From Pseudomonadota bacterium (GTDB lineage Bacteria > Pseudomonadota > Gammaproteobacteria > Steroidobacterales > Steroidobacteraceae): a DNA stretch of 46,190 nt. The position numbers and the translations under genes are program-made. Of the stretch, positions 1 through 46,190 are shown one piece after another. The stretch lies in contig JAJZMI010000087.1 in the NCBI GenBank assembly GCA_021798335.1, forward strand, positions 1 through 46,190. Reading direction: 5' to 3'. The notes under the pieces are model-generated. The model was not told the origin of the DNA. It searched no databases and worked only from the letters and a program-made list of their open reading frames with translations. Every line of letters begins with the position of its first letter. Position 1 is the first letter of the stretch.

Positions 1-1012
1 AGACGCTCGCAATCCGATAGACGACGTCGCTGGCATACTCGTTCAGCGTGTAGTTGATCGACGAGGAGTAATTGGTGCCGCTGCCGTCGTAGTCGACGCC
101 GAGCCCGCCCCCGACGTCGATGTACTGTAGTCCCGCGCCCAGGAGCTTCAGCTCCGCGTACACGTGCGCGAGCTCGTTGATGGCATCCTTGAGCCGGCGA
201 ATGTCCTGCAGCTGGCTGCCCGGATGGCAGTGCACGAGCTGCAGGCAGTCGAGCATGTCGCGTGCCTTCAGCTCGCGCACCAGCTCGAGGATCTCGGTGA
301 TGAACAGGCCGAACTTCGATTTCTCTCCCGTCGAGTCGCGCCACTTGCCCGAGCCCTCGGTTACCAGTTTCACCCGCACGCCGATGCGCGGGCGGATCCG
401 GTACCTCTCGGCGTGCTTGAGAATCAGCGGTAGCTCGTCGTAGTTCTCGACGACCGGGATGATGGTCCGGCCGAGCTTGGTCGCGAGCGTTACTGCCTCG
501 ATGTAACTGTCGTCCTTGAACCCGTTGCACACGATCAAGCGGTCCGGAGCGTTTTCGGTCATCGCCATCACCGCGAGCAGCTCCGGCTTGGAGCCCACCT
601 CCAGCCCGAACCCGAATGCCGCGCCGTAGCGGTACACCTCTTCAACCACCAGGCGCTGTTGATTGACTTTGATCGGAAACACCGCCGCATAGCGGTTGCG
701 ATAATCGTTCTCGGCGATCGCCTGGGCGAACGCATCGTGCAGGTGCTTCAGCCGATGCGCGAGGATGTCCGAGAAGCGCACCACGACGGGCGTGGCGAGC
801 TCGCGCAGCTTCAGCCCCTCGATCACCTCGTAGAGGTCGATGTCGCTGCCGGGTTGCGTATCGGGCCGCACCACTACGTGTCCGGCCGCGTTGATGCCGA
901 AGTAACCCTTGCCCCACTCGTTGACGTGATACAGATCGAGGGAGTCCTCGATGCACCAGGGGGCGGTCGGGTTGTACTGGCGATTGCCGATGCGCTGGGG
1001 GTCTACGGCCAC
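1..1012 (-). CDS. speA: Biosynthetic arginine decarboxylase, partial (C-terminus beyond window start)
   Basis: Not in the ORF track because the frame runs off the window. I translated the minus strand by eye. It makes agmatine from arginine (PLP enzyme, fold III), the first step of the ADC route to putrescine. Visible signatures: an N-terminal WCIEDSLDLYHVNEWGKGYF stretch, the PLP lysine in FPIKVNQ, LEVGSKPELLAV, IVCNGFKDD, GSGKWRDS, EKSKFGL, and YIDVGGGLGVDYDGS near the cut edge. About 337 residues of an expected 630 or so are present. The start is uncertain: GTG at 1012 is chosen, and an in-frame GTG at 1057 is the alternative; neither has a strong Shine-Dalgarno. It follows the sulfurtransferase gene on the same strand. 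Homospermidine synthase lies 1.9 kb away, so polyamine synthesis is the likely role. The family assignment is secure. Confidence 0.9.
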   Translation of the reverse strand, partial: MAVDPQRIGNRQYNPTAPWCIEDSLDLYHVNEWGKGYFGINAAGHVVVRPDTQPGSDIDLYEVIEGLKLRELATPVVVRFSDILAHRLKHLHDAFAQAIAENDYRNRYAAVFPIKVNQQRLVVEEVYRYGAAFGFGLEVGSKPELLAVMAMTENAPDRLIVCNGFKDDSYIEAVTLATKLGRTIIPVVENYDELPLILKHAERYRIRPRIGVRVKLVTEGSGKWRDSTGEKSKFGLFITEILELVRELKARDMLDCLQLVHCHPGSQLQDIRRLKDAINELAHVYAELKLLGAGLQYIDVGGGLGVDYDGSGTNYSSSINYTLNEYASDVVYRIASV

Positions 1013-1121
1013 GGCGGTGTTTTCCGTGCGACGAGCGGGAGTGCGTTGCGCCCGCACGATATCAAAACGGGGCGGCAGCGATAGTCCCGCGCCGAAATTT
1101 TTTCGGCGTACCGAGCCGGCC

Positions 1122-1976
1122 TCACCGCGTCACCGGATGGCGCGGATCGCGGATCCACTCGCTCCAGGAGCCGGCGTAGAGGCGCGCGCCGGGCAGTCCC
1201 GCCACGCTCAGGGCAAGCAGGTTGTGGCAGGCGGTCACACCGGAGCCGCACATGCAGATGACCGACGCGGGCGCACGGTCCGCCAGCGCCGCAAGAAAGC
1301 GCCGCCGCAGCCTGGCCGGCGGCAGAAAGCTCCCGCCGTCGAGGTTGTCGGCGAACGGCAGGTTCACTGCCCCGGGGATGTGGCCGGCGAGCGGATCGAG
1401 CGTCTCATTTTCACCCGCGAACCGATCGGCGCCGCGGGCATCGATCAACAGGATCTCGCGCCGCTCGAGCCGGCCGGACGCCACCGCCTGCTCGATCTCC
1501 TCGGTCCGCGCCAGCATGTGCGGGTCGGGCTGCCCGTGGAAGCGGCAGGGCGCGGCGGGGGCGGGTGCGCCGCGCTCGAGCGGCAGACCCTGGGCCTCCC
1601 AGGCCACGAGTCCTCCGTCGAGCACCGCCGCCCGCTCGTGCCCCATCCAGCGCAACAGCCACCACAAGCGCGCGGCATACGCGCCGGGCCCCTGGTCATA
1701 GGCCACCACCTGCGTGTGCGCCCCGATACCCCAGCGCCCGAAGGATTCGGCGAGCGCGGCCGGCAAGGGCAGCGGATGGCGGCCGGTGGCGCTCGAGGGC
1801 GGACTCGACAAATCGCGCTCGAGGTGCGCATAAAGCGCCCCGGGGATGCGCGCCTCGGCGTACGCCTGCTCGCCCCACTGCGGCCGGGTCAGATCGAAGC
1901 GGCAGTCGAGGACCGCGAGGTCGGGCTCGCCCAGCCGTTGCGCGAGCTGCGGCGCGCTGATGAGAGTGTCGAACAT
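1122..1976 (-). CDS. sseA: 3-mercaptopyruvate sulfurtransferase (two-domain rhodanese)
   Basis: A 284-aa protein with two rhodanese domains (about 1-145 and 160-284), the usual length for SseA. The C-terminal active-site loop reads CGSGVTAC, the mercaptopyruvate-type loop; thiosulfate sulfurtransferases usually have a basic residue after the Cys (CRKGVT). It transfers sulfane sulfur from 3-mercaptopyruvate to thiol or cyanide acceptors in the cytoplasm. The family core is clear, including AVLDCRFDL and HIPGAVNLPF. A TAGAAT hexamer lies 12 nt upstream of the ATG, which predicts a very short leader. speA lies downstream on the same strand, though no functional link is evident. Confidence 0.9.
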   Translation of the reverse strand: MFDTLISAPQLAQRLGEPDLAVLDCRFDLTRPQWGEQAYAEARIPGALYAHLERDLSSPPSSATGRHPLPLPAALAESFGRWGIGAHTQVVAYDQGPGAYAARLWWLLRWMGHERAAVLDGGLVAWEAQGLPLERGAPAPAAPCRFHGQPDPHMLARTEEIEQAVASGRLERREILLIDARGADRFAGENETLDPLAGHIPGAVNLPFADNLDGGSFLPPARLRRRFLAALADRAPASVICMCGSGVTACHNLLALSVAGLPGARLYAGSWSEWIRDPRHPVTR

Positions 1977-2057
1977 GTGCCTGCCACCATTCTATGCCGC
2001 GAGCGCCGCATGGGATCGGCGCACAATCAGTAATAATCGCTCCGGGGGCGAACCCGG

Positions 2058-2063
2058 TACAAT
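2058..2063 (+). promoter_or_regulatory. Candidate -10 box of the GST gene
   Basis: TACAAT lies 29 nt upstream of the GST ATG and upstream of its GAGGGG ribosome site, giving a conventional leader of roughly 20-25 nt. No convincing -35 is visible. Confidence 0.4.
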
Positions 2064-2092
2064 TCCTGGCGCAAAATCACCTAGAGGGGCTC

Positions 2093-2758
2093 ATGGCGAT
2101 CGAGGTCTACTGGGGCAGCGGGAGTCCGTATGCATGGCGGGTGCTGCTGGCGCTCGAGCACAAGGGGCTACCGTACACCGCGCATCTGTTGCAGTTTTCC
2201 AAGCAGGAGCACAAATCCCCGCACCTGCTGCAGATGAACCCCCGCGGCCGCGTGCCGGTGCTCAAGGACGGCGAGTACGTGTGCTTCGAGTCGCTCGCCA
2301 TCCTCTACTACCTCGACCGGAAATATCCCCATCCGCCGATCTTCGGGACGACGCCCGAGGAAGGCGGCACGATCATGCGGGTGATCAGCGAGTACCAATG
2401 CTACATCGAGCCGCACCTGCGCACGATCACCCACGCGGTGTTTTCCGGCGGCGTCGATCTGCGCGCCGATGAGATCACCCGGGCGATGCACGTGGTGGCC
2501 AGTGAGGCGCGCACCATCGAAGGGCGGCTCTCGAAGTCCGATTGGGTCGTCGGCGAGCGTTGCTCCGCGCTCGACATGGTCATTTTCCCGGGCATTCAGC
2601 TGTTGAGGCGCGCGCTCGAGCGCCCGGCGGCGCGCGAACTCGCCTCGCGCTTCCTGCCCGTGGAGGTCAACTATCCGGCGCTCGGGCGCTGGCTGGCGCG
2701 CATAGAGGCTCTGCCCGGCTACGAGCGCACCTATCCGCCGCACTGGCGCGCGAGCTAG
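2093..2758 (+). CDS. Glutathione S-transferase family protein
   Basis: A 221-aa soluble protein. The ATG at 2093 is chosen over the longer track start because it has a good ribosome site (GAGGGG) and begins the thioredoxin-like domain directly. Residues 1-80 form the N-terminal domain, with GSGSPYAWRV (catalytic Ser/Tyr region), NPRGRVPVL (cis-Pro loop) and ESLAILYYLD (glutathione gamma-Glu binding). The helical C-terminal domain follows at about 90-215, with the conserved ALDMVIFP core Asp. The substrate cannot be told from sequence. A TACAAT box at 2058-2063 is a plausible -10. It is divergent from sseA. Confidence 0.85.
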   Translation: MAIEVYWGSGSPYAWRVLLALEHKGLPYTAHLLQFSKQEHKSPHLLQMNPRGRVPVLKDGEYVCFESLAILYYLDRKYPHPPIFGTTPEEGGTIMRVISEYQCYIEPHLRTITHAVFSGGVDLRADEITRAMHVVASEARTIEGRLSKSDWVVGERCSALDMVIFPGIQLLRRALERPAARELASRFLPVEVNYPALGRWLARIEALPGYERTYPPHWRAS

Positions 2759-2873
2759 GCGCGGCGTTTCACCTGCCGGCGGGCTTTGATACTCTGGCTC
2801 GCGCCCGCGCGGCGGGCAGGTCGGCGCCGTGGGCTGCGGCACCGGGCGATCACTTCCGAGATTCGTGAGCGAG

Positions 2874-4295
2874 ATGAGCGAACACAAGATCCACGTCGAA
2901 TTTCCCGGTCGAATCATCCTGGTTGGCTTCGGCAGCATCGGACAGGGCGTTCTGCCGCTACTGCTGCGCCACCTCGGTGTGCGCGCCGAGCGCATGACCA
3001 TCGTGACAGCCGAGGACACCGGCGGCGCGGAGGCGGCGCAGCTCGGCGTACGCGTCATTCACGAGGCGCTCACGCGCGAGAGCTACCGGCGGGTTCTCGG
3101 CCCGCTGCTCGGCCGCGGCGACTTCCTGGTGAACGTTTCGGTGAACGTCTCGAGCCTGGCGCTGGTGAAGTTGTGCTGGGAGAAGGGCTCGATGTACCTC
3201 GATACGTGTATCGAGCCCTGGCCCGGGGGTTACACGGATCCGACGCTGCCGGCCGGGCGCCGTACCAACTATGCGCTGCGCGAGGAAGCCCTCGCGCTGC
3301 GCCAGGGGAACGAGCGCGCCCCTACCGCGGTGCTGACGCACGGCGCCAACCCGGGTCTCGTGTCGCACTTCGTCAAGCAGGCGCTGCTCGATATCGCCGC
3401 CGACACCGGGGTCGAGGCCGGCTCGCCCGCCTCGCGCGCCGAGTGGGCCGCGCTTGCGCGCGAGCTCGGTGTGCGCACCATCCACATCGCCGAGCGCGAC
3501 ACGCAGGCCGCCAACACACCGAAGCAGCCGGGGGAGTTCGTCAATACCTGGTCCGTCGACGGGTTCGTGAGCGAGGGCTCGCAGCCGAGCGAGATCGGCT
3601 GGGGCACCCACGAGCGCAACTTCCCGCGCGATGGCAAGCGGCACGAATCCGGCTCCCAGGCCGCGATTTATCTGCTGCAGCCGGGAGCCGGCACTCGCGT
3701 GCGCACCTGGACGCCGCTGGCCGGATCCTTCCACGGATTCTGCATCACGCACGCCGAGTCGATCTCGATCGCGGACTACCTCACGGTGCGCGAGGGCTCG
3801 CAGGTGCTCTACCGCCCGACCGTGCACTATGCGTATCACCCGTGCGACGCGGCAGTGATGTCCATTCACGAATTCGCCGGCCGCAACTATCTGCAGCAGG
3901 AGCGCCAGCGCCTGCTGCGCGAGGAGATCACCACCGGGATCGACGAGCTCGGCGTGCTGCTCGCCGGACACGGCAAGAACGCGTACTGGTATGGCTCGCA
4001 GCTCTCGATCGAGGAGGCGCGAAGGCTGGCGCCGTGGAACAACGCCACCAGTCTGCAGGTCACCGCGGCAGTGCTCTCGGGCGTGGTGTGGGCGATCGAA
4101 AACCCCAACCGCGGCATCGTCGAGCCCGACGAGATGGATTTCCGGCGCAACCTGGAGATCTGCCGGCCCTATCTGGGGCCCCTGGTCGGCCGCTACAGTG
4201 ACTGGACGCCCCTGCATGAGCGCGGCCGGCTCTTTCCCGAGGACATCGATGTCGCTGATCCGTGGCAGTTCAAGAACGTGCGGGTGACCTGGTAG
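2874..4295 (+). CDS. hss: Homospermidine synthase
   Basis: A 473-aa NAD-dependent enzyme that condenses two putrescines (or putrescine and spermidine) into homospermidine. The N-terminus carries the Rossmann motif GFGSIGQG within RIILVGFGSIGQGVLPLLL. Family-typical blocks include YLDTCIEPW, HGANPGLVSHFVKQALLDI, and a conserved C-terminal region with NNATSLQV and GVVWAIENP. The length matches bacterial Hss. The ATG at 2874 begins MSEHKIHVEF; the track start at 2829 adds an unlikely 15-residue extension. The nearby speA and the ornithine/lysine-type decarboxylase at the window end suggest that homospermidine is a major polyamine here (inference). Confidence 0.9.
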   Translation: MSEHKIHVEFPGRIILVGFGSIGQGVLPLLLRHLGVRAERMTIVTAEDTGGAEAAQLGVRVIHEALTRESYRRVLGPLLGRGDFLVNVSVNVSSLALVKLCWEKGSMYLDTCIEPWPGGYTDPTLPAGRRTNYALREEALALRQGNERAPTAVLTHGANPGLVSHFVKQALLDIAADTGVEAGSPASRAEWAALARELGVRTIHIAERDTQAANTPKQPGEFVNTWSVDGFVSEGSQPSEIGWGTHERNFPRDGKRHESGSQAAIYLLQPGAGTRVRTWTPLAGSFHGFCITHAESISIADYLTVREGSQVLYRPTVHYAYHPCDAAVMSIHEFAGRNYLQQERQRLLREEITTGIDELGVLLAGHGKNAYWYGSQLSIEEARRLAPWNNATSLQVTAAVLSGVVWAIENPNRGIVEPDEMDFRRNLEICRPYLGPLVGRYSDWTPLHERGRLFPEDIDVADPWQFKNVRVTW

Positions 4296-4451
4296 GGCCA
4301 ATACCGCGCCGCGGGCGTCCGGGATGCCGCAGGCACGCGGTGCGGCCGCGCATCCCTCCCGGAACGCCGGCCGGGAAGCCCCGGGCAGGCTCGATCGCCG
4401 GTTTGCGGCTGCGGTGTCGGCGGGAGAGAGCCGCGCGGTGGCCGCGTTCCC

Positions 4452-4967
4452 TCAATGAGACGGGTCAGCGGCGTATTCGATCTCGACGATGACGAAGCGG
4501 CGCAGGCCGCCTGGCAGCTGCACGCTCACCTGCTCCTCGAGCCGCCTGCCGAGCAGCGCGCGACCGAGCGGGGAATCCATGCTGATGTAGCCGGGCTCAC
4601 GGTCGATTTCGTCAGGCCCGACGATACGGTAGCGCGCGTCGTGTCCATCCTCGAGCGTCTCGAGCGTGACCCAGGCGCCGAAGTAGACCCGCTGCGGGTC
4701 GGCAGGCGGCTGATTGACCACCACGAGGATCTCCAGGCGCTTGCGCAGGTCGCGCACCCGGCGGTCGATCTCGCGCAAGCGGCGCTTGCCATAGGTGTAT
4801 TCCGCGTTTTCGGAGCGATCGCCCTGGGCGGCCGCCTCGGCCACCGCCCGGGTCACCTGCGGGCGCTCGCTGCGCCAGAGCCTCTCCAGCTCCTCGCGCA
4901 GCCGGGCGGCGCCCTCGGGGGTGATGTAGGGGGATGAGGGCGGTTGCGGCGGGCGGTATCGGCTCAT
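4452..4967 (-). CDS. greB: Transcription elongation factor GreB
   Basis: A 171-aa protein that binds in the RNA polymerase secondary channel and stimulates cleavage of backtracked transcripts. The N-terminal coiled coil (about 10-80) holds the acidic tip [10 protein letters not shown], and the C-terminal FKBP-like domain has FGAWVTLE and [14 protein letters not shown]. The [10 protein letters not shown] ending is typical. GreB rather than GreA is indicated by [10 protein letters not shown] and [13 protein letters not shown] 4967 is chosen; GTG 4985 adds six residues. It is convergent with hss across a 156-bp gap in which no feature is visible. Confidence 0.92.
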
Positions 4968-5075
4968 GCGCTGGGGACGGGTCACGGGGCCGCCTGAGCG
5001 CGCGCCCGGGCCACATAGTGCCAGAGGGCGGACATTCTGCGTACCGCTTCACGGTGGGGACTGTCGCCATCGACC

Positions 5076-5081
5076 TACACT
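5076..5081 (+). promoter_or_regulatory. Candidate -10 box just before the 67-codon ORF
   Basis: TACACT ends 6 nt before the GTG start at 5088, a spacing that would put the transcription start at or next to the start codon. Together with a terminator just downstream of the ORF, it frames a self-contained small unit. Confidence 0.4.
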
Positions 5082-5087
5082 GACCCC

Positions 5088-5291
5088 GTGGCGGCCAAGT
5101 ACTACACGCATTTCTTGACCGGCGGCGCGGGAGCCGAGCCGGTGGCCGCGCATGAATGGAGCGGGGTGGTCGAGCTGCGTGAGCCGCTGCGGGACCGGCG
5201 CGAGCTCGGCGAATTGCGCGTGTTGCTGGCGGTCAATTTCAATCTGGACTCGGAGGACATACGGATTCTTCATTGGGCGCGCCTTCACTGA
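5088..5291 (+). CDS. Small protein of unknown function (67 aa)
   Basis: I do not recognise a family. The GTG-started frame encodes 67 residues with no signal peptide or membrane segment, ending in LDSEDIRILHWARLH. Support for a real gene is contextual: a TACACT box lies 6 nt upstream of the start, a strong intrinsic terminator lies 47 nt after the stop, and the frame fills the gap between divergent greB and the L,D-transpeptidase. The antisense frame 5049-5288 is less plausible because it ends in the promoter area. Confidence 0.5.
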   Translation: MAAKYYTHFLTGGAGAEPVAAHEWSGVVELREPLRDRRELGELRVLLAVNFNLDSEDIRILHWARLH

Positions 5292-5337
5292 GTCCCCCTG
5301 TGGGCGGACTGCCCCCTCGCGGAAAGTCCGCTTTATA

Positions 5338-5370
5338 GCCCCGGTCCGTGCAGGATCGGGGCATTTTTAT
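5338..5370 (+). terminator. Rho-independent terminator after the 67-aa ORF
   Basis: CCCCGGTCC (5339-5347), loop GTGCA-like, GGATCGGGG (5353-5361), with one G-U wobble and an extra G-C pair outside. CATTTTTAT follows. A weaker inverted repeat GCGGACT/AGTCCGC sits just upstream at 5304-5331. Confidence 0.75.
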
Positions 5371-5402
5371 GTCCGCCCCGACCCCGTGCCCCGGCGACCT
5401 GT

Positions 5403-5408
5403 CATAAT
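5403..5408 (+). promoter_or_regulatory. Candidate -10 box of the L,D-transpeptidase gene
   Basis: CATAAT, then exactly 7 nt, then the ATG at 5416. This spacing predicts a leaderless transcript. No clear -35 hexamer is visible. Confidence 0.45.
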
Positions 5409-5415
5409 GTGATTC

Positions 5416-6639
5416 ATGAAGCGCGCCAACATCAGAGTCATCTTCGCGGTCTGTCTGTCCGTCGCCGGGCTTGCGGGCGCTCCGTGCCCGCGGGCCGCCG
5501 CCGCCCCCGCCGCTTTGCCGGTACCGGTCCAGACCGAGCGGTTCGTGCTCGCGCCGGGACAGGAGATGATCGGCCGCGTGCAGATCGTGCGGATCAAACC
5601 GCACCAGGTCCTCGCCGACATCGCCCGCCTGTTCGATGTCGGCTACGACTCGATCAAGCGCGCCAATCCCAAGGTCAACCCGTGGCTCGCTCCGGTGGGC
5701 ACGCGCGTGATCGTGCCGACGCAGTTCATCCTCCCGGATGCGCCACACGTGGGTATCGTGGTCGATATCGCCGCGATGCGGCTGTTCTACTACCCGCCGC
5801 ACGCGCCGGGGCGGCCGCAAGTCGTCATCACGCATCCGGTCGGGATCGGCAGGCTCGGCCACCCCACGCCGACGATGGTGACACGCGTCACCTGGCACCA
5901 GGCGCATCCCGCGTGGATCGTGCCGCGCTCGATCCTCGCCTCGCATGCCCGCCGCGGCACGCCGCTCCCGCGGGTGGTCGCGGCCGGTCCGGACAACCCG
6001 CTCGGCAACTACGCACTGCACCTGAGTTATCCGGAGATCCTCATTCACGGTACCGACAGACCGGCCGGAGTCGGACGGCGCGTCAGCCACGGCTGCATTC
6101 ACCTGTACCCGGAGGACATCCGACAGCTCTTCAAGATGGTGCCGAACGGCACGCCGGTGCGTGTCGTCAATCAGCCGTTCCTGTTCGCCTGGCAGAACGG
6201 GCGCCTGTACATGCAGGCCTACGGTGCGTTGCAGGATGACAAGCGGCCGTGGAAGACGGACCCCACGCTGCTGAGGCGCATGTTGCCCCGCCGGTGGGTC
6301 ACCGACCTCACGCGCTCGGACGAGAAGATCGATTGGACGCGGGTGCGGCGCCTGGTGGACGATCCCAGGGTCGTGCCGCTGCCGGTTTCGGGCCGGGGCC
6401 CGGTGCCCGGGGGAATGGTGGCGACCCTGGTGCAAAACCGTCTGCCCCTGGGGTCGGCGTGGAATGGCCGGACGCATCTGCCGCTCACGACCGCCCAATT
6501 CGACAAGGTTCTGAACCAGATCCGTTCGAGGGCGACGCCGAAGGACCCCGCGGCCGCCGATCCTCCCGGAGCCGCGCTCACCGGCAAGGTGTCCGCGCGG
6601 CGCGCCGTCCAGAGGCTCCGGTCACACCGGGCGCTGTGA
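5416..6639 (+). CDS. Secreted L,D-transpeptidase (ErfK/YbiS/YkuD family)
   Basis: A 407-aa exported protein. An N-terminal signal peptide (MKRANIRVIF... then an Ala-rich cleavage region at about 30) is followed by a LysM-like segment (about 52-100, IKPHQVLADIARLFDV ... GTRVIVPT) and a YkuD domain (about 108-240). The catalytic signature is HGTD followed by SHGCIHLYPEDI, which contains the nucleophilic Cys. Such enzymes form 3-3 peptidoglycan crosslinks or attach Braun-type lipoprotein. The last 160 or so residues are Pro/Arg-rich and outside the catalytic fold. The start is fixed by the signal peptide. The sheath gene begins 70 nt downstream on the same strand. Confidence 0.9.
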   Translation: MKRANIRVIFAVCLSVAGLAGAPCPRAAAAPAALPVPVQTERFVLAPGQEMIGRVQIVRIKPHQVLADIARLFDVGYDSIKRANPKVNPWLAPVGTRVIVPTQFILPDAPHVGIVVDIAAMRLFYYPPHAPGRPQVVITHPVGIGRLGHPTPTMVTRVTWHQAHPAWIVPRSILASHARRGTPLPRVVAAGPDNPLGNYALHLSYPEILIHGTDRPAGVGRRVSHGCIHLYPEDIRQLFKMVPNGTPVRVVNQPFLFAWQNGRLYMQAYGALQDDKRPWKTDPTLLRRMLPRRWVTDLTRSDEKIDWTRVRRLVDDPRVVPLPVSGRGPVPGGMVATLVQNRLPLGSAWNGRTHLPLTTAQFDKVLNQIRSRATPKDPAAADPPGAALTGKVSARRAVQRLRSHRAL

Positions 6640-6708
6640 GGCTCCGCACGGCGGCTCTTGTGTTACAGTCGCGGGGTATCGAAAAGAACAACATTGGGGC
6701 GACACATC

Positions 6709-8295
6709 GTGGCTGAGGGCGGTCCGAGCTTCTCCCTCGAGTACGACGAGACTGAGCCGGCGGCCGCGTATCGCCCGCCGGTGACCGCCTTCGTCGGCCG
6801 CACCCTCAAGGGGCCGCTCAACCGAGCGGTGCCGGTGGCGAGCTTCACCGAGTTTCAGCAGATCTTCGGCGGCTTGTGGCAGCCCTCGAGCCTGTCGTAC
6901 GCCATCGAGCAGTTCTTCGCCAGCGGTGGCGGCCAGGCTCTGGTGGTGCGCGTCGCCAACGGTGGGCATGCGCCGACCGTGACTCTGCCGGCGGGCGCCG
7001 AGGTGTTGCGGCTGATGGGCCTGCAGCCGGGCTCGCGGGAGTACCTGCGGGCGTCCGTGGATTACGATGGGATCGCCGAGAGCGAAGGGCTGTTCAATCT
7101 TGTGCTGCAGCGGGTGCGTGCAGCCGGCTCCGAGCGGGTGGAGGACCAGGAGATATTCCGCCGGGTCTCGCTGCAGCCGGACTGCGAGCGGTTCATCGTC
7201 ACTGTGCTGCAGCGCTCGCAGCTGGCGCGAGCGGTTGCTCCGCTGCCGCAACGCCGCCCGGACCGCACGGGGCCGGGGGCAGGCGGATTCTCGGTCGGCT
7301 ACGTCGCGTCGAATTCCGATGGCGATGACGGCGGGCCCCTCACGGACTACGACGTGATCGGATCGGCGGCCGATGGCACGGGATTGTTCGCGCTGCGCAC
7401 CGAGGTTTTCGATTTCCTCTGTATTCCGCCGCTCTCCCGCGAGCAAGACGTCGGTCTCGGTACCCTGCTGGTCGCGGCGCGTCTGTGCCGCGAGTGTCAT
7501 GCGTTGCTGATCGTCGATCCGCCGAGCGACTGGACCTGCCCGCAGGAGGCGATCGAGGCGATGCGCAACTGGCCATTCCGCAGTGACCACGCCGTCCTGT
7601 ACTACCCCAGGTTGCGCGCCTTCGACCGGCTGCGCGGCCGGCACGAGACCTTCGCCTGCTGCGGTGCAGCCGCGGGCTTGCTCGCGCGCGCCGAGGCGTA
7701 CCGGCCGCTCGGGAGCCGCGATGACGAGGCGGTGCTGCGCGCCGGGCTGCTGCCGGCGGTCGAAGTCTCGCCGGCGCAGCGCGTGCGGCTCGCCCAGGCG
7801 GGTATCAACACTCTGGTGGCGGTCCGTTCCCCCGATATTCCGCCGGTGAGCGCGCGTACGCTCGCCACGGGCGGCAGCGGCTCGCCCGACTGGAGATTCC
7901 TCTCCGCCCGGCGTCTGGCGCTGCGCATCGCGGCCAGTGTCGAGCGCGGGACGCGTTGGATGCTGTTCGAGCAGAATGCGCCCGTCACCTGGGCACGCGG
8001 CCGCTCGCTCGTGGATGCCTATCTGGCGCGATTCGCGGCCGAGGGCGCGTTTGCCGGCGCCTCGGCGCAGGAGCGCTACTTCGTCGTATGCGACGAGCGC
8101 GTCAACCAGCCCGATTCGGTTGCCTTGGGCCGAGTCAACCTTCTGTTCGGCATCGCCGCGCGGCGTGCCGGGGAGTTCGACACCTGGCTGGTCAGCCACC
8201 AGCCGGCCGCCAGCCGTGCCCGGCCGGTCTCGGTCAACCGCCTGGCGACCCGCCCGTCGCGCGAGCAGCCCGCCGAGGCGGTGATGGGTCACTAG
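6709..8295 (+). CDS. Orphan contractile-tail (phage/eCIS-type) sheath protein
   Basis: From the GTG at 6709 (GGGGCG 8 nt upstream; TTG 6658 and TTG 6694 are alternatives) this gives 528 aa. The N-terminal part resembles sheath subunits of Afp/PVC-like injection systems: PPVTAFVGRTLKGPLN, then ASFTEFQQIFGGL and YAIEQFFASGGGQALVVRV. The C-terminal sheath domain is recognisable from GINTLVAVRS, ARTLA, WRFLSARRLALRI, GTRWMLFEQN, WARGRSLVDAYL, GAFAGASAQERYFVVCD, and a final strand region GRVNLLFGIAARRAGEFDTW. Normally hundreds of copies stack around a tube. No tube, baseplate, spike, ATPase or toxin gene is nearby: the neighbours are an L,D-transpeptidase and an alpha/beta hydrolase. Codon usage looks like the surrounding genes. 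The family call is firm; its role is unknown. Confidence 0.88.
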   Translation: MAEGGPSFSLEYDETEPAAAYRPPVTAFVGRTLKGPLNRAVPVASFTEFQQIFGGLWQPSSLSYAIEQFFASGGGQALVVRVANGGHAPTVTLPAGAEVLRLMGLQPGSREYLRASVDYDGIAESEGLFNLVLQRVRAAGSERVEDQEIFRRVSLQPDCERFIVTVLQRSQLARAVAPLPQRRPDRTGPGAGGFSVGYVASNSDGDDGGPLTDYDVIGSAADGTGLFALRTEVFDFLCIPPLSREQDVGLGTLLVAARLCRECHALLIVDPPSDWTCPQEAIEAMRNWPFRSDHAVLYYPRLRAFDRLRGRHETFACCGAAAGLLARAEAYRPLGSRDDEAVLRAGLLPAVEVSPAQRVRLAQAGINTLVAVRSPDIPPVSARTLATGGSGSPDWRFLSARRLALRIAASVERGTRWMLFEQNAPVTWARGRSLVDAYLARFAAEGAFAGASAQERYFVVCDERVNQPDSVALGRVNLLFGIAARRAGEFDTWLVSHQPAASRARPVSVNRLATRPSREQPAEAVMGH

Positions 8296-8347
8296 CGGCT
8301 TGCCGAGGACTATGGCTTAGACCGCGTTTTGCCGGCATCATTGTGCG

Positions 8348-8926
8348 ATGAGTGATGCAGTGCCTTCGGCCGAGGAGCACCGCGGCGCGCCGGTCGCGAG
8401 TGTCCCGCAGCGGCACGTCGTGTTTTCGCATGGCCAGGCGAGCGGACCGTGGGGGCGCAAGATCACCGCGCTCGCCGAAGTGGCCCGCGGCGAAGGATAC
8501 GAGGTCCATTCGGTCGATTACCGCGGGCTGGATGCGCCCCGGGAGCGCATCGCCCGGCTTGCCGAGTACTGCAAGGAACTGAGCGGGGAGCTGGTGCTGG
8601 CCGGCTCGAGTCTCGGCGGCTACGTGACCGTAGCCAGCGCCTCGGTCCTGCACGCGCGTGGCGTCTTTCTGATGGCGCCGGCGCTGTATTTCTCGGATCT
8701 GCCGCCGCTGCGCTCCGGCATCGTCGATTGTCCCGCGGCGGTGGTGCACGGCTGGGGCGACCAAGTCGTGCCTTACGAGCACAGCGTGCGATTCGCTCAG
8801 GGCTCGCGCGCCGCGCTGCACCTGCTCGACAGCGATCACAATCTGCACAACCAGATTCGCTACCTCCAGAATCTATTCGAGTACTTCCTCATTGCGCTCG
8901 ATCTGCCCGCGCCGGGCCGCGAATAA
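8348..8926 (+). CDS. Small alpha/beta hydrolase
   Basis: A 192-aa cytoplasmic alpha/beta-hydrolase-fold protein. The nucleophile elbow is GSSLGGY (about residue 88). The acid is in the HGWGDQVVP segment and the catalytic His in DSDHNLHNQ, so the triad is complete. VVFSHGQASGPWG supplies the oxyanion-hole region. The short length resembles YqiA/RsbQ-like esterases rather than full lipases. Substrate is unknown. It sits 52 nt after the sheath gene and 52 nt before plsB on the same strand. Confidence 0.8.
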   Translation: MSDAVPSAEEHRGAPVASVPQRHVVFSHGQASGPWGRKITALAEVARGEGYEVHSVDYRGLDAPRERIARLAEYCKELSGELVLAGSSLGGYVTVASASVLHARGVFLMAPALYFSDLPPLRSGIVDCPAAVVHGWGDQVVPYEHSVRFAQGSRAALHLLDSDHNLHNQIRYLQNLFEYFLIALDLPAPGRE

Positions 8927-8978
8927 GACCCGCAAGGGATCGGGGTAACCGGCGCCGGGTCCTGGCGCTGACGATCGC

Positions 8979-11405
8979 ATGAGCTGGCTGTTGCATCGAG
9001 TACTGGCACTTTGGGTGCGCTACAAGATCCTCCCGGAGGACGGTGAGGCTCGCCTGCGCGAGCGGCGGCGTCCGGTCTGTTACGTGCTCGAGCAGCGCAG
9101 CGCGGTCGATCTGGCGGTGCTGCAGAACGTCTGCGAGCGAGTGCATTTGCCCAGGCCGCGCAGGCGGCGCTTGCGCCGTCGGGGCGAGCGGCCCTCGTAT
9201 CTGTATCTCAGCCGCGTGCGCGGCTTCTGGAACGAGCGTATCGATCGGCGACCGCCGCCACAGATCGAGCAGCTGTTGCGCCTGCTCGAGGCCGATCCCG
9301 ATGCGGACTTCGACCTGGTGCCGGTGTCGGTCTATTGGGGCCGCGCGCCACTGCGCGAGAAATCGTGGCTGCGCCTGCTGCTTGTGGAGAACTGGGCACT
9401 CTCCAGCCGCGTGCGCAAATTCCTGCAGGTGCTGATCAACGGCCGCGACACGCTGGTCGAATTCAGCGAGCCGGTCTCACTGCGCAGCCTCATCGGACAA
9501 GACAGCGGGCTCGCGGTGCGCAGCCGGCGCATCACCCGCGCGCTGCGCGCGCAGTTCGTGCAGCGGCGCGCGGCCCGTATCGGTCCGGATCTGTCCCACC
9601 GGCGCACGGTGGTCACCCGGGTATTGCGGACCAGCGCCGTGCGTGCCGCCGTCGTTCAGTTGATGCGGGAAAAAAAGATCACGCGTCGTGCCGCGCTGCG
9701 CGAGGCGGCCGGCTACGCCAACGAGATCGCCGCGAATTACTCGCACGCGTTCGTGCGTTTCCTCGAGCGGGTGCTCACCTGGCTGTGGAACCGGCTGTAC
9801 GACGGTGTGACCGTGGGGCATCTCGAGACGCTCGAGCGGGTCGCGCAGGGGAACGAGATCATCTACGTGCCCTGCCACCGCAGCCACATGGATTATCTGC
9901 TGCTCTCGTACGTCATCTACGTCAACGGCTATGCGGTGCCGCACATCGCGGCCGGCGTGAATCTGAATCTGCCGGTGGTCGGGCGGTTCCTGCGCATGGG
10001 CGGAGCCTTCTTCATCCGCCGGCGCTTTCGCGGTAACGCCCTGTACACCGTCGTGTTCATGACGTATCTGGCGGCCATCATGGCGCGCGGGCATTCGCTC
10101 GAGTACTTCATCGAGGGGGGACGCAGCCGCACCGGTCGGCTGCTGCAACCCAAGACCGGCATGCTGTCGATGACCGTACGCAGCTACCTGCGCGAGCCGC
10201 TGCGCCCGGTGGTGTTCGTGCCGGTGTATTTCGGCTACGAGCGCATCATGGAGGGCAGCACCTACGTCGGCGAGCTCTCCGGCAAGCCCAAGGAAAAGGA
10301 GAGCGTCCGCGGCCTGGTGCGCTCGCTCGGCAAGCTGCGCGAGCGCTTCGGGCGTGTGCACGTCAATCTGGGCGAGCCGATCGCGCTCGCACAGGTTCTG
10401 GCGCAATCCGGGCCTTGGCCGGAACGGACCCCCGAGGCGGAGGCGCGCGCCGCGCGTGTCGGTGCGGCCGTGGAGGAGCTCGCCGCCCGGATCATGCGCA
10501 ACATCAACTCGGCCGCCGCGGTGACGCCGGTCAACCTGCTGGCGATGGTGCTGCTGGCCATGCCACGCCAAGCGCTGCCCGAGATCGATCTGATCCGCCA
10601 GATCGATTTATATCGGGCGCTGCTCGGCGGAGTGCCCTACAGCGAGCGGGTCACCGTGACCGAGCTGTCGGGTCAAAAGATCATCGCCTACGGCGAGGCG
10701 ATGAAGGTGCTGCAGCGGCAGGACCATCCCTCGGGCGATGTGCTGCACATGAGCGATGAGAGCGCGGTCCTGGCCGCGTACTTCCGCAACAACGTGCTGC
10801 ATCTGTTCGCGATGCCCTCCCTGCTGGCGTGCGTGTTCCTGAGCAACGCCGAAGTGACGCACGAGGAGATGCAGCGCCTCGGGGGGCGCATCTATCCGTA
10901 TATCGCCGCGGAACTGTTCCTGCGCTGGAACGAGGCGGAGGTGCCGGACGTGGTGGCGCGCGTTCTTGCCGAGCTGGCCCGCCACGGCCTGATCGAGCGG
11001 CACGCTGCACGCGGCGTGTGGCGGCGGCCGCCGCCCTCGAGCGCGCAGGCGATGCAGCTGTCCATTCTCGCGCAGGCGACCCTGCAGACCATCGAGCGGT
11101 ACTATCTTGCGATTGCACTGCTGCTGCAGGCGGGCTCGGGGACCATCAATCAGGCGACGCTCGAGGAGCGCTGCCAGCTCGCCGCGCAGCGCATCGCCGT
11201 GCTGTACGGGCTGAACTCCCCGGAATTCTTCGACCGATCCCTGTTCGCCAATTTCATCGATCTGCTGCGCCGGCGTGGCGTGATCCGCGGCAACGGTACC
11301 GGAACGCTCGAGTTCGACACGGTGTTGATGCAGGTCGCGGACGATGCGCAATTCGTCCTCAGCGAGCAGATCCGCCACAGCATTCTTCAGGTCACCCACG
11401 TGTGA
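8979..11405 (+). CDS. plsB: Glycerol-3-phosphate 1-O-acyltransferase
   Basis: An 808-aa membrane-associated enzyme (usual family length) that adds the first acyl chain to sn-glycerol-3-phosphate in phospholipid synthesis. The acyltransferase blocks are in order: HRSHMDYLL (HX4D catalytic motif, about 305), GAFFIRRRFRGN, FIEGGRSRTGRLL, and VPVYFGYERIMEG. The N-terminal 280 residues and the long helical C-terminus are typical of gammaproteobacterial PlsB. The start at ATG 8979 has only a weak ribosome site. A small membrane protein gene follows 7 nt after the stop. Confidence 0.95.
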   Translation: MSWLLHRVLALWVRYKILPEDGEARLRERRRPVCYVLEQRSAVDLAVLQNVCERVHLPRPRRRRLRRRGERPSYLYLSRVRGFWNERIDRRPPPQIEQLLRLLEADPDADFDLVPVSVYWGRAPLREKSWLRLLLVENWALSSRVRKFLQVLINGRDTLVEFSEPVSLRSLIGQDSGLAVRSRRITRALRAQFVQRRAARIGPDLSHRRTVVTRVLRTSAVRAAVVQLMREKKITRRAALREAAGYANEIAANYSHAFVRFLERVLTWLWNRLYDGVTVGHLETLERVAQGNEIIYVPCHRSHMDYLLLSYVIYVNGYAVPHIAAGVNLNLPVVGRFLRMGGAFFIRRRFRGNALYTVVFMTYLAAIMARGHSLEYFIEGGRSRTGRLLQPKTGMLSMTVRSYLREPLRPVVFVPVYFGYERIMEGSTYVGELSGKPKEKESVRGLVRSLGKLRERFGRVHVNLGEPIALAQVLAQSGPWPERTPEAEARAARVGAAVEELAARIMRNINSAAAVTPVNLLAMVLLAMPRQALPEIDLIRQIDLYRALLGGVPYSERVTVTELSGQKIIAYGEAMKVLQRQDHPSGDVLHMSDESAVLAAYFRNNVLHLFAMPSLLACVFLSNAEVTHEEMQRLGGRIYPYIAAELFLRWNEAEVPDVVARVLAELARHGLIERHAARGVWRRPPPSSAQAMQLSILAQATLQTIERYYLAIALLLQAGSGTINQATLEERCQLAAQRIAVLYGLNSPEFFDRSLFANFIDLLRRRGVIRGNGTGTLEFDTVLMQVADDAQFVLSEQIRHSILQVTHV

Positions 11406-11412
11406 GGCTTCC

Positions 11413-11679
11413 ATGCATTTCTCCCGACCGCTGTACGAGGGATTGCCGTGGCTGTACATCGCACTCGGTGTCGCCGGGATCGCCGTCAGTTATTTCGTGG
11501 CCGAGTCCCGGGCGCTGGCTGCGTTCACCGGCATAGCGGGCTTCGTGGCGGTGCTGGCCGGCACGGTGATCTTGTTGCGGCGGCGTGATTTTCGCGAACT
11601 CGGCAGACGCTACGCCGGGGGCGATGCGGCCGAGCCGGATCGCAAGGGGCGCCCCGGGCCCGGCGCGGATCAGGATTGA
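11413..11679 (+). CDS. Small two-helix membrane protein, unknown function
   Basis: An 88-aa protein starting at ATG 11413 with a GAGG ribosome site; the track start at 11344 lies inside plsB. Two hydrophobic segments (about 13-28 and 34-52) are joined by a short turn and followed by a charged RRRDFRELGRRYAG tail and a disordered Gly/Pro/Asp end. It is probably cotranscribed with plsB. Its last 10 nt overlap the convergent ATPase gene. No family is recognised. Confidence 0.65.
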   Translation: MHFSRPLYEGLPWLYIALGVAGIAVSYFVAESRALAAFTGIAGFVAVLAGTVILLRRRDFRELGRRYAGGDAAEPDRKGRPGPGADQD

Positions 11680-12974
11680 GAGCGGGGCGAGATCGTCGGA
11701 ATCTCGAACGGCAGGTCCTCGCCGGCGAGGGTCGCCTCGTCGTGACCCAGCGCCGGAATGCCGGGCAGAGTGTCGGTCATATTCCCGTGCCCGCGCGATG
11801 CGCGCTCATCGAGGTACAACAGCTCGTGCTTGCCGATCAGTATCACATCGCCGTTGCGCAGATAATGCCGATGCACACGCTGCGAGCGTACGTACAGCCC
11901 GTTGGTGCTGTTCAGATCCTCGATGATGCTGGCCTGGCCGGTGGTTGTGATCTGACAGTGATGGCGGCTGATGAAGCGGCTCTCGATCTGCAGGTCGTTG
12001 TCGGGCGTACGCCCGACGATGATCCGTCCGGGCAGCAGCGGCAGCTCCTGGAGCGTGCGGCCATTCTCGGCGACCAGCACACGCGCAAGCGGCGGTACCG
12101 CCGGTTCGCGTCCGCCTCGCATGCGCGCGGCGGCCGGCGTGCCCAGGGGCTGGGGGCGCGCGGCATACTCGACCCATTGCAGCTCGGCGACCGCGTTGGC
12201 CACGTCCGCGGCGCTGACTTGGTCCCGGTCGGACGTGAACGCCGACATCAAGGCGGTGTCGCACAGGGTATTGATCAGACGCGGGACGCCGCCCGTGTAA
12301 CGATAGATTTCCCCGAAGGTGTCCGGCGCGAAGATTTCCCGGGCGCTGGCGCCGGCCACTTCCAGGCGGTGCCGGATGTACTCGGCGGTTTCCTCCGACG
12401 AGAGCGCGGTCAGATGAAAGCGCAGCCGGACGCGCTGATTCAGCTGCACGAGCTCCGGAGCGTCGAGCTTGGCGTTGAGTTCGGGCTGTCCGGCAAGGAT
12501 GATGCGCAACACCTTTTCCTTGGTGGTCTCGACGCCCGAGAGCAGCCGCACCTCCTCCAGCACGCGCTGCGAGAGGTTTTGCGCCTCGTCGACCACCAGC
12601 AGCACCCGCCGGCCGGCCGCGTACTGCTCGATCAGAAAGTTGTTGAGTGTCGCCAGCAGCTCGCTCTTCTTCATCTTGAACGGCGAGAAGCCGAATTGCG
12701 CCAGCAGCGATTGCAGGAAGTCGACCGCCGAGACCTGGGTCTGATTGATCTGCGCGACCACCACGTCCTGGGGGATCTCCCGCAGGAACGATTCGATCAG
12801 GGTCGTCTTGCCCGCCCCGATTTCCCCGGTGATCACCACGAAGCCGTCGGCGAACCAGATGGTCGATTCCATGTACGCCTTGGCGCGGGCGTGCTGTTTG
12901 GACAGATACAGGAACTGCGGATCGGGGCTGAGCCGAAACGGCAGCTCTTTCAGGTGAAAAGGCTCGATGTACAT
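11670..12974 (-). CDS. ExeA/GspA-like AAA ATPase fused to an FHA domain
   Basis: A 434-aa protein. Residues 1-270 form an ExeA-type AAA+ ATPase: the FRLSPDPQFLYLS opening typical of GspA/ExeA and exopolysaccharide-locus ATPases, Walker A GEIGAGKTT, Walker B LLVVDEAQNL, and a sensor/arginine region RVRLRFHL. Residues about 305-395 are an FHA domain: GRIIVGRTPDNDLQI, SRFISRHHCQI and NSTNGLYV supply the phosphothreonine-binding Arg, Ser, His and Asn. FHA domains read phospho-Thr, so regulation by a Ser/Thr kinase is inferred. It is the last gene of a darP-purE-purK run (14-nt gap), although nothing links it to purines. No transmembrane segment follows the ATPase, unlike GspA. Confidence 0.82.
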   Translation of the reverse strand: MYIEPFHLKELPFRLSPDPQFLYLSKQHARAKAYMESTIWFADGFVVITGEIGAGKTTLIESFLREIPQDVVVAQINQTQVSAVDFLQSLLAQFGFSPFKMKKSELLATLNNFLIEQYAAGRRVLLVVDEAQNLSQRVLEEVRLLSGVETTKEKVLRIILAGQPELNAKLDAPELVQLNQRVRLRFHLTALSSEETAEYIRHRLEVAGASAREIFAPDTFGEIYRYTGGVPRLINTLCDTALMSAFTSDRDQVSAADVANAVAELQWVEYAARPQPLGTPAAARMRGGREPAVPPLARVLVAENGRTLQELPLLPGRIIVGRTPDNDLQIESRFISRHHCQITTTGQASIIEDLNSTNGLYVRSQRVHRHYLRNGDVILIGKHELLYLDERASRGHGNMTDTLPGIPALGHDEATLAGEDLPFEIPTISPRSQS

Positions 12975-12988
12975 GGCGGGGGGGTATG

Positions 12989-14098
12989 CTACGGCAGGCG
13001 CACGTGCGAGGCCACCAGCCCCAGGACCGTGCGCGCGAGCCGGTCACGCCGGCCGGGCGAGGACTCGACGAGGGTGCAGTGACCGAGCTTGCGGCCGGGG
13101 CGGGGCCGTTTACCGTAATCGTGCAGATGCAGCCCCGCGAGCGCAAGCAGCTTCTCGCGCGCGGGGATCGTGCCGATCAGATTGACCATGGCGCTGTGTC
13201 CCAACGGACGGGTCGAGCCGAGCGGCAAGCCGAGAATTGCGCGCAGATGATTCTCGAACTGGCTGGTGGCGCAGCCTTCGATGGTCCAGTGGCCGGAGTT
13301 GTGCACGCGCGGGGCCATCTCGTTGGCGAGCAACCGGCCGTTGCGCACGAAGAACTCGATAGTCAGCACGCCTGTGTAGTGGAAGTGCTTCAGGCAGCGC
13401 GCCAGATACTGTGTGGCCGTGCGATGCCAGCGGGGCGGGCCGAACGGCGCGCGGGTGACCCGCAGGATACCGTCAGCGTGTACGTTGCCGTTCAGCGGGT
13501 AGACGGCCGTTTGCCCGCGCGTACTGCGCGCGCCGATGATGGATACTTCGCACTCGTACGACACCCATTCTTCGTACAGGAGCGGAACGCTGCCGAGCGC
13601 CTCCCAGGCGCGCTGCGCGTCCTCGCGGGTGCGGATGCGCATCTGACCCTTGCCGTCGTAGCCCATGCGGCGGGTCTTGAGTACCCCGGGCACGCCGATC
13701 TCGCGCAACGCGCGCTCGAGCGCCGCCTGTGAGCCGACCGCGCGCCAGCGCGTGGTGGGGATGCGAAGCCGCTCGAACAGGCGTTTCTCCGCGACGCGGT
13801 CCTGCGCGACGGCGAGCGCCGTGGCGGGCGGGCAGATGCGCGCGCGGCGCGCGCCGCCGGCATGCTTGCGCAGCGCCTCGACCGATACGTTCTCCCAGTC
13901 GAAAGTCAGCACCTGGGATTGGCGCGACAGCCACTTCAGGATCTGCGGGTCGGTGAACTCCCCGTGCACCACGGTCGCAACCTGGCCCGCGGGCGCTTCG
14001 CGCGCCGGGTCGAGGAAGAGAAAGTCGAGCCCGAGCGGATAGCCGGCCAATGCCAACATGCGGCCGAGCTGGCCGCCTCCGATGATGCCGATGGTCAT
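12989..14098 (-). CDS. purK: N5-carboxyaminoimidazole ribonucleotide synthase
   Basis: A 369-aa ATP-grasp enzyme that carboxylates AIR to N5-CAIR using ATP and bicarbonate. The N-terminal [15 protein letters not shown] is diagnostic. Also present are [22 protein letters not shown] (ATP-grasp Lys and Gly-rich loop), [29 protein letters not shown], and a C-terminal [16 protein letters not shown] block. The start codon overlaps the purE stop in an ATGA, so the two are translationally coupled. Confidence 0.95.
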
Positions 14099-14592
14099 GT
14101 GCGGGCCGTGCGCGGGTCGGGTTGGGCGAGCACCGCCGCGGTCTGATCACGGCGGAACGCCGCGAGCGCCGAGTCGATCTCCGGATGTCTGTTGGCGAGG
14201 ATCGCCGCGGCGCACAGCGCCGCGTTGGCCGCGCCCGCCTCGCCGATCGCGAAGGTCGCCACCGGCACACCGGCGGGCATCTGCACGATCGACAGCAGCG
14301 AATCGAGTCCGCTCAAGGCCTTCGACTGCACGGGCACCCCGAGCACCGGCAAAGTGGTCTTTGCGGCGGTCATGCCGGGCAGGTGCGCCGCGCCGCCGGC
14401 GCCGGCGATGATCGCCTCCAGCCCGCGCTCACGGGCGGTGGCGGCATATTCGAACAGCAGGTCCGGCGTGCGGTGCGCCGAGATCACCCGGACTTCGTAG
14501 GCGACCCCCAACTTGTCCAACATCGCAGCGGCCGCGCGCAGCGTCTCCCAATCGGATCTCGAACCCATGATGATGCCGATCAGCGCTTGCAT
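14095..14592 (-). CDS. purE: N5-carboxyaminoimidazole ribonucleotide mutase
   Basis: A 165-aa enzyme that converts N5-CAIR to CAIR, the step after PurK. Signatures: [14 protein letters not shown] at the start, [27 protein letters not shown] and [25 protein letters not shown] 14592 is chosen; the track frame begins far upstream inside darP. darP ends 10 nt upstream and purK overlaps by 4 nt, so darP-purE-purK form one unit. Confidence 0.95.
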
Positions 14593-14602
14593 GGGGCGGA
14601 TT

Positions 14603-15148
14603 CTACCCAAGCAGGCCGCGTAACGCGCGAAACAGCGCCCGGCCCGCCGGGCCCTGCCGAGCGGCTCCCGCGGGCTGCTCGGTCCGCGCCGCGGCCGCGA
14701 GCGCCGCCCAATGCGATCGATCGAGGTCGGGGTGCAGCGCGGCGAGCGCCTCGAGCGCCGCATCCCCTTCGCCGACCAACCGCGCCCGCCAGTGCTCGGC
14801 CCGTTTGAAGCGCTGCGTCTCCTGGGCATCCTGCTCGCTGCGGGCGGCCAGCCTGCGGCGGATGGGCTCCGGGTCGATCTGGCGCATCAGCTTGCCGATG
14901 TACTGGCGCTGCCGCACGGCGGCCGCGCGGCTGCGGATCCGGCGCGCCTCGCGCACGGCCTCGAGCAGCGCCGCAGGCAGCTGCAGCGCGGCCAGATCGG
15001 CTTCGCGCAGCGCGATCAGCGCCTCGCCGAGGTCTTGTGCGGCATGCGCGCGGCGTTTTTTCTCGCTCTTGCTCGGCGGCTCGGCGCCCGGCTCGGGCGC
15101 CGAGCGTTCAGGTGCGGGCATGGGAAGATCCGCTGGTCGGCTGGCCAT
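14603..15148 (-). CDS. darP: Ribosome biogenesis factor DarP (DUF615/YjgA)
   Basis: A 181-aa basic protein buried in a longer shadow frame; ATG 15148 gives the right N-terminus. The family core is [17 protein letters not shown], followed by [34 protein letters not shown] and ERAEHWR-like text ([11 protein letters not shown]). DarP associates with late 50S assembly intermediates. Divergent placement next to pmbA is conserved in gammaproteobacteria and supports the call. A TAGTGT box lies 7 nt upstream of the ATG. Confidence 0.9.
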
Positions 15149-15155
15149 GGCTGCT

Positions 15156-15161
15156 ACACTA
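15156..15161 (-). promoter_or_regulatory. Candidate -10 box of darP-purEK
   Basis: On the minus strand TAGTGT is followed by 7 nt and then the darP ATG. The overlapping plus-strand TACACT (15155-15160) could serve pmbA, making this a compact divergent promoter. Confidence 0.35.
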
Positions 15162-15250
15162 GCGCATTCCGCCGGTTCGCGTGAGCACCGCGGCGGGCGT
15201 GCCCGCCGGCACACGCCCGGCGGCGGCCGACCGCGCAACGAGGACTCTTC

Positions 15251-16606
15251 ATGCAACAGGGGCTCGAGCCCAACGCTTCCGCGAGCACGCTTCACGATGC
15301 CGTGCGCTGTGCATTGGCGCAAGCCGCCCGACTCGGGGCTTCCCAGGCCGAGGCCGATGCCAGCATCGGGCAGGGACTCGGTGTGACGGTTCGCCTCGGT
15401 GAGGTCGAGACGATCGAATATCAGCGCGATCGCGGACTGGCGGTGACGGTGTATTTCGGCAAGCGCAAGGGCGCGGCAAGCACCGCGGATCTGAGCCGCG
15501 AGGCCGTCTGCTCGATCGTCGCCAAGGCGTGCGCCATCGCGCGTTTCACCGCCGAAGATCCTTACGCGGGTCTGATCGAGCCCGAGGCGCTGGCGCGCGA
15601 GATTCCCGAGCTCGACCTCGACTATCCCTGGGCGCTCGCGGCCGAGGAGGCGATCGGCATCGCCCGGCGCTGCGAGCGAGCCGGCATGGACGTCGATGCG
15701 CGCATCACCAACTCCGAGGGCGCCTCTGTCGGCAGTCAGCGCCACACGGGCGTGTACGGCAATTCGCACGGGTTTCTGGCCGGGTTTTCCGCGACCAGCC
15801 ACTCGATCAGCTGCTCGCTCATCGCCCGGCACGGCACTGAGATGCAGCGGGACTACTGGTACACGGCCGCCCGCGACGCGCTCGATCTGGAGACGCCCGA
15901 GGCGGTCGGCGTGCAGGCCGGCCGGCGCGCGTGCGCGCGGCTCGGGGCGCGCAAGCTGAGCACCCGGCGTGCGCCGGTCCTGTTCGCCCCCGAGATGGCT
16001 CGTGGGCTGTTGCAACACTTCGTCGGCGCGATCAGCGGCCCGAGCCAGTATCGCAAAGCCTCGTTCCTGCTCGGCGCGGCCGGACAGCGGGTCTTTCCCG
16101 ATTTCGTGCGCATGAGCGAGCGGCCGCACATTCCCAAGGGCCTCGGCAGCGCCCCGTTCGATGCCGAGGGCGCCGCCACGCTCGATCGGGAGCTCGTCGA
16201 GCAGGGCGTTCTGAGTGGCTATGTGCTCGGCAGCTACTCGGCACGGCGTCTGGGTCTTAAGACCACGGGTAACGCCGGCGGCATCCACAATCTGCTGGTG
16301 GCGGCGCATGGCGCAGGGGGCGCACATTCGCGCGAGGCGTTGCTGCGGCAGATGGGCCGGGGTCTGTGGGTCACGGAACTGATGGGCCAGGGCGTCAACG
16401 GCGTGACGGGCGATTATTCGCGCGGCGCAAGCGGATTCTGGGTCGAGGATGGCGCGATCGTGCATCCGGTGCACGAAGTGACCATCGCGGGGAATCTACG
16501 CCAGATGTACGGCGGCATCGTGGCGATCGGCAACGATGTCGATGTTCGCAGTACGATCCGCACAGGCTCGGTGCTGGTCGAAGAGATGACGATCGCCGGG
16601 GATTGA
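15251..16606 (+). CDS. pmbA: Metalloprotease-like protein PmbA/TldE
   Basis: A 451-aa member of the TldD/PmbA (U62) family. TldE is the partner of the TldD protease in maturing microcins and degrading CcdA. Seen: GLGVTVRLGEVETIEYQRD, TADLSREA, the central NSEGASVGSQRHTGVYGNSHGF block and the C-terminal TGNAGGIHNLLV, ELMGQGVNGVTGDYSRGASGFWVEDG. The TldE subunit lacks the HEXXH motif that TldD has, and none is seen here. A GAGGA ribosome site lies before ATG 15251. Confidence 0.95.
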   Translation: MQQGLEPNASASTLHDAVRCALAQAARLGASQAEADASIGQGLGVTVRLGEVETIEYQRDRGLAVTVYFGKRKGAASTADLSREAVCSIVAKACAIARFTAEDPYAGLIEPEALAREIPELDLDYPWALAAEEAIGIARRCERAGMDVDARITNSEGASVGSQRHTGVYGNSHGFLAGFSATSHSISCSLIARHGTEMQRDYWYTAARDALDLETPEAVGVQAGRRACARLGARKLSTRRAPVLFAPEMARGLLQHFVGAISGPSQYRKASFLLGAAGQRVFPDFVRMSERPHIPKGLGSAPFDAEGAATLDRELVEQGVLSGYVLGSYSARRLGLKTTGNAGGIHNLLVAAHGAGGAHSREALLRQMGRGLWVTELMGQGVNGVTGDYSRGASGFWVEDGAIVHPVHEVTIAGNLRQMYGGIVAIGNDVDVRSTIRTGSVLVEEMTIAGD

Positions 16607-16708
16607 GCCGCCGGCAGGCTTGGGGAACGACGTTGACCGGAACCCGCTGCGCGCCCCGCCATCGGCTGCCTCGCCGCGGTACCCGTGCCCTGCCGCGCTA
16701 GAGCACCC

Positions 16709-18121
16709 GTGCAGACTCTGCAGAATCCTCCGCCCCACCCGAATCGGGCCTCTCTGCGCCTGCTTGCCGGCCAGGCGCTCAGCCGCGCAGCCGGGGCCCC
16801 CCTGGTGGCCGGCAATCGCGTGCAGCTGCTGATCGACGGTAGTGCGCACTTCGAGGCCTGGGGCTCGATGATCGCAGCGGCGCGCCACGACGTGCTGCTC
16901 GAGAACTACATCATCGCCGACGATGCCGTCGGGCGGCACTTTCGCGATCTGCTGATCGAGCGGGCCCGTGCCGGGGTGCACGTGGCGGTGATTCATGACT
17001 GGTTCGGGACGTTCGGCAACGCTGGCCATCGGTTCTTTTCCCCGCTGCGCGCCGCGGGTGTTGCGGTGCGCGCGTTCAACCGGCCGCGCCTGGAAAGCCC
17101 GCTCGGGTGGGTGGGTCGCGACCACCGCAAACTGCTCGCCGTGGACGGGCGAGTCGGATCGGTCTCCGGGGTGTGCGTCTCGGCCAAGTGGCTGGGCGAT
17201 GCGGCACACGGCGTGGCCCCGTGGCGCGACAGTGGATTGCTGATCGAGGGACCCGCGGTGCGGAGCATCGAAGCGGCGTTTCGTGACAGCTGGGGCGGAC
17301 TCGGCGATCCGTTGCCGTTCGATCCGGCGCCGGAACCAGCCGCGTGCGGGGACGTGGCGCTGCGCATCATCGCCACGCAGCCTGCCCATGGCGCGATGTT
17401 CCGGCTCGACAGCCTGATCGCGGGCATGGCTACCGAGAGCCTGTGGATCAGCGACGCGTATTTCGTCGGAATCCCAACTTACGTACAGGCCCTGGCCGCC
17501 GCGGTGACCGACGGCGTGGACGTGCGTCTGCTCGTGCCGGGCAGCAACAATCTGCCGGCGGTTGCCGCGCTCTCGCGTGCCGGCTACCGCCCGCTGCTCG
17601 AGGCGGGCATCCGGGTATTCGAATGGAACGGCAGCATGATGCACGCCAAGACCGCGGTCGCCGATGGCCGCTGGGCGCGCGTGGGCTCGTCCAATCTCAA
17701 TCTCTCGAGCTGGCTGGCCAACTGCGAGATCGATGCCGCCGTCGAGGATGCCGGGTTCGCCACGCAGATGCAGGCACAGTATTTGAGCGACCTCGAGCGC
17801 TCTACCGAGCTGGTGCTGCAAGGTCGCCGGCCGCGGCCCCGCGGGAGCGTCGCGCGCAATTTGCGCGGTGGAAGCTCCTCGCGCGCGGCCGCCAGCGCCT
17901 TGCGTCTGGCCAATACGGTGGGCGCCGCCATTGCGAACCGCCGTGTGCTCGGGAATTCCGAGCGTGGGGTGTTGACGGTCGCCGGTGCCGCGCTGATCGT
18001 GCTCGCCGCGCTGGGGTTCTGGTTGCCGCAACTGCTGGCGTGGCCGCTGGCGACGCTCTGCGGCTGGTTGGGACTGAGTCTATTGTGGCGGCGCCTCAAA
18101 CGCGCGCGGGCGCGCCGTTAG
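16709..18121 (+). CDS. clsB: Cardiolipin synthase B-like phospholipase D protein
   Basis: About 470 aa from GTG 16709 (GTG 16685 is an alternative; neither has a clear ribosome site). There are two HKD motifs: HRKLLAVDG (first domain) and HAKTAVADG (second), each with the following Gly-Ser block (GSVSG, GSSNLNLSS). This two-PLD architecture without N-terminal membrane helices matches ClsB, which makes cardiolipin from phosphatidylglycerol (and phosphatidylethanolamine for some members). Unlike E. coli ClsB, the C-terminus ends in a hydrophobic pair (about 410-455, LTVAGAALIVLAALGFWLP then LLAWPLATLCGWLGLSLLW) and a basic tail, which would anchor it in the inner membrane. Confidence 0.82.
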   Translation: MQTLQNPPPHPNRASLRLLAGQALSRAAGAPLVAGNRVQLLIDGSAHFEAWGSMIAAARHDVLLENYIIADDAVGRHFRDLLIERARAGVHVAVIHDWFGTFGNAGHRFFSPLRAAGVAVRAFNRPRLESPLGWVGRDHRKLLAVDGRVGSVSGVCVSAKWLGDAAHGVAPWRDSGLLIEGPAVRSIEAAFRDSWGGLGDPLPFDPAPEPAACGDVALRIIATQPAHGAMFRLDSLIAGMATESLWISDAYFVGIPTYVQALAAAVTDGVDVRLLVPGSNNLPAVAALSRAGYRPLLEAGIRVFEWNGSMMHAKTAVADGRWARVGSSNLNLSSWLANCEIDAAVEDAGFATQMQAQYLSDLERSTELVLQGRRPRPRGSVARNLRGGSSSRAAASALRLANTVGAAIANRRVLGNSERGVLTVAGAALIVLAALGFWLPQLLAWPLATLCGWLGLSLLWRRLKRARARR

Positions 18122-18358
18122 ACCATCGGACGGTGTGGCTGGCGGCCCGAGGCCCCCGCGGCGGGGTTGGGGGCGCCCGTGCGAGAGCTTGGCCGGGGAC
18201 GTGGCTGCTGACTGCTGCACGCCTGTGGCGGCTCGGGCTGGCGGGCGCCGGAGGGGCCTCGCGGTGCCCGGTGGAGCGCGCGCATCGGAGCGTTCCTCGC
18301 GATAATATCGGGCCTGGAGAGCCTGCCGAGATTGTGGTCAGTTTCCGAGGTGCCGACC
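18122..18358. other. Intergenic stretch without a gene
   Basis: Between the cardiolipin synthase gene and the stress protein. I see no coding frame of quality. An AT-rich GATAATATC at about 18301-18309 is the only promoter-like element, roughly 50 nt before the ATG at 18359. Confidence 0.4.
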
Positions 18359-19165
18359 ATGGAATCGAAATTCATTCTCGTGCTCCTGGCGTCCACCACC
18401 GGCGCAACGCAATGCCTGCGCATCGCCTCGGTGGTGGGCGAACGGCTCGGCCAGAAGCTGCGGTTTGCACACGTCGAGATCGGGCCGCGCTCGATCCTGC
18501 TGCCCTCGCAGGAGCAGCTCTCGGAGTACGAGGTTGAGCACCTGGTCGATCGCGAGCGTGCGGAGACCGAGAAGCTGAGCGGCATCGTCGCGCAGTGGAC
18601 CCAGGCCAAGGGCATTTCCGCCGAGTTCGATCTCTACAAGGGCGATGAATGGCGGGTCATGCGGCATTACCGCAAGACGGCCAGCATGGTCGTGTTGGCC
18701 GCGCCGAATTCGCAACCCATCGGGCACCGCGAGGCGCTGCGCGCGGCGCTGTTGCGCACGCGTCATCCGGTCGTAATGGTCCCACACACCTGGGAAGGCG
18801 GATTCGCCCGGCGGCTGCTGGTGGGCTGGCGGGATGTGCCCCCGCTGCGCCGCGCGCTCGACGCGTTCCGGCCGTTTCTCACCGCCGCCGAGCAGGTTGA
18901 GGTGTTGGCGGTCGATCAGGAGGACAGTGTGCTCGAGAGTGCCCGCGCCGCCCTCGGCCCCATCGCCGCCGGTACTCGCTATCGCAGTGTGGTGTCCGAG
19001 GGGCGGCGGACCGCGACCGTGCTGCTCGATGCGGCCACGGCGTTCCAGGCGGACGGGCTCCTCATGGGGGCCTTCCGCCGCGGCGAGATCCTGAACTGGT
19101 TGGTGCCGGGCACTTCGAGCCGGCTGGTCCAATCGAGTTCAGTGCCGCTGCTGATGCATCCCTGA
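18359..19165 (+). CDS. Universal stress protein family, tandem domain
   Basis: A 268-aa cytoplasmic protein. The start ATG 18359 opens directly into a USP beta strand (KFILVLLASTTGATQCL). The first half (1-145) is divergent and ends ASMVVLAAPN...HPVVMVP. The second half (about 150-268) ends with the more typical DGLLMGAFRRGEILNWLVPGTSSRL and SSVPLLMHP, matching the USP G-2X-G-9X-G(S/T) type loop (GAFRRGE ... GTSS). The ATP-binding residues are only partly kept. The role is not predictable beyond stress response. It is convergent with the TauE-type gene across a strong hairpin. Confidence 0.75.
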   Translation: MESKFILVLLASTTGATQCLRIASVVGERLGQKLRFAHVEIGPRSILLPSQEQLSEYEVEHLVDRERAETEKLSGIVAQWTQAKGISAEFDLYKGDEWRVMRHYRKTASMVVLAAPNSQPIGHREALRAALLRTRHPVVMVPHTWEGGFARRLLVGWRDVPPLRRALDAFRPFLTAAEQVEVLAVDQEDSVLESARAALGPIAAGTRYRSVVSEGRRTATVLLDAATAFQADGLLMGAFRRGEILNWLVPGTSSRLVQSSSVPLLMHP

Positions 19166-19167
19166 GG

Positions 19168-19191
19168 CGCGCGTGCAGCCCTGCACGCGCG
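19168..19191. terminator. Bidirectional hairpin between convergent genes
   Basis: CGCGCGTGCA, loop GCCC, TGCACGCGCG: a perfect 10-bp stem 2 nt after the stress-protein stop and 11 nt from the TauE-gene stop. It lacks a U tract, so it may work with Rho or as an mRNA end-protecting structure. Confidence 0.5.
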
Positions 19192-19201
19192 GGCCGCGCC
19201 G

Positions 19202-20470
19202 CTACAGCCAGCCCAGACCGCGGGCCAGCATGCTGATTGCCACCAGGAGGATCATCGGCACGAACACCTTCTTCAGGTGTACATTCGACATCCGATTGAG
19301 CGTCTTTGCGCCGAGCATCGAACCGCCGAGTACCCCGAGTGCCACCGGCGCGGCGATCAGCGGGTCGATGTCCCCACGTTGAAAGAAGATTCCGGCGGAC
19401 GCGGCCGCCGTCACACCGATCATGAAATTGCTGGTGGTGGTTGAGACCTTCATCGGCAACCGCATCGCGGTGTCCATCGCGAGCACCTTGAAAGTGCCAC
19501 TACCGATGCCGAGCAGACCGGAAATCAGTCCCGCCACGTACATCATGCCGAAGCCGATGCGCACGTGCGCGACGTGGTAGGGAATGTCCTGGTGCGTGCG
19601 GCGGTCCGAGTAAGTGCCGGGAAGTTTCAGTCCCGCGGCCCACTTGTGGTTCTGCACGTCCCGCGGCAGTTCTTCCCCGAGGCGTGCCACGAGCGGTATC
19701 GCCGAGATCAGCAGGACGATGCCGAACACGACGAACAGCACCGTATCGTTCAGCATGGATGAGATCAGGGCGCCGCAGACTGCTCCTGTGGTCGTCGCGA
19801 TCTCCAGGAACATGCCGACCCTGAGGTTGGTCATTCGATCGCGCACATAGGCCGCTGCCGCACCCGAGGAGGTGGCGATCACGGACACGATGGAGGCGCC
19901 GATCGCAGTGGCGAACGATACGTGGAAGACGAGCGTCAGGATCGGCACGATGAATACGCCGCCACCGAGCCCGGCCAGCGCGCCGACGAAGCCCGCGAAC
20001 ACGCTGCTCAACGCGATGAAGACCAGGGAGGCGAACGTGGTGTTCGGCACGTCCGTGAGGCCGGGCTTGCCCAGGTAGGGGCCGATCCCGAAGATGCTGA
20101 ACAGCAGGATGGCCAGAACGATCGCGGTGATGATGACGTAGGTGCGATCTTTCTCGATCGCAAAGGCGGCAATCGACACCGCGACGCGCAGGACCGGCGT
20201 GGCGAGCAGCACGAGCAGGCCGGCGGTGACGATTGCCACCGGCTCGATGGTCTTCAGGCCCGCGCCGACTTGCCCCAGGGTGTCGGGAAATGTCGTGTGG
20301 GGCAGCCGGCCCAGCAGGCGCAGCGCGTAGTAGTAGAGGATGCCGCCGAGTATTACTGCTACGCTCAGGAGTACGCCGCCGCGCAACACACCACTGATGA
20401 TGAGCTCTGTTTTGCGGATGAAGCTGTCATCCGGCCGGCCAGTCCTGTCGTTGATGGTGACGTTTGCCAT
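19202..20470 (-). CDS. DUF1634-TauE/SafE fusion membrane protein
   Basis: A 422-aa integral membrane protein. Residues about 22-130 hold three hydrophobic helices in the DUF1634 pattern (GVLLSVAVILGGILYYYAL, a second helix with VTAGLLVLLATPVLRVAVS, and EKDRTYVIITAIVLAILLF). Residues about 145-422 are a TauE/SafE transporter with the two Gly-rich repeats GALAGLGGGVFIVPIL and GLISGLLGIGSGTFKVLAMD. TauE proteins are putative sulfite/organosulfonate or anion exporters. DUF1634 is often a separate neighbouring gene, and here the two are joined. The substrate is unknown. Confidence 0.85.
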   Translation of the reverse strand: MANVTINDRTGRPDDSFIRKTELIISGVLRGGVLLSVAVILGGILYYYALRLLGRLPHTTFPDTLGQVGAGLKTIEPVAIVTAGLLVLLATPVLRVAVSIAAFAIEKDRTYVIITAIVLAILLFSIFGIGPYLGKPGLTDVPNTTFASLVFIALSSVFAGFVGALAGLGGGVFIVPILTLVFHVSFATAIGASIVSVIATSSGAAAAYVRDRMTNLRVGMFLEIATTTGAVCGALISSMLNDTVLFVVFGIVLLISAIPLVARLGEELPRDVQNHKWAAGLKLPGTYSDRRTHQDIPYHVAHVRIGFGMMYVAGLISGLLGIGSGTFKVLAMDTAMRLPMKVSTTTSNFMIGVTAAASAGIFFQRGDIDPLIAAPVALGVLGGSMLGAKTLNRMSNVHLKKVFVPMILLVAISMLARGLGWL

Positions 20471-20605
20471 CCGAGTGCCGGGGTGTATCTGAACTTTCCT
20501 CTACTCGAGACCGCTGCAGGGGTGAGAATCCCGGCCGCAACAGTCCCGCTCACGGGGGCGGGCGCTGCGGCGGCGACAGTCTACTGCCGCTGCGAATTTG
20601 CGACC
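20471..20605. other. Upstream region of the TauE-type gene, no gene seen
   Basis: No coding frame of quality on either strand. It lies between the minus-strand terminator at 20606-20655 and the ATG at 20470, so it should contain the transporter gene promoter, but no hexamer pair is clear. Confidence 0.4.
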
Positions 20606-20655
20606 CAAAAAAATAAAAAAAAACCTTTAGCCGCGACCTTCAGAGGTGCGCGGCT
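20606..20655 (-). terminator. Intrinsic terminator downstream of the hicA remnant
   Basis: Minus strand: AGCCGCG, a bulged C, ACCT, loop CTGA, AGGT, CGCGGCT, then AAAGG and a run of nine T, an A and seven T. It ends transcription coming from the hicA remnant and separates it from the TauE-type gene. Confidence 0.6.
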
Positions 20656-20816
20656 CACGACCGTATTTTGACAGTTCGCGCGCCGTGCGTGCAGCCCGGC
20701 TTTGGGATGTGCGTCGCTGTTTCGCGGCAGATTTCCGCAGCCTCGGATGGGGGCGGCCGCGCCCCACCCGAGCGGCATGGCGGCCGCCGCCGGCGGACAT
20801 CGGCTGACGGCGCTCG

Positions 20817-21082
20817 ATCGATCAGCCACAACCGCTTCAGCAACTCGTCCCGGTCCGTTTTCAGATGGGCTGCGACGTCGCCAAGAATCGCAGCGAGCGT
20901 GCCGACCTCGAGGGGCCATGCGCCGGAATCGTTGCGTGATGAACGGGGGCTGAATCAGCCGTCAATCGAAGATGACTGCCGCTGTGGCGTACGATGCGGT
21001 AGCCGCCGCGGCCGAGTGTTCTTGTGAGCTCATTGCCGTCCAAATTTGCTCCCGGCAAGTTTGTCGAACCTACGGTTCTCAT
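20817..21082 (-). pseudogene. hicA: Frameshifted HicA-type toxin remnant
   Basis: The minus-strand frame from ATG 21082 (GGGG..AGG upstream) reads DGNELTRTLGRGGYRIVRH then GSHLRLT and HHATIPAHGP, which is the HicA double-stranded-RNA-binding-like fold including the catalytic GSH histidine. At about 20911-20916 (GGCCCCTCGAGG) one base is missing. In the next frame the protein resumes perfectly as LEVGTLAAILGDVAAHL, then KTDRDELLKRLWL, the expected HicA C-terminus. The stop codon normally found there is also lost, and the shifted frame runs to 20655. No HicB antitoxin is visible. HicA is an mRNA interferase; this copy is inactive unless the shift is a sequencing error or is bypassed. Confidence 0.75.
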
Positions 21083-21095
21083 CCTGTCCCCGCCA

Positions 21096-21126
21096 AAACG
21101 TCGAGGCCCGCCGGTGGGCGGGCCTC
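21096..21126 (-). terminator. Terminator of tRNA-Gln
   Basis: GAGGCCCGCC, loop CACC on the minus strand, GGCGGGCCTC: a perfect 10-bp stem, followed by GACGTTTTGG. It lies 9 nt past the CCA end of the tRNA. The plus strand also shows TTTT after the stem. Confidence 0.65.
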
Positions 21127-21134
21127 TCTCGTTT

Positions 21135-21208
21135 TGGCTGGGGGACTAGGATTCGAACCTAGGTAAACGGAGTCAGAGTCCGTTGTCCTACCACTAGACG
21201 ATCCCCCA
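21135..21208 (-). tRNA. tRNA-Gln (anticodon CUG)
   Basis: Minus strand begins TGGGGGAT and ends TCCCCCA-G-CCA. The 7-bp acceptor stem TGGGGGA/TCCCCCA pairs fully. The anticodon arm is ACGGA-CTCTGAC-TCCGT, giving CUG. The T arm is CTAGG-TTCGAAT-CCTAG, and the D arm contains TAGTGGTAGGA. CCA is encoded. Confidence 0.95.
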
Positions 21209-21354
21209 AAATTCCATGCGGCACTCGTGCAGCTTTACCTCGTATTGAAGCCAGATCCGCTTTCGATCGCAAGCCACCGCCGGGGAATCAGGATTGCGGG
21301 GCTCATCCTGAGCCTCGGCCCTTCGGGCCCGGCGCCGCGCGCGGCCGAAAATCG

Positions 21355-21428
21355 TTGCCGGCGACCGGATCGAACCCGGGCAAGCGGAGTCGCAGTCCGT
21401 TGTCTTGCCCTCCGGCCCAGCCGCACAT
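21355..21428 (-). pseudogene. Degenerate tRNA-like remnant
   Basis: About 150 bp from tRNA-Gln and in the same orientation. It aligns well over the 3' half: GACAACGGACTGCGACTCCG versus GACAACGGACTCTGACTCCG in the tRNA, and GGGTTCGATCC versus AGGTTCGAATCC in the T arm. The T loop is one base short, the T stem does not pair, and no clean 7-bp acceptor or CCA is found. The apparent anticodon is GCG. It looks like a decayed tandem copy of a tRNA. Confidence 0.55.
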
Positions 21429-21505
21429 CCGGGCAGCACGCGTATCGAGCGGATCGCGCCGGGGCAGCCATTGAAACCTGCCTCGGCGAGAGCTTCAAGA
21501 CCCGG

Positions 21506-21898
21506 TCAGCGCTTGGAGTACTGGGTGCCGCGGCGTGCTTTGCGCCGGCCGACTTTCTTGCGCTCCACCTCGCGCGCGTCGCGGGTGACGAAGCCCGCGT
21601 CACGCAGCGGTTTGCGGTAAGTCTCGTCGTACTGGATCAGCGCGCGGGTGATGCCGTGGCGGATGGCGCCTGCCTGGCCCGTGATGCCACCACCGTCGAC
21701 CGTGACACTGATGTCGAATCGACCGGTGAGTTCCAGGGCCTCGAGCGGCTGGCGCACGATCATTCGTCCGGTCTCGCGGCCGAAGAATTCATCGAGCGGC
21801 CGATCGTTGACGGTGATCTGGCCCGTGCCGGAGCGCAGGTAAACGCGCGCCGTAGCGGTTTTGCGCCGACCCGTGCCGTAATTTTGCTGGACTGCCAT
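21506..21898 (-). CDS. rpsI: 30S ribosomal protein S9
   Basis: A 130-aa protein. ATG 21898 gives [21 protein letters not shown]; the track start adds a spurious 16 residues. The S9 core is clear: [45 protein letters not shown], and the C-terminal [17 protein letters not shown] whose last residues reach the P-site tRNA. It lies 91 nt after rplM on the same strand, the conserved rplM-rpsI pair. Confidence 0.97.
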
Positions 21899-21989
21899 TC
21901 GATAAACCTCAAAAGATTCCATCCCGGGAGCGTGACGTCTGCCCACTCAAACTCGAGCGGGTGCTCGTCGGGTCAGTGTCCCCGAGCCT

Positions 21990-22418
21990 TCAGATCGCAA
22001 GCGGACGCGGCTGCTGAGCCTGGTGCGGATGCTCTCCGCCGGCAAACACATGCAGCTTTCTGAACATGCGCCGACCCAGCGGGTTCTTCGGCAGCATCCC
22101 CTTGACCGCGAATTCGATCGCCCGCTCGGGGTGCTCGGCGAGCAGCTTCTCGAGCGCAATCGACTTGATGCCGCCGATGTGCCCGGTGTGGTGATAGTAG
22201 ATCTTGTCGGTGAGCTTGCGGCCGGTGACACGCACCTTGCCGGCATTGAGCACCACGATGTGGTCGCCCATGTCGACGTGGGGGCTGTAATCAGCCTTAT
22301 GCTTGCCTTTTAGGCGATGGGCGATTTGCGTCGCGAGGCGCCCGAGCGTCTTGCCGGTCGCATCGACTACGAACCAATCGCCCCGGACACTGCCGGATTT
22401 GGCGAAAACCGTCTTCAT
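21990..22418 (-). CDS. rplM: 50S ribosomal protein L13
   Basis: A 142-aa protein starting at ATG 22418 with TGAGG upstream; the track start 22448 adds ten residues. Signatures: [78 protein letters not shown]. It is first in the L13-S9 operon. L13 is an early 50S assembly protein and in E. coli autoregulates its mRNA. Confidence 0.97.
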
Positions 22419-22567
22419 ATGAGCCTCAGCAGGGGGGCTTCGATCCAAAGAGGACCCGATTCAAAGGGCCGGCAAGTCTACTGAAGGCGCGCGCGCATTG
22501 CAAAAAGCCCATGCCGGCGGCCCGTGTCCACGCAGTCAGTTCGGCCCCCGCCGGCGCCCGAAGCTTC

Positions 22568-22573
22568 TATAAT
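22568..22573 (+). promoter_or_regulatory. Consensus -10 box of coq7
   Basis: A perfect TATAAT followed by exactly 7 nt and the coq7 ATG (22581), with no room for a ribosome site. It is the clearest of the leaderless-type starts in this window. Confidence 0.6.
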
Positions 22574-22580
22574 ACGTTCC

Positions 22581-23219
22581 ATGGAAGCTTGCCGCTCCTT
22601 CGATTCCTGGGTGGCCGCCGCCGACCGGGCGCTGCGGGCCTTGTGGGCACCCGCACATCCGGCACGACCCGTTCCGGGCGGACCTGACGCAGCAAAGTCC
22701 GAGCTGACGGCAGGCGAACGGCGGCAAGCCGCATCGCTGATGCGAGTGAACCATGCCGGCGAAATCGCCGCGCAAGCCCTCTATCATGGGCAGGCGCTCG
22801 TGGCACGCGATGATGCCACGCGGGAGATGCTGCTGAAGGCGGCCCGGGAAGAGACCGACCACCTCGCCTGGTGTTCGACCCGCCTCACCGAGCTCACCTC
22901 CCGCCCCAGCGTGCTCGATCCGTTGTGGTATGCCGGCTCGTTCGCGATCGGGGCCCTGGCCGGCTTGCTGGGTGATCGCGTGAGCCTGGGATTCGTCGTC
23001 GAGACTGAGCGGCAAGTCGAGGGGCACCTCGACGGGCACCTAGGGGCGCTGCCGCCGCATGATTATCGCAGCCGCGCCATCGTGGAACAGATGCGGGCCG
23101 ACGAGATCATGCACGGCGCGCATGCCAAGGCCGCCGGCGGCATCGACCTGCCGTCGCCGGTTCGAGCGCTGATGGGTGCGACGGCGAGAGTCATGACCAC
23201 GACCGCGCACTGGATCTGA
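22581..23219 (+). CDS. coq7: Demethoxyubiquinone hydroxylase Coq7
   Basis: A 212-aa di-iron carboxylate protein that performs the late C6 ring hydroxylation of ubiquinone synthesis, replacing UbiF. Two ExxH ligand motifs are visible: EETDH (in [11 protein letters not shown]) and EIMH (in [11 protein letters not shown]). Further ligands are in [16 protein letters not shown] and [11 protein letters not shown]. The membrane-associating segment is [21 protein letters not shown] 22581 fits family N-termini; the track start is 19 codons upstream and lies before the promoter box. Confidence 0.93.
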
Positions 23220-23250
23220 TCACGGCGGCGGCCGTGATACCTCTGGTTTT
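23219..23250 (+). terminator. Terminator of coq7
   Basis: ATCACGGC, loop GGCG, GCCGTGAT, with the stem overlapping the coq7 stop codon, then ACCTCTGGTTTT. The T run is short and slightly distant. Confidence 0.5.
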
Positions 23251-23273
23251 CGCAGCTTCCGGTGCGGTAGCCT

Positions 23274-23291
23274 TTTACCTGACGAGGTAAA
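23274..23291 (+). promoter_or_regulatory. Palindrome upstream of the Crp/Clp-type gene
   Basis: TTTACCT-GACG-AGGTAAA, a perfect 7-bp inverted repeat 48 nt before the regulator start, in an otherwise AT-poor region. It could be an operator or part of the promoter (TTAAGTAAT follows). It does not match the TGTGA-N6-TCACA Crp site. Confidence 0.4.
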
Positions 23292-23338
23292 TTAAGTAAT
23301 CTTCTCCTGAAGCCCGTCCACACGGGGGGGAGCCGGCA

Positions 23339-24073
23339 ATGGAAGAAAACATCGTCAAGCCGCTGAGTGACATTCCGGCGATCAATCGGTTCCTCAGTTA
23401 TTGCCGCATCCGTACCGTTCCTTCGAAGACCGTCGTGATTCATGCCGGTGATCTGCCCGACGTTCTCTACTACATCATCAGCGGCTCGGTCGAAGTGATG
23501 ATCGAGGACGAGGAAGGCAATGAAATGGTTCTTGCCTACCTCAATCGGGGCCAGTTCTTCGGCGAGATGGGCCTGTTTTTCCAGGACGAGGCAACCCGCA
23601 GCGCGTGGGTGCGCACGCGTAACGCCTGTGAGCTGGCGGAGATGACCTACTCGCGCTTCCGCCAGATTGCCGCCGAGAGCCCGGGGTTGGTGTTCGAGCT
23701 TGCGACACAGCTCGCGACGCGTCTCGATCGTACCAATCGAAAGCTCGGCGACCTCGCGTTCGTGGATGTGACCGGGCGCGTCGCGCACGCCATCAATAAT
23801 CTTTGTGAAGAACCGGATGCCATGACGCACCCGGAGGGCATGCAGATCAAGGTCAGCCGGCAAGAGCTGTCCCGCCTGGTCGGCTGCTCGCGCGAGATGG
23901 CGGGCCGGGTCCTGAAGGTGCTTGAGGATCAGGGGCTGCTGCGCGCCACCGGCAAGACGATCGTGGTCTTCAATGCCCGGCCGAAGATGCGGACACGTCC
24001 GGTGGTCGTCCCGGTCAAGCAATCGGGCAAGCCGGCCCGCCCCGCGGGCTCCGGACCGCAACAGGAAGATTGA
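23339..24073 (+). CDS. crp: Crp/Clp-family global transcription regulator
   Basis: A 244-aa protein with an N-terminal cyclic-nucleotide-binding barrel (about 20-130: YYIISGSVEVMIEDEEGNEMVLAYL, GEMGLF, TRSAWVR) and a C-terminal winged helix. The recognition helix SRQELSRLVGCSREMAGRVLKVLED keeps the Arg-Glu-Arg set that reads TGTGA half-sites. Compared with E. coli CRP, the pocket Glu and Arg-Ser are kept, but the helix-C Thr-Ser pair is Thr-Asn (RTNRKLG). Xanthomonas Clp is a c-di-GMP-responsive relative, so the ligand could differ from cAMP. A basic/Pro C-terminal tail of about 25 residues extends past the normal end. GGGGGGGAG precedes ATG 23339. Confidence 0.88.
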   Translation: MEENIVKPLSDIPAINRFLSYCRIRTVPSKTVVIHAGDLPDVLYYIISGSVEVMIEDEEGNEMVLAYLNRGQFFGEMGLFFQDEATRSAWVRTRNACELAEMTYSRFRQIAAESPGLVFELATQLATRLDRTNRKLGDLAFVDVTGRVAHAINNLCEEPDAMTHPEGMQIKVSRQELSRLVGCSREMAGRVLKVLEDQGLLRATGKTIVVFNARPKMRTRPVVVPVKQSGKPARPAGSGPQQED

Positions 24074-24091
24074 GGCGCGCCGCGCGCGCCT
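24073..24091. terminator. GC hairpin between crp and rpe
   Basis: AGGCGCGC-CGC-GCGCGCCT, an 8-bp perfect stem in the 21-nt gap between convergent genes. There is no U tract. Confidence 0.35.
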
Positions 24092-24094
24092 GTC

Positions 24095-24763
24095 TCAGGC
24101 GCTGGCGATCTGTGCGCGCATGGCCCGCAGCGTCGCCGCGTAGTCGTCGCTGCCGAAGATGGCCGATCCGGCCACGAAGGTATCCGCGCCGGCTCGCGCG
24201 CAGGCCTGGATATTCTCGACCTTGATCCCGCCGTCGACTTCCAGACGTATGGCCCGGCCGCTGGACTCGATTCGCTGGCGCACCGCGTCGAGCTTGCGCA
24301 GCGCCGTGGGGATGAATCGCTGCCCCGCAAACCCCGGGTTGACGGACATGATCAGCACCAGGTCGAGCTTCTCGAGCGTGTAATCGAGCCAGTCGAGCGG
24401 CGTGCCGGGGTTGATCGCCAGTCCGGGGCGGCAGCCGTGCTCGCGGATCAGATCGATGGTGCGATCCACGTGATCGACCGCCTCGGGATGAAACGTGATG
24501 AAGCCGGCACCGGCGCGCGCGAAGTCCGGCACGATCCGCTCGACCGGACGAATCATCAAGTGGACGTCGATCGGTACTTTCGTTCCGTGTCGGTGCAGTG
24601 CCTCGCACACGAGCGGTCCGATCGTCAGATTCGGCACATAGTGATTGTCCATCACGTCGAAGTGGATCAGATCGGCGCCGGCGTCCACGACGGCATCGAC
24701 CTCCTCTGCGAGCCGCGCGAAGTCGGCCGAGAGTATGGATGGGGCGATCCACGGGGTGTTCAT
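24095..24763 (-). CDS. rpe: Ribulose-phosphate 3-epimerase
   Basis: A 222-aa TIM barrel interconverting ribulose-5-P and xylulose-5-P. Metal-ligand and phosphate motifs are intact: [39 protein letters not shown] (Ala replaces the usual second Gly), EVDGGI and GSAIF. Its ATG overlaps the purC stop (ATGA), so it is coupled to purine synthesis. Confidence 0.95.
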
Positions 24764-25656
24764 GCGGCCGGTCCGCTCAAACGGCGCAGCGCCTCATGGT
24801 ACTTCTCGCTGGTGCGCGCAATGATTTCAGGCGGGAGTTTCGGACCCGGAGCCTGTTTGTTCCAGTCGAGTGTCTCAAGGTAATCGCGCACGAACTGCTT
24901 GTCGAAACTCGGCGGGCTGGTGCCGGGCCGGTACGAATCCGCCGGCCAGAATCTCGAGGAATCGGGCGTCAGCGCCTCGTCGATCAGCGTCAGCGTGCCG
25001 TGCTCGTCGAGACCGAATTCGAACTTGGTATCGGCGATGATGATGCCGCGCCGCCGTGCATGCGCGGCGGCGAACGTGTATAGCGCGATGGCGGTATCGC
25101 GCACCTTGGCGGCAAGCGCAGCGCCGATCAGTTTCTCGGTTTCGGTGAACGAGATGTTCTGGTCGTGCTCGCCCGCGGCCGCTTTGGTCGCCGGCGTGAA
25201 GATCGGCTCCGGCAGTGCCCCCGCAAGAGGCAGGCCCGCGGGCAGGGCGGTGCCGCATACCTGCCCGGTCTTCTGGTAATCCTTCCATCCCGATCCGATG
25301 AGGTAGCCCCGCACCACGGCCTCGATCGGCAGCGGCCGCAGCCGCTTGACGATCGCGGCGCGCTCGGCGAGCAGCGCGCGCTCCTCGGGGTTGGTGACCA
25401 CCGTCTCGATCGCCCGCCCGGTGAGGTGATTCGGCACGATATGGGCCGTACGCTCGAACCAGAATTGCGAGATGCGGTTCAGAACCTGCCCCTTGCCGGG
25501 GATGGGGTCGGGCAGCACCACGTCGAAGGCCGACAGGCGATCGGTGGTGACGATCAGCAGCGCATCCGCCCCCACTGCGTAAATGTCCCGAACCTTGCCT
25601 GCGTGGACCTTCTCCAGAGCGCGCAGCGAGGTCCGGTAAACGGTTGTGGCAGCCAT
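24760..25656 (-). CDS. purC: SAICAR synthetase (large, ADE1-type)
   Basis: A 298-aa enzyme ligating aspartate to CAIR. ATG 25656 is chosen because [24 protein letters not shown] begins the domain; the track start lies 37 codons upstream inside the djlA region. Motifs: [53 protein letters not shown] and [13 protein letters not shown]. The length and [11 protein letters not shown] insert match the longer yeast-like form rather than the 240-aa E. coli form. A TATAGT box lies 7 nt before the ATG. Confidence 0.94.
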
Positions 25657-25663
25657 GCTTGCT

Positions 25664-25669
25664 ACTATA
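25664..25669 (-). promoter_or_regulatory. Candidate -10 box of purC-rpe
   Basis: Minus-strand TATAGT, 7 nt, then ATG 25656, again predicting a leaderless mRNA. The plus-strand complement (ACTATA) may also serve djlA. Confidence 0.5.
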
Positions 25670-25705
25670 GCAGTGCATGCACGGCCCGCACGTCCACCCT
25701 CGTCC

Positions 25706-26497
25706 ATGAAGTACACCGGCAAGGTCGCCGGCGGTCTGCTCGGCTTGGTACTCGGCTTCGGCCCCATCGGGGCCGTGCTCGGGGTTCTGATCGGACATCA
25801 GTTCGACGTCTACGCCGAGCAGCGTTCGGGCCGCACGACGCACTCGGCGGCGATCGGCGAACGATTCTTCCGCGCGACGTTCCGCGTCATGGGCTGCCTT
25901 GCCAAGGCGGACGGGCGGGTCTCCGAACAGGAAATCGCCGCCGCGCGTGGGGTGATGACGCAGCTGCGGTTGTCCGCTGCGCAGGTGCGCTCGGCTATCG
26001 AATATTTCACGGAAGGCAAGCAGCCGCAGTTCGATCTGCAAGCGGAGCTTGCCGAACTCAATCGCGCCTGCCTCGGCCGGCCGCACCTGAAGCGTGTGTT
26101 CGTCGAATTGCAGGTGCGCGCCGCGCTTGCCGGTAATGACCTCGAGGGACCCGTGCGGCGAATGCTCGCGAGCATCGCCGCGCGGCTCGGTCTGTCGGGG
26201 CTCGAGTTCGCGCAGATCGAGGCGGCGCTGCGCATTCAGGCTCACGCCTTCGGGCAGCCGCCCGGTCGTGATACGGCACAGGACCTCGAGCGCGCCTACA
26301 GCGTTCTCGGGGTGAGCCCGGGGGACAGCGATCGCGACATCGTGAAGGCCTACCGCAGGCAGCTCAGCCGCAACCATCCCGACAAGCTCAAGGCCAACGG
26401 CCTGCCGGATTCGATGCTCGAGCATGCCAAGCAACGGACGCAGCAAGTCATCGAGGCCTTCGAGCTGATTCGGGCTCGGCGGGGGATGAGGACTTGA
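25706..26497 (+). CDS. djlA: DjlA-type membrane-anchored DnaJ co-chaperone
   Basis: A 263-aa protein. An N-terminal glycine-rich transmembrane segment (GKVAGGLLGLVLGFGPIGAVLG, about 4-26) is followed by a TerB-like helical domain (about 50-165, RVMGCLAKADGRVSEQEI, TEGKQPQFDL) and a C-terminal J domain (about 196-263) with the HPD tripeptide in NHPDKL. DjlA stimulates DnaK and modulates envelope signalling. ATG 25706 is placed right at the anchor; the track start adds 20 residues. Divergent from purC. Confidence 0.92.
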   Translation: MKYTGKVAGGLLGLVLGFGPIGAVLGVLIGHQFDVYAEQRSGRTTHSAAIGERFFRATFRVMGCLAKADGRVSEQEIAAARGVMTQLRLSAAQVRSAIEYFTEGKQPQFDLQAELAELNRACLGRPHLKRVFVELQVRAALAGNDLEGPVRRMLASIAARLGLSGLEFAQIEAALRIQAHAFGQPPGRDTAQDLERAYSVLGVSPGDSDRDIVKAYRRQLSRNHPDKLKANGLPDSMLEHAKQRTQQVIEAFELIRARRGMRT

Positions 26498-26535
26498 GCC
26501 GTGCAGCGCACTGGGCAAGCGAACGCGCCCAGGCG

Positions 26536-26541
26536 TAATCT
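26536..26541 (+). promoter_or_regulatory. Candidate -10 box before the YihY-type gene
   Basis: TAATCT with 9 nt to ATG 26551, part of the same short-spacing pattern; less distinctive than the coq7 and purC boxes. Confidence 0.3.
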
Positions 26542-26550
26542 TCCTGCGTC

Positions 26551-27900
26551 ATGTGGGCAAAATTCTGGTCATTTCTCGATGACTGGTTCTTCGGCGGCGC
26601 CGGGCGCAGCCCGGTGGAGCGCGGTCCGTTCATCCATGGGCTGAGCTACGTCTACGCCGTAGTGCGCGATCTGCTGACTCGCGGGGAGATCAACCTGCGG
26701 GCTATGAGCCTGGTGTATACGACCCTGCTCACGCTGATTCCCTTGGCGGCCTTCAGTTTCGCGATCCTCAAGCTCCTCGGCGCCGGCGGCGACCTTGCGC
26801 CGGTGGTCTATCAATTCTTCAGCGCGCTCGGCCCGCAGGAGGCTCCCAAGCTGACATCGCGCGTGGTGCTGTTCGCCAATCGGATCGGCGGCGGGTTGCT
26901 CGGCTCGGTCGGCCTGGCGCTGCTCGCCGTGACGCTGATCATCACGATCAAGAAGGTCGAGGACAGCTTCAATTTCCTCTGGCGCGTGCAGAAACCGCGC
27001 AGTCTGGCCCGCCGCGTCACCGAATATCTGACGCTGCTGGTCGTCGGCCCGATTCTTCTGGTGATGTTCATCGGGCTGTCGCACCGCGCGATCGACAGCG
27101 CGCCGTTTCGCGATCTGAGGCACCTGCCACTGCTCGATATCCTGACGGCGGCGGGGATCAAGCTCGCGCCCTACGTCATGGGCATCGTGTTCTTCACCGG
27201 TCTCTATATTCTGGTGCCGAACACCCGGGTGCGACTGCGTCCGGCGCTGATCGGCGCGGTGGTGGCGGGGATCCTGTGGGCGGCGGTCGGGCACATGTTC
27301 ACGGCCTTCGTGGTGCACTCGCCGCGCCTGGCGATCGTCTACGCCGGATTCGCATTCATCGTGGCGGCCCTGCTGTGGACGTACTCCGGATGGCTCATCC
27401 TGCTCGCGGGGGCGCTGCTGTCCTTCTACGTTCAGAACCCGGCCTACCTGCGCCTCGGGCTGCAGGCGCTGGAGCTCTCGGGCGCCGAGGTCGAGCAGCT
27501 CTCGCTGCGGGTGATGTATCTGGTGGGGCGCGCGTATCTCACGGGCGAGCGGCGTTGGCGTCTGAGCAGTCTCGCGGCCGAACTCGGCCTGCCCTCCGTT
27601 GCCGTGGCGGAAACGGTTTTGCCCCTGGAGCGCGCCGGGATCCTGCTGGTGACCGAGGAGGACGAGCTGGTGCCCGCGCGCGATCTGGGGCGCATCACGG
27701 TTGCGGAAATATTGGAGGTCGCGCGCAACCGGCAAACGGGCGATTTCAATCCGCGCGTGCTGCCGATTGCCCCGGTGGACCGCCTGCTCGGGGCGATCGA
27801 CGAGGCGCGTCGCGGCCGCTGCGGTGATCTTACGCTGCGCGACCTGGTTCAGGAGCCGCCCCGGGCGACCCTGGTGTTGGCCTCCGGCAACGGTCCGTGA
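26551..27900 (+). CDS. YihY/BrkB-family inner membrane protein
   Basis: A 449-aa protein of the family once mis-named RNase BN. About six hydrophobic segments span 35-285 (e.g. MSLVYTTLLTLIPLAAFSFAIL, LLGSVGLALLAVTLIITI, LVVGPILLVMFIGL, YVMGIVFFTGLYILVPN, LIGAVVAGILWAAVGHM, AFIVAALLWTYSGWLILLAGAL). The family hallmark RAMSLVYTTLLTLIP is clear. The last 150 residues form a soluble part with a winged-helix-like segment (LSSLAAELGLPSVAVAETVLPLERAGILL) typical of longer members. Function is unknown. Confidence 0.85.
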   Translation: MWAKFWSFLDDWFFGGAGRSPVERGPFIHGLSYVYAVVRDLLTRGEINLRAMSLVYTTLLTLIPLAAFSFAILKLLGAGGDLAPVVYQFFSALGPQEAPKLTSRVVLFANRIGGGLLGSVGLALLAVTLIITIKKVEDSFNFLWRVQKPRSLARRVTEYLTLLVVGPILLVMFIGLSHRAIDSAPFRDLRHLPLLDILTAAGIKLAPYVMGIVFFTGLYILVPNTRVRLRPALIGAVVAGILWAAVGHMFTAFVVHSPRLAIVYAGFAFIVAALLWTYSGWLILLAGALLSFYVQNPAYLRLGLQALELSGAEVEQLSLRVMYLVGRAYLTGERRWRLSSLAAELGLPSVAVAETVLPLERAGILLVTEEDELVPARDLGRITVAEILEVARNRQTGDFNPRVLPIAPVDRLLGAIDEARRGRCGDLTLRDLVQEPPRATLVLASGNGP

Positions 27901-27910
27901 GGCGCGCCGC

Positions 27911-28594
27911 CTAGATCGTCTCCGTGCCGGTTTCCGTGCCGACCAGCAGCAGGTCCGCCGGCCGCAGCGCAAACAATCCCACGGTGACCACGCCCGTGAT
28001 GGCATCGAGCTCGCGCTCGAGCGCCGGGGGATCGCCGATCGGCAGTCCATGCACGTCGATGATCTGGTTGCCGTTGTCGGTCACGAAGCCCCGACGCCAC
28101 ACCGCGCGGCCGCCCCGCGCCTCGATCGCGCGTGTCACCAGCGCGCGCGCCATCGGAATGACCTCGATCGGCAGGGGAAACGCTCCCAGAGCCTCGGCGA
28201 GCTTGCCGTCATCGATGATGCACACGAAGCGCTCGGCAGCCGCTGCCACGATCTTCTCGCGCGTGAGCGCGCCGCCCCCACCCTTGATCAAGTGCCGGGC
28301 ACGGGTGGCCTGGTCGGCTCCGTCGATGTACAGATGTACCGTGCCGACCTCGTTGAGGTCGAGCACCTCGATGCCGGCGGCGCGCAGCAGGGCGCTGGTC
28401 GCTTCGGAACTCGACACGGCCGCCTGGATCAACCCCGGTTGCCCGGCCAGCGCCTCGATGAAATACGCCACGGTCGAGCCGGTTCCCACGCCGAGCACGC
28501 TGCCCGACTCGACGTAGTGCAGCGCGGTCTGCGCGCAGCGGCGCTTCTTGGCGCGGACCTCGTCCTGTGTCGGACCGGTTGTGGGCTGTGTCAC
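27911..28594 (-). CDS. rpiA: Ribose-5-phosphate isomerase A
   Basis: A 227-aa enzyme interconverting ribose-5-P and ribulose-5-P. The GTG at 28594 is chosen since the upstream in-frame part reads through repeat-like hairpin DNA. Motifs: [45 protein letters not shown] and [11 protein letters not shown]. It lies 10 nt from the convergent YihY-type gene. Together with rpe it covers the reversible pentose-phosphate steps that supply PRPP for the nearby pur genes. Confidence 0.94.
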
Positions 28595-28620
28595 GGACTT
28601 TCCCGGGGCTGGAAACGAAT

Positions 28621-28640
28621 GTGCCCGCTTGCGCGGGCAC
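28621..28640. repeat. REP-like inverted repeat
   Basis: GTGCCCGC-TTGC-GCGGGCAC, a perfect 8-bp stem, followed by GAGGGCATCG. The sequence resembles short extragenic palindromes common in GC-rich proteobacteria. A genome-wide copy number count would decide. Confidence 0.4.
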
Positions 28641-28664
28641 GAGGGCATCGAACGTTGCTTCACC

Positions 28665-28688
28665 CGGCGGCCGCCGAAGCGGCCGCCG
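28665..28688 (-). terminator. Hairpin with UUCG tetraloop after the KA-rich peptide gene
   Basis: Minus strand CGGCGGCCGC-TTCG-GCGGCCGCCG: a perfect 10-bp stem closed by a C(UUCG)G loop, 12 nt after the peptide stop. There is no U tract, so it may stabilise the 3' end rather than terminate alone. Confidence 0.5.
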
Positions 28689-28699
28689 AGCGAAAGGCC

Positions 28700-28753
28700 T
28701 CACTTCTTCTTTGCAGCTTTCTTCTTCGCGGCCTTCTTCTTTGCCTTCGCCAT
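28700..28753 (-). CDS. 17-residue Lys/Ala-rich peptide
   Basis: Too short for the ORF track. The minus strand reads MAKAKKKAAKKKAAKKK then TGA. Its three KKKAA-like repeats resemble the DNA-binding tails of bacterial histone H1-like proteins. Support for expression: GGAGAG 7 nt upstream of the ATG and a TTGTAT-16 nt-TATACT promoter giving a leader of about 30 nt, then a UUCG hairpin downstream. Net charge is about +11. It could be a stand-alone nucleic-acid-binding peptide. Alternatively it is the vestige of a longer protein, though no frame continues it upstream. Confidence 0.55.
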   Translation of the reverse strand: MAKAKKKAAKKKAAKKK

Positions 28754-28789
28754 GTTGGCTCTCCAATTGTCGGGTTAGTCCGAGGGCCG

Positions 28790-28817
28790 AGTATATACAT
28801 GCGAGGCAAAAATACAA
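28790..28817 (-). promoter_or_regulatory. Promoter of the KA-rich peptide gene
   Basis: -35 TTGTAT (28817-28812), 16-nt spacer, -10 TATACT (28795-28790), with an AT-rich context unusual for the window. Rest of 28754-28976: no other feature seen. Confidence 0.55.
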
Positions 28818-28976
28818 GCAAGTCTTCAGAGGATGTGGTAACGGCGCACAGAAGCGGTCGATCGCTGCGCCGTTCATGCATCGGCGGGTCCGGTGCGCTC
28901 ATCCTGTCCGTCGCTCGCTGCAAGGCGACTCGCGCCGGCGCCTACTCGTGACGGATGCGGTGCCGTGCTCGCATTG

Positions 28977-29600
28977 TCACGGCACGCCGCGGATGCGGGC
29001 GCAATGGATGACCCCCCGCTCGGTTAGCACCATGTCGAGCGGTACGTCGTGCGCGGCGCGCGCGATGTAGTCGCGCTGCTGCACGGCATAAGCGAGTCCG
29101 ACGAGCAGGGGTCTGTGCTCCGGGGCGCGCGTGCGGCAAAACGCCAGTGCGCGATCGTAGTAGCCGCCGCCCATGCCGAGCCGGGTGCCACGGCGGTCGA
29201 AGCCGACGAGGGGCAGAAAAATGATGTGCAACGGGCGCGCATCAGGCAGTGCCGACCCTTGCGGCTCGGCGATGCCGAATCGGTTGCGGCGCACGCGCGT
29301 GCCGATCGGCGCGAACTGCATGGATCGTGCCGAACCACGCGCACCGATGCGTGGCAGGTAGACGCGACAGCCCCGTCGGCGCGCCATCGCGATCAACTCG
29401 GAGGTATCGAGTTCTTCGGGCAGGGCGGCGTACAGCCCGATGCGCCATCCCCGCCGCAACCGCAGCACGCGCACGGCACGGAGCGCGACGCTGCGTGCGG
29501 CGCGCGCGCGTTGCAGATCGGGAATGCTGCGGCGCGCCTGGCGCAGCACGGTCCGCAAGGACTCGCGGCCGTGCTCGGGGGTGCAATCAGGGAGCGTCAC
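28977..29600 (-). CDS. fau: 5-formyltetrahydrofolate cyclo-ligase
   Basis: A 207-aa enzyme (YgfA) that returns 5-formyl-THF to 5,10-methenyl-THF using ATP. The conserved C-terminal signature is GMGGGYYDRAL, with IIFLPLVGFDRRGTRLG before it; RVYLPRIG is the mid-domain block and the basic N-terminus RQARRSIPDLQRARAA is typical. The start is taken as GTG 29600 with AGGCGG immediately upstream (spacing poor); the track start 29735 reads through the structured RNA region. The conserved gene order zapA-6S RNA-ygfA supports the call. Confidence 0.85.
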   Translation of the reverse strand: MTLPDCTPEHGRESLRTVLRQARRSIPDLQRARAARSVALRAVRVLRLRRGWRIGLYAALPEELDTSELIAMARRRGCRVYLPRIGARGSARSMQFAPIGTRVRRNRFGIAEPQGSALPDARPLHIIFLPLVGFDRRGTRLGMGGGYYDRALAFCRTRAPEHRPLLVGLAYAVQQRDYIARAAHDVPLDMVLTERGVIHCARIRGVP

Positions 29601-29652
29601 CCGCCTGTGCCGGTGCGGGCCGTTGCTCTCGAACCGGAGCAACAGGTGGGAC

Positions 29653-29786
29653 GAGCTGCGGCAGGTAAGGCTTTCCGCCCGGGGCGGACCTGCACAATTC
29701 TGCCGACAAGCCCAGAAGTCCCATGGGTGTTTCAATTAGGGTCCGAGGTAACCCGACCCACGTGTCGAGCACCGCAGGCGACGCTC
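29653..29786 (-). ncRNA. ssrS: Candidate 6S RNA (by position and pairing)
   Basis: The 232-nt gap between zapA and the cyclo-ligase is where gammaproteobacteria encode 6S RNA, the RNA polymerase-binding regulator. The minus strand shows long-range pairing: GAGC...CTGCGG near 29786 with CCGCAG-CTC near 29653. Inside are local stems GGGTC/GACCC and GCAGGT/ACCTGC enclosing CCGCC/GGCGG. I could not identify the classic central bubble sequence by eye, so the boundaries and identity are tentative. Confidence 0.42.
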
Positions 29787-29832
29787 GGGTCACTCTACAC
29801 CAAACCCGGTCCGGTCGCAGGCTCGGTGCGGC

Positions 29833-30147
29833 TCACAGCTCGAGCGGCTGGGTGTGACCGAGCGCACTATCGAGGCGCTCGCGCAGCGCGCGCACCTTGT
29901 CGCTGGCCTCGACCGTGACCCGGCTGCCGCGCGTGCGCAGCTGCAGCAGCTCGTTGGCCATATTGAGCGCGACCATGACCGCAACGCGATCGAGTCCAAC
30001 CACCTTGCCGCTGTCGCGCACCTCGCGCATGCGCGCATTGAGGTATTCGGCCGCATCGAGCAGCGCCGGCCGCTCATCGTGGGGGCAAGCGACCATGTAA
30101 TCGCGGTCGAGAATGCGCACGTTGACGCGAGCGGGGTCCTGGCTCAT
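29833..30147 (-). CDS. zapA: Cell division protein ZapA
   Basis: A 104-aa FtsZ-ring bundling protein. N-terminal beta region VNVRILDRDYMVACPHDERPALLDAAEYLNARM, then DRVAVMVALNMANELLQL and a C-terminal coiled coil (VEASDKVRALRERLDSAL). It overlaps the upstream ZapB-like gene by an ATGA. Confidence 0.93.
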   Translation of the reverse strand: MSQDPARVNVRILDRDYMVACPHDERPALLDAAEYLNARMREVRDSGKVVGLDRVAVMVALNMANELLQLRTRGSRVTVEASDKVRALRERLDSALGHTQPLEL

Positions 30148-30374
30148 GCGCTGTGCTCCAGGGCCTTCAATCGTCCGATCATGGCTTCGACGCGTGCGCG
30201 CACCTGCTCGTTCTTCTGCAGCAGCGAGGCGCGCTCGTTGGCGAGCGACTCGTGACGCTGCTTGAGCGCGCGGTTTTCATCACGCAGGCCTTCCACGACG
30301 CCGAGCAGCTCCTCTACCCGCCGCGTCAGGTGGGCGAGTTCGGCGTCGAGCGGCGAGGGTGCGGGGGCGGTCAT
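30144..30374 (-). CDS. TIGR02449-type ZapB-like coiled-coil protein
   Basis: A 76-aa protein starting at ATG 30374. Nearly the whole chain is a heptad coiled coil (LDAELAHLTRRVEELLGVVEGLRDENRAL through EQVRARVEAMIGRLKALE). Small coiled-coil proteins of this type precede zapA in many gammaproteobacteria and probably act in division. A TATAGT box lies 9 nt upstream. Confidence 0.8.
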   Translation of the reverse strand: MTAPAPSPLDAELAHLTRRVEELLGVVEGLRDENRALKQRHESLANERASLLQKNEQVRARVEAMIGRLKALEHSA

Positions 30375-30383
30375 GCTGGCGCG

Positions 30384-30389
30384 ACTATA
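30384..30389 (-). promoter_or_regulatory. Candidate -10 box of the zapA operon
   Basis: Minus-strand TATAGT, 9 nt before ATG 30374; a leader of 0-3 nt is predicted. Confidence 0.4.
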
Positions 30390-30471
30390 GTGCCGAGCTC
30401 TTGGCGAGGTCAATCTGCGGGCGAAGGCCCTTGCCCGGCGACCCGGCGCATCCCTCGGCGTGCACATGCTG

Positions 30472-30477
30472 CATAAT
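30472..30477 (+). promoter_or_regulatory. Candidate -10 box of ygfB-pepP-ubiH-ubiI
   Basis: CATAAT with 8 nt to ATG 30486, another short-spaced box. Confidence 0.4.
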
Positions 30478-30485
30478 GCCCGGCA

Positions 30486-31052
30486 ATGCTCCCAGAAAAC
30501 TATGCGGACATTCAAAGTGCCCTCACCGAGGAGCACTCGCTCGCCGACGCGGCCGAGGCGCACGGCACGCTCAGCGGCTCTCTGTGCTCGGTGTCCGAGT
30601 ACCGATTCGAGGACTGGTTGTGCGACATCCTGCCGGAGGGCAAGGCCCGCCCGCCCAACGCCGCGCTCCTGCGCGAGCTGTATCGGAGCACCGCGGACGC
30701 GCTGTTCGCCCCGGACATGGGCTTCGAGCTACTGCTGCCGCAGGATGACCAGTCGATCGTCGAGCGCGCCGCCGCGCTCGGCCTGTGGTGTCAGGGGTTC
30801 CTGTACGGCCTGGGTCTGGGTGTGTTGCGTGATACGGCGCGCATGCCCGACGAGCTGAGCGAGATCGTCGCGGACATTACCGAAATCGGTCGTGCCGCGG
30901 TCGATACGGACCAGAGCGAAGAGTCGAACGAAGCGGCGTATGCGGAACTCGTGGAGTTCCTGCGCGTCAGCGTCCAAGTGGTGTTTGAGGAGCTGGCGCC
31001 GCTGCGCGAGACCTCGGCTGCACCCCTCTTACCCGGAGCATCCTTCCATTGA
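30486..31052 (+). CDS. ygfB: UPF0149 family protein YgfB
   Basis: A 188-aa all-helical acidic protein. The family pattern is AEAHGTLSGSLCS, EDWLCDILPEG, LLPQDDQSIVERAAALGLWCQGFLYGLGLG and AYAELVEFLRVSVQVVFEEL. In Pseudomonas YgfB modulates antibiotic-resistance gene expression; elsewhere its role is unclear. It heads the conserved ygfB-pepP-ubiH-ubiI operon. Confidence 0.92.
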   Translation: MLPENYADIQSALTEEHSLADAAEAHGTLSGSLCSVSEYRFEDWLCDILPEGKARPPNAALLRELYRSTADALFAPDMGFELLLPQDDQSIVERAAALGLWCQGFLYGLGLGVLRDTARMPDELSEIVADITEIGRAAVDTDQSEESNEAAYAELVEFLRVSVQVVFEELAPLRETSAAPLLPGASFH

Positions 31053-32440
31053 GAACCGTTACGGCCGCAGAAGAGTTCGCCCGCCGCCGCAGCGCGCTGA
31101 TGCGCCTGATGGGGCGAGAGGCCATCGCCATCGTGCCCTGCGCGCCGGTGCGGGCGCGCAACAATGACGTCGACTATCCGTATCGCCAGGACAGCGACTT
31201 TCACTACCTGACGGGTTTCGGCGAGCCGGAGTCCGTGGCGGTGCTCGTCCCGGGGCGCGAGCAGGCCGAATACATTCTGTTCGTGCGCGAGCGCGACCCG
31301 GCCCGCGAGATCTGGGATGGACGGCGCGCCGGCCCGGCCGGCGCGCGGCGCATCCATGGCGCGGACGATGCCTTCCCGATCGCCGACATCGACGAGATCC
31401 TGCCGGGGCTGATGGAGAACCGCGCCAAGGTCTTCTACGCCATGGGGATGTATCCGCAATTCGATCAGCGCGTGGTCGGCTGGGTGAACGGTTTGCGCAC
31501 GCAGGCGCGCAATGGCCGCCATCCCCCCCAGGAATTCGTGGCGCTCGACCAGGTGCTGCACGAGCTGCGGTTGATCAAGTCGCGTGCCGAGCTCGAGCTG
31601 ATGCGCTCCGCGGCACGCATCGGTGCGCTCGCCCACGTGCGCGCGATGCGCGCCTGCCGCCCCGGCCTCATGGAATACGAGCTGATGGCCGAGATCGTGC
31701 ACGAGTTCCGCCGCCACGGCGCCGACACGGCGTATCAGCCGATCGTCGGCGGGGGCGCCAATAGCTGCATCCTGCATTACATCGAGAACGACGCGGTCCT
31801 GCGCGCGGACGATGTCGTGCTGATCGATGCCGGCTGTGAGTACAACTATTACGCGTCGGATATCACGCGCACCTTCCCGGTCGCAGGGCGCTTCACGCCC
31901 GAGCAGCGGGCCGTGTATGACGTGGTGCTCGAGGCGAATCTTGCGGCGATTGCCAAAGTGCGTCCGGGCAATCACTGGAACGAGCCGCATGAGGCGGCCG
32001 TGCGCGTCGTGACGCAGGGGCTGGTGCGGCTTGGATTGCTCAAGGGCCGCCCGGCGAAGCTCGAGCGCGATGGCGCTTACCGGCGGTTCTTCATGCACCG
32101 CACCGGGCATTGGCTCGGCATGGATGTGCACGATGTGGGTGATTACAAGACGGGCGAGGCCTGGCGCGTGCTCGAGCCGGGCATGGTCCTCACCGTCGAG
32201 CCGGGCATCTATATCCCCCGCGGCGCGCGCGGCGTGCCGAAGCGCCTGCAAGGCATCGGGGTGCGGATCGAGGACGATGTTGTGGTGACCCGCAACGGTG
32301 CCGAGGTCCTCAGCGACGGCGCACCGAAGGATCCCGATCAGATCGAGATGCTGATGGCCGAGGTCCACGGCGAGGCGCCGAAGACGCCGCGCAGGCGGCC
32401 AGCCCGCGGTGCGCGGCGGGGGACGCGTGAGCGCCACTGA
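31049..32440 (+). CDS. pepP: Xaa-Pro aminopeptidase P
   Basis: A 463-aa pita-bread metallopeptidase removing N-terminal residues before proline. TTG 31049 overlaps the ygfB stop by 4 nt, with CGGAGC upstream. Dinuclear metal ligands are all present: the two Asp in DAGCEYNYYASDITRTFP, His in HRTGHWLGMDVHD, Glu in TVEPGIYIP and Glu in RIEDDVVV. N-terminal creatinase-like domain about 1-170 with NNDVDYPYRQDSDFHYLTGF. Confidence 0.95.
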   Translation: MRTVTAAEEFARRRSALMRLMGREAIAIVPCAPVRARNNDVDYPYRQDSDFHYLTGFGEPESVAVLVPGREQAEYILFVRERDPAREIWDGRRAGPAGARRIHGADDAFPIADIDEILPGLMENRAKVFYAMGMYPQFDQRVVGWVNGLRTQARNGRHPPQEFVALDQVLHELRLIKSRAELELMRSAARIGALAHVRAMRACRPGLMEYELMAEIVHEFRRHGADTAYQPIVGGGANSCILHYIENDAVLRADDVVLIDAGCEYNYYASDITRTFPVAGRFTPEQRAVYDVVLEANLAAIAKVRPGNHWNEPHEAAVRVVTQGLVRLGLLKGRPAKLERDGAYRRFFMHRTGHWLGMDVHDVGDYKTGEAWRVLEPGMVLTVEPGIYIPRGARGVPKRLQGIGVRIEDDVVVTRNGAEVLSDGAPKDPDQIEMLMAEVHGEAPKTPRRRPARGARRGTRERH

Positions 32441-33683
32441 GCGCACGCCCCGGCGCAATGCGAGTCGCCCGCGCGCGTACGACATCGTGATCGTCGGAGG
32501 CGGCCTGGTGGGGGCGAGTCTTGCGCTCGCACTGGCCGGCGCGGCCCGGCGCGTCCTGCTGATCGAGGGTGTGGCGCCGGACTCGAGCCTGCAGCCGAGC
32601 TTCGACGAGCGTACCACGGCGCTGGGTAATGCCAGCCGACGCATCTTCGAGGGGTTGGGCGTGTGGGATCATCTTGCGCGCGCGGCCGCTCCCATCCGCG
32701 TCATTCATATATCGGATGCGGGTCATTTCGGGGGCGCACGCTTGCGCGCCGAGGAGCAGGGGGTCGAGGCGTTCGGCTACGTAATCCCCAATCGTGTGAT
32801 CGGTGCCGCCCTGTGGCGCGCTTTGCAGCAAGCCGAGGGCGTCACGCTGCGCGTTCCGGCGCGCGTTACGGCGATCGAGATCGCCGCGGACGGGGCGGCC
32901 CTGACCGTGACCGACAGCGACGGGACGGAGGAGAGTGTCACTGCGCGGCTGTTGGTCGCCGCGGACGGGGCTCAGTCCGTGGTGCGCGCCGCGGCGGGTA
33001 TTGCCGCGGCGGTCGCGGATTACGAGCAGGTGGCGATCACCGCGGCGGTGACCACCGATCGGCCGAGTGACGGAACCGCGTACGAGCGTTTCACAGCCTC
33101 CGGGCCGGTGGCCGTGCTGCCGTTGCGCGATGGCGGTTACGGCACGGTCTGGGCCTGTCCTGCGGCACATGCGGCGCAACTGCTGCAGCTGAGCGATGCG
33201 GCGTACTTGGCCGCGCTCCAGGGGCGCTTCGGATGGCGCATCGGGCGGCTGCTGCGCGCCGGACGGCGGGCCTCGTATCCTCTGAAGCTCTCGCGGGCCG
33301 CCGCGAGCGTGGGCACACGGACCGTGCTGGTCGGCAATGCGGCGCAGGGGCTGCATCCGGTCGCGGGCCAGGGCTTCAACCTCGGGCTGCGCGATGCGGC
33401 ACTGTTAGCCGAGCACATTGTCGCCGCCGGCGGTGATCCGGGTTCGCCCGAGCTGCTGGACGGCTACTGTCGTGCGCGTGCCGCGGACCGCAGCGGCGTC
33501 GTGCGGTTCACCGATTCCCTGGTCAGGCTGTTCGCCAGCCGCCTGCCCGGCGTGAGCGTGCTGCGCGACTTGGGCCTGGTGCTGTTCGATCTTTCCCCGC
33601 CGGCCAAGCGGGCTCTGGCGCGGGTGAGCCTGGGGTTCGGCGGCCCGATGCCGCGGCTGGCGCGGGGCTTGACCCTGACATGA
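32427..33683 (+). CDS. ubiH: 2-octaprenyl-6-methoxyphenol hydroxylase UbiH
   Basis: A 418-aa FAD monooxygenase of ubiquinone synthesis. GTG 32427 has GGGGGAC upstream and overlaps pepP by 14 nt. FAD motifs: DIVIVGGGLVGASLALAL (ADP-binding), DERTTALGNASRRIFEGLG, LVAADGAQSVVR (DG motif) and GNAAQGLHPVAGQGFNLGLRDA. The GNAAQ form is characteristic of UbiH as opposed to GDAAH in UbiI. Confidence 0.92.
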   Translation: MSATERTPRRNASRPRAYDIVIVGGGLVGASLALALAGAARRVLLIEGVAPDSSLQPSFDERTTALGNASRRIFEGLGVWDHLARAAAPIRVIHISDAGHFGGARLRAEEQGVEAFGYVIPNRVIGAALWRALQQAEGVTLRVPARVTAIEIAADGAALTVTDSDGTEESVTARLLVAADGAQSVVRAAAGIAAAVADYEQVAITAAVTTDRPSDGTAYERFTASGPVAVLPLRDGGYGTVWACPAAHAAQLLQLSDAAYLAALQGRFGWRIGRLLRAGRRASYPLKLSRAAASVGTRTVLVGNAAQGLHPVAGQGFNLGLRDAALLAEHIVAAGGDPGSPELLDGYCRARAADRSGVVRFTDSLVRLFASRLPGVSVLRDLGLVLFDLSPPAKRALARVSLGFGGPMPRLARGLTLT

Positions 33684-34936
33684 GCGGTGTCCGAACGGAT
33701 TGGGACGTGCTGGTCATCGGCGGCGGGCCGGTCGGCGCGTGCGCGGCGGCGTTGCTGCAGCGCGCAACCGCCAAGGCGCGCCAGCCGCTGACGGTCGGCT
33801 TGCTCGAGCCGGCGCGCCCCACGCCTGTGGCGCCGGACTCGCCACTCGACGCGCGGGTATCGGCCTGGTCACGCGCCAGCGAGCGCATTCTGCGCGCCGC
33901 CGGCGCCTGGGAGCGCATGGCGCCGCAGCGCATGGCGCCCTACGAGCGCATGTGCGTCTGGCCAGAGGCGCTGTCGGTCCGCAGTCCGCAGGCGCTGGTC
34001 TTCGATGCCGCGTGCGCGGGTGAGGCCAATCTCGGGGTCATCGCGGAGAATCGGCTGGCGCAGTGCGCGGCGCTCGAGGCGTTCGTGGCCTGCGGTGGGA
34101 CGATCATCCCTCAGACACTGTCGGCGGTGACCGTCGGCGAGCAGGCGGTGCAGGTGCGTACCGGTTCGGGCATCGAGCGATGCCGATTGCTGATCGGTGC
34201 CGACGGGGCCGATTCCAGAGTGCGCGAGGCGGTCGGCCTGCTCGCCCATGTACACAGCTACGGGCAGAAGGCGATTGTTGCGAACGTTCGCACTGAGCGC
34301 CCTCACGAGCACACCGCTTGGCAGCGCTTCCTGCGCACCGGGACGCTGGCATTCCTGCCGTTGGCCGACGCGTCGAGCTCCATCGTCTGGTCTGTCGACG
34401 AGGCGGTTGCGGGCGAGCTGCTCGCGATGGATGGATCGAGCTTCGAGCAGGCGCTGCTCACTGCGTCTGATGGCGTGCTCGGCGCCGTGCGGTTGTGTAC
34501 CGAGCGTGCCGCGCTCCCCTTGCGCCGCCTGCAGGCCGAGCGCTTCACCGCGGCTCGCTGCGCGCTGATCGGTGATGCCGCGCATGTGGTGCATCCGCTG
34601 GCCGGTCAGGGCGTGAATCTGGGCTTGCTCGATGCGGCGGCGCTCGTCGAGTGCGTGCTGCGGGCCCATCGGGCGGGGGAGGACCCGGGGGCGATGAGCC
34701 CGTTGCGCCGGTACGAGCGCTGGCGCAAGAGCGAGCTGGTGCCGCTGGCGCTGGCGATCGACGCATTCAACCGCTTCCTCGCCCATGGCGCCGGTCCGCT
34801 CTCGAGGCTCGCGCAGCGGGGGCTGTCCTGGGTGAATCGCAGCGAGGAGGTCAAGCGCTTCTTCATCACCCGCGCGCTCGGGTTGGCGGGGGAGCTGCCC
34901 GAGGCTGCGCGCCGGGGCGATGCCTGGCTCAGCTGA
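33680..34936 (+). CDS. ubiI: UbiI/VisC-type ubiquinone ring hydroxylase
   Basis: A 418-aa FAD monooxygenase paralogous to UbiH, starting in an ATGA overlap with it. Motifs: DVLVIGGGPVGACAAALL, DARVSAWSRASERILRAAGAW, LIGADGADSRVREAVG and LIGDAAHVVHPLAGQGVNLGLLDA. Since coq7 is present for C6 and UbiH for C1, this copy is expected to do the C5 hydroxylation (inference from E. coli). Its last 8 nt overlap convergent phhB. Confidence 0.88.
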   Translation: MSGVRTDWDVLVIGGGPVGACAAALLQRATAKARQPLTVGLLEPARPTPVAPDSPLDARVSAWSRASERILRAAGAWERMAPQRMAPYERMCVWPEALSVRSPQALVFDAACAGEANLGVIAENRLAQCAALEAFVACGGTIIPQTLSAVTVGEQAVQVRTGSGIERCRLLIGADGADSRVREAVGLLAHVHSYGQKAIVANVRTERPHEHTAWQRFLRTGTLAFLPLADASSSIVWSVDEAVAGELLAMDGSSFEQALLTASDGVLGAVRLCTERAALPLRRLQAERFTAARCALIGDAAHVVHPLAGQGVNLGLLDAAALVECVLRAHRAGEDPGAMSPLRRYERWRKSELVPLALAIDAFNRFLAHGAGPLSRLAQRGLSWVNRSEEVKRFFITRALGLAGELPEAARRGDAWLS

Positions 34937-35267
34937 GCGGGATCCGATCGATCTTCGCGGCGCAGATGAAGTCGTTCTCCGACAGCCCGTTGATCGCGTG
35001 CGTGGTGTACTGCACGCGGCAATAGTTGTAGCCGACCTCGAGATCCGGATGATGGTCCTCGATGTTGGCGATGTGGGCGAGCGCGTTTACGAAGCTCATG
35101 GTCCGGTAGAAGTCCAGGAACTTGAACTCCCGTCTGAGGAACGGTCCCTCGTGGGAAACGACCCACTGAGGCGAGAGGTGCCGGGCCAGCGCCTCGGCCT
35201 GCGCGCGGGTGAGTGGCGGCACGCCACCCTCGCAGGGCTTGCACTTCTTGTCGGTCAGCTCGCTCAT
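34929..35267 (-). CDS. phhB: Pterin-4a-carbinolamine dehydratase
   Basis: A 112-aa enzyme that regenerates the pterin cofactor of aromatic amino acid hydroxylases. The family signature EDHHPDLEVGYNYCRVQYTTHAINGLS is complete (HHP, Tyr, TTHxxxG). No hydroxylase gene is visible in the window, and the enzyme can also work in molybdopterin-related pterin chemistry. A CxxC-like pair KKCKPCEGG sits near the N-terminus. It is separated from ispG by 10 nt on the same strand. Confidence 0.92.
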   Translation of the reverse strand: MSELTDKKCKPCEGGVPPLTRAQAEALARHLSPQWVVSHEGPFLRREFKFLDFYRTMSFVNALAHIANIEDHHPDLEVGYNYCRVQYTTHAINGLSENDFICAAKIDRIPLS

Positions 35268-35277
35268 CGCCGTGCCC

Positions 35278-36525
35278 TCAGGCGACCGCGGTCTCGGACG
35301 CGGCCTGCCTCTTGCTGAACTTGCGCGCCACGTATTGCTCGAGCAGATCCTGGAATTCCTCCGCGATGTGATCTCCCTTGAGCGTCACGGTCTTCTGCCC
35401 GTCCTCGTAGACCGGCGCAACGGGCCGCTCGCCCGTGCCCGGCAGACTGATGCCGATATTGGCATGCTTGCTCTCGCCGGGGCCGTTGACCACGCAGCCC
35501 ATGACCGCGACGGTCATGTCCTCGACCCCCTGGTACTCGCGCCGCCACGCCGGCATCCGGTGGCGGATGTGCGTCTGGATGCGTTGGGCGAGTTCCTGGA
35601 AGACGGTGCTGGTCGTGCGCCCGCAACCGGGGCAGGCCGTCACGAGCGGCAGGAACGAGCGCAGGCCCATCGTCTGCAGAATTTCCTGGGCCACGATCAC
35701 CTCCTGTGTGCGGTCGCCGCCCGGTTCGGGCGTGAGCGATACACGAATCGTGTCGCCGATTCCCCGCTGCAGGAGCACGGCCATGCCGGCGGTGGAGGCC
35801 ACGATTCCCTTGGAGCCCATCCCCGCTTCGGTCAGGCCCAGATGCAGCGGATAGTCGCAGCGGCCGGCGAGTTCGCCGTAGATCGCGATCAGGTCCTGCA
35901 CGCCGCTCACTTTGGCCGAAAGAATGATGCGATCGTGAGGCATGCCGAGTGTTTCGGCCCGGCGCGCGCTGTCGAGTGCCGAGAGCACTACCGCGTTGCG
36001 CATGATCTGTTGCGCGCTCAGGGGCTGGTCGCTGGCCGAGTTCTCGTCCATCAGGCGCGTGAGCAGATCCTGATCCAGGCTGCCCCAGTTGACGCCGATG
36101 CGTACCGGCTTGCCGTAGCGGCAGGCGGTCTCGATCATCTCGGCGAACTGCGGGTCACGCTTGCTGCCGCGCCCGACGTTGCCCGGATTGATGCGGTACT
36201 TGGCGAGCGCTTCGGCGCAAGCCGGATGCTCGCGCAGCAGCTTGTGGCCATTGAAATGAAAATCGCCGATCAGCGGCACGCCGACACCCATCTGATCCAG
36301 CCGCTCGCGGATGCGCGGCACCGCCTCGGCAGCCTCGGCCGTGTTTACGGTGACGCGTACCAGCTCGGAGCCGGCGCGGGCCAGCGCTTTGACCTGCTGA
36401 GCCGTACCCTCGGCGTCGGCGGTGTCGGTGTTCGTCATCGACTGGACGACGACGGGTGCGTCGCCACCGACACGGATGGCGCCAATCTGGACGGGGACGG
36501 ACGAGCGGCGGGGGATCGAGGACAT
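35278..36525 (-). CDS. ispG: 4-hydroxy-3-methylbut-2-enyl diphosphate synthase
   Basis: A 415-aa iron-sulfur enzyme of the MEP isoprenoid pathway. ATG 36525 gives [22 protein letters not shown]; the track start adds 49 spurious residues. The TIM-barrel part has [31 protein letters not shown] and [10 protein letters not shown]. The [4Fe-4S] ligands are in [13 protein letters not shown] and [12 protein letters not shown]. The product supplies the ubiquinone side chain, matching the ubi genes next door. Confidence 0.95.
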
Positions 36526-36689
36526 GGGAACCTGCCAGTGACGGGGTGGGCCGTGGAGCCAGGCGATTTTACCGGGCCGGGCCGCCGGCCGCGACCACCG
36601 CCGCGGGCCGGGCGTCCCTCGCCCCGGGCATGCGCGGCGCAGACTCCAATCCAGCCCTAAGACTGGTATCATTGCCGGGTCTCGTCAAT
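36526..36689. other. Leader and spacer between ispG and the glycine riboswitch
   Basis: No gene. It holds the divergent promoters of ispG and the gcv operon; no hexamer pair is clear. Confidence 0.4.
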
Positions 36690-36899
36690 CCGTCTGCACG
36701 GAGAGGGCCCGGCGTGCCGCCGGGACGCCGAAGGCGCAATTTCCGCCCGGAAACGCTCAGGCACACGAACGGCAGATGATGCAGGCGATCGCTGCGCCTG
36801 CGCGGGATCTCTGGAGAGCGGCGGACGCCTCGCGGCGCCGGCCCACCGAAGGGGAGAGGCGCACTTGCGCCCGATCTCTCAGGTCACCGGACAGAGGGG
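36690..36899 (+). promoter_or_regulatory. Tandem glycine riboswitch
   Basis: Two aptamers in series. The first has GGAGAG (36700), ACGCCGAAGGCGCAA and CGCTCAGGCACACGAAC. The second has CTCTGGAGAG (36808-36819), CCACCGAAGGGG, TCTCTCAGGTCACCGGACAGAGGG. These are the conserved core elements of the glycine aptamer. A terminator hairpin follows, so glycine binding should turn the operon on by preventing termination. Confidence 0.93.
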
Positions 36900-36925
36900 C
36901 GGCAGGCTGGGCCTGCCGTTTTTTT
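36900..36925 (+). terminator. Riboswitch expression-platform terminator
   Basis: CGGCAGGC, loop TGG, GCCTGCCG, then seven T. It directly follows the second aptamer and precedes the gcvT ribosome site. Confidence 0.85.
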
Positions 36926-36942
36926 GTTTCTGAGGAGGATCT

Positions 36943-38028
36943 GTGGGACGACGCACCCCGTTATTCACCGTTCACGCGAGCGCCGGCGCGCGCATCGTCG
37001 AGTTCGGCGGCTGGGACATGCCGCTGCATTACGGCTCCCTGCTTGCCGAACATCATGCCGTGCGGCGCAGCGCCGGTGTGTTCGACGTCTCGCACATGTG
37101 CATCATCGATCTGGAGGGCGCCGAGACGCGGGCCCTGTTGCGGATGCTCTTTGCCAATGACGTCGGCAAGCTCACAATCCCCGGCAAGGCGCTTTATGGT
37201 TGCCTGCTCAACGAGCGCGGCGGGGTGATCGATGACCTCATCGTGTACTACCTCGGCGAGCGGTGGTTTCGAGCGGTGGTCAATGCCGCAACGCGCGCCA
37301 AGGATCTGCAGTGGATCCGGCAGCACGCGGCAGGCTTCGGCGTCAAGGTGACCGAGCGCGCCGATCTGGCCATGCTCGCGGTCCAAGGACCCGAGGCGCG
37401 CGAGCGGGTCGCGGCCCTGTTGAGCGGCGCCGGGGCGGCGCGGGCGCTCGCGCTCGAGGCATTCTGCGGCGCCGAGATCGACGGCTGGTTCGTCGCGCGC
37501 ACCGGCTATACCGGCGAGGAGGGTTTCGAGGTCATGCTGCCCGGGGAACAGGCACAGTCTCTGTGGCGGGCCCTGACCGCGGCCGGGGTCGCGCCGTGCG
37601 GCCTCGGGGCGCGCGACACGCTGCGCCTGGAAGCGGGCATGAACCTCTATGGCCAAGACATGGACGAGCACACCAGTCCGCTCGAGTCGGGACTTGCCTG
37701 GACGGTGGCGATGAGTCCGGACAGGGCGTTCATCGGTCGCGAGGCTCTCGAGGCGCAACGTGCCCGCGGCGTGGAGCGCAAACTGGTTGGACTGGTGCTG
37801 CAGGAGCGCGGGGTGCTGCGCGCCCACCAGCGCGTGATCGCCGCCGGGACCGGCGAGGGCGAGATCACCAGCGGCAGCTATTCCCCGACACTCGAGCGCT
37901 CGATCGCGCTGGCGCGTGTGCCGACCCCCACGCGCGGCCCCGTGCAGGTCGAGGTGCGCGGCAAGCTGCTCGATGCGCGTGTGGTCAAGCCGCCGTTCGT
38001 GCGGCACGGCAAATCCCTCATCGGCTGA
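36943..38028 (+). CDS. gcvT: Glycine cleavage system T protein (aminomethyltransferase)
   Basis: A 361-aa protein moving the aminomethyl carbon from lipoyl-GcvH to tetrahydrofolate. The GTG start has an excellent GAGGAGG ribosome site. Motifs: FGGWDMPLHYGSLLAEHHAVRRSAGVFDVSHM, NERGGVIDDLIVYYLG, RTGYTGEEGFEVMLPG, GLGARDTLRLEAGMNLYGQDMDEHTSPLE and TSGSYSPTLERSIALA. First gene of the gcv operon. Confidence 0.96.
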   Translation: MGRRTPLFTVHASAGARIVEFGGWDMPLHYGSLLAEHHAVRRSAGVFDVSHMCIIDLEGAETRALLRMLFANDVGKLTIPGKALYGCLLNERGGVIDDLIVYYLGERWFRAVVNAATRAKDLQWIRQHAAGFGVKVTERADLAMLAVQGPEARERVAALLSGAGAARALALEAFCGAEIDGWFVARTGYTGEEGFEVMLPGEQAQSLWRALTAAGVAPCGLGARDTLRLEAGMNLYGQDMDEHTSPLESGLAWTVAMSPDRAFIGREALEAQRARGVERKLVGLVLQERGVLRAHQRVIAAGTGEGEITSGSYSPTLERSIALARVPTPTRGPVQVEVRGKLLDARVVKPPFVRHGKSLIG

Positions 38029-38248
38029 GCCGTCGCCACACGCCGATCGCCTCCTCTCAACCCGAGTCAGCCACGAGCAGTGCAACCATGCAGCAGCGGC
38101 TTGATGGGCAAGGCAATTCCTGGAACGTCGAGTACCCCGGCGATCCGGCCACAGTTTCCGCCCGCGCGCCGCATGCGGCGCACGGGCACGAGGATGCTTA
38201 TCCTCCGGTTCCCACACCTACATCAGAATCGATTCCCTGGAGCGTCGC
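38029..38248 (+). other. gcvT-gcvH spacer with two inverted repeats
   Basis: No gene; the ORF 38080-38313 is not convincing. A perfect palindrome GCGCCGCATGCGGCGC at about 38163-38180 and GAGGAT-GCTT-ATCCTC at about 38190-38206 lie ahead of gcvH. They may be RNA-processing or stability elements between operon genes. Confidence 0.4.
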
Positions 38249-38638
38249 ATGAGCAAGGTTCCCACCGATCTGAAATACACGCGAACCCACGAATGGCTGC
38301 GCACGCTGCCTGACGGCACCGTTGAAGTCGGCATCACCGATCATGCCCAGCATGCCCTTGGCGACCTGGTGTTCGTGGAAGTCCCCGAGGCCGGCCGCAC
38401 GGTCTGCCCCGGAGAGCCCTTCGCCGTAGTCGAGTCCGTCAAGGCCGCCTCCGACGTATATGCGCCGGTGAGTGGCGAGGTGATCGAAGGCAACCCCGCG
38501 CTCGCCGGCGCGCCGGAGACCCTCAACTCCGATCCGTATGGCGGGGGGTGGCTGGCGCGTCTGCGATTGACCGCGGCGCCGGGCGCGCTGCTGTCGGCCG
38601 CGGAGTACGAGAAGTTGACCGCGGAGGAGGCAGAGTAA
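38249..38638 (+). CDS. gcvH: Glycine cleavage system H protein
   Basis: A 129-aa lipoyl carrier. The lipoylated Lys is in [24 protein letters not shown] at the start and [11 protein letters not shown] near the end are canonical. Its TAA overlaps the gcvPA ATG (TAATG). Confidence 0.97.
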
Positions 38639-40011
38639 TGGCTTTCGTTCCCCACACGCCCGAGGACGTTGCGGCGATGCTCGAGACCATCGGGGTCGAG
38701 AGCATCGAGCAGCTGTTCGAGGAGATTCCCGCCACGCTGCGCACCGGGACGCTGGAGGGGGTGCCCGAGGCGCTCAACGAGATGGAGCTTGCGCGGCTGA
38801 TGAGCGAGCGGGCGCGCCGCGACGGGCGGCAGTCGTGTTTCATCGGCGCGGGTGCCTACGAGCACCACATTCCCTCGGCCGTGTGGGCGGTGGCGACGCG
38901 CGGGGAGTTCTACAGCGCATACACTCCATATCAGGCCGAGGCGAGCCAGGGCACGCTGCAGCTGCTCTACGAGTATCAGACGATGATGGCGAATCTGACG
39001 GCCATGGAGGTCTCGAATGCCTCGCTCTACGATGGAGCCAGCGCGCTCGCGGAGGCGAGCCTGATGGCCGTGCGAGCCAATCGGCGATCGCGCTCGCAGC
39101 GCATCCTCGTGCCGAGCACTGTCCACCCGCACTACCGGCGCGCCGCGCGCGCGATCGCGGGCAATCAGGGACTGCGGTTCGAGGAATTGCCGCTCGCGAC
39201 CGACAGCGGCTGCACGAGCACCGAGGCGCTGAGCCGTTACGAGGATGAGGACATCACGGCGCTGGTCATCCAGCAGCCGAACGTCTTCGGCAGGCTCGAG
39301 GACGTCGATGCCCTGACCGACTGGGCGCATGCTCGGCACGCTCTGGCGGTGGCCGTGGTAAATCCGGTCTCGCTGGCGCTGCTGAAGCCGCCGGGAAACT
39401 GGGGCGCGAAAGGCGCGGACATCGTGGTCGGGGACGGTCAGCCGCTCGGCATTCCCCTCGGCTCGGGCGGACCGTACTTCGGGTTCATGACCACGCGGCT
39501 CGAGCACATCCGGCAGATGCCCGGCCGCATCGTCGGACGTACCGTCGATGCCGACGGCCGTCAGGGGTTCACATTGACCCTGCAGGCGCGCGAGCAGCAC
39601 ATCCGCCGCGCCAAGGCGACTTCCAATATCTGCACCAATCAGGGGCTGATGGTCACGGCCGCCACCATTCATTTGTCGTTGATGGGCGCCGAGGGTTTGC
39701 GACGCACCGCCCTGGCCTCGCATTCGCGCACGCGCGAGCTGGTGGCGGCGCTGAGCACGCTGCCCGGGGTGCGGCGGCGATTCTCGGGCCCCGTTTTCCA
39801 CGAGGACGTGCTCAGCCTCGAGCGGCCCGTCGGCCCATTGCTCGAGCGCCTGGCGGCGCGCGGCATTCTCGGAGGCTGGGATCTGCAGGAGCATTACCCC
39901 CAGCTCGGCCCGGCGCTGCTGGTGTGCGCCACCGAGACCAAGACTGCCGATGATATCGAACGCTACCGGCTCGCGCTGGATCAATGCCTGCGCGAGGCGC
40001 GAGCCGCCTGA
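38638..40011 (+). CDS. gcvPA: Glycine dehydrogenase (decarboxylating) subunit 1
   Basis: A 457-aa N-terminal half of the P protein. ATG 38638 is chosen over the longer track frame. Motifs: [67 protein letters not shown] and [19 protein letters not shown]. It lacks the PLP lysine, which is in subunit 2. Confidence 0.95.
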
Positions 40012-40025
40012 GGCCGGAGTCGCTC

Positions 40026-41513
40026 ATGAATGCACAACGAGCCAACCATCTGGAAAAATTGATATTCGAGTATTCGGTCCCCGGCCGGGGGGCCGAGGAT
40101 CAGTGGCCCGCGCTGCCCGACGGCGACGCCGCGGCGGATCTGCCGCAGTCGCTGCGGCGGGCACAGCCGCCGCTGCTGCCTGCGGTGAGCGAACTGGAGA
40201 CCGTGCGCCATTTCACGCGTCTTTCGCAATTGAACTTCTCCATCGACACGAACTTCTATCCGCTCGGCTCGTGCACGATGAAGTACAACCCCAAGGCGTG
40301 CAACCAGTACGCCATGCTGCCGGAATTCCTCGCCCGCCATCCGCTGGCGCCGGACTCGGCCGGGCAGGGCGTGCTCGAGTGTCTCTACGAGCTGCAGGAG
40401 ATGCTCAAAGCGGTCACCGGCATGCAGGCGCTGTCCCTGAGCCCCATGGCGGGCGCCCAGGGGGAGTTCGCGGGCGTGGCGATGATTCGCGCCTATCATC
40501 GTGCGCGCGGCGATCTGGAGCGAAACGAGATCATCGTGCCCCAGGCGGCGCACGGCACCAACCCGGCCACGGCAACCATGTGCGGCTGTGTGGTGCGCGA
40601 GGTGCCGGTCGATGCCGAAGGCGACGTGGACATCGCGGCGCTCACGGCCGCCGTGGGTCCCAAGACGGCCGGCATCATGCTCACCAATCCCTCGACCCTC
40701 GGGGTCTTCGAGCGGCGTATCGAGGCGGTGGCGCGGATCGTGCACGGCGCCGGCGGTTTGCTCTACTACGACGGCGCCAACCTCAACGCCATTCTGGGCA
40801 AGGTGCGTCCCGGGGACATGGGGTTCGACGTCGTCCACGTCAACCTGCACAAGACGTTTTCCACGCCGCACGGCGGGGGTGGCCCGGGCTCCGGTCCAGT
40901 CGGGGTCGCGGCGCGTCTCGCGCCGTTCCTGCCGGTGCCGGTCGTGGGGCGGCGCGGCGAGCGGTACTGTTGGCTGACGGAGCGGGACCTGCCGCAGTCG
41001 ATCGGGAGACTCTCGGCGTTCGGCGGCAACATCGGGGTGCTCCTGCGGGCGTATATCTACATGCGCATGCTCGGTCGGGACGGCATGGCCCGGGTGGGCG
41101 AATTCGCCACGCTCAATGCCAACTACCTGCTCGCGCGGCTGACACGTTCGGGCTTCGATGCCGCTTACCCCGGCCGGCGCGCCAGCCACGAGTTCATCAT
41201 CACGCTGAAGCGCCAGGCGCGTGAGCTCGGTGTGTCTGCCATGGATTTCGCCAAACGGCTCCTCGATCATGGCCAGCATGCCCCGACCACCTACTTTCCG
41301 CTGCTGGTGCCGGAATGCCTGCTGATCGAACCGACGGAGACCGAGAGCAAAGCCGCCCTGGACGACTTCGCGGCGGCCATGACCGCGATCCTGACCGAAG
41401 CGGCGCAAGAACCCGAGCGCGTCACGAGCGCTCCGCATACCATGCCGGTACGGCGGCTCGACGACGTACGGGCGGCCAAGCAGTTGGACCTCACATGGAA
41501 ACCGGTGACCTAG
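40026..41513 (+). CDS. gcvPB: Glycine dehydrogenase (decarboxylating) subunit 2
   Basis: A 495-aa catalytic half. The PLP lysine is in [21 protein letters not shown]. Also seen: [57 protein letters not shown] and [17 protein letters not shown] 40026 is 14 nt after gcvPA. Splitting of the P protein into two genes contrasts with the single fused gcvP of E. coli. Confidence 0.95.
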
Positions 41514-41593
41514 GCCCCGATCCATCCTTGCCGCCCGGTCTGCGCCGCGCGGCGGGCCGGTCGCGCGCCGGGTGGCCGTCATTCGGAGTGACG

Positions 41594-44467
41594 ATGCGAC
41601 TTCTTCGACTCTTGTGCCTCTGCGCATTGACTTTGCCTGTCTCGCTCGTGGCCGTGGCCGGGGTGAGCCCTCCCGCGCACCCGCGGCAGACGGCGGTGGC
41701 CGCACACCTGGCCCGCCGGGCTGCCGCGCTGGAGTCCAATCCGACTTGGGCCGCGACGCTTGCCCGAGTCGTGAATAGCGTCGTGTCGATCGACTTCAGT
41801 CAAGACCGCGCCTTCGACACGGACGTGAACGAGACGGCCGAGGCGACTGGCTTCGTGGTCGACGCCAAGCGCGGGATCATCCTGACCAACCGGCATGTCG
41901 TCACCCCCGGCCCCGTGACGGCGACCGCCACTTTCCTCGATCGCGAGCAGGTTCCGATCTATCCGATCTACTACGATCCGGTGCACGATTTCGGCTTCTA
42001 TCGCTACAACCCGAAGCTCCTGCGCTACATCCATCCCCAGTCGCTGCCGCTCGATCCGGCGGGCGCGCGGGTGGGACGGGAAATCCGCGTCATCGGCAAC
42101 AATGCCGGCGAGCAGCTCTCGATCCTGGCCGGCACGCTCGCGCGGCTGCACCGCGCCGCCCCGTTCTACGGCTTTGGCAACTACAACGATTTCAATACTT
42201 TTTACCTGCAAGCGGCCTCGGATACGTCCGGCGGATCGTCCGGCTCGCCAGTGATCGACATACGCGGGCGGGTGGTGGCGCTGAACGCTGGCGGAGCGCA
42301 GAACTCCGCGTCGAGCTTCTATTTGCCGCTCTGGGCGGTCAAGCGTGCGCTGAAGCTGATCGAGGCCGGACGGCCGGTGGCGCGCGGTACGCTCTACACC
42401 GTGTTTCATTACACGCCGTTCTATAAACTCCAGCGGTTGGGCCTGCCGGCTGCGCTCGAAACCGCGGTGCGCAAGGTCTTTCCGCAGCGCACCGGCATGC
42501 TGGTGGTCAGCACCGTACTGCCCGGATCCCCGAGCGCCAGGGCTCTGCAGCCGGGGGACATCCTGGTCCGCGTCAACGGTCACTACATCACCACATTTTG
42601 GCCCCTGGAACGAATTCTCGACCATTCGGTGGGCCGGCAGATCAGATTGCAGGTCGAGCGGGGTGGCAGGCTGATTGGGGTCAGGCTGCCGGTCGGCGAT
42701 CTCGACGCCCTCACGCCGAAGTCCTACGTGCAGTTCGGTAACGCCGTGGTGAACACGCTTTCCTACGAAATGGCGTTGCAGCTGAACGTGCCGCCGCGCG
42801 GGGTCTGGGTCGCCAGCCCGGGCTTCGTGTTCGGCGCGGCCGGGATACCGCGCGGCGCGGTGATCCACCGCATCGATTCGTGGCCGATCGACACTCTGCA
42901 GGATTTCCGGCGGGCGCTCGCCCACCTTGCCGACGGCCAATACGCCACGGTGCGCTTCACCGTTGCGGCCGATCCGAATACCACTCATCTGGCCTACTTC
43001 CGCATGGACCGGCGATGGTTTCCGGCGCAGTACTGCGTGCGCGACGACAAGCTCGGCGTGTGGCCGTGTACGGCGCTGCCGCCAGGTCCGCCGCCGCCCC
43101 CCTATCCGGTGAGCGCGACGCGCTTCCCGGCTTACCGCAATCCGCTGTTGACCCGGATGGCCCGCTCGCTGGTGTCGGTGACCTTCAGCATGCCTTACTC
43201 GGTCTCGGGAGTGACCGAGCACTACTATCACGGCACGGGTGTCGTGGTGGACGCCAAGCGTGGCTGGGTCGTGGTCGACCGCAACACGGTGCCGGTTCCC
43301 CTCGGGGACGTGACGGTGACGTTTGCCGGGACTCTGCAGGTACCCGGCCGTGTCGTGTACGTCAGCCCCATTCACAATCTCGCGGTCGTCGCCTACGACC
43401 CGCGGCTGATAGGCTCGACACCGGTGCGCAGCGCGAAGCTCACGCCGCGCCGGCTCGAGGCGGGTGAGCCTGTCGACGTGATCGGCATCGGCGCGAACAA
43501 TGATCTGCATTTCCGTGCCACGCGGATCTCGAGCATCGAGCCGCTGGAGCTGCCGCTGTCGCGGACGGCCCTCTTCCGGGACACCAACATCGAGAGCATT
43601 CAGCTGGTCAATCCGCCGGATAATTTCGACGGCGTGCTCGCCAACGGGCGCGGGGACGTGCTCGGACTGTGGTCGAGCTTCGCATTCGATACCGCCAACG
43701 GCGTCGGTCAGGACCTTCAGGGCGTGCCGATCGAGCCGGTCGAGGCGATGATCAGTCGTCTGCGCAGCGACCAACCGCTGCATTCGCTCGATGTGGAGTT
43801 TTCCCTCACCGGGCTCTCGAACGCACGCCTGATCGGCCTCTCGGGCGCATGGGCCGCGCGCATCGCCGCGCACAGCGGCACGCGCCGCGCGGTGCTGACC
43901 GTGGTGCGCGCCACAGGCGGCTCGCCGGCGCAGCGGCTGCTCGAGCCGGGGGATCTGTTGCTGGCGATCGATGGACACGTGGTGACGAGGTTCGAGCAAG
44001 TCGAGCGTGCCACCGCGAATCAGCCCCGGGTGCGGCTGACGATCTGGCGGGGGTCTCGGGCGCTGACGCTCACCGTGCCCACGGTGGTGCTCTCCGGAAC
44101 ACGACTGCGCCGTGTCGTGGAGTGGGGCGGCGCAACCCTTCAGGCGCCATTCCAGTCCCTGCTGGCTCAACGGGGCGTGCCGCCCATCGGGGTGTATGTC
44201 GATGACTTCGCGTTCGGCTCCCCCGCGGCGCGATACGGCTTGTATCCTGGGCTGCGGATCGTCGCGGTCGACGGCAAGCCGACGCTCAATCTGGATGCCT
44301 TTCTGCGCGCGGTCTCGAGCCAACCCAACCACGCCTCGGTGCGTCTGACGGCGATCGCCTGGAACAATGCGCCCAAGGTGATCACCCTGACGCTGGACAA
44401 TCACTATTGGCCGGCGTACGAGCTGCTGAGGACGGCGAAGGGCTGGGTGCGCCGAGCGCTCCAATAG
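41594..44467 (+). CDS. Nma111-like double HtrA serine protease with PDZ domains
   Basis: A 957-aa protein. ATG 41594 has GGAGTG upstream and begins a signal peptide (MRLLRLLCLCALTLPVSLVAVAG), so it acts in the periplasm. Domain order: first HtrA protease (about 45-265) with triad His in TNRHVV, Asp in VHDFGFYRY and Ser in TSGGSSGSPV; PDZ-like about 300-370 (SPSARALQPGDILVRVNGH); PDZ-like about 400-475; second HtrA-like domain about 525-720 in which the His position reads VVVDRNTVP, the Asp position IHNLAVVAY and the Ser position is NGRGDVLG, all non-catalytic; and two more PDZ-like segments (SPAQRLLEPGDLLLAIDGH, SPAARYGLYPGLRIVAVDGK). This architecture is that of the yeast Nma111/Ynm3 protease. 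Likely envelope quality control (inference). Confidence 0.85.
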   Translation: MRLLRLLCLCALTLPVSLVAVAGVSPPAHPRQTAVAAHLARRAAALESNPTWAATLARVVNSVVSIDFSQDRAFDTDVNETAEATGFVVDAKRGIILTNRHVVTPGPVTATATFLDREQVPIYPIYYDPVHDFGFYRYNPKLLRYIHPQSLPLDPAGARVGREIRVIGNNAGEQLSILAGTLARLHRAAPFYGFGNYNDFNTFYLQAASDTSGGSSGSPVIDIRGRVVALNAGGAQNSASSFYLPLWAVKRALKLIEAGRPVARGTLYTVFHYTPFYKLQRLGLPAALETAVRKVFPQRTGMLVVSTVLPGSPSARALQPGDILVRVNGHYITTFWPLERILDHSVGRQIRLQVERGGRLIGVRLPVGDLDALTPKSYVQFGNAVVNTLSYEMALQLNVPPRGVWVASPGFVFGAAGIPRGAVIHRIDSWPIDTLQDFRRALAHLADGQYATVRFTVAADPNTTHLAYFRMDRRWFPAQYCVRDDKLGVWPCTALPPGPPPPPYPVSATRFPAYRNPLLTRMARSLVSVTFSMPYSVSGVTEHYYHGTGVVVDAKRGWVVVDRNTVPVPLGDVTVTFAGTLQVPGRVVYVSPIHNLAVVAYDPRLIGSTPVRSAKLTPRRLEAGEPVDVIGIGANNDLHFRATRISSIEPLELPLSRTALFRDTNIESIQLVNPPDNFDGVLANGRGDVLGLWSSFAFDTANGVGQDLQGVPIEPVEAMISRLRSDQPLHSLDVEFSLTGLSNARLIGLSGAWAARIAAHSGTRRAVLTVVRATGGSPAQRLLEPGDLLLAIDGHVVTRFEQVERATANQPRVRLTIWRGSRALTLTVPTVVLSGTRLRRVVEWGGATLQAPFQSLLAQRGVPPIGVYVDDFAFGSPAARYGLYPGLRIVAVDGKPTLNLDAFLRAVSSQPNHASVRLTAIAWNNAPKVITLTLDNHYWPAYELLRTAKGWVRRALQ

Positions 44468-44494
44468 CGAGCGCCGCGCGGGAGGACGCGGACA

Positions 44495-45490
44495 TTGAGA
44501 GCTGCGCCGGAGGATCTGCAGGTCGCGGTGCGCGCGCTGCGTGCGGGCGAGCTGGTCGCTTTTCCGACCGAGACCGTCTACGGTCTCGGCGCGGATGCGC
44601 GCAACCCCGTGGCGGTGCGCCGTATCTTCACGGTCAAGGGGCGCCCGGCGCGCCACCCCGTCATCGTGCACCTGCGTGATGCGAGCCAGCTCGGCGAGTG
44701 GACCCGGGAGGTTCCGCCGGCTGCGCGGCGCCTGGCGGAGCAGTTCTGGCCGGGTCCGCTGACGCTGGTGCTGCCGCGCTCCGCGGGCGTCGATGACGGC
44801 GTTACCGGAGGACAGGATACCGTCGCGTTGCGCGTTCCCGCACACCCCATTGCGCAGCAGCTGCTTGCCGCCTTCGGCGGCGGTATCGCCGCGCCGTCGG
44901 CCAATCGTTACGGACGGCTGTCACCGACCTGCGCCGAGCACGTGCGCGAGGAGTTCGGTGATGCAGTGAAGGTGGTGCTCGATGGCAGAGAGTGCCCGAT
45001 CGGCCTGGAGTCGACCATCGTGGCCTTCAGTGACGGGGGGGCTCGGCTGCTGCGCCCGGGACACATCACGGCCGGACAGATACGTGCGCTGCTTGGGGAA
45101 CTGGTGGTCGGGGCCGACGAGTCCTCGCCCCGGGTGCCCGGCAGCACCGCGGCACACTATGCGCCGTCGACGCCGCTGCGCATCGTGCCGGCGGCTCAGA
45201 TCGATGCGCGCAGCGCAGCGCTCGCGCAGGGCGGAGGGCGTGTTGCGGTGCTGGCGTGGCGGGCTCCGCTCGGTGCCCACCCGGCGGTGAGCTGGATCAA
45301 TGCGGGTCTGCGGGCGCAGCAATACGCTCACGATCTGTACGCGCATTTGCGCTCGCTCGATAGAGCCGGTTGCACGTGCATCCTGGTGCAGGATGTCCCC
45401 GACGGCGAGGCCTGGGCCGCCGTGCGCGACCGGTTGCGCCGGGCTGCCGCCGGTGCTGGAGCCGGCGCCGCCATCACCGAGGCGCCGTGA
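44495..45490 (+). CDS. sua5: Sua5-type threonylcarbamoyl-AMP synthase
   Basis: A 331-aa enzyme making threonylcarbamoyl-adenylate for t6A37 tRNA modification. The N-terminal YrdC fold (about 1-200) has FPTETVYGLGADA, the KGRPARHP ATP/bicarbonate-binding loop and APSANRYGRLSPT. The linker (PGSTAAHYAPSTPL) and the C-terminal Sua5 domain (about 225-331) distinguish it from short TsaC. TTG 44495 is used, with GGGAGG upstream; no in-frame ATG precedes the fold. Confidence 0.9.
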   Translation: MRAAPEDLQVAVRALRAGELVAFPTETVYGLGADARNPVAVRRIFTVKGRPARHPVIVHLRDASQLGEWTREVPPAARRLAEQFWPGPLTLVLPRSAGVDDGVTGGQDTVALRVPAHPIAQQLLAAFGGGIAAPSANRYGRLSPTCAEHVREEFGDAVKVVLDGRECPIGLESTIVAFSDGGARLLRPGHITAGQIRALLGELVVGADESSPRVPGSTAAHYAPSTPLRIVPAAQIDARSAALAQGGGRVAVLAWRAPLGAHPAVSWINAGLRAQQYAHDLYAHLRSLDRAGCTCILVQDVPDGEAWAAVRDRLRRAAAGAGAGAAITEAP

Positions 45491-45493
45491 CGG

Positions 45494-46190
45494 ATGCGCG
45501 CCAGAGGCAACCGCTGCATCGATCCATTCCAACCGGCGCAGATTCGCCGTCTGGTGCGCCAGTTCGGGTCCCCGCTGCTCATCTTGGATTGCGAGCGGGT
45601 ACGTGTGCAGGTGCGCAAGCTGCGTGCGGCGCTGCAACGCGTGGATCTGCATTATGCGTTGAAGCCGATGCCGCATGCGGCGGTGGTACAGACCGTGCTT
45701 GCCGAGGGTGGCTGCCTCGATCTGGCCACCAGCGGCGAGGTGCAGCTGGCGCGCCGCCTCGGGGTCGATCCGGCACGCTGCATCCATACGCACCCGATCA
45801 AGCGCCCTCAGGACATTCGTAATGCGCTCGATTTCGGCGTGCGCACTTTCGTGGCTGATAACCCCGACGAGGTACGCAAGTTCGAACGCTTCGCCGACCG
45901 TGCCGAGCTGCTTCTGCGGGTCTCGTTCCGCAGCCCCGGGGCCGTCTGCGATCTGTCGCGCAAATTCGGCTGTGATCCGGAGGATGTGCTCGCCCTGGCG
46001 CGGCTCGCCGCCGAGCTGGGCATCACCGTGCGCGGCCTGTCGTTTCACGTCGGGTCCCAGGCTGCCGACTCCGCCAAGCATGTCGAGGCGATCCAGGCCT
46101 GCGCCGCGTTGATCGCCGCTGGCAGGCGCCGCAAGCTCGGGACGCTCGATACGCTCGATATCGGCGGCGGGTTTCCGATCGACTACACGC
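45494..46190 (+). CDS. PLP-dependent ornithine/lysine/diaminopimelate-type decarboxylase, partial
   Basis: Runs off the window end; not in the ORF track. ATG 45494, 3 nt after the sua5 stop, opens a 232-codon frame in the alanine-racemase-fold decarboxylase family. The PLP lysine is in LHYALKPMPH; CLDLATSGEVQLARRLGV, HTHPIKRPQDI, FVADNPDEV, SFHVGSQ and LDIGGGFPIDY are all present. HPIKRP and FHVGSQ fit ornithine decarboxylase better than LysA, but the substrate-specificity C-terminus is missing. Confidence 0.85.
   Translation, partial: MRARGNRCIDPFQPAQIRRLVRQFGSPLLILDCERVRVQVRKLRAALQRVDLHYALKPMPHAAVVQTVLAEGGCLDLATSGEVQLARRLGVDPARCIHTHPIKRPQDIRNALDFGVRTFVADNPDEVRKFERFADRAELLLRVSFRSPGAVCDLSRKFGCDPEDVLALARLAAELGITVRGLSFHVGSQAADSAKHVEAIQACAALIAAGRRRKLGTLDTLDIGGGFPIDYT

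Follow-up and report, generated by a model that had tools for sequence, protein, structure and literature searches.

The window, by which we mean the whole stretch of 46,190 nucleotides that was analysed, belongs to a gammaproteobacterial assembly that is 80% complete (G000:C25). It contains a small transcription unit lying entirely on the minus strand, with fau upstream and rpiA downstream on the same strand (Table 1). The gene zapA is also located upstream on the minus strand, beyond the 6S RNA and fau. A sequence-only reading of this DNA had proposed a TTGTAT-N16-TATACT promoter, a GGAGAG ribosome site and a 17-residue Lys/Ala ORF, and all three are present, on the minus strand. The encoded peptide consists of 10 Lys and 6 Ala among its 17 residues, without acidic residues. 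The unit is probably monocistronic, being composed of promoter, leader, 17-codon ORF and terminator hairpin. That gene callers should overlook an ORF of 54 nt is plausible.

Table 1. Genes and features around the peptide unit (feature, position in the window, strand, remarks).
6S RNA (ssrS)	29594..29783	-	within the conserved upstream array zapA-ssrS-fau
fau/ygfA (5-formyltetrahydrofolate cyclo-ligase)	28977..29567	-	conserved upstream neighbour; start approximate
Promoter	28790..28817	-	TTGTAT 28817-28812, 16-nt spacer, TATACT 28795-28790; conserved in relatives
5' leader to start codon, with Shine-Dalgarno GGAGAG 28764-28759	28754..28789	-	
ORF MAKAKKKAAKKKAAKKK	28700..28753	-	ATG 28753-28751, 17 codons, TGA stop 28702-28700; codon-level conservation
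Hairpin 1, TTCG loop	28663..28690	-	12-bp stem including U-G and C-G pairs; 10 bp perfect at 28688-28665
Hairpin 2 GTGCCCGCGCAAGCGGGCAC and tail ATTCGTTTCC	28611..28640	-	probable intrinsic terminator
rpiA (ribose-5-phosphate isomerase A)	27911..28594	-	conserved downstream neighbour; GTG start at 28594 is a guess

The longest fau ORF begins at a TTG at 29735, and its 5' part is overlapped by the 6S RNA. Because of this overlap we consider that start to be wrong, and the true one is probably near 29567. The zapAB-ssrS-fau-EVE neighbourhood, in which rpiA is often present, has been proposed to form a growth-state switch, and the passages of that paper dealing with the neighbourhood make no mention of a histone-like gene (PMC7641849). 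Some members of the window's genus leave no room for an EVE gene between fau and the peptide, and they retain the peptide. A literature search, outside which most subscription journals lay, returned nothing about histones in Steroidobacteraceae or about an association of histone-H1-like genes with rpiA.

In a simple sigma-70 scan of the window, the score of the promoter was not above threshold. It is nonetheless conserved across genera, and its boxes are kept across Steroidobacteraceae as TTGCTTG(T/C) and TGTATATACTC. The leader, CGGACTAACCCGACA-GGAG (alignment A1), is likewise conserved across genera and is recognisable across the families of the order, where it takes the form CGGACA(A)CCCGACA-GGAGA. 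Such conservation exceeds the need of a plain Shine-Dalgarno region. The leader may form a weak 5' CGG..CCG hairpin.

Two hairpins follow the ORF, and folding gave them as independent structures; alternative antiterminator pairing was not seen in a non-exhaustive look. The perfect 10-bp stem capped by UUCG does exist as claimed, just outside the stated positions 28700-28817. Within the genus this hairpin 1 is well maintained, with 99.6% of cells paired and four pairs changed on both sides, but in several other genera it is different or missing while the peptide stays. For this reason we regard it as an accessory of the 3' UTR. Its UUCG loop is not conserved, relatives having GAAA, GCAA, CCAG or others. 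Hairpin 2, with a stem-loop at 28640-28621 (GTGCCCGC-GCAA-GCGGGCAC), is the better terminator candidate. The elements of a complete small unit are all there, as had been proposed, but the likely terminator is hairpin 2 and the UUCG loop is incidental.

In order to describe the distribution of the peptide, loci were sampled via rpiA, independently of the peptide itself, and counted only where the upstream sequence was long enough. Either MAKAKKKAAKKKAAKKK or a 16-residue variant was found at 28/28 such loci of the same genus. In other Steroidobacteraceae genera, which lack the exact start of MAKAKKKAAKKKAAKKK, a Lys-rich peptide of 14-26 aa lay between fau and rpiA at 29/29 loci (for example MATKKKAAKKKATKKKAAKKK and MAKKKAKKKAAKKK). 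A pattern scan for the short form, using one genome per species in about 85,000 species, yielded 95 stretches. Among the 80 matches listed of these 95, 79 were placed between fau and rpiA as far as the contigs reach, the locus being recognised by fau upstream and/or rpiA downstream. Where the title of a listed match named a family, it was Steroidobacteraceae, except for one Nevskiaceae. It is from these titles that we take the window to be of the same family. One listed match is labelled Klebsiella pneumoniae and has the same locus; this label is probably wrong. The sole off-locus match among the 80 listed (L146, contig DSCG01000041) comes from a MAG named as an archaeon. There, the 17-aa peptide MAKAKKKATKKKATKKK, which is nearly identical, is encoded by an ORF at 6077-6130. 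Its surroundings are unrelated, promoter, leader, fau and rpiA all being absent from them. This is a case of convergence or of chance.

Metagenome contigs were repeatedly seen to end at the peptide unit (G102, G194, G229; pairs L111/L136, L116/L150 and L085/L147), an identical short sequence terminating two contigs of one assembly. Such breaks are as expected if near-identical copies are present in co-resident species.

The 17-aa form is encoded by 14 distinct DNA sequences. Compared in pairs, these show 455 codon differences, which are counts of non-independent events. Every one of them is synonymous, and their distribution over the three codon positions is 0/0/455. Over 83 distinct ORFs, the 897 AAN codons ended in G or A only (724 and 173, respectively), with no AAC or AAT, and GCN codons used all four third bases. 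Length changes among the short ORFs consisted of whole codons, and stop codons varied: TAA or TGA in the 17-aa form, and TAA, TAG and TGA over all variants. Since the sequences used in the codon test were gathered as Lys-rich ORFs, we give weight to the sample anchored on rpiA and to the pattern at third positions. ORFs of 10-41 codons in which Lys makes up 50% or more were also counted in the window and in 20 order-1 Markov simulations: one was present in the window, and none in each of the simulations. The Lys-rich short ORF is no chance product of the window composition. The peptide gene claimed by the sequence-only reading was thus upheld when conservation of codons was compared with conservation of DNA in relatives, the frame being conserved, the changes synonymous and the stop codons changing. 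As far as sequence comparison can tell, MAKAKKKAAKKKAAKKK is a real protein-coding gene under codon-level purifying selection, and it is presumably translated.

At most loci from other families of the order, the place between fau and rpiA is taken by an ORF of 75-201 aa built from the units of the short peptide (MATKKKSRKKASKRKVAKKRK... and MATKKKSRKKASKRKVAKKRKVTRKKAAPKKRVAKKK... are examples). These loci were again anchored on rpiA; some were cut by contig ends, and at three of them (L069, L078, L080) the long ORF was absent. Upstream of the long ORFs stand the TATACTC promoter and the CGGAC..CCCG..GGAG leader, as they do before the short ones. Behind several of them stands the terminator GTGCCCGC..GCGGGCAC-TTTTTTTT, of which hairpin 2 is the counterpart in place and in sequence; the tail of hairpin 2 is poorer in T than that of several long orthologs. 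When the class was searched with a model built from the promoter and leader sequences, further long Lys-rich genes came up across it, most of them beside fau or rpiA. An independent, fau-anchored sample of the class had a Lys-rich ORF of 65-164 aa nearby in 9 of 28 non-family loci. Altogether, the ORF measures 14-26 aa in Steroidobacteraceae versus 65-201 aa in all non-family members seen, and among the complete ORFs seen none was of intermediate length (27-64 aa).

These observations support the view that the 17-aa peptide is a shrunken ortholog of a Lys-rich, H1-like protein, amounting to about three KKKAA/KKKVA units. Since the signal in 17 residues of low complexity is too small, homology rests here on the locus, the promoter, the leader, the terminator and the repeat unit. 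Shrinkage is the parsimonious direction, because long forms occur in many families and short ones in a single family only. If the fau-rpiA-linked Lys-rich proteins are defined as an ortholog group, the peptide shares their location and their promoter and leader, but it falls short of about 65 aa, the minimum length of all non-family members seen; orthology does not require this length. The proposal of an H1-type tail without a globular part gains from the long H1-like orthologs that have the same locus and leader. However, these are likewise all tail, and therefore no globular domain was lost at the fau-rpiA locus.

The nearest family with a name is HC2 (histone H1-like). Of five long orthologs tested, one matched it weakly, with an E value of 8.7e-8 that is below the curated cut-off; the profiles were PF07382, NF038053 and NF038052, each below cut-off. 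The 17-aa peptide being itself too short for a profile search, a 22-aa stand-in was used, and it gave no match.

Known proteins offer several points of comparison. Hc2 of Chlamydia (165-237 aa) and BpH1 of Bordetella (182-206 aa) have Lys/Ala-rich pentamer repeats, and their length varies by repeat units (PMC2848022). The locus described here resembles them by its Lys/Ala-rich repeats and by the one long ortholog weakly matching the Hc2 profile (Pfam PF07382), but the peptides of the window's family are 14-26 aa long and at a different locus, and the 22-aa stand-in gave no family-profile match. The C-terminal domains of AlgP and PhaF in Pseudomonas are also disordered, Lys/Ala-rich, H1-like tails; theirs is a tail on another domain, whereas the Steroidobacteraceae peptide is the tail alone. 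DNA binding in vitro has been shown for peptides of the AlgP KPAA repeat, and the protein itself is associated with polyphosphate granules (PMC9239181). The AlgP-type architecture, an N-terminal helical domain followed by a KPAA tail, was not found here: the peptide has 17 residues, no N-terminal domain and no proline, and proline occurs in none of the short forms seen. A further comparison is with the gammaproteobacterial Lys-rich proteins between fau or EVE and rpiA, for which we found no family name, and which share place, promoter, leader, terminator and KKKxA units with the peptide; they differ from it by their 65-201 aa, against 14-26 aa. Small size and basicity also bring to mind ScvA, which has about 30 aa and a composition different from that of the Steroidobacteraceae peptide. 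ScvA and Hq1, very small basic DNA-binding proteins from the gammaproteobacterium Coxiella burnetii, are enriched in its non-growing cell form (PMC4766238).

We think it likely that the locus holds a protein-coding microgene for a free polycation, orthologous to the long H1-like protein that many Gammaproteobacteria encode between fau (with or without an EVE gene) and rpiA, and cut down in Steroidobacteraceae, a family living in soil and water. The microgene would give rise to a free, disordered peptide of net charge about +10 that binds polyanions by charge; the most likely targets would be nucleoid DNA and RNA, and ribosomes or polyphosphate would be possible ones. Comparison with AlgP and Hc2 makes such charge-based binding of DNA, RNA or polyphosphate likely. 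Binding might then modulate compaction or storage, and the action of the peptide may perhaps be tied to the growth-state switch of the neighbouring 6S RNA and fau. The function could also have changed, as binding to nucleic acid is expected to be much less cooperative for a peptide of charge +10 than for an array of 150 residues. Given that the leader and a hairpin are conserved too, roles at the RNA level may exist as well.

A more specific reading is offered tentatively, and we hold it to be somewhat doubtful: the H1-like nucleoid protein of Steroidobacteraceae may have been reduced to a bare polycation of 14-26 residues, still acting independently, and in connection with the growth state, to condense DNA, RNA or polyphosphate or to compete for them. 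If this is true, the peptide would be among the shortest free-standing histone-like proteins, and neither an array nor a folded domain would be needed beyond a few KKKAA units. An H1-like protein cut to about three repeat units, and then kept under strong selection, makes it testable how short a histone-like tail can be and still function. The gene lies below the usual annotation size; its reality could be established, and its ancestry seen, from DNA comparisons alone. With it, the conserved zapA-6S RNA-fau-rpiA neighbourhood gains a Lys-rich gene still without a name.

It is also conceivable, if rather unlikely, that the gene is the same but the partner of its product is not chromosomal DNA: the peptide would be a tiny basic protein associated with the ribosome or rRNA, or with polyphosphate granules. 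A structural or RNA-bound peptide fits the small size, the Lys-richness and the strong purifying selection, and the H1-like AlgP does associate with polyphosphate granules in Pseudomonas aeruginosa (PMC9239181). However, a repetitive KKKAA sequence varying in length from 14 to 26 aa is unlike position-specific ribosomal peptides. Loss of function altogether, the ORF being a decaying remnant of the long gene, has next to no likelihood. The peptide is indeed much shorter than its orthologs, but start, frame, repeat, promoter and leader are intact in every adequately assembled Steroidobacteraceae locus sampled, and the 17-aa form shows synonymous change only.

To two further readings we grant very little likelihood, marginally less to the second than to the first. 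A regulatory leader peptide, in which passage of the ribosome over ten Lys codons would control the hairpins and hence readthrough into rpiA, accords with a tiny ORF, two hairpins and the constant presence of rpiA downstream in Steroidobacteraceae, as well as with the T-poor tail of hairpin 2 relative to several long orthologs. Yet the orthologs in the same place are proteins of 65-201 aa and not leader peptides, several genera that retain the peptide lack hairpin 1 or have a different one, and the non-exhaustive look at folding gave no antiterminator. In one relative (L049), moreover, the rpiA match is about 470 nt from the peptide start, versus about 190 otherwise. RpiA is not known to be linked to lysine, which we also count against this explanation. 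The second reading takes a structured small RNA as the functional product and the ORF as incidental. The highly conserved leader and the paired changes of hairpin 1 speak for it, but differences in the ORF obey the genetic code (synonymous only in the 17-aa form, A or G only at the third position of Lys codons, whole-codon indels, changing stop codons), and between genera it is the 3' hairpin region that has diverged, not the peptide.

An HC2-like match in the window's genome was also considered, in a PF07382 search that was insensitive. Judged by eye, the matched protein is glyoxalase-like, bears a basic tail and is not an H1-like protein; it lies at 1495-2823 of L232 (G000 contig C193), and its C-terminal tail is long, Lys/Arg/Ala-rich and of H1 type. 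A whole-genome search with a long ortholog, in which positive-control genomes failed, led to a second Lys-rich H1-like ORF of about 98 aa (MATKRKVSKKKAGAKRKVAK...), far from fau-rpiA, at about 1498-1791 of L268 (G084, C1 near 195,600). This genome is that of a family member also carrying the short peptide. Elsewhere in the window, two RF00504 matches mark tandem glycine riboswitch aptamers at 36688-36904 on the plus strand.
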